Shown here piece after piece: positions 1 through 33,985 of a stretch of 33,985 nucleotides of DNA (the first letter of the stretch is position 1; each line of letters opens with the position of its first letter). Made by a program: the position numbers and the translations under genes. Location: positions 1 through 33,985 of the forward strand of contig CACHWO010000006.1 in the NCBI GenBank assembly GCA_902583685.1, given 5' to 3'. Under the pieces are notes generated by a model that was not told the origin of the DNA, made no database searches, and worked only from the letters and a program-made list of their open reading frames with translations. This DNA is from an uncultured Pelagibacteraceae bacterium (GTDB lineage: Bacteria > Pseudomonadota > Alphaproteobacteria > Pelagibacterales > Pelagibacteraceae).

Positions 1-1242
1 TCCACCAAAAATTTGTATTGCATCATTAGTAATTTCCATACCGATGTCGGTAAAAAAAGATTTTATTAATGGGGTCATTAAAGAAACCAGGTCATTGGCA
101 TTTGATTTAATTTCTTTATTAGAATGATTCAAACTTACATCAATTTGTTGGGATACCCAAAAAGCGAGTGATCTTTGACCTTCAATTAATGATTTCATGT
201 TCATTAAACTTCTTCTAATATCTGCATGTCTGATTATCAAATCCGCGTCGTTATTATTACTGTTGTTTGCTTTACCCTGCTTTCTTTCTTTTGCATATGC
301 TAAAGCATTTTGATATGCGGTTTCTGATAATCCCAACCCTTGAATTCCAACAATTATTCTCTCTAAATTCATCATAGTAAACATTGAGTTTAAACCTTTG
401 TTTTCAGGTCCTATCATATAACCTTTGGCATTTTCAAAATTTAGAACGCAAGTTGGTGATCCTTTGATACCCATTTTTGTTTCAATTGATCCTGTATTTA
501 CTCCATTTCTTTGACCGACGGATCCATCCTCATTAACAATAAACTTAGGGACTAAAAATAAACTAATTCCCTTTGTTCCTGGGGGTGATCCTGGAATTCT
601 TGCTAAAACTAGATGAATTATATTTTCAGTTAAATCGTGATCTCCAGATGTTATAAATATTTTTTGACCTGTAATCAAATATGAACTATCTTTTTGTTTG
701 ACAGCTTTTGTTTTTAAAAGACCAAGATCAGTACCACAATGTGACTCGGTTAGACACATTGTTCCACTCCATTTGCCTTCAACTATTTTTGGTAAAAATT
801 TATCTTTAATTTTTTCATCCGCATGATGGAGTATGCAGTTATAAGCACCAATACTTAACTCACTGTATAATTTAAATGAAAGGCTCGATGATGATAGCAT
901 TTCTTCAAAAAAAGTACTTACAGTTTTAGGCATACCCTGACCACCATATTTCGGGTCACATGATAAAGAAGTCCAGCCATCTTCTATAAATTTTTTATAT
1001 GCTTCTTTATATCCTGGAGGTGATCTAACAACACCGTTTTCATATATACATGGTTTCTCATCACCTACTTTTGCTAATGGTAAAATAATATCTTGATTAA
1101 TCTTTGCTGCTTGATCTAATATATCTTTTACTAATTCAGAATTTACATCCTTTAATTTTTCTATTTCGTTATAGTTTTTATTATCCTTTAGGTTCTCAAA
1201 TAAAAAAAGCATTTCCTCAACTGGTGCGTTGTAACTAGTCAT
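1..1242 (-). CDS. Acyl-CoA dehydrogenase, 3' end truncated by the window edge (FadE/DmdC-like)
   Basis: Own translation of the reverse strand from ATG at 1240-1242: MTSYNAPVEEMLFLFENL...GQKIFITSGDHDLTENIIHLVLARIPGSPPGTKGISLFLVP...NDAIQIFGG. Acyl-CoA dehydrogenase motifs are present and the frame is open to base 1. Not in the ORF track because it runs off the edge. Confidence 0.9.
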   Translation of the reverse strand, partial: MTSYNAPVEEMLFLFENLKDNKNYNEIEKLKDVNSELVKDILDQAAKINQDIILPLAKVGDEKPCIYENGVVRSPPGYKEAYKKFIEDGWTSLSCDPKYGGQGMPKTVSTFFEEMLSSSSLSFKLYSELSIGAYNCILHHADEKIKDKFLPKIVEGKWSGTMCLTESHCGTDLGLLKTKAVKQKDSSYLITGQKIFITSGDHDLTENIIHLVLARIPGSPPGTKGISLFLVPKFIVNEDGSVGQRNGVNTGSIETKMGIKGSPTCVLNFENAKGYMIGPENKGLNSMFTMMNLERIIVGIQGLGLSETAYQNALAYAKERKQGKANNSNNNDADLIIRHADIRRSLMNMKSLIEGQRSLAFWVSQQIDVSLNHSNKEIKSNANDLVSLMTPLIKSFFTDIGMEITNDAIQIFGG

Positions 1243-3465
1243 TTAATTAATTAATGGTTTTCCTGTATTTAAAGTATGTTTAATTCTTTCTTGTGTTTGT
1301 TTTGTTTCTATAAGTTTCATAAAACCATTTAGTTCTAATTCATACATCTTATCCTCGCTAATTTCATTTTGTAAATTTGTCTCTCCCCCGCTTAAAATAT
1401 AGGCTAATTCTTTACCTACAATCATACCATGATCAAGGATTTTTTTACTATTATACAGATCATCAAGAATTTTTTGCATTTTTTTTCTAACATTTTTACC
1501 TGATAATTTAAATTTACATTCTTGAGGAGGTTTAAAATGTGGATTTTTCGTTATGAATGATCTTGCAGCTGAAAAGAGGTTATTTCTATTTATAATGACT
1601 TCGTGGTTTGAGTCTAAAAATAAGTTTGGTTTAGCTTCTTGGGGTGATGATGCTGTTTTTGCGTTTCCTATAATTTCAAAAACTTTTAAAGAGGCAAAAT
1701 CAGGATCTTTTTTTGCATGTTCTGTTTGTGTCCATCTCCACAATAATTCTTTACAACCACCTCCAGCAGGTACTAATCCAACAATTGTTTCAACTAAGCC
1801 CATAACAATGTTTGTATGAGAAACAACATAATTGCTTTGAAGTAAAACTTCTTCTCCACCACCTAAAGCTAATCCTGACGGTGCTGAGATAACAGGTTTA
1901 TTAGAATATTTTAAATGTTTACAAGTATCCTGAAAGTATTTAATAAATTTTTCGACTGATTTAAGATCATTATTTTTTATAAATTCCATAACATAATTTA
2001 AATTTACTCCAGCAGAAAACTGCATACTCTCATTAATTATGATAAGTGGTTTGTCTGTTGCTTTTTTAAGTGCATCCATTGAATTATAATCTAATGCATT
2101 AGCCTTAGTATTAAATTCAACAATATTAAAATCATTAAATCTATATATTTCTGCAGAATTATTTTTATCAATTTTAATTACTGATTTTTTTATTTTGCCT
2201 AGTGTTTCAATATTTGTATATTTTTGTCTTTGCCCATAAAACTTTTTCAATTTTTTATTCTTAAGATTTATTAAAAAATTATTATTTTCAATATTTGTAA
2301 TTTTGTCGAAAAAATTATCCAGTCCAATAGCTTCTAACATTTCAAAAGGACCCATGGACCAATTGAAACCTAGCCTTAGAGCTTCATCTATATCATTATA
2401 CTCTTCTGTAATTTGAGGAACTAAAGATGAGGAGTATAAGATTATTTTTGAAATAACTGACCATGCATATTTTCCATATTTATCATTTCGATTTATAAGT
2501 TCTAAAAGATTCATCTTGTTAATTTGAAGGTTAATTTTTTTTGCTTCAAAATATTGATTTTTTTTCAAATCAAGAGCTTCTAATATTTTTTTTCCATCAT
2601 TTTTATTTATTCTATAAAAACCACCCTTACCTTTTCTCCCCGTATATCCAGTCTTAATCAGTTCATTAATTATTGGAATTCCATCAGCTACTTTTTGAAA
2701 AGCATCATTTTTTGGAAGTTCTTTTTTAAAACTTTTAAGAACATCTGACATTAAATCTATTCCAATTAGATCGTACAAAGCAAAAACACCTGTTTTGGGA
2801 ATACCCATCGGTCTACCAAAAATTGCATCAGCTTCTTCTATTGATAAATTCATATTAACAGCCTCTGTCATTGCTACTTGCATAGCATAAACTCCTATTC
2901 TATTTCCTAAAAAACCCGGAGTATCACTGCAAATTAAAACACCCTTCCCTAAAATTTTTTCGCAAAAGTTTTTTAATAATTGAATTTTATTTTCGCTATA
3001 TGTTTTATCAATTACAATTTCAAGAAGCCCCATGTATCTGACTGGATTAAAAAAATGTGTTATACAAAAATCTTTTTTATCTTCTGATTTCAAATTTTGT
3101 GATAAAATTTTTAAGGGTATAGTTGAAGTATTAGAAGAAACAATTGAGTTTTTTTTTCTATTTTGGAAAATTTTTTGATAAATATTATGTTTTATATCAA
3201 TTTTCTCAACTACAGCCTCTATTATCCAATCAGCATCTGCAACATTTTTAAAATCTTCTGTTATGTTACCAGTTTTTAAAATATTTATTTTTGAATTTTC
3301 AAATAATAGCGGTGGTCTAGATTTTAATATCCTTTCTTTGGCTTTTTCTGCAATTTCAGTTTTTAAATCTAAAAGGACGACAGGAATATTCGCGTTACAC
3401 AAATGTGCAGCAATACCACTGCCCATTGTGCCTGAACCGATAACTACTACTTTTTTAATTTCCAT
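1243..3465 (-). CDS. 3-hydroxyacyl-CoA dehydrogenase / enoyl-CoA hydratase fusion (HCDH domain N-terminal, ECH domain C-terminal)
   Basis: N-terminal Rossmann [20 protein letters not shown] motifs ([34 protein letters not shown]); C-terminal crotonase-like [18 protein letters not shown] and [15 protein letters not shown]. Confidence 0.92.
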
Positions 3466-3468
3466 AAA

Positions 3469-3545
<77 letters not shown>

Positions 3546-3629
3546 AAAGACTATTTATATAGATTAAATGAGCTATTTTATCAATTGAAAGATAATTACA
3601 TTTGCAAAATTAAAGATATAATTACCGAA

Positions 3630-4808
3630 ATGATTCAATATATTTCAAAACCTTTTAAGTGGTTTTTTAAACTAGAGGCAGCATCTGGATTAATTTTACT
3701 TTTTGCTGCAATCGCCGCATTAATTGTAAGCAATACAGAGCTTGATAAATATTATATTAGTACCTTAGAAAGTTATTTGTCATTAGGTTTTGGAAAGTAT
3801 AGTATAAAGTTATCAGTTCTACATTGGATTAATGACGCTCTGATGGCAGTATTCTTCTTTTTAGTTTCTTTAGAAATTAAACGAGAATTTATTCAGGGCG
3901 AGCTTTCAAATCCTAAACAAGCGATGCTTCCAATAGTTGGTGCAATAGGTGGTATGTTAATACCTGCTCTAATTTATATATTAATTAACTTTGGTAATTA
4001 TGAGACATTAAGTGGTTGGGCAATACCCTCTGCTACAGATATAGCATTTTCTTTAGGGGTGTTATCTTTGCTTGGAAAAAGAGTTCCAATTTCATTAAAA
4101 GTTTTTCTAACTGCCCTTGCAATTATTGATGATTTAGGGGCAATAGTAATCATTGCTTTTTTTTATTCAGGAAAGATCCAACTTGTTTACCTAATATTAA
4201 TGTTGTTATGTGTTTTTCTATTAGTTCTACTAAACAGGTTTAACATAAAGAACTTTTTTCCATATCTTTTTATAGGTTTGTTTTTGTGGGAATTTACTCA
4301 TCAATCTGGAATACACGCAACTATAGCAGGTGTTCTTTTAGCTTTAACAATACCACACAAAACTGAGGGCAAAGTAAAAAGGAACTCTCTTTTGTTAAAA
4401 ATTGAACATTTAATCTCGCCTTATGTTCTTTTCGGAATAATGCCAATTTTTGCTTTTGCTAATGCAGGTGTATCTCTAGATGGAATTACATTAAAAACAT
4501 TAATGAATCCAGTTCCTTTAGGTATTTTATGTGGTCTTTTTTTTGGAAAACAGATTGGAGTATTTATATTTTCTTATTTGTCAATAAAACTAAAAATAGC
4601 TGAAATGCCAACAGACGCTAATTGGGGTACTTTTTATGGTGTTGGTGTTCTAACAGGTATAGGATTTACAATGAGCCTTTTTGTTGGAAATTTAGCTTTT
4701 GTTGAGACAACACAGTATTTAAGTGGAGTCAAAATAGGTGTTTTACTTGGATCACTATTATCAACGTTGTTAGGTTATTTTTTAATTTTACTATGCGCAA
4801 AAAAATAA
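3630..4808 (+). CDS. nhaA: Na+/H+ antiporter NhaA (start reassigned to internal ATG)
   Basis: MIQYISKPFKWFFKLEAASGLILLFAAIAALIVSN...FFFLVSLEIKREFIQGEL...PSATDIAFSLGVL...LTALAIIDDLGAIVIIA is characteristic of NhaA. The track start at 3468 reads through antisense tRNA-Pro, so the ATG at 3630 is preferred. Confidence 0.95.
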   Translation: MIQYISKPFKWFFKLEAASGLILLFAAIAALIVSNTELDKYYISTLESYLSLGFGKYSIKLSVLHWINDALMAVFFFLVSLEIKREFIQGELSNPKQAMLPIVGAIGGMLIPALIYILINFGNYETLSGWAIPSATDIAFSLGVLSLLGKRVPISLKVFLTALAIIDDLGAIVIIAFFYSGKIQLVYLILMLLCVFLLVLLNRFNIKNFFPYLFIGLFLWEFTHQSGIHATIAGVLLALTIPHKTEGKVKRNSLLLKIEHLISPYVLFGIMPIFAFANAGVSLDGITLKTLMNPVPLGILCGLFFGKQIGVFIFSYLSIKLKIAEMPTDANWGTFYGVGVLTGIGFTMSLFVGNLAFVETTQYLSGVKIGVLLGSLLSTLLGYFLILLCAKK

Positions 4809-5152
4809 TAGATAACAAAATTTTAGATTTAGCCTTTGATACAGAGAATTATGGTTTGAAAAATAAATCAAAATATATTGCCGTTTTAAAAAATAAAAAA
4901 TGCGGTGATAAAGTGCACGTTGAACTTGAAATAAAAAATAAAAAAATTAAAAAAATGTATTATGAAACTGAGTCATGTATTTTTTGCCAAGCATCCGCAA
5001 GCTTATTATCAAAAAAAATTATAAATACATCGGTTAAAGATTTAGATAATTTAATTGAAAATAAAAAATTTAAAAAACTTTTGTCAAAAAAATATATTAA
5101 TAGAAGAGACTGTATTTTATTGCCTTTAAATGCTCTAAAAAAAGCAATTTAA
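4793..5152 (+). CDS. IscU/SufU (NifU_N)-like Fe-S cluster assembly scaffold protein
   Basis: Three potential ligand cysteines in IscU-like context: KKCGDKVHVELEIK, ESCIFCQASASLL and RRDCILLPLNAL. Overlaps the nhaA 3' end by 16 nt. Confidence 0.8.
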   Translation: MRKKIIDNKILDLAFDTENYGLKNKSKYIAVLKNKKCGDKVHVELEIKNKKIKKMYYETESCIFCQASASLLSKKIINTSVKDLDNLIENKKFKKLLSKKYINRRDCILLPLNALKKAI

Positions 5153-5154
5153 AA

Positions 5155-5922
5155 TTATATTTTTAAAATCATACCATCAAAAGCAGGTAATACATTTTTT
5201 GGTAAAGAATTCTTGATAAAATTATAATCCATGTCAGAGTGTAAATTTGTTAAAATAGTTTTTTTTGGATTTATTTTTTGGCTTATAGTTATAGCTTCAT
5301 CAAAATTAAAATGTGAAGGATGTTGATTGAATTTTAAACAGTCTATAACAAGATATTTTAAATTTTTAAGCTTTTTGTAATCTTCCTCAAATATTGCGTT
5401 AGCATCACTAATATATGCTAGTTTATCTATAACGTATGCAGTTGAGTTTATTTCACCGTGTTTTACATAAAAAGATTTGATTTTAATTATATCTTTTTTT
5501 TTAGAAACAGAAAAATTTTGTTTTACTAAGTTACCTTTTAAAATTGGGGCATATCCTTGACCGCCTTTAAAACAATAACCGTGCTTTTTTTTAAGATCTT
5601 TTAAAGTCTCTTTGTTAGCAAAAATATTTATTTTTTTTTTCTTTTTCCAATAAAAAGGTCTTAACTCAAAAATACCGCTAGTTTGGTCAGCGTGTTCATG
5701 TGTATATAAAACGTAATCAATATCCTTGATCTTGTTTGTTAATAATTGATTTTTTATATCTGGAGAAGTATCGATTAATAGTGATAGATTTCCCTTTTTT
5801 ACAAAAGCTGAACAACGTGTTCTTTTATTAAATTTATTTTTTTTATTGCATTTACCCCAATTTCCAGTAATCCAAGGAACACCCACTGAACTTCCACAGC
5901 CCAATATTATGAATTTCGTCAT
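5155..5922 (-). CDS. MBL-fold metallohydrolase (PhnP-like)
   Basis: FIILGCGSSVGVPWITGNWGKCN, LLIDTSPDIKNQLL, YTHEHADQTSGI (HxHxD metal motif), and C-terminal LTNLHSDMDY. Confidence 0.9.
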   Translation of the reverse strand: MTKFIILGCGSSVGVPWITGNWGKCNKKNKFNKRTRCSAFVKKGNLSLLIDTSPDIKNQLLTNKIKDIDYVLYTHEHADQTSGIFELRPFYWKKKKKINIFANKETLKDLKKKHGYCFKGGQGYAPILKGNLVKQNFSVSKKKDIIKIKSFYVKHGEINSTAYVIDKLAYISDANAIFEEDYKKLKNLKYLVIDCLKFNQHPSHFNFDEAITISQKINPKKTILTNLHSDMDYNFIKNSLPKNVLPAFDGMILKI

Positions 5923-6698
5923 GTAGGATTAAAATTAAAAAGAGTAAAAAAATTTTTACTTGTTATTTTTGATATATTGTCTTCTGTATCATTTCTAATT
6001 TTAGAAATATGTTTTAAAGTATAAACCAAATGACTAGGTTCGTTAACTTTGCCTCTTTTAGGTTCAGGTGACAAGTATGGAGAGTCTGTTTCTAATAAAA
6101 TTCTGTCATTTGGTATAAATTTAAAAACTTCATTTATTTCTTGTGACTTTTTAAAAGTTATAATTCCACTTGCTGAGAAGTAACAACCGATATCCAATAA
6201 TTTTTTAGCAAATTTTTTTGAACCAGTAAAACAATGCATTAATATACTAAATTTTTTTATCTTTATATGTTTAGACAGTATATCAAATGTTTCCTCTTCA
6301 GCTGATCTTGAATGTACAATTAAAGTTTTAGAAGTTTCTTGTGCGGCCTTAATGTGCTTTATAAAGCTTTCTTTTTGTAGATTTTTATCTGAATGATTAT
6401 AAAAAAAATCTAATCCTGTTTCGCCAATACCTATAACTTTTTTATCATAAGTTAAATTTTTTATTATTTTTTCAACTGTAAGACTGTCGTAAAATTTTGC
6501 TTCATGTGGATGGACACCATATGTACCGAAAACATTATTATATTTTTTTAATATATGAAGTATTTTGTTAAAACTTTTATCCTCTGTACAAATCGTTAAT
6601 AAATAATTTATACCAGCTTTTTTAGCTTTTTTTAAAATATTATCCAAATCCTTATTTATTGGTTCGTAATCTAAATGGCAGTGAGAATCTATCAACAT
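5919..6698 (-). CDS. TatD family deoxyribonuclease/hydrolase
   Basis: MLIDSHCHLDYE, GVHPHEAKFY, IGIGETGLDFFY, LIVHSRSAEEETFDIL, HCFTGSKKFAKKLLDIGCYFSASGIITFK, LLLETDSPYLSPEPKRGKVNEP are TatD signatures. Confidence 0.95.
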   Translation of the reverse strand: MLIDSHCHLDYEPINKDLDNILKKAKKAGINYLLTICTEDKSFNKILHILKKYNNVFGTYGVHPHEAKFYDSLTVEKIIKNLTYDKKVIGIGETGLDFFYNHSDKNLQKESFIKHIKAAQETSKTLIVHSRSAEEETFDILSKHIKIKKFSILMHCFTGSKKFAKKLLDIGCYFSASGIITFKKSQEINEVFKFIPNDRILLETDSPYLSPEPKRGKVNEPSHLVYTLKHISKIRNDTEDNISKITSKNFFTLFNFNPT

Positions 6699-6707
6699 AC
6701 TTTTTTT

Positions 6708-8837
6708 TTATTCCCAGTAAAACTTCTTTTTATTATTATTATCTGAGTCAAAAGTTTTTTTAATTAAATATTTTGCTACTTCAGTTGAGTTAAAAAATTT
6801 TAAATATTTTTTCTTTCCTTTCCTTCCGATTTCTTTTCTTAATTTTTCATCCTTACTAATTTTCAATATCTTTTCAGCTAAATCACTTACATTTTTATAG
6901 AAAACCATTTCTTGGTCATTAAAAAAATCCCTGTAATGAGTTTTTTCGTCAATTAATGTGACTAAGCCGTTTCCAATAATTTGTGTAATTCTATCACTAC
7001 TATAATATTTAATAGGTTCACCTCTACTTAAATTTAAGCCCATTTTAGAGTTTGATATCGCTTTAAGGTAATTATCTGCCCAAACAGGTTGTACATTGTT
7101 TGCGCCATAAATATCAAATTTTATGTTTGGTGTAATATTCATTAACTTTGATACAAAATTTATTCTTTCATCAAATTTACCTCTTTTTAAAACTCCACGA
7201 TGTACACCATGACTTAATGCGTAGAAAACATCCATATTACAGGGTTTGTTAAAATTATTTAAAGTCTCAAATGAGCTATCAGATGGGTTAGGAATAAAAT
7301 GAAAGTTATCCTTTTTTTTTAAAAAATTTAGTGCTTTGGGAGAGGTTGTTAAAAAGTTTTTATCAACATAATCTATTTTGTTTAATATCCTTTCTTTATT
7401 TTTATTAAAATCTGGTCCTTTTTTATTAAGAGGATCTAAAAACCATTGTGCAATTTTTAAATTTGGATAATTTTTTTTAAGATCTCTTAAGGTTTGAGGA
7501 TATATAGAGTCTGCATGACCTAAGACTAACATATCGGGTCTAAAATTATAGCAAGTATTTAACAATTTAGAATTAAGTCTTTTTGTACCTGATATATCTT
7601 TATAATTTTTATAATATTTTTGTATATCTCTGTCACTAAACTCTAAAACACTATGACCCAAGCGGATTAAACCATTATTAATTCTTCTTCCAGTATTAAA
7701 ATATAATCTTCCATCGTGTCTTTCGTTGAAATTAGTAATATGAACGATTCTTAATTTTTCATTTTTATTAAAAAAATTTATTTTTTTTGAATATAATATT
7801 TCTTCTCTATATTTATCTATATTTTTACTACTATTCTTATGAGTAAGATAAAAATTTTTATACGCAAGTTTTTGATACTCTAATCTCAGTTTATTATTTT
7901 TTATTAATAACTCGATTTTTTTTATTAACTCTTTTTGGTTTAATCTTTTTAATATAATAGCATTAGTAACAGTTTCAGGTAAACCACCTCTATTACTTAT
8001 TATAACAGCACAAGCGTTCGCCGAACCTTCAAGACTTGTTCTACCAAAAGGTTCGTTCCATCTTGAACATGCAACTGCTATACTAGTTTTTTTAAAAATA
8101 TTTATAACTTTATTGTGCTCTAAAAAACCCAGATTTTTAAGTCTATCATGATAAAAATTGATCTTATCTCTTTGCTCATCTCCAATGACAATCGCTTTCC
8201 AATCTTTATATTTCTTAAGTATTTTAATAACTGACGACCCAAAAATATCGTATCCTTTAGATCTATTAAGTTTACCAACAAATGTTATCCATTTTTTTTT
8301 GGATTTAAAATTAATTAAGTTTTTTGAAGCTGATTGAAAAATTACTATTAATTTCTCACTACTAATTGATCCAGATGAAATATTTTCTAAAAATCTCTTT
8401 TTAGACCAAAGACTATTAAAAATAATTTTTTCACAAATATCCACTAAATATTTTCTTTCATTTAAACTTTTAGATCCAGTCATTGTTAAGGGATCGTTAT
8501 GAAAATAAAGAACAAATTTAGATTTTATACCTTCGTTTATAAGGTGATTTAAATAATGAGGTCTATTATGTATTTCAATTATACTTGATGGGGAGGACTT
8601 TTCTATTTTAATAAATTCATTCATATAATTTTCACTTTGACTACCAAAGAAAATTTTTTTTAATTTAATATTTTTATAATTTTTTGAGAATTTTTTTTTA
8701 AATGAAGTATTTCCGTATACCTTCGTGTTTTTTTTATACTTACTTAGTTTTAATGTATCATTAACAAAGAGAGATACCGCTCCTGGATAATTTGGCGAAA
8801 AATTTTCTTTATATGGAAGTAAAATAGATATTTTCAT
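6708..8837 (-). CDS. Tandem two-domain glycosyltransferase (GT4-like N-half, CgeB-like C-half)
   Basis: N-half has FVGKLNRSKGYDIF and EPFGRTSLEGSANACAVIISNRGGLPE (GT4). C-half has RPDMLVLGHADSIYP, AQWFLDPLNK, GLNLSRGEPIKYYSSDRITQIIGNGLVTLID and YKNVSDLAEKILK (CgeB/Glyco_trans_1_2-like). Confidence 0.85.
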   Translation of the reverse strand: MKISILLPYKENFSPNYPGAVSLFVNDTLKLSKYKKNTKVYGNTSFKKKFSKNYKNIKLKKIFFGSQSENYMNEFIKIEKSSPSSIIEIHNRPHYLNHLINEGIKSKFVLYFHNDPLTMTGSKSLNERKYLVDICEKIIFNSLWSKKRFLENISSGSISSEKLIVIFQSASKNLINFKSKKKWITFVGKLNRSKGYDIFGSSVIKILKKYKDWKAIVIGDEQRDKINFYHDRLKNLGFLEHNKVINIFKKTSIAVACSRWNEPFGRTSLEGSANACAVIISNRGGLPETVTNAIILKRLNQKELIKKIELLIKNNKLRLEYQKLAYKNFYLTHKNSSKNIDKYREEILYSKKINFFNKNEKLRIVHITNFNERHDGRLYFNTGRRINNGLIRLGHSVLEFSDRDIQKYYKNYKDISGTKRLNSKLLNTCYNFRPDMLVLGHADSIYPQTLRDLKKNYPNLKIAQWFLDPLNKKGPDFNKNKERILNKIDYVDKNFLTTSPKALNFLKKKDNFHFIPNPSDSSFETLNNFNKPCNMDVFYALSHGVHRGVLKRGKFDERINFVSKLMNITPNIKFDIYGANNVQPVWADNYLKAISNSKMGLNLSRGEPIKYYSSDRITQIIGNGLVTLIDEKTHYRDFFNDQEMVFYKNVSDLAEKILKISKDEKLRKEIGRKGKKKYLKFFNSTEVAKYLIKKTFDSDNNNKKKFYWE

Positions 8838-9085
8838 GAAAATTTATTAATCAAATGATTTCTTATTTTTCTATTTTTTTTCAAAAAATACTCTCTTGAT
8901 AAAGCTTCTTTTTTACTTTTATATTTTTCCATATATATTAATTTCCACTTTCTTCCGCGTGTAAATTTTGCTCCTTTTCCTTCGTTATGAAGTTTTAACC
9001 TATTTTTTAAATTTTTGGTATATCCAATATAAGAAAACTTTTTTCCTACGATAGTTTTTAAAACATAAACATAATAATTGGTCAA
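8834..9085 (-). CDS. GIY-YIG nuclease family protein (UPF0213/YhbQ-like)
   Basis: YYVYVLKTIVGKKFSYIGYTKNLKNRLKLHNEGKGAKFTRGRKWKLIYMEKYKSKKEALSREYFLKK matches the GIY-YIG core; overlaps the downstream gene by 4 nt. Confidence 0.92.
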   Translation of the reverse strand: MTNYYVYVLKTIVGKKFSYIGYTKNLKNRLKLHNEGKGAKFTRGRKWKLIYMEKYKSKKEALSREYFLKKNRKIRNHLINKFS

Positions 9086-9118
9086 ATTTGTTTTATAATA
9101 ATTATTTAAATTTAATTG

Positions 9119-9907
9119 TTAATAACCCTTAGTATCTTTGGACTTAATTTCTTTAAACTTACTAACTGAGTCTTTTGCCCCACCTGACATAAATCTTTGA
9201 TCAGATCCAACTGTTACTAATTGAAAACCTAATTTAATCATTTTTTGAGCATATTCTGCTTTCATATTGTGAATTCCTGCTATTATATCATTTTTTTTTG
9301 CATGTTTTAAAATTTTCAATATTGTATCATAAACCTTGTCTCCCTCAGGCTTGTCAAAACTAGGTTCCTCTCCTATTGCTAAGCTTAAATCTGCTGGACC
9401 AATGTAAATACCATTAAGACCAGGTGTAGACATAATTGAGTCAAGATTATCTAAAGCCTCTTTAGTTTCTATCATTGCAAACTTTAGAATTTCATCATTT
9501 GCATGTTTTCCATAATCACTTCCTCCATATAAAAGACCTCTAATAGGACCAAAACTTCTGTATCCTTTTGGAGGGTACAAACATGCTTTAACGAAATTCT
9601 CAGCTTGTGATCTATTGCTTACCATCGGGCAAATAATTCCATAACAACCAGCATCTAAAATTTTCATTATTTGTCCTGGTTCATTCCAATTTACTCTGGC
9701 TAAAGGAACAACATCAGTTGTAGAAATTGCTTGTAACATTTTTAATGCATTTGGATAATCAACGACACCATGTTGCATATCTATTGTTAAGGAATCCCAT
9801 CCTTGATGAGCCATTACTTCAGCTGAAAAAGAATTTGGTATTTGTAACCAGCCATTTATCACAGCTTTGCCATCAGCAAATATTTTTTTTAGATTGTTTT
9901 TTCTCAT
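9119..9907 (-). CDS. HpcH/HpaI family class II aldolase
   Basis: LTIDMQHGVVDYPNAL, VPLARVNW, IMKILDAGCYGIICPMVSNRSQAENFV, FAMIETKEALDNLDSI, GIYIGPADLSLAIG: HpaI metal-binding E and D and catalytic His context intact. Confidence 0.93.
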   Translation of the reverse strand: MRKNNLKKIFADGKAVINGWLQIPNSFSAEVMAHQGWDSLTIDMQHGVVDYPNALKMLQAISTTDVVPLARVNWNEPGQIMKILDAGCYGIICPMVSNRSQAENFVKACLYPPKGYRSFGPIRGLLYGGSDYGKHANDEILKFAMIETKEALDNLDSIMSTPGLNGIYIGPADLSLAIGEEPSFDKPEGDKVYDTILKILKHAKKNDIIAGIHNMKAEYAQKMIKLGFQLVTVGSDQRFMSGGAKDSVSKFKEIKSKDTKGY

Positions 9908-11349
9908 TAACCTGAGAGACCTAGGTGGGTATACTTAATATTCAAATAATCTTTAATTCCAACAGAACCACCTTCTCTTCCATAACCAGTTTGTTTAATA
10001 CCACCGAAAGGAGTTTCTGCTGATGCTACAACTGGCGTATTAACTGCTACAACACCGGTTTCTAATTGTTCTGAGGCTTTAAATGCTTTTTCCATTGAAT
10101 TTGTACAAACATAACCAGCTAATCCACAATCATGTTTGTTAGCTCTTTTTATAACTTCATCAAAATTTTTAAATGTGGTAATAGCAGTTATTGGACCAAA
10201 AGGTTCTACGGTCATAACAGTAAAATCGTCTTTTACATCGTCAATTATAGTTGGTTCATAAAAATATCCTTTATTAAAACCTGATGGTCTCTTGCCTCCG
10301 TATAATATTTTACCACCTTCTTTTTTAGTTTTTTCAACCAGTTTTTCTATTTCTTCTAATCTTTTTTTTGTTGTTATAGGACCTAAATTTACACCTTCTT
10401 TCAAACCATCGCCTAATTTAAGTTTTTTTGTTTTTTCTATAAAAGTTTTAGCAAATTCATTTTTTTTGCTTTCGTGAATATAGAATCTACTCGGAGAAAT
10501 ACAAACTTGGCCATTATTTCTATATTTTGAAGTAATTGCCATGTCCGTAACCTTATCAATATTTGAGTCTTCAAAAACAATAAAAGGTGCGTGTCCGCTC
10601 AATTCCATTGTTACTCTTTGAACTTTATCTGCAGCTTTTTTTAGAATTAATTTACCAACTCTAGTAGATCCTGTGATTGAAACTTTTTTTACTATGTTTG
10701 ATGATATTAAAGCATTTGATACCTCTTCAGGATCTCCAGATAAAAGATTGACTACACCTGGAGGAATTCCTGCATCATTGATAACATTCATTAATTCCAT
10801 TACAGCTCCAGGGGTTATAACGTCTGGTTTTACAATTACAGAACAGCCTGCTGCTAGTGCAGTAGAAATTTTTCTTGATGCTAGTATAATAGGAAAATTC
10901 CATGGAATTAATGCAGCAACAACGCCGACTGGCTGGTAAATTACTTGGACTCTAGTATCCTCAAAGCGACTTTCTACTGTTTGTCCAAATATTCTTTTAG
11001 TTTCTTCAGCATTCCATTCAAAAATATCAGCACCGCCACCTACTTCGCCCTCTCCCTCGACTAATGGTTTGCCGACTTCAAGAGCTAACCATTTAGCTAG
11101 TTCTTTTTTCCTTTCTCTCATCAGGTCAGCAATTTTTCTTATTTTGTATGATCTCTGCCAAGCAGGTGTTTTTTTCCAGACTTTAAAACCTTTTTCAGCT
11201 GATTTTAGCGCTTTTAAAACATCTGCTTCTGTAGCTTTTGATGCCTTACCAATTACCTCTTCGGTTGCTGGATTTATTACGTCGTAAGTTTCTTTTTTTT
11301 CAGAAGGTTGCCATTTTCCGTCTATGAATTGACCAAATTTTGAATACAT
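9907..11349 (-). CDS. NAD(P)-dependent aldehyde dehydrogenase (succinate-semialdehyde dehydrogenase-like)
   Basis: VGVVAALIPWNFPIILASRKISTALAAG, TGSTRVGKLILKKAA, VTMELSGHAPFIVFED, NNGQVCISPSRFYIH (catalytic Cys), VEPFGPI, TPFGGIKQTGYGREGG. Confidence 0.93.
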   Translation of the reverse strand: MYSKFGQFIDGKWQPSEKKETYDVINPATEEVIGKASKATEADVLKALKSAEKGFKVWKKTPAWQRSYKIRKIADLMRERKKELAKWLALEVGKPLVEGEGEVGGGADIFEWNAEETKRIFGQTVESRFEDTRVQVIYQPVGVVAALIPWNFPIILASRKISTALAAGCSVIVKPDVITPGAVMELMNVINDAGIPPGVVNLLSGDPEEVSNALISSNIVKKVSITGSTRVGKLILKKAADKVQRVTMELSGHAPFIVFEDSNIDKVTDMAITSKYRNNGQVCISPSRFYIHESKKNEFAKTFIEKTKKLKLGDGLKEGVNLGPITTKKRLEEIEKLVEKTKKEGGKILYGGKRPSGFNKGYFYEPTIIDDVKDDFTVMTVEPFGPITAITTFKNFDEVIKRANKHDCGLAGYVCTNSMEKAFKASEQLETGVVAVNTPVVASAETPFGGIKQTGYGREGGSVGIKDYLNIKYTHLGLSG

Positions 11350-11360
11350 TATTTAAATTT

Positions 11361-11382
11361 ATATTGCTTAAAAGTGCAATAT
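11361..11382. promoter_or_regulatory. Candidate operator: inverted repeat ATATTGC-N8-GCAATAT between divergent aldehyde dehydrogenase and iolD genes
   Basis: Perfect 7-bp arms atattgc/gcaatat in the 59-bp divergent intergenic region. Confidence 0.4.
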
Positions 11383-11408
11383 TTCCTAGGGTTCATTTTA
11401 ATTAATTT

Positions 11409-13253
11409 ATGAAAAAAATTCAACTAACTTGTTCTCACGCTATTGTAAAATATCTAATATCACAAAAAATATTAGTTGATGGTAAGAAATTACCTTTGTT
11501 TGCAGGTGCTTTTGGAATTTTTGGCCATGGAAACGTCGCCTGTCTAGGTCAAGCGCTTGAAGAAAACCAAAAAGATCTTCCAACTTGGAGAGGTCATCAC
11601 GAACAAAATATGGCCCTAACGGGAATAGCATATGCTAGAGCAAAGAGAAGAAGACAAATTTTTGTAGCTACAAGTTCTGTTGGTCCTGGTTCAACTAATC
11701 TTTTAACTGCTGCTGCTGTAGCAATGAGTAATAGATTGCCAATACTTTTTTTACCTGGAGATACATACGCTAATAGAATGCCTGATCCAGTATTACAACA
11801 GGTTGAACATTTTAATAATCCTAATATTACTCAAAATGATGCATTTAAATATGTGACGAGATATTTTGATAGAATTACTAGACCTGAACAAATTTTACAA
11901 ACGTTGCCACAGGCTATTCAGACTATGATTGATCCTTCTGACTGCGGACCTGCATGTATATCTTTATCTCAAGATGTGCAAGGTGAAGTTTTCGATTATC
12001 CAGAAGAATTTTTTAAAGAAAAAGTTCATACAATTAGAAGACCAAGGCCTGATGATTATCAAATTAAGCAAGCTGTTGAGACAATTAAAAAATCTAAAAA
12101 TCCAATTATTATTTCTGGTGGAGGTGTCTTTTATTCCGATGCAATGAAAGAATTAAGTGAATTTGCAAAAAAACATAATGTTCCAACTGCACAGACTGTA
12201 ATGGGCTATTCAACTATGAAAAAAGATGATCCGTACTTTTTAGGAGCTATTGGTGGTTTTGGAGGTAAAGCGACAAATAATTTTATGAAAAAAACGGATT
12301 TAGCAATAGCTGTTGGAACTAAATTAGCTGACTTTACAACTGGATCTTGGTCAAATTTTGAAAATCCAAATTTTAAATTAGTATCAATAAATGTTTCTAG
12401 ATTTGATGCAAGTAAACATATGGCAGAGTCAGTTGTTGGTGACGCAAAAGTTTCACTTTTAGATATTTCAAATGCTTTAGGCAATTGGAAAGCACCAGAT
12501 GACTGGTATAAAAAATCTAGAGAAGCTTTAAATTCTTGGAATAATTATTTAGATAAAGAAAGTGGTCCTACAAATCAAAAATTACCATCTTATGCTCATG
12601 TAGCTGGAGCAATTTATAGAAAATCAGATCCATCTGATATTGCGGTGACAGCAGCAGGTGGACTAGTTGGTGAAGTTCTTCAAGTATGGCGACCAAGAGA
12701 ACTTAACACTCATGAAACTGAATGGGGCTTTAGTTGTATGAGTTATGAAATTTCAGGAGCTCTAGGAATTAAAATGGCAAATCCAAAAAAAGAAGTAATT
12801 GCGTTTGTTGGTGATGGTTCTTATCTTTTGTACAATTCAGATATCTATAGTTCTGTTATTACAAACCATAAATTAATTATAGTTGTTTGTGATAATGGAG
12901 GTCATGCTGTTATAAACCGTTTGCAGCTTTATAAGGGTGGTAAAGAATTTAATTGTTTATTTGAAAGTTCTAAAGTTGATAACTTAAAAAATATTGATTT
13001 TGCAAAACATGCCGAAAGCTTGGGGGCAATTGGTGAAAATGTGAATTCTATCAGTGATCTTGAGGCAGCTTTTTTAAGAGCAAAAAAATCAAAATCTACT
13101 TACGTAATTTCTATTAAAACTGATGGTTACCAATGGTTAGAAGGGTCAGCTTTTTGGGAAAGCCCTACTTTACAAAAAACTTCAACAAAAGAAAATGAAA
13201 AAGCGTTGAAGGAGCACCTTGAAGGTAAGTCTAAACAAAGACAAGGTGTTTAA
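11409..13253 (+). CDS. iolD: 3D-(3,5/4)-trihydroxycyclohexane-1,2-dione acylhydrolase (ThDP-dependent), inositol catabolism
   Basis: GHGNVACLGQALEE, WRGHHEQNMALTGIAYARA, ATSSVGPGSTNLLTAAAVAMSNRLPILFLPGDTYANRMPDPVLQQVE, C-terminal ThDP motif FVGDGSYLLYNSDI...CDNGGHAVINRLQ: strong IolD signature. Confidence 0.95.
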   Translation: MKKIQLTCSHAIVKYLISQKILVDGKKLPLFAGAFGIFGHGNVACLGQALEENQKDLPTWRGHHEQNMALTGIAYARAKRRRQIFVATSSVGPGSTNLLTAAAVAMSNRLPILFLPGDTYANRMPDPVLQQVEHFNNPNITQNDAFKYVTRYFDRITRPEQILQTLPQAIQTMIDPSDCGPACISLSQDVQGEVFDYPEEFFKEKVHTIRRPRPDDYQIKQAVETIKKSKNPIIISGGGVFYSDAMKELSEFAKKHNVPTAQTVMGYSTMKKDDPYFLGAIGGFGGKATNNFMKKTDLAIAVGTKLADFTTGSWSNFENPNFKLVSINVSRFDASKHMAESVVGDAKVSLLDISNALGNWKAPDDWYKKSREALNSWNNYLDKESGPTNQKLPSYAHVAGAIYRKSDPSDIAVTAAGGLVGEVLQVWRPRELNTHETEWGFSCMSYEISGALGIKMANPKKEVIAFVGDGSYLLYNSDIYSSVITNHKLIIVVCDNGGHAVINRLQLYKGGKEFNCLFESSKVDNLKNIDFAKHAESLGAIGENVNSISDLEAAFLRAKKSKSTYVISIKTDGYQWLEGSAFWESPTLQKTSTKENEKALKEHLEGKSKQRQGV

Positions 13254-13258
13254 TTTAA

Positions 13259-14416
13259 ATGCAAAAAGTATTCAAAGTCGGTCTTATTGGTTGTGGCCAT
13301 ATAGCAGAAACTTATTTTAAAGGTCACAAATACTTTAATAATTTTAGAATTATCAAATGTGCCGACATCAAACATTCGGCTGCAAAAAAATGTGCATCTA
13401 TTTATAAAATAAAGGCACTAAGCGTCAAAGATATACTTAAAGATAAAGAAATTGAAATAATATTAAATCTTACAATACCAAAAGCACATTTTGAGATTTC
13501 AAAGAAAGCGCTTTTAAATAATAAACATGTTTATACAGAAAAACCAATGGCTATAAATGTTGAGCATGGAAAAGAATTAGTAAAAATTGCAAAAAGAAAA
13601 AAATTATATATTGGAAACGCTCCAGACACATTTTTGGGTGGTGGGAATCAAAAATCTAAAGAATTAATAGAAAAAAAACTGATTGGTAAAGTTAACTTAG
13701 GAAATATTATTTTTGCTTATCCAGGGGTTCAATCTTATCATCCGAATCCAGAACCTTGGTTTGCAAAAAATGAAGGTGGTCCTGTTATTGATATGGGTCC
13801 ATATTATTTAACAGCATTGGTGAATTTGCTTGGCCCTATAAAACAAGTTTGGGGGAGTTTGTTGTGGAATAAAAAAAGAAGAATAATTGGTATTGGTCCT
13901 AGAAAAGGTAAATCTATAAAAGTACTTTGTCCAACCACTTATCTTGGAACAATATTTTTTAAAAATAAAACAATAATAAGATTTACCCTTTCTTTTGATG
14001 TTATTGCTCATCATAGAAACCATATTGAATTATACGGAGATAAAGGTTCAATTCTTGTACCTGATCCAAATATGTTTGGTGGATCTGTTTTTACATGTAA
14101 AAAACTGGGGGGTGATTGGAAAGAATATAAAACAAATAAAATGCCTCTTGGAAAAATAAATATACGTCAAAAAAGTTTAAGAGCTAATGAAGCACCAATA
14201 AATGCAAATTATAGAGGTGTTGGTTTGGCTGAGATGGCTTACTGTATTCAAAATAAAAAAAAACATAGATGTAATGGCGAACTTTCACTTCACGTTTTAG
14301 ATGTGATTAAGTCAATTATGTACGCAGCAAAAATAGGAAAACGAATAAATATAAGAACGTCGTGTAAAATACCGAAACTATTTACAACAAAAGAAATTAA
14401 TAAAATATTAAAATAA
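13259..14416 (+). CDS. Gfo/Idh/MocA family oxidoreductase
   Basis: VGLIGCGHIAETYFKGH nucleotide-binding motif, HVYTEKPMAINVEHGKELV, GGPVIDMGPYYLTALVNLLGPIKQVWG. Confidence 0.93.
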   Translation: MQKVFKVGLIGCGHIAETYFKGHKYFNNFRIIKCADIKHSAAKKCASIYKIKALSVKDILKDKEIEIILNLTIPKAHFEISKKALLNNKHVYTEKPMAINVEHGKELVKIAKRKKLYIGNAPDTFLGGGNQKSKELIEKKLIGKVNLGNIIFAYPGVQSYHPNPEPWFAKNEGGPVIDMGPYYLTALVNLLGPIKQVWGSLLWNKKRRIIGIGPRKGKSIKVLCPTTYLGTIFFKNKTIIRFTLSFDVIAHHRNHIELYGDKGSILVPDPNMFGGSVFTCKKLGGDWKEYKTNKMPLGKINIRQKSLRANEAPINANYRGVGLAEMAYCIQNKKKHRCNGELSLHVLDVIKSIMYAAKIGKRINIRTSCKIPKLFTTKEINKILK

Positions 14417-14417
14417 T

Positions 14418-15431
14418 CTACAGTTGATATCTTTTTTTGTTATTATCAAATAAAAAAATCTTATTTTTTTGAAATGAAATTTGGTTAAGATTTTGTGAAA
14501 TATTATGAGATGTTTTTATTCGTAATTCTTGTCCTTTAAATGTTGCGTAAATAATTTTTTCAAATCCTAAGTTTTCGATTAATTCGACTTTTATATCGAG
14601 TTTTATTTCGCCATCTCCATTTGTATAAATATGTTCGGGTCTTATCCCTAGATATGCTTCTGCTTCTAAATTTAAATCTTTTAATACATACTCAATACCA
14701 TTCTTTAGTATATTCATTTTTGGTATACCTATGAATTCAGCAACAAATATATTTCTTGGATTATTGTAAATTTCGTCTGGAGTTCCAACCTGTTCAATGT
14801 TTCCATTATTTAATATCACAATTTTATCAGCTAATGTCATTGCTTCAACCTGATCATGAGTTACGTAAATCATGTTAGTGTTCAGCTGTTTGTGTAATTT
14901 TGATATTTCAACACGCATTTCTGATCTTAATGCAGCATCCAGATTAGAAAGTGGTTCATCAAATAAGAAAAGTTTTGGATTTCTAGTTATTGCACGACCA
15001 ATAGCTACTCTTTGCCTTTGGCCACCTGAGAGCTCTCTGGGTTTTCTATGTAGTAAGTCTTCAATTTGAAGAGTTTTAGCTGCATCTTTTACTTTCCTAT
15101 CAATTAAATTTTTTTCTAGTTTTTCAGTTTTTAAACCAAATGACATGTTGTCATAAACGTTCATGTGAGGGTACAAGGCGTAGGATTGAAAAACCATCGC
15201 AATTCCTCTTTTAGAGGGAATTAAATTATTTATTATTTTATTATCCAAAAATATTTCGCCTCTATCTACTGACTCTAAACCTGAGATCATTCTAAGTAAT
15301 GTTGATTTTCCACATCCAGAAGGGCCCACTAAAACAATAAATTCACCATCATTAATTTTGATATTAAAATTATTAATTACCTTGTTGTTACCAAAGGATT
15401 TTTCAATATTTTTTAATTCTATATTAGCCAT
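14418..15431 (-). CDS. ABC transporter ATP-binding protein (MalK/UgpC/MsmK-type)
   Basis: Walker A GPSGCGKSTLLRMISGLE, signature LSGGQRQRVAIGRA, Walker B LFLFDEPLSNLDAALR, TOBE region YLGIRPEHIY. Confidence 0.96.
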   Translation of the reverse strand: MANIELKNIEKSFGNNKVINNFNIKINDGEFIVLVGPSGCGKSTLLRMISGLESVDRGEIFLDNKIINNLIPSKRGIAMVFQSYALYPHMNVYDNMSFGLKTEKLEKNLIDRKVKDAAKTLQIEDLLHRKPRELSGGQRQRVAIGRAITRNPKLFLFDEPLSNLDAALRSEMRVEISKLHKQLNTNMIYVTHDQVEAMTLADKIVILNNGNIEQVGTPDEIYNNPRNIFVAEFIGIPKMNILKNGIEYVLKDLNLEAEAYLGIRPEHIYTNGDGEIKLDIKVELIENLGFEKIIYATFKGQELRIKTSHNISQNLNQISFQKNKIFLFDNNKKRYQL

Positions 15432-15589
15432 ACAACTTCAAGTTTAACTTTCAGTATTTATTTTTAATTTTTCTATAAAAATAAAGTAATGTAAATATTA
15501 GATAGCTTCTATATTTTTTTTATTGGGTTCACTTTCTCATCATTTTTGGTAGGTTTTCACGTTAAATTAATTATTAATATGGGGGGAAA

Positions 15590-16912
15590 ATGAAAAAAAT
15601 ATTAATTTATTTATTCGCTTTTACTTTTTTGGCTAACTCTAGTTTTGCTGGAATAACATTCTGGACTACTGAGGTTCAACCTGCAAGAATGGAAAAGCAA
15701 AAAGAGATGGCTAAAACTTTTGAAGCCAAGACTGGTATAAGTGTAGAAGTTATACCTGTTGAAGAAAAAGATCTTGGTACGAGAGCAACAGCTGCTGCAG
15801 CTGCTGGCGATTTACCTGATGTTATATATCATACTCTCCAGTATGTACTTCCTTGGGCTGAAGCTGGAATTTTAGATGTAGATGCTAACAACGATGTTGT
15901 TAAAGCATTGGGCAAGAAAACTTTTGCACCAGGAGCTCTTAGCATGGCAAAATCAGGTGGGAAAATAGCTGCTGTACCAGTTGATGGCTGGACACAAATG
16001 GTAGTCTACAGAAAAGATCTATTTGAAAAAGCAGGTTTGTCAGCGCCAACTAGCTATGCGAATATTGTTAAAGCCGTAGAAACGCTATCTAGCCAATATA
16101 TGTATGGATTTGTAGCTGCAACAAAAACTGACGAAAACTTTATGAGTCAAGTGCTAGAGCATGTGCTTCTAGCTAATGGGGTTAACTTGGTTAAAAAAGG
16201 TGGAACAAAAAAACAAGGTAAGGCTTTAAAAAATTCATTAGAATTTTATAAAACTATTGCAAAAGCTAGTCCTAGAGGTGAATTGTTCTGGAAACAGTCA
16301 AGAGAACTTTATTTTGCAGGACAGACTCCAATGATTATCTGGTCACCATTTATAATGGATGAACTAGCAGGTTTAAGAGACTCTGCTCCACCAACAATAA
16401 ATAGTGATCCAACATCACCAGAACTTGCATCAAAAACTGGATTCATAACTAATTTCAGTGGTCCTAATAATAAAAAAGGTGCTGCTTGGGCAGATGTTAG
16501 ATACTTTGGTATTACCGCTGATGCTGAAATTGATGAAGCTAAAAAATTCGTTGAGTATTCAATGAACGAAGGTTACACAGCTACATTAGCAATTGCACCT
16601 GAAGGTAAATTTCCTGTAAGAAGAGGAAATGCTAGTGATCCGGCTGCATATACAAAAGCATGGAGCAAACTACCAGTTGGTGTTGATAGAAAGAAACCTT
16701 TAACAGAACTATATTCTGCTGATGTTATTAATAACATTGTGGCTGGTTTAGATACTGCTAACAGATGGGGTGTAAAAGAAGGTGAACTTTCTAGAGCATC
16801 AAAAATCATCAATGCACAATTTTTAAATAGAATCACAAGAGAATATATTGATGATCTAATTTCAGTTGATGAAGCGGTTGATAAAATCAACGCTGAGTTG
16901 GCTAAATATTAG
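15590..16912 (+). CDS. Carbohydrate ABC transporter substrate-binding protein (MalE-type)
   Basis: Signal peptide MKKILIYLFAFTFLANSSFAG; GITFWTTEVQPARMEKQKEMAKTFEAKTGISVEVIPV; strong Shine-Dalgarno ggggggaaaatg upstream; followed by permease genes. Confidence 0.95.
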   Translation: MKKILIYLFAFTFLANSSFAGITFWTTEVQPARMEKQKEMAKTFEAKTGISVEVIPVEEKDLGTRATAAAAAGDLPDVIYHTLQYVLPWAEAGILDVDANNDVVKALGKKTFAPGALSMAKSGGKIAAVPVDGWTQMVVYRKDLFEKAGLSAPTSYANIVKAVETLSSQYMYGFVAATKTDENFMSQVLEHVLLANGVNLVKKGGTKKQGKALKNSLEFYKTIAKASPRGELFWKQSRELYFAGQTPMIIWSPFIMDELAGLRDSAPPTINSDPTSPELASKTGFITNFSGPNNKKGAAWADVRYFGITADAEIDEAKKFVEYSMNEGYTATLAIAPEGKFPVRRGNASDPAAYTKAWSKLPVGVDRKKPLTELYSADVINNIVAGLDTANRWGVKEGELSRASKIINAQFLNRITREYIDDLISVDEAVDKINAELAKY

Positions 16913-16925
16913 TAAAATTATTTTT

Positions 16926-16958
16926 AAAAAGCGGGTAATATAATATTATCCGCTTTTT
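16926..16958 (+). terminator. Strong intercistronic hairpin with T-tract between the substrate-binding protein and permease genes
   Basis: aaaaagcgggtaata-taa-tattatccgcttttt: near-perfect 15-bp stem, 3-nt loop, ending in T5, directly after the SBP stop (16912) and 2 nt before the permease ATG (16961). Confidence 0.75.
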
Positions 16959-16960
16959 AT

Positions 16961-18220
16961 ATGACTGACACTTTATCAAAAATAGAAAAACGAACAGCCT
17001 ATACTCTCTTGTTACCGGCAGTATTTTTGGTATTTGCTATTGTATTATTTCCAATCCTTGCAAATATTTGGATAAGTTTTAAAGAAGTACAACTAAAAGA
17101 TATTAGAATTCCTGAACCAAGGGCAAAAAAGATAGTAAAAAGTATTCCCGAAGATAAAACAAAACTAAAATTAGTTTATAGATTAAGAAATAGTTCTTTA
17201 ATTGCGGATATAAATAATGTTAAATTTATAGATAAACTACCAAAAAATATAGAACCTATAGATCTCGACTCAAGATGTACATTTGAGTCGAGAAAAATTG
17301 AATGCGATTTTGGAAATTGGGAAGCAAAATTTAAAGAAAATTTTAAAATTTTTATTAGGAATGTAAATAATAATGCAATTGATAAGAATTCTATCAAATC
17401 TCAAAAACCTAAACTTTCTGGTGATGCTGACAACATTTTATTAACAACCAAATTTACTTTAAAGAATTTTGAACAAGTTTTTACTGAAAATGAATTTTTA
17501 GATTTATTATTAACTACGTTTTATTTTACTTTTTTTGGAACAATTGGTGCTATCATTTTTGGAATGTTTGCTGCACAATTAGTAAATCAAAGATTTTATG
17601 GAAGGACTTTTATGAGAAGTATTCTTTTATTTCCATATGTTGGACCTGTAGTTGCGTTAGCATATACATGGACTTTATTGCTAGATCCAAATAGCGGGAC
17701 TTTAAATGCTTTACTAGTTAATTTTGATATCATTGATAAACCTATAAATTTATTGGGACAGAAATATTTGACACTAAACCTACTCGGCTTTGATATTAAG
17801 TTGAGGTTGGCATTAACTACGGTAATAATGTTTGAGATTTGGAGATATTTTCCCCTAGCCTTCTTATTCATTCTAGCAAGATTACAAGCCGTACCAAAAG
17901 ATTTGTATGAAGCTGCTGAGGTTGATGGAGCAGGACCATTAAGAAAATTTATTAATATCACTCTTCCCCAGATAACAGCAATTTTATCTATTTTATTTAT
18001 GATTAGATTTATTTGGAATTTTAATAAATTTGAGGACATTTTTCTTTTAACAGGCGGAGCATCAGGTACGAGAACTCTGCCCATAAATGTTTATCAACAG
18101 GGTTTTGCCGTTTCTAATATTGGAATGGGGTCGGCGATTTCAATAGTTATAGTTATGTTATTGATAATTTTTATGATTATTTACTTCAAATTAATTGGGA
18201 AGCGTGCAAATGAGATATAA
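16961..18220 (+). CDS. Carbohydrate ABC transporter permease (MalF-type) with a large periplasmic insert
   Basis: TM1 YTLLLPAVFLVFAIVLFPILANIWISF; EAA motif DLYEAAEVDGAGPLRKFINITLPQI. About 110 residues between TM1 and TM2 include LKLVYRLRNSSLIADINNVKFIDKLPKNIEPIDLDSRCTFESRKIECDFGNWEAKFKENFKIFIRNV. Confidence 0.94.
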   Translation: MTDTLSKIEKRTAYTLLLPAVFLVFAIVLFPILANIWISFKEVQLKDIRIPEPRAKKIVKSIPEDKTKLKLVYRLRNSSLIADINNVKFIDKLPKNIEPIDLDSRCTFESRKIECDFGNWEAKFKENFKIFIRNVNNNAIDKNSIKSQKPKLSGDADNILLTTKFTLKNFEQVFTENEFLDLLLTTFYFTFFGTIGAIIFGMFAAQLVNQRFYGRTFMRSILLFPYVGPVVALAYTWTLLLDPNSGTLNALLVNFDIIDKPINLLGQKYLTLNLLGFDIKLRLALTTVIMFEIWRYFPLAFLFILARLQAVPKDLYEAAEVDGAGPLRKFINITLPQITAILSILFMIRFIWNFNKFEDIFLLTGGASGTRTLPINVYQQGFAVSNIGMGSAISIVIVMLLIIFMIIYFKLIGKRANEI

Positions 18221-19403
18221 ACCATTATTAATTTATTTATTTATATCATCTATTTTTCTTACATTGCTAGGCTCTATATGGAAAATAATGGCAACTCTTC
18301 AAGGATTAAAGTTAGCAGAAATAAATTTTAATATTAATTTTCTATTAGCCTTATTATTAAGCTGTGTTCTTATATTTATTGGTAAGAAAATAAATCGATT
18401 AATAAAAATTTTAGTCTTTTCTTCTATTTTTACTGTTGTTTATATTTTGATTAATGAAAGTGCTCCAATTTGGTACAATTCTGGAGTTTTTCTAATAAGT
18501 TTATTTTTTACTAGTAAAGTCAAAAATTATGATTTGAATTATCTTAAAGAAGATTTCATTTCTGAAAAAATTATTTTCGATTTTCTTTCTTTGTTTGCGA
18601 TTGTCTTTTTTGCATTTGTAATTTTATTTCCATTTTATTTGATGTTTGTAACAAGTTTTAAAACCCAGGCTGCTTTATTATTTAATCCTTTAGATTTAAG
18701 TATTAATTTTACAAACAATCTTATGGAAGTGTTTAAATCTTATTTTGTAATTTTTAAAACATATAATTTTGGACGATATATTTATACGAGTTCTATAGTT
18801 TCAATAGGAACAGTAATTATTACTTTAATCTTTGCAATACCAGCGGCTTATGCAGTTGCTAGATTAAACTTTTTCGGTAAAACTTTTTTATCTACCTCAA
18901 TATTGGTTATATATATGTTTCCAGCCATTGTTTTGGTTATACCTCTTTATACTATCTTTAGTCAGTTGGGATTAAGAAATTCAGTTGAAGGTCTTTTAAT
19001 TGTTTATACAGCAACAACACTGCCAGTAGCTATTTATATGCTTCAAGGATATTTCAAAAGTATTCCAAAAGAAATTGAAGACGCTGGTCTTATAGATGGC
19101 CAAAATTGGTTTGGTATAATAATTAAAATTATTATTCCATTAAGCTTGCCAGCAATTGCTTCGGTAGCATTATATGTTTTTATGATCGCGTGGAATGAAT
19201 TTTTGTTTTCATTGATGTTCTTGGATAATCCAAAATCATTTACATTATCTAGAGCAATTAATCATTTAACTGGAGATGCTGAAACACCAAGACAATATTT
19301 AATGGCCGGATCTGTTGTTGTGACTTTGCCAATTCTTTTGATTTTTGTTTACTTTGAAAAATATCTTGTAAGTGGATTAACTGCTGGAAGCGTTAAAGGT
19401 TAA
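18210..19403 (+). CDS. Carbohydrate ABC transporter permease (MalG-type) with extra N-terminal transmembrane region
   Basis: EAA motif EIEDAGLIDGQNWFGIIIKIIIPLSLPAI; core starts near FVILFPFYLMFVTSFKT. ATG at 18210 (overlapping the upstream stop) preferred over the track's TTG at 18195. Confidence 0.92.
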   Translation: MRYKPLLIYLFISSIFLTLLGSIWKIMATLQGLKLAEINFNINFLLALLLSCVLIFIGKKINRLIKILVFSSIFTVVYILINESAPIWYNSGVFLISLFFTSKVKNYDLNYLKEDFISEKIIFDFLSLFAIVFFAFVILFPFYLMFVTSFKTQAALLFNPLDLSINFTNNLMEVFKSYFVIFKTYNFGRYIYTSSIVSIGTVIITLIFAIPAAYAVARLNFFGKTFLSTSILVIYMFPAIVLVIPLYTIFSQLGLRNSVEGLLIVYTATTLPVAIYMLQGYFKSIPKEIEDAGLIDGQNWFGIIIKIIIPLSLPAIASVALYVFMIAWNEFLFSLMFLDNPKSFTLSRAINHLTGDAETPRQYLMAGSVVVTLPILLIFVYFEKYLVSGLTAGSVKG

Positions 19404-20662
19404 TGAAAGAAACAATCGAAATTGCAAAAGAAGTTTTAAAAAATAATAGAAGATCTGGTTATACGCTACCTACAAATAATGAATTATATCCTGCGCAGTG
19501 GAATTGGGACTCAGCCTTCATATCATTAGGATATTCATATTTTAATTTGGAGTATGCAATTGTGGAATTAGAAAAACTTTTGTCAGGTCAGTGGGATGAT
19601 GGTATGATACCTCATATCTTGTTTCATGATAATGACGAAAGTTATTTTCCAAATCACAAAACATGGGATTGTGGTAATAAGATACCCTCTTCCGGTATTA
19701 CACAGCCACCAATAATTGCAACAATAATTAAAAAAATTGTTGATCAAAATAAATTAAATCAAAGTCAGTTAAAAAGAGTAGAAATTATAATAAAAAAATT
19801 AAAAAAATATTTAAACTGGTTTTTTAATTACAGGGATACAAATAAAATAGGTCTTGTTTCTATTATCCATCCTTGGGAAAGCGGACTTGATAACTCTCCT
19901 ATTTGGGATTCATCGTTAGATAAAGTTAAAATTGAGGAAAATTTAAAGTACGAAAGAAGAGATCTTAATGTTTCAAGGAGTTCAAATAGACCTCTTAAAA
20001 AAGATTATGATGGTTATATAACTCTATTAAATCAATTTAAAAAAGACAAATATAATCCAAGTAAAATTGTAAATGATTCAATGTTTAATGTGATTGATAT
20101 TGGTTTTAATTCAATACTAATTAGAGCCACAAAAGATCTTATTGAGGTAGCAAAAAAGTTTAATTTAGATTTTAATGATCTTAAGAATAAAATATCACAG
20201 TCAGAAGAAAGTTTAGTAAAATTTTACAAAGATGAAGAACAGAGTTTTTTTTCTTATGACTTTAAGAACCACAATTTAATTAAAGTAGATGCAATTTCTA
20301 ATTATTTCGTATTGTTTGCCAACCTTCAAAATGAAGAAATAAATAATAAAATTATTAACAGACTTAAAGAGTACAATTCACAGAAAGAATATTTTTTTAC
20401 AACAGTTAATCCTAAAGACAAAACTTTTGAAGAAACAAGATATTGGAGGGGTCCAGTTTGGATAAATACTAATTGGATAATTTATCAAGGTTTGCTTGAT
20501 AAAGATAAAAACTTTTCTAACTTAATTAAAAATAAGACTTTGGAATTATTGGAAAATAAAAAATTTCATGAATATTATAATTACAAAACTGGTGACTCCT
20601 TAGGGGCTAATAACTTTTCTTGGTCGGCAGCTTTGTATTTAGATTTTAAACTTAATAATTAA
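19403..20662 (+). CDS. GH63/MGH1-like (alpha/alpha)6 glycoside hydrolase (gluco-/mannosylglycerate hydrolase-like)
   Basis: PAQWNWDSAFISLGYSYF, GITQPPIIATI, HPWESGLDNSPIWD, RYWRGPVWINTNWIIYQGLLD, GANNFSWSAALYLDF are motifs of MGH1-like/glucosylglycerate hydrolase-type enzymes. Confidence 0.85.
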   Translation: MKETIEIAKEVLKNNRRSGYTLPTNNELYPAQWNWDSAFISLGYSYFNLEYAIVELEKLLSGQWDDGMIPHILFHDNDESYFPNHKTWDCGNKIPSSGITQPPIIATIIKKIVDQNKLNQSQLKRVEIIIKKLKKYLNWFFNYRDTNKIGLVSIIHPWESGLDNSPIWDSSLDKVKIEENLKYERRDLNVSRSSNRPLKKDYDGYITLLNQFKKDKYNPSKIVNDSMFNVIDIGFNSILIRATKDLIEVAKKFNLDFNDLKNKISQSEESLVKFYKDEEQSFFSYDFKNHNLIKVDAISNYFVLFANLQNEEINNKIINRLKEYNSQKEYFFTTVNPKDKTFEETRYWRGPVWINTNWIIYQGLLDKDKNFSNLIKNKTLELLENKKFHEYYNYKTGDSLGANNFSWSAALYLDFKLNN

Positions 20663-21564
20663 ATTAGATTTTGTCTTCCTAGTAATGCAGCTCCTCTTAC
20701 GCCGCTTGCGTCACCATAAATTGGTTTAAGAAAAACAGTTTTAAGGCTTTTTTCATTTAGTAATTTTGCAGACATACTTTTAAGTTCATCTAAGAAATCA
20801 ATTTCATTTGATACGCCACCACCAAAAACTATGGCGTCCGGGTCAATTGTGGTAATAATTATTACTAAACTTCTTGCTAGGTTTTTTTTATAGCTGTTAA
20901 TGAAGTTTGCTGCATCAGTATCTTTATCTCTATATTTGCTAAATATTTCTTTTGCGGTATATTTTTTTTTAAATAAAGTATTAAAATTTTTTTCAATTGA
21001 TTTTCCAGATAGGTGTCCTTCTATTCTCTGCGAAAAATCAAATTTTCCATTATTATCTATGTTGGATTTAATTTCTTTCAATGGCATTTGATTTAAGCTC
21101 CATTCGCCACCTAGACCGTTTGCTCCTGAGACAATTTTTTTATTAATTACTAAACCACCACCGCAACCAGAGCCTAAAATAATCCCAAATACACTATTGT
21201 AGTGCCTTGCTGCTCCATCTAATGCTTCTGACAAACTAAAACAATTTGCGTCGTTCTCAGAAAATACATCGTTATCAATTTTTTTCTTTAATTCTGTTAT
21301 CAAACTTTTATCATTTAACCATATCGAATTATGTGCATTTTTTATTAACCCAGATGTACTATCAAGATTACCTGGATGACAAATACCAACTACAAATTTT
21401 GAATTATATTTTTTTTGAAGTTTTTCAATAATATCTGTTATAACGATAATTGTTTTTCCAAAATCTTTTGGTGTTTCGGATCTGTTTCTTTCTAATTCCT
21501 TATTATTATTGTCTAATAAAACATATTCTATTTTAGTAGCACCAAGGTCTATTCCAATTTGCAT
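20659..21564 (-). CDS. ROK family sugar kinase
   Basis: [90 protein letters not shown]. Confidence 0.92.
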   Translation of the reverse strand: MQIGIDLGATKIEYVLLDNNNKELERNRSETPKDFGKTIIVITDIIEKLQKKYNSKFVVGICHPGNLDSTSGLIKNAHNSIWLNDKSLITELKKKIDNDVFSENDANCFSLSEALDGAARHYNSVFGIILGSGCGGGLVINKKIVSGANGLGGEWSLNQMPLKEIKSNIDNNGKFDFSQRIEGHLSGKSIEKNFNTLFKKKYTAKEIFSKYRDKDTDAANFINSYKKNLARSLVIIITTIDPDAIVFGGGVSNEIDFLDELKSMSAKLLNEKSLKTVFLKPIYGDASGVRGAALLGRQNLI

Positions 21565-22358
21565 TAATTTTTATTAGTTCTGTCAATTTCTTTGAGTTCT
21601 ACCTCAAGCTTATCGAGCTCTTCGCCACCTGCCATCATACCTAATAGTTTTTCTCTCGAAAGATCCTTTTTGTCGAAAGTACCCATGCTTTTACCTCTAT
21701 TTAAAATTGTAAAACTATTTCCTACTGGATATGCATGATGAACGTTATGTGTAATTAATATAACCCCTAAACCAGAGGCAGCTGCTTTTACAATATATTT
21801 TAAAACTACAGATGCTTGATGAACACCAAGCGCAGAAGTTGGTTCATCTAGAATTAAAACTTTTGCACCAAAGTAAATTGCTCTAGATATTGCCAAACAT
21901 TGTCTTTCTCCGCCTGACATTGTCCCGACAGCCTGAGATGGATCTCTGACATCAATTCCTATTTGGCCCATTCTTTCTGAAGCAATACTATTAGCTTTAT
22001 TAACATCAAAAGTTTTAAAAGGACCAAATCCTTTCATTGGTTCTCTGCCCATAAAAAAATTTCTAGTCACACTCATCAAAGATACAAGAGCTAAATCTTG
22101 ATAAACCGTTGCTATACCCAAGTCTAAAGCATCTCGTGGCGAGTCAAATACCGTTTGTTTTCCATCAACTATAATTTCTCCCTCATCAGGCTTGTGAACG
22201 CCTGATAATGTTTTTATTAATGTTGACTTGCCCGCACCATTATCTCCAAGTAAACACATGATTTGACCCTTTTTAATATGCATAGTTACATCTTTTAAAG
22301 CTATAACAGACCCAAAGAATTTACTTATATTATTAAATTCAACTAAATTATTTGACAT
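21564..22358 (-). CDS. Sugar ABC transporter ATP-binding protein (single ATPase domain; FrcA/IatA-like)
   Basis: Walker [70 protein letters not shown]. Confidence 0.95.
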
Positions 22359-23476
22359 TATTTGTTCTCAGTAACTCTTCTTCTAATAAAATTATTAAAA
22401 ATAACAGCAATCAGCATCATTGCTCCTAAAAAAACTTTAAACCAATCAGTATCTACATCTGTATAATAAATTCCCATTGAAACTGTTCCAAATATTAAGG
22501 CACCGAAAGCTGCTCCAATAGCAGAACCATAACCACCGGTTAGTAAGCATCCCCCAACAACAGCAGCAACAATTGCTTCTAATTCTTTTAAAAAACCTCT
22601 CATTGTATCAGCTGATCCAGCATCTAATACTTGAACACAAGCATAAATAGTTGCTGCCACCGCAGTACCAATGAATAAACTAATTTTTACTCTTCCAACT
22701 GGTACACCGACGTTTCTAGCGCCTAGCTTATCTCCACCAGATGCAAATATCCAGTTACCATATCTTGTTTTCATTAATAACCATGTTGCAAAAATTGTCA
22801 TTCCAACCCACCACAAAACAGATGCGGGAATACCGGTAGCTAATGGTGTTCCGTCTTGTCTTAACGCTATTAGACCTAAAGAACCCAGCCATGTAAAGAC
22901 TCCTTTGAATGCGTCTGCAGAAAAAATCCATGCAATTGGATCATTTTCAATCAGCACTCTTAAACCGGGAACCTGTGTTCTACCTGTAATTAATCTTGTT
23001 AAAGCTAAAGTTGCTCCTCGTAAAATAAATAACATTGCAAGTGTTACAATAAAGGACGGTAAACCTGTTCTGACAACTAGTATACCATTTGCATATCCAA
23101 CAAGAACAGCCATAGAGAAAGCAAATAGAATACTCGACCACAATGGCCAGCCCCAATAAATTGCCGGTATAGCTATGCATATACCAGCAAAACCAATCAT
23201 AGATCCAACAGATAAATCAAATTCTCCACCTATCATTAAAAGTGCTGCAGCAATAGCAATTATTCCAAGATTAGCTGAGACTTCTAAAAAATTAATCGTT
23301 CCATATGCACTAAACATTCCAGTATCGCCAGCAACGATACCAAAAAAAATAAATACAAGAATTGATCCACCTAATGCGCCGAGTTCAGGTCTATTTAATA
23401 AAACTTTTAAATTTGAAACCTTACGTAATCTTTCATCTTTAGATTTATTTTGAATACTTTTTGACTTGACTGACAT
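22358..23476 (-). CDS. Sugar ABC transporter permease (ribose/xylose/inositol, RbsC-type)
   Basis: [75 protein letters not shown] are typical of BPD_transp_2 permeases. Confidence 0.95.
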
Positions 23477-23496
23477 ATTAATTTATTTTTGTTAAA

Positions 23497-23528
23497 AAAA
23501 AGGCCTGGCTTTTAAACCAGGCCTTTTT
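23497..23528 (-). terminator. Strong intercistronic hairpin between substrate-binding protein and permease genes
   Basis: aaaaaggcctgg-cttttaaa-ccaggccttttt: perfect 12-bp stem, flanked by A/T tracts on both sides. Confidence 0.78.
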
Positions 23529-23537
23529 AAATTATTT

Positions 23538-24458
23538 TTATCTATAACCTTGTGCTGCCCACTTAATTACTTTGCTAGCATTTTGCGGTGTAACGAAACC
23601 AGGTCCCGTCATAACAACGCCAGCTGGCATTGTTCCCCATCTCATATACTGAGCAAATATAGCTATAGGCAAATATCCTTGAAGATATTGTTGTTGGTCA
23701 ATTAAGAACTCAACTTCACCAGCTGCAGCAGCTTTAAGCATTCCTGGTGACATATCAAATGTTCCAAGTTTAATGCTTCCAGTTTTACCAGCAGATTTGA
23801 TTGCTTTTAGAGCCGCTTCTCCAGACAGTCCCGCACCTAAAGTTAGAATAGTATCTACTCCACCTAGTTTTGCAGCAACAGCTTTTTGAATTTCAGTTGG
23901 GTCATTTGATGTACCAAGTATTTCTACTGGACCGCCAAAGCCTTTTTTGAAACCAGCGCATCTTCTATCAAGTGCTACGTTACCAACTTCATGGTTAACA
24001 CACAGTGCTTTTTTTCCACCAGCTGCCTTCATTTTTTGACCGCCACCTACACCTGCTTCAAACTCAGTTTGTCCAACGTGAGCGCTAATACCTAGTTTAG
24101 CGAAGTCATCTGAACCAGAGTTCATTGATACTACTGGTATACCAGCAGCAATCGCAGCTTTAACAGATTTTCCTAAAGCCGCAGCGTCAGGTAAAGTGAT
24201 CACAATACCTTTTGGTTTTTGTGAAACAGCGTTATCAATTAATTTAGCCATTTCAACCATATCGAATGTGCCAGGAGCTGTGTACTTACATTTAATTTTC
24301 ATATCCTTGCAAGCAGAGTCAACTCCGTTTTTAGCAACCGACCAAAATGGATCGTTAGCTTGACCATGTGAAACAACGATTACATCGATTGCAAAAGATG
24401 CAACTGACATCGCCATCCACGAAAGGAAAGCCACTAATGTTAAATATATTTTTCTCAT
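23538..24458 (-). CDS. Sugar ABC transporter substrate-binding protein (RbsB/FrcB/IbpA type)
   Basis: Signal peptide MRKIYLTLVAFLSWMAMSVASFA; IDVIVVSHGQANDPFWSVAKNGVDSACKDM; GIPVVSMNSGSDD; DQQQYLQGYLPI: periplasmic-binding protein type 1 fold. Confidence 0.95.
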   Translation of the reverse strand: MRKIYLTLVAFLSWMAMSVASFAIDVIVVSHGQANDPFWSVAKNGVDSACKDMKIKCKYTAPGTFDMVEMAKLIDNAVSQKPKGIVITLPDAAALGKSVKAAIAAGIPVVSMNSGSDDFAKLGISAHVGQTEFEAGVGGGQKMKAAGGKKALCVNHEVGNVALDRRCAGFKKGFGGPVEILGTSNDPTEIQKAVAAKLGGVDTILTLGAGLSGEAALKAIKSAGKTGSIKLGTFDMSPGMLKAAAAGEVEFLIDQQQYLQGYLPIAIFAQYMRWGTMPAGVVMTGPGFVTPQNASKVIKWAAQGYR

Positions 24459-24564
24459 TTTTCCCTCGTTATATTGTTATTTTTAATATTTTTATTAAAG
24501 CAAAAAAGAGATTAAAAGAAAAGGTAAGGATTTTTTATTTCAACCTTGGGTTTAAAAATTATTA

Positions 24565-25512
24565 TTAGATAGTAACAACTTTTTTTAATTTTAATGATTT
24601 AAATGCTGCATTAGCTATACAAAGTGATTTCTCGCCATCATCGAAAGTAGATCTTGGTTTTTTGTTTTTTGTTACAAGATTATATAGATCGTTCAATTGA
24701 AGTTTGTAAGCGATTTTATATCTATCTATAAAAAAATTATATTTCCGCTTATTGTCTGATATTAGCATTCCTTTATTACCAAATATTTCTACTCTTTGAT
24801 CGTATCCAAATTTACAGTGTCGAGAATTGTTAATAACTATGATTACGCCTTTTCTAGATTTTAAAATACATGAAGTAATTTCATAATCTTTAATTTTTTT
24901 AAATCTTGAGTCTGACAAATTGGTTGCGGATGCAAAAATTTCCTTAATTGGATCTTTGCCAAGGTAAAATCTGGCTAAGTCAAAGTCATGAATTGTCATA
25001 TCTCTAAATATTCCACCTGAATTTTTTAAATAATTAAAGGAAGGAGGAGCTGGGTCTCGGCTTGTAATAATTATTTTTTCCAAATTACCGATTTTTCCAG
25101 ACAAAAGAGATTTTTTTAGATGATAATGTCCTGGATCATAACGCCGATTAAAACCCAATTGTATTTTAGGTTTAAACCTTTTAATTTTTTTTCTACATTT
25201 TACTACTCTTTGAATACTAAGATCTAAGGGTTTTTCACAAAAGATTGTTTTTTTGTATTTTGCAGCTAATGAAATTAAAGGTATATGTGTCGAAGTTGTA
25301 GATGAAATAAAAATTACTTTTATATTTTTGTCTTTGAATGCAATATCTGGATTTTTAATATAGGTAGATTTGAGTTTTTTTGCAGCTCTTATAGATAGTT
25401 TTTTATTAATATCGAATACATACTTAAGATTAAATTTTTTATTTATCTTTAAGTTTTGAGCATGCATTATACCAATTCTTCCAAGACCAAATAATGCAAC
25501 ATTAATTTTCAT
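24565..25512 (-). CDS. iolG: Inositol 2-dehydrogenase (Gfo/Idh/MocA)
   Basis: VALFGLGRIGIMHAQNL, FCEKPLDLS, IQLGFNRRYDPGHYHLKK, GGIFRDMTIHDFDLARFYLG, NFFIDRYKIAYKLQLNDL match IolG signatures. Confidence 0.88.
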   Translation of the reverse strand: MKINVALFGLGRIGIMHAQNLKINKKFNLKYVFDINKKLSIRAAKKLKSTYIKNPDIAFKDKNIKVIFISSTTSTHIPLISLAAKYKKTIFCEKPLDLSIQRVVKCRKKIKRFKPKIQLGFNRRYDPGHYHLKKSLLSGKIGNLEKIIITSRDPAPPSFNYLKNSGGIFRDMTIHDFDLARFYLGKDPIKEIFASATNLSDSRFKKIKDYEITSCILKSRKGVIIVINNSRHCKFGYDQRVEIFGNKGMLISDNKRKYNFFIDRYKIAYKLQLNDLYNLVTKNKKPRSTFDDGEKSLCIANAAFKSLKLKKVVTI

Positions 25513-25575
25513 TTTATAAATTTTTTATTGTTTTTATTATTGATATCTAGCATTATCCTAACAAATATAAATAAA

Positions 25576-26475
25576 ATGTCAGTAAAATTAGGAATAGCAC
25601 CAATAGCCTGGAGTAATGATGATATGCCAGAACTTGGAGGTGAAACATCTCTTGAAACTTGTTTGTCTGAAGCAAGACAGGCAGGGTTTACTGGTGTAGA
25701 GTCGGGAGGTAAATTCCCAAAAACATCAAATGAATTAATTCCAATATTAAATAAATTTGATATTAAATTATGTTCCGGCTGGTATGGAGCAAATTTATTA
25801 AAACGAACAGTTAAAGAAGAAATGGAAAATATAAGAGGTCAATTAAATTTATTTAAAGACTGTAAAGCTCCATGTATAGTTTTTGCTGAAGTAACCGACT
25901 CAATTCAGGGAGACGAAAATAAGCCATTATCTAAAAGACCAATTTTAGACAATGATACTTGGATTTCTTATTGCAAAAAAATTAATGAAGTTGGAAAAAG
26001 GCTTGAAGATGAGGAAATGCCTTTAGCTTACCATCATCATATGGGTACTGTTATACAGTCCGAAGAAGACACGATTAGACTAATGCAAGAAACCAGTGAC
26101 TCAGTTAAACTTACAATTGACACCGGGCATATGTTGTTTGCAGGTGGAGATTATTTAAAAATAATAAAAAATTTTAAAGAAAAAATCGCTCACGTGCATT
26201 GCAAAGATATGAGAGAAAGTGTTTTAAAAAAATCTTTGTCTAAAAATTTAAGTTTTCGACATGCGTTTCTTGAAGGCGCTTTTACTGTTCCAGGTGATGG
26301 TTGTATAGATTATAAGCCTATTTTAGATCAACTTAAAAAAAATGATTATAATAGTTGGTTAGTTGTTGAAGCTGAACAAGACCCAAAAAAAGCTAACCCG
26401 TTTGAGTATGCAAAAAAAGGTTATTCTTATTTAAAAAAAACGGCAATAAAAGCGGGATTTGAAATTGTTAAATGA
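25576..26475 (+). CDS. iolE: Myo-inosose-2 dehydratase (start reassigned to ATG 25576)
   Basis: MSVKLGIAPIAWSNDDMPELGGETSLETCLSEARQAGFTGVESGGKFP...AYHHHMGTVIQSEEDTIRLM...LTIDTGHMLFAGGD: typical IolE. The track's start adds a 16-aa hydrophobic extension not expected for a cytosolic TIM-barrel enzyme. Confidence 0.93.
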   Translation: MSVKLGIAPIAWSNDDMPELGGETSLETCLSEARQAGFTGVESGGKFPKTSNELIPILNKFDIKLCSGWYGANLLKRTVKEEMENIRGQLNLFKDCKAPCIVFAEVTDSIQGDENKPLSKRPILDNDTWISYCKKINEVGKRLEDEEMPLAYHHHMGTVIQSEEDTIRLMQETSDSVKLTIDTGHMLFAGGDYLKIIKNFKEKIAHVHCKDMRESVLKKSLSKNLSFRHAFLEGAFTVPGDGCIDYKPILDQLKKNDYNSWLVVEAEQDPKKANPFEYAKKGYSYLKKTAIKAGFEIVK

Positions 26476-26477
26476 GT

Positions 26478-26990
26478 TTATCTATAAATAGACGTAAGCT
26501 CGTTATTTCCAGCTGCTACACAAGGAGATTTTACACATGTTCCGATAACCCACTCTGATCCAGCTTCTGAACTAATATTTTGAGAACTTAAAAAAATAAC
26601 TCCCATTTCAGTTGACTGCCCAGCTTTTCCTTCTGCTTGTAGTCTAGGATCCTGAGCTTGTTTTAAAATTTCTTTGTTTGATGAATAAGGATTTATCATT
26701 TTCATATTACTGTTAATATATTCAATAACTTTTACGGACAACCACTCACCATTACAAGGATCGCCCCATGCTGTTTTTGAATTTTCATCACCTTGAGCAC
26801 AATTATTTATTTCTGAATTTATAAAATCAACAATTTGTTTATGGTTTGATTTTACAGTATTTGCTTTTTCCTCAACTGCAGATCGTGTCGATACTGTCCA
26901 AAGCAACATACCAACAACATAAACAGCGGATGAAAATACTAATAGTTCCAATAACCCATAGTTTTTAATTTTTTTTACAAAATTTCTCAT
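26478..26990 (-). CDS. Single-TM hypothetical protein, possibly pilin-like
   Basis: Short basic N-terminus, then NYGLLELLVFSSAVYVVGMLLWTV followed by a soluble Cys-containing domain. Resembles the shape, not the exact motif, of a type IV pilin-like protein. Confidence 0.55.
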   Translation of the reverse strand: MRNFVKKIKNYGLLELLVFSSAVYVVGMLLWTVSTRSAVEEKANTVKSNHKQIVDFINSEINNCAQGDENSKTAWGDPCNGEWLSVKVIEYINSNMKMINPYSSNKEILKQAQDPRLQAEGKAGQSTEMGVIFLSSQNISSEAGSEWVIGTCVKSPCVAAGNNELTSIYR

Positions 26991-27943
26991 TATTTGACTA
27001 TCATAGATTTTTTAACTTTGTTTTCGAAAAAATCAATAATATTTTGTATTGTTTCAATGCTCATTCTTTCTTTGCATTCTTTTGTAAAAGTTGCCGAATG
27101 TGGACTTAATAATACTCTTTCATTAGTTAATAAGGGATTTTGAATATCCGGCGGTTCCTTTTCAAAAACATCTAATCCGGCAGCAAATATAATTTTATCA
27201 TTTAAAGCTAAATTAAGATCTTTTTCGTTTATAACTCCACCACGTGCTGTGTTAATTAATATTGAATTTCTTTTCATTGTTTTTAAAACTTTTAAATTAA
27301 TTAAATCTTTTGTGTCTTTGTTAAAAGGTATGTGCAGAGACACAAAATCAGCTGTTTTAATTGCATTTTCTAATTTATCAACTTTTGTACCCCCAAAAGA
27401 ATTAATGATTTTTTCGTTTACAAAAGGATCAAAAATATTAACTTTCATTTCAAAACCAAGACATCTTTTAATTAGACTTTTCCCAATTCTACCAAAACCA
27501 GCTATTAATATTTCTTTATCAAATAACTCATAAGTCGTAATTTCAGATATATTCTTTTTAAAATCTCCTTTTCTCACTTTGTTATCATATTTGGTTATTC
27601 CTTTTGAAAGAGAAAGCATCATATACATAACATGTTCTGCTACAGCTGTGGCGTTTGCTGTTGCGGTTATTAATAAGGAAATTTTATTCTTTTTGAGATA
27701 ATTAAGATCTACATTATCATAACCAACTCCATGTCTAGATATAACTTTCAATTTTTTGCATTTTTCTAAAATTTTAGAGTCTAATTTTACAACTCTTAAA
27801 GAAATTCCATCAAATTTAGGTAATGTCTTTATTAAATTTTCTTTTGAAATATCTTCAACAACTTCATATTCAAATTGTTTATTATTATCCAAAAGTTTTA
27901 ACCCTTTTTTATCAATCTTCTCAATTATTCCAATTTTGAACAT
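26990..27943 (-). CDS. D-isomer-specific 2-hydroxyacid dehydrogenase (phosphoglycerate/hydroxypyruvate dehydrogenase-like)
   Basis: VISRHGVGYDNVDL, ATANATAVAEHVMYMML, ILIAGFGRIGKSLIKRC, LINTARGGVINEKDL, AAGLDVFEKEPP, LSPHSATFTKEC. Confidence 0.95.
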   Translation of the reverse strand: MFKIGIIEKIDKKGLKLLDNNKQFEYEVVEDISKENLIKTLPKFDGISLRVVKLDSKILEKCKKLKVISRHGVGYDNVDLNYLKKNKISLLITATANATAVAEHVMYMMLSLSKGITKYDNKVRKGDFKKNISEITTYELFDKEILIAGFGRIGKSLIKRCLGFEMKVNIFDPFVNEKIINSFGGTKVDKLENAIKTADFVSLHIPFNKDTKDLINLKVLKTMKRNSILINTARGGVINEKDLNLALNDKIIFAAGLDVFEKEPPDIQNPLLTNERVLLSPHSATFTKECKERMSIETIQNIIDFFENKVKKSMIVK

Positions 27944-28789
27944 TTAAGAAAAAGACCTCACTTTGTGTTTTTGCTTACCTAGTTTATCTATTCTAAGCTC
28001 AACAGTATCTCCATCCTTTAAAAAATTTGATGGTTTCATATTTTCACCGACACCATCGGGAGTTCCTGTACAACAAATGTCTCCAGGATACAATGTCATA
28101 CAATTACTCATATAAGATACAAGTTTTTTTACGTTAAAAATCATTTCTTTTGTATTTCCAGTTTGCATTCTTTTGCCATTAACTTCTAAATACATGTTAA
28201 GTTTTTGGTAATCTTGAATTTCATCGACGGTCATAATATAGGGTCCAATAGGTCCAAATGTATCAAAACCTTTTCCTTTATCCCAAGTAAGACCTTTGTT
28301 TTTTTGAAATTCACGTTCACTAACATCATTAACTAAAAAAAAACCAAAAATGTAATTAAGTGCATCTTCTTCTTTAACGTAATTACATTTTTTTCCAATT
28401 ACGAAGCCTAATTCAACCTCCCAATCTGTTTTGGTTGAGTGTTTTGGGATTATAATATCGTCATTTGGACCTGAAATACAATTAACAAATTTAGAAAAAA
28501 TTATTGGTTCTTTTGGAATAGGTAAGTTTTGCTCTAAAGCGTGATCTTTATAATTAAGTCCTATGCCAATGAATTTGGATGGATTTGATACACAGGCTCC
28601 TATTCTTTCATTTTTATCAATTTCAGGCAATTCAGACAAATTACAATTTTGGATTTTTTTTAATGTTTCAAAGTTTAAAGTATTTCTATTTAAATCTTTG
28701 ATTATAGAGGACAAATCTTTAAAATTATTATTATTGTCAATTAAAGCCGGCTTTTCCTCGTTTATTTTACCAATTCTGCAGAGCTTCAT
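27944..28789 (-). CDS. Fumarylacetoacetate hydrolase (FAH) family protein
   Basis: FIGIGLNYKDHALEQNLPIPKEPIIFSKF, DWEVELGFVIGKKC, GKGFDTFGPIGPYIMT, ICCTGTPDGVGENMKPSNFLKDGDTVELRID. Confidence 0.95.
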   Translation of the reverse strand: MKLCRIGKINEEKPALIDNNNNFKDLSSIIKDLNRNTLNFETLKKIQNCNLSELPEIDKNERIGACVSNPSKFIGIGLNYKDHALEQNLPIPKEPIIFSKFVNCISGPNDDIIIPKHSTKTDWEVELGFVIGKKCNYVKEEDALNYIFGFFLVNDVSEREFQKNKGLTWDKGKGFDTFGPIGPYIMTVDEIQDYQKLNMYLEVNGKRMQTGNTKEMIFNVKKLVSYMSNCMTLYPGDICCTGTPDGVGENMKPSNFLKDGDTVELRIDKLGKQKHKVRSFS

Positions 28790-28815
28790 TATTATTTATT
28801 AAACTTTTGCTTTAA

Positions 28816-28890
28816 TGGCGGTCCCACGGGGAATCGAACCCCGATTAGATGATTGAAAACCATCTGTCCTAACCGTTAGACGATGGGACC
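28816..28890 (-). tRNA. tRNA-Glu (anticodon TTC), CCA encoded
   Basis: Reverse complement GGTCCCATCGTCTAACGGTTAGGACAGATGGTTTTCAATCATCTAATCGGGGTTCGATTCCCCGTGGGACCGCCA: acceptor stem GGTCCCA/TGGGACC, anticodon loop TTTTCAA, T-arm GGGGTTCGATTCCCC. Confidence 0.97.
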
Positions 28891-30653
28891 GAATTGTTAT
28901 TAGCTTTATTAACAGAAATATCATCGATAATAAACTCTACATTTCTGCGACCTTTCCATTCATTCAGACTCAATTTTCCAAAAATATTAATTTTTTTTGA
29001 ATTTTTTGATAATAAATAACTCTCCAAATTGGTTTTAATGGCATTAAAAGTCACACTTTTAATTGTAGAGCCATCTTGTCCTGAAAATATTGATTTAATG
29101 TGCTTTTCTGCCACAACTGAGGATTTTATTAATTTTAGATTTTCAATAACAAATTTTGGTTCAGGATTACCAGACCCAAATGGGGAAAGTGAATTTATAT
29201 CTAAAAAAAAATTTTCATTTAATGCAGAAGGAGAAATTTTTGTGTCAAAAAATAAAAAATTATCTTTGACTAATTTTTTTGTGGTTTTAGAAATCTTGTT
29301 GGATAAAAAATTTGTAAATTCCTCAATTTTTTTCTCTTCAATTGTAAAACCTCCAGCCATTTTATGACCACCACCTTTTTTAAGAATTTTACTCTGAACG
29401 GCGCTAAGTATCATGCTTCCAATATCAAAACCTACAACAGATCTTGCTGAAGCATGACCTAAACCATCATGAAATGATATTATTATTGTGGGTTTATTAT
29501 ATTTATCTTTAATTCTTGAAGCAATAATTCCAATTATTCCACTATGCCAATTATGACCTGATAAAATAATAAATGGTTTAGTTTTATCAATCGTAATTTT
29601 TTTTTCAATTTTATCTAACATTTCAAATTCTATTTGCTTTCTTTCATTGTTAAAACGTTCAAGTTCGCTAGCTATTTTAAATATTTCTTTCGAATTTTTA
29701 CTTAAAAATAAATTAGCTCCATGTGAACATTTACCAACACGACCTCCTGCATTTATTCTTGGTCCCAAAATATATCCAAGATGATAAGTTGTAATGTTAT
29801 TTTCTATTCCACAAACACTCTTTAAGATTTTAAGTCCAGGATTTGATCTCTTCCTCATAATTTCTAATCCTTGGCTTACAAATGCTCTGTTTAATCCAAT
29901 AAGAGGAACTACATCACAAACAGTGCCTAAAGCTACTAAGTCTAAATAATTAATTAAATTTGGTTCAATTTTGTTATTTTTTTTGAACCATTCAATTTCA
30001 CGTAATTTTTTATTTAAAGCAACTAAAAACATAAAACATACACCTGCAGCACAGAGATAATTAAGTTTTGACTCATCATCATACCTGTTAGGATTTATTA
30101 ATGAATATGCATTCGGCAGGTTTGTCTCTGCTTGATGATGATCTAAAACTATAACGTCTATATTTTTTGTTCTTGAATAACTGATTGTTTCAAAAGATAA
30201 AGTCCCACAATCAACCGTAAAAATTAAATTTGAACCATTCGAAATTAATTTATTGAAAGCTTTTTCACTTGGGCCATACCCTTCTGTTTTTCTATCTGGA
30301 ATATAAATTTCTATTTCTCTTCCTATTTCTTTAAAATAATTTCCTAAAATTGCTGTTGATGTTGCACCGTCAACATCGTAATCACCAAAAATTCCAATTT
30401 TCTCATTATTTGTAATTGCTTTTATTGCTCGTAAAACTGTTTTTTCCATATCTTTTAAAATGTAAGGATTTGGTAAAAAATTTTTTATTTTTGGTTCAAG
30501 ATACATTTTTACCTCTTCTAATCTAATATTTCTAATTGCTATTAATTTAGATAAGGTATCACTAAGATTGAAATTTTCTTTTAAAAATTTGACTTTCTCA
30601 TCGTTAAATGTTTTCGATATCCAATCTTTTCCTAGAACTGAGTTGTAGTTCAT
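28869..30653 (-). CDS. recJ: Single-stranded-DNA-specific exonuclease RecJ; 3' end overlaps tRNA-Glu
   Basis: IGIFGDYDVDGATSTAILGNYF, VLDHHQAE, GTVCDVVPL, GPRINAGGRVG, GHNWHSGIIGIIASRI, KGGGHKMAGGF. Stop codon TAG at 28869-28871 lies in the tRNA-Glu D-loop region. Confidence 0.95.
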   Translation of the reverse strand: MNYNSVLGKDWISKTFNDEKVKFLKENFNLSDTLSKLIAIRNIRLEEVKMYLEPKIKNFLPNPYILKDMEKTVLRAIKAITNNEKIGIFGDYDVDGATSTAILGNYFKEIGREIEIYIPDRKTEGYGPSEKAFNKLISNGSNLIFTVDCGTLSFETISYSRTKNIDVIVLDHHQAETNLPNAYSLINPNRYDDESKLNYLCAAGVCFMFLVALNKKLREIEWFKKNNKIEPNLINYLDLVALGTVCDVVPLIGLNRAFVSQGLEIMRKRSNPGLKILKSVCGIENNITTYHLGYILGPRINAGGRVGKCSHGANLFLSKNSKEIFKIASELERFNNERKQIEFEMLDKIEKKITIDKTKPFIILSGHNWHSGIIGIIASRIKDKYNKPTIIISFHDGLGHASARSVVGFDIGSMILSAVQSKILKKGGGHKMAGGFTIEEKKIEEFTNFLSNKISKTTKKLVKDNFLFFDTKISPSALNENFFLDINSLSPFGSGNPEPKFVIENLKLIKSSVVAEKHIKSIFSGQDGSTIKSVTFNAIKTNLESYLLSKNSKKINIFGKLSLNEWKGRRNVEFIIDDISVNKANNNSVPSSNG

Positions 30654-31597
30654 TTTTTTATTTTATTTGTGATTTTTTTTGATAATTTTTGGCTTTTATG
30701 AAGAATAAATGAAGATGCTTCAAAAAAATCACCTTGGTCTTTAATACCTTTAACCATTTCACCGTCAGTAACTCCAGTTGCACAAAAAATAACATCGCCT
30801 TTGATCATGTCGCTTATATTATATTTTTTTTTTAAATTTTTTATTCCTAATTTTGAAGCTTTTTGAATTTCATTATTATCACTTATTACAAGACGAGTTT
30901 GCATTTGTCCTCCAATACAATCTAGAGCTGCAGCAGCTAAAACTCCTTCTGGACCTCCACCAGTGCCTAAGTAAATATCTACTGGTGAATTTGGATCACC
31001 AACTGAAATAACGCCAGTAACATCGCCATCCGATATAAACTTAATTTTAACTTTAAGTTTATTTAAAGAATTAATAATTTTATCATGCCTGCTTCTTTTT
31101 AAGATACAAGCGGTTATTTTTTCAGGAACAGTATTTTTGGCTTCGCTCAATAATTTAATATTTTTCTCTACTGAAAAATCTAAATCAACAACGTTATTTG
31201 GTAAATCCGGTCCAATTGCTATTTTCTCCATATAAGTATCAGGGGCTGATAATAAACCACCTTTTTTTGTAACAGATAAAACAGATATTGCATTAGGCAA
31301 ATTTTTAGCTGTAAAGTTAGTTCCTTCAAGTGGATCAACTGCTATATCCAATTCTTCTCCAACATTTTTCCCGACTTTTTCACCTATATAAAGCATTGGT
31401 GCTTCATCCATTTCACCTTCACCTATAGCAATTTTTCCTTTCATTTCAATTTTGTTTAATTCATTTCTCATTTCATCTACGGCTGCTTGATCAGCAGCAA
31501 TTTTATCATTTTTACCTTTAAAAATAGATGCACCATAGGCAGCTCGTTCGCAAACTTTGATAAATTGATTAACAAGTTTTGGATTAATATTATTCAA
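30650..31597 (-). CDS. glpX: Class II fructose-1,6-bisphosphatase
   Basis: KIAIGEGEMDEAPMLYIGEKVG, DIAVDPLEGTNFTAKNLPNAISVLS, YLGTGGGPEGVLAAAALDCIGGQMQ, VIFCATGVTDGEMVKGI. Confidence 0.95.
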   Translation of the reverse strand: MNNINPKLVNQFIKVCERAAYGASIFKGKNDKIAADQAAVDEMRNELNKIEMKGKIAIGEGEMDEAPMLYIGEKVGKNVGEELDIAVDPLEGTNFTAKNLPNAISVLSVTKKGGLLSAPDTYMEKIAIGPDLPNNVVDLDFSVEKNIKLLSEAKNTVPEKITACILKRSRHDKIINSLNKLKVKIKFISDGDVTGVISVGDPNSPVDIYLGTGGGPEGVLAAAALDCIGGQMQTRLVISDNNEIQKASKLGIKNLKKKYNISDMIKGDVIFCATGVTDGEMVKGIKDQGDFFEASSFILHKSQKLSKKITNKIKK

Positions 31598-32889
31598 ATT
31601 TTTTCTATTCTAATATACTTAGGTTTATTAATTATAAATTGTTTTTTTCCTAATTCGTATATTGATTTTTCAAGATTAATATTTTTTGCTTTGTGAGATA
31701 TAATAATTATTGAAGCAAATTTTTTACTTTTAAAAGGATTTTGTATTAACCTTTTAACAGATATTTTATTTTTAGATAAAGTTTTTGTTATAGATGATAA
31801 AACACCTGTTTTGTCTATCACATCTAACCTTATGTAAGATGAGAATGTTTCTTGTGAAATATCTATAGTAGTTATTTTTTTTCTATTTTCATTTGGAATA
31901 GCAAATGGGAACTTTATATTTCCCCTTAATATAGAGCAAATATCAGAAGTTAATGCAGAAGTTGTTGGTCCGGCCCCAGCGCCCTCACCTTGAATAGTAA
32001 ATTTTCCAATAGGATTACCTTCAATTATAACAGCATTTAAAACACCATTTATGTTACTTATGTATGAGTTTGATTTAATCATGCATGGATGAACTCTTTG
32101 AATTAGCTTGTTATTTCTTAGTTCTGCAATAGCTAAATGTTTTATTTTATAACCTAATTTTTTGGCATTCATAATGTCAATATGATCAATATTTTTAATA
32201 CCTTGGACTGTAATTTTGGATGAATTAATCAAAGATTGAAAAGCTAAGGATGATAAAATTTGAATTTTTGATTTAGCATCATCTCCGTTTAAGTCTGATA
32301 TAGGATTGCTTTCAGCATAACCTAATTTTTTAGCACTTTCTAAAACCTCAAAAAAATTTTGATGTGTCTCAGACATTTTTGAAAGAATATAATTTGAGGT
32401 ACCATTTAAAATACCATAAACCTTGGTTATTTTATTTGATATAAAAGCTTCTTTTATAACTCTTATAATAGGAACACCCCCAGCAACAGCAGCTTCAAAC
32501 TCTAAATTTACTCTATTTTTTTCAGCAAGTTTAGAAAGTTCATTACCGTATTTTGAAATTAAAGCTTTATTAGCTGTAACAACATTTTTTTTATTTTTTA
32601 TTGCTGAAAAAACTAACTTTTTGGCGGCTCCATCTGATCCGCCAATTAACTCAATAATTATATCGACATCTTTTCTTTTTGGAGCTTCCATATAATTTTT
32701 AAGCCATTTCTTCTTTGGAATAAAAAAATTTCTTTTTTTAAGTTTATTTTTAGCTGAAACATATTTGATATCAAAATCTGTGTTTGTTTTCTTTTTAATA
32801 TTATTTTTATTTTGTAATAAATGTTTATAAAGGCTTGCTCCAATATTGCCGAGGCCAACTATAACTATATTAAATTTATTTTTTTTCAT
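31594..32889 (-). CDS. hom: Homoserine dehydrogenase
   Basis: IVGLGNIGASLYKHL, VVTANKALISKYG, FEAAVAGGVPIIRVIKEA, GILNGTSNYILSKM, GYAESNPISDLNGDDAKSKIQILSSLAF; C-terminal ACT-like domain. Confidence 0.96.
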   Translation of the reverse strand: MKKNKFNIVIVGLGNIGASLYKHLLQNKNNIKKKTNTDFDIKYVSAKNKLKKRNFFIPKKKWLKNYMEAPKRKDVDIIIELIGGSDGAAKKLVFSAIKNKKNVVTANKALISKYGNELSKLAEKNRVNLEFEAAVAGGVPIIRVIKEAFISNKITKVYGILNGTSNYILSKMSETHQNFFEVLESAKKLGYAESNPISDLNGDDAKSKIQILSSLAFQSLINSSKITVQGIKNIDHIDIMNAKKLGYKIKHLAIAELRNNKLIQRVHPCMIKSNSYISNINGVLNAVIIEGNPIGKFTIQGEGAGAGPTTSALTSDICSILRGNIKFPFAIPNENRKKITTIDISQETFSSYIRLDVIDKTGVLSSITKTLSKNKISVKRLIQNPFKSKKFASIIIISHKAKNINLEKSIYELGKKQFIINKPKYIRIEKI

Positions 32890-32890
32890 T

Positions 32891-33406
32891 TTATTTAAAA
32901 TTAATATCAGGAAATTCTTTATTTTTACCTAGCTCTGTAATTTTTTTCGAAATTAAATCAATATCACATTCCGTAGAATTTTTACATAAATGTACGATTT
33001 TTGTTGATTTTTTATTTTTATATAAAAATGTTTTTTCGGAATTATTTTTTTTAATTACCTTTTTTTGCTTTGTTTTATTTTGTTTTTGGTCATCTTTAAT
33101 AACCTTAAGGTTTAATTTTGAAATATCTTTTTCTGTATTTTTCTTAATTTGTCTATTTTTAAGAAAAAGCAACTCCTTTTTTTTTTCTTTATCGTTTTTT
33201 AACTGATTAAGATTCAGCTTTACTAAATCCTGATTTTCTAAGGATTTTTTTTGTTTTTGAACAACATATACCTCTATTGAAATATTATTATTAAAGTATT
33301 CTTCTATTTCATTGTTGTCTTTACAACGATGATCCCCACAAATATAGACTTTATTAGTTGTGCATCCTAAAAAAAATAAAAAAATTATTATATATATTCT
33401 TTTCAT
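32891..33406 (-). CDS. Small Lys/Asn-rich putative lipoprotein
   Basis: MKRIYIIIFLFFLGCTTNKVY: short signal with a lipobox-like FLGC; low-complexity lysine-rich middle. Confidence 0.6.
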   Translation of the reverse strand: MKRIYIIIFLFFLGCTTNKVYICGDHRCKDNNEIEEYFNNNISIEVYVVQKQKKSLENQDLVKLNLNQLKNDKEKKKELLFLKNRQIKKNTEKDISKLNLKVIKDDQKQNKTKQKKVIKKNNSEKTFLYKNKKSTKIVHLCKNSTECDIDLISKKITELGKNKEFPDINFK

Positions 33407-33879
33407 TTTAATCCCAAGTTTTCTTTCAATCCAAATGCTATATTCATATTTTGAATAGCTTGTCCCCCTGCTCCTTTTATAAGGTTATCTATTGCTGAAA
33501 GAATCAAAATTTTATTTTTAAGCTTCAATTTACAAACCGATATCTCACAAAAATTTGTATTTATCACATTTCCTGTTCCAATATTTTTATTTAATTTTGT
33601 TATTTTAACAAAATAATTTTTTTTATTAAACTTTATTAACTCATTGTGAATCTTTTTCAAGCTGATACCTTTTTTCATTTCAACATATATTCCTGAAAGA
33701 ATTCCTCTAAATGTAGGTATCAAATGAGGCGTAAAAATAAAGTCTACTTTAGATTTTGTAACTTTAAATAATTCCTGATTTAATTCACTCAAATGTCTGT
33801 GATTATTTATTCCATATGAATGTATTGATGAGTATAAGTTTTTATGTTTGAATTTTTTCTTTAAGTTTTTACCAGCACA
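33403..33879 (-). CDS. argC: N-acetyl-gamma-glutamyl-phosphate reductase, C-terminal part only; N-terminus lost at a junction
   Basis: AGKNLKKKFKHKNLYSSIHSYGINNHRHLSELNQEL...VDFIFTPHLIPTFRGILSGIYVEM...IDNLIKGAGGQAIQNMNIAFGLKENLGL: ArgC C-terminal half. Frame is open up to TGA at 33880-33882. Confidence 0.88.
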   Translation of the reverse strand, partial: CAGKNLKKKFKHKNLYSSIHSYGINNHRHLSELNQELFKVTKSKVDFIFTPHLIPTFRGILSGIYVEMKKGISLKKIHNELIKFNKKNYFVKITKLNKNIGTGNVINTNFCEISVCKLKLKNKILILSAIDNLIKGAGGQAIQNMNIAFGLKENLGLK

Positions 33880-33985
33880 TCAATTAATAGTCACCAGCCC
33901 TCTTGAAGAAATAAATGGAACAAATAATTATGATGTAAACTGTAATGTAAAAGGCGGTGGATTAACCGGACAAGCAGGAGCAATT
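33869..33985 (+). CDS. rpsI: Ribosomal protein S9 fragment, 5' end missing and 3' end beyond the window
   Basis: Plus-strand translation LPAHQLIVTSPLEEINGTNNYDVNCNVKGGGLTGQAGAI carries the S9 signature VKGGGxxGQAGAI. Not in the ORF track. Confidence 0.85.

Follow-up and report, generated by a model that had tools for sequence, protein, structure and literature searches.

As judged from codon comparisons among related SAR11 bacteria, the last recJ codons are under a second constraint, at the level of the DNA, in addition to that on the protein; this is a new result. The tRNA-Glu gene that follows most probably has its own promoter embedded in recJ, with the recJ stop codon having slid into the tRNA by compaction. 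One stretch of DNA would thereby hold both protein sequence and the apparent promoter of what is seemingly the sole tRNA-Glu gene, and a second stretch, 15 nt downstream, serves as both tRNA and stop codon. The locus is a clean and widely conserved case of dual coding, with a cause that is likely mundane. It provides a sequence record of the extent of genome compaction in these very abundant ocean bacteria, and, for organisms with few mapped promoters, a candidate SAR11 promoter recognized by its evolutionary constraint.

The recJ Stop Codon Lies Within the tRNA-Glu Gene

The window analyzed is a stretch of 33,985 nucleotides, and all of the features described here lie on its reverse strand. 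The recJ coding sequence (28869–30653; 594 codons plus the stop TAG) was recognized as an open reading frame with Pfam matches to DHH (1.8e-23), DHHA1 (5.7e-16) and RecJ_OB (6.8e-22). It is followed on the same strand by a tRNA-Glu gene with anticodon TTC and an encoded CCA (28816–28890; ARAGORN; Rfam tRNA, 61.5 bits). An earlier note on this DNA had described a 22-nt overlap of the two genes, with the last RecJ residues and the stop codon supplied by the tRNA. Both points were reproduced with the ORF list and ARAGORN: the overlap spans 28869–28890, the frame ends AAT AAC AAT TCG GTC CCA TCG TCT AAC GGT TAG as quoted there, and the TAG (28869–28871) is reached 22 nt into tRNA-Glu(UUC). The final RecJ domain match ends at residue 578, so that from about residue 579 onward the protein, with the tRNA-encoded VPSSNG, falls outside known domains. 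A single tRNA-Glu gene was found in the source draft genome (G000, 64.6% complete) and in the relative G036 (95% complete), and tRNA-Glu(UUC) is apparently the only tRNA-Glu gene of the genome.

Upstream of the tRNA, genes for homoserine dehydrogenase and a glpX-type FBPase (the latter at 30650–31597) and recJ are arranged in series and packed with 4-nt overlaps. Since the FBPase gene overlaps recJ by 4 nt, the message from which RecJ is translated is probably that of an operon. A gene for an FAA-hydrolase (27944–28789; open reading frame with a Pfam match of 1e-68) lies downstream, its start codon 26 nt past the tRNA CCA (28790–28815); in other relatives the distance to the first ATG is as little as 2–7 nt. 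The 5′ end of the FAA-hydrolase mRNA may be produced by 3′ processing of the tRNA.

Distribution of the Overlap Among SAR11 Genera

RecJ homologues and their 3′ ends were gathered within the same family, with one genome per species and with named SAR11 single-cell genomes included. The genus of the window is referred to as g1, its sister genus as g4, and the other SAR11 genera as g2 to g13. This comparison, suggested in the earlier note, upheld the overlap in most species of both genera. With positions counted from the tRNA 5′ end, 18 of the 26 g1 species have the recJ stop at +22 (the others at +1 in seven and +15 in one), as do 96 of the 109 g4 species (the others at 0 in eight, +1 in three, −5 in one and −11 in one). 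The 22-nt overlap is hence present in 114/135 species of the two genera, plus the single g8 genome. An assembly or frameshift error at the end of recJ was ruled out, as more than 100 species share the identical end.

In SAR11 genera further removed, the two genes are mostly separated, by 3–78 nt: 3–14 nt between recJ and the tRNA in g6, g7, g10 and g13, and 47–78 nt before tRNA-Glu in g5, g9 and g12. In g3, 35–51 nt precede tRNA-Glu, and a divergent recJ or another gene lies upstream; RecJ of this genus is 34–38% identical or was not found, near-complete genomes included, and tRNA-Glu still follows recJ where the latter is present. In g2 recJ and tRNA-Glu are kept apart by another gene, which in G057, for example, is an antisense TPR/sulfotransferase gene. 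Where such an antisense gene intervenes in g2, as at 388–1944 of one locus, a conserved TTGATCATTGAAACA...TATATAATAAATAC motif is present in the non-coding DNA ahead of tRNA-Glu.

Within g1 and g4 the recJ tree requires at least nine changes between a stop inside and a stop outside the tRNA, and parsimony gives no direction to them. Such frequent moves of the stop, and the persistence of lineages whose stop lies just short of the tRNA, mean that the overlap is not essential.

Synonymous Constraint in the Last recJ Codons

Synonymous codon identity, the chance that two species sharing an amino acid also share its codon, was used as the measure of DNA-level constraint. Codons 572–583 (28905–28940, tRNA positions −50 to −15) are under strong synonymous constraint, with an identity of 0.964 in g1 against an amino acid-matched expectation of 0.596, and of 0.897 in g4 against 0.632. 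Other codons drawn at random 20000 times never reached the g1 or the g4 value. RecJ of g1 and g4 is only about 60–63% identical, yet the DNA at −50 to −15 is nearly unchanged between them. The effect disappears in g2, where tRNA-Glu is displaced (0.663 against 0.737 expected, with only four comparable codons). Regional recombination or homogenization was rejected as its source, as the adjacent codons 556–569 and the 14 nt that follow the block vary freely.

The amino acids encoded here, VEFIIDDISV, are themselves highly conserved in g1 and g4, as would be the case if unusually strong constraint on the protein, or biased codon use, at the end of RecJ had frozen the codons with no DNA element involved. 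This explanation is hardly credible, as the synonymous choice is itself constrained: the block uses GAG (136/136) and mostly AAG, although nearby lysine codons are mainly AAA, and the effect is gone in g2 at the four comparable codons despite a similar RecJ end.

The constraint is bipartite. Among the 125 species with a 14-nt spacer between the block and the tRNA, no third-position change was seen at −45, −42, −39, −24 or −21 and a single one at −18, whereas changes at −36, −33, −30 and −27 occurred in 13, 13, 8 and 7 species, respectively. These relaxed third positions fall in the 17-nt gap between the hexamers TTTATT and TAATAA. The synonymous constraint does not spread beyond the stretch where a promoter would be expected.

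A Candidate tRNA-Glu Promoter Within recJ

The two frozen parts of the block can be read as a candidate −35 element, TTTATT (28929–28934, tRNA −44 to −39), invariant in all 125 species with the 14-nt spacer, and, 17 nt from it, a near-invariant candidate extended −10 element, TG-T-TAATAA (28906–28914, tRNA −24 to −16). An invariant TG precedes TAATAA at the spacing of an extended −10 element, and TTTATT would be a weak −35. The spacer between the block and the tRNA (28891–28904) is 14 nt in 125/135 species and variable in sequence, and it presumably contains the start site and a short tRNA leader. Codons 572–583 would in this way encode the end of RecJ and double as the tRNA-Glu promoter. Transcription would be expected to start about 8–9 nt before the tRNA, with the short leader removed by RNase P, and tRNA-Glu would be made independently of recJ transcription.

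In g2, g3, g5, g9 and g12, where non-coding DNA precedes tRNA-Glu, a TTGA-type hexamer was found 16–17 nt from a TAAATA/TAAAAG-type hexamer in 35/36 sequences. The regular expression for these hexamers was written after inspecting the sequences and is a description, not a blind test. The pairs begin 38–52 nt before the tRNA, and the embedded TTTATT-17-TAATAA begins at −44. A promoter model trained on these outgroups proved weak as an independent locator: in 300 nt of AT-rich DNA the embedded site had a median rank of 6 and came first in 1/135 species. TATAAT-like hexamers upstream of 74 SAR11 tRNAs were no better than in shuffled sequences (0.46 vs 0.42).

In one genome, G052, a NeuB-like gene (at about 1180–2165) has inserted between recJ and tRNA-Glu, and on either side of it stands a copy, in direct orientation, of 31 nt from the end of recJ. 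The copy of this block beside the tRNA, now in non-coding DNA, keeps the −10-like TAATAAG, and the copy in recJ has lost it. The insertion may be recent, since the two copies are otherwise identical.

A repeat flanking an inserted gene is also what a recombination site might leave, and nearly all of −50 to −15 is frozen, including the GAG of codon 573, a codon beyond the limits of the canonical −35 hexamer. The block could accordingly be a site for a regulator or nucleoid protein, a recombination site or an mRNA stability element, with the tRNA promoter elsewhere. Such a role is unlikely, given the bipartite constraint with its relaxed 17-nt middle, positioned like the candidate tRNA promoters of other genera, and given that the block core has no close match elsewhere in the genome and no exact match in the viral contigs scanned. 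On the latter ground a phage attachment-site origin was also discarded.

The earlier note had left room for a tRNA promoter of its own inside recJ, and the synonymous constraint, the promoter-like spacing and the outgroup candidates together argue for such an embedded promoter.

Origin of the Stop Codon Inside the tRNA

The position of the recJ stop inside the tRNA is probably the outcome of genome compaction rather than a switch. Two of the three reading frames of tRNA-Glu hit a stop at nt 15 or 22, and for this reason a recJ frame without an upstream stop is partly expected to run into the tRNA and end there. Once the intergenic gap was lost, the frame would stay open until it met a stop, in most cases the TAG at tRNA nt 20–22, and the extension would add to RecJ a dispensable tail, VPSSNG or VPSSIG. 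In species with other spacer lengths, a recJ stop at 0 or the tRNA stop at +15 is used. With the gap closed, the original stop lost and ready stops in the tRNA frames, the layout could have arisen by neutral drift as the genome was compacted.

Over the four codons that directly precede the tRNA (within the 14 nt at 28891–28904), in-frame stops occur in 2/125 species, against 31% in the +2 frame. This rarity is no lower than the base composition of the columns predicts for the 125 species, so no selection against upstream stops is claimed.

Possible Processing of the Transcript and Fate of recJ mRNA

If a recJ-tRNA co-transcript is cut by RNase P at the tRNA 5′ end, the upstream piece is left without a stop codon. 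The earlier note had pointed this out and had gone on to propose that the level of RecJ could be coupled to tRNA processing; the first part is established chemistry, and the second found no support. In silico, tRNA-Glu folds normally with the recJ leader attached. Genes for SmpB were found in 6/7 SAR11 genomes, G000 among them, and alpha-tmRNA also in 6/7, the search of G000 (64.6% complete) having yielded none. Some recJ mRNA may lose its stop to RNase P. Transcripts reaching into the tRNA would be translatable to a complete stop while uncut, and the cut ones would become non-stop mRNAs cleared by tmRNA-SmpB as a tolerated cost; as SAR11 carries both SmpB and alpha-tmRNA, occasional messages of this kind would be clearable. 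Non-stop recJ mRNA is a testable prediction.

If the recJ operon transcript were instead the main source of tRNA-Glu, ribosomes and RNase P could compete for it and thereby set the output of RecJ, part of which would be tmRNA-tagged. The stop within the tRNA in most g1, g4 and g8 species, the tight same-strand operon, the presence of tmRNA and SmpB and the scarcity of stops in the last four codons relative to another frame are all in keeping with such coupling. It is nevertheless very unlikely, since the embedded promoter signature appears to give the tRNA its own start, the stop position has switched repeatedly with some lineages stopping before the tRNA, and the scarcity of stops, predicted by column composition, is no sign of selection. 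That the stop was placed in the tRNA as a selected device, by which the competition would make RecJ synthesis or tmRNA tagging report on tRNA-Glu maturation, is more doubtful still.

Comparison With Known Systems

Bacterial promoters can lie in the 3′ end of an upstream coding sequence, and the recJ block would resemble these in starting a downstream gene from protein-coding DNA. It differs from intra-CDS promoters in general in its deep synonymous constraint over more than 100 species and in serving a tRNA gene. No earlier report of this kind for a tRNA was found in the open-access papers searched.

In the compact genome of Blattabacterium, genes on the same strand overlap (PMC2768785). Like these overlaps, that of recJ with tRNA-Glu is short and was probably made by compaction with loss of intergenic space. 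The Blattabacterium overlaps concern genes in general, whereas recJ ends in an essential structured RNA gene, and the candidate promoter of its neighbor also appears to lie within the coding sequence. The recJ/tRNA-Glu pair belongs with the compact-genome overlaps, with a candidate embedded tRNA promoter in addition.

Mitochondrial transcripts are punctuated by tRNAs and contain incomplete stop codons (PMC9674279, describing Ojala et al., 1981). The arrangements are alike in that a tRNA abuts or overlaps a coding end, that an RNase P cut can remove the stop and that the products would be dealt with by non-stop rescue. A mitochondrial mRNA owes its end to the cut and its complete stop to polyadenylation, whereas in recJ a full TAG is encoded in the uncut transcript. 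Unlike in mitochondrial punctuation, moreover, the tRNA has an apparent promoter of its own. With the defining incomplete stop absent, recJ/tRNA-Glu falls outside punctuation of the mitochondrial type. In the recJ case, repair by polyadenylation is not known.

Among the open-access papers searched, none reported the recJ/tRNA-Glu overlap, or any overlap between a coding sequence and a tRNA in SAR11, although this is no proof that such a report does not exist. The case is a warning about annotation pipelines in which coding sequences are shortened or discarded because they overlap a tRNA.

Other Contacts Between Coding Sequences and tRNAs in SAR11

Contact between a coding sequence and a tRNA is not unique to recJ/tRNA-Glu. 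Searches for tRNAs covered three genomes. An upstream same-strand open reading frame ends inside the tRNA for 2/22 tRNAs in the source genome and 3/25 in G036. The first base of tRNA-Ser(gga) is part of the TAG stop of a glycosyltransferase gene both in the source genome (contig C1, near 50301) and in G036, which represent two genera. A further contact in G036 (contig C6, near 30760) involves tRNA-Val(gac), into which a family-2 glycosyltransferase gene extends by 10 nt.
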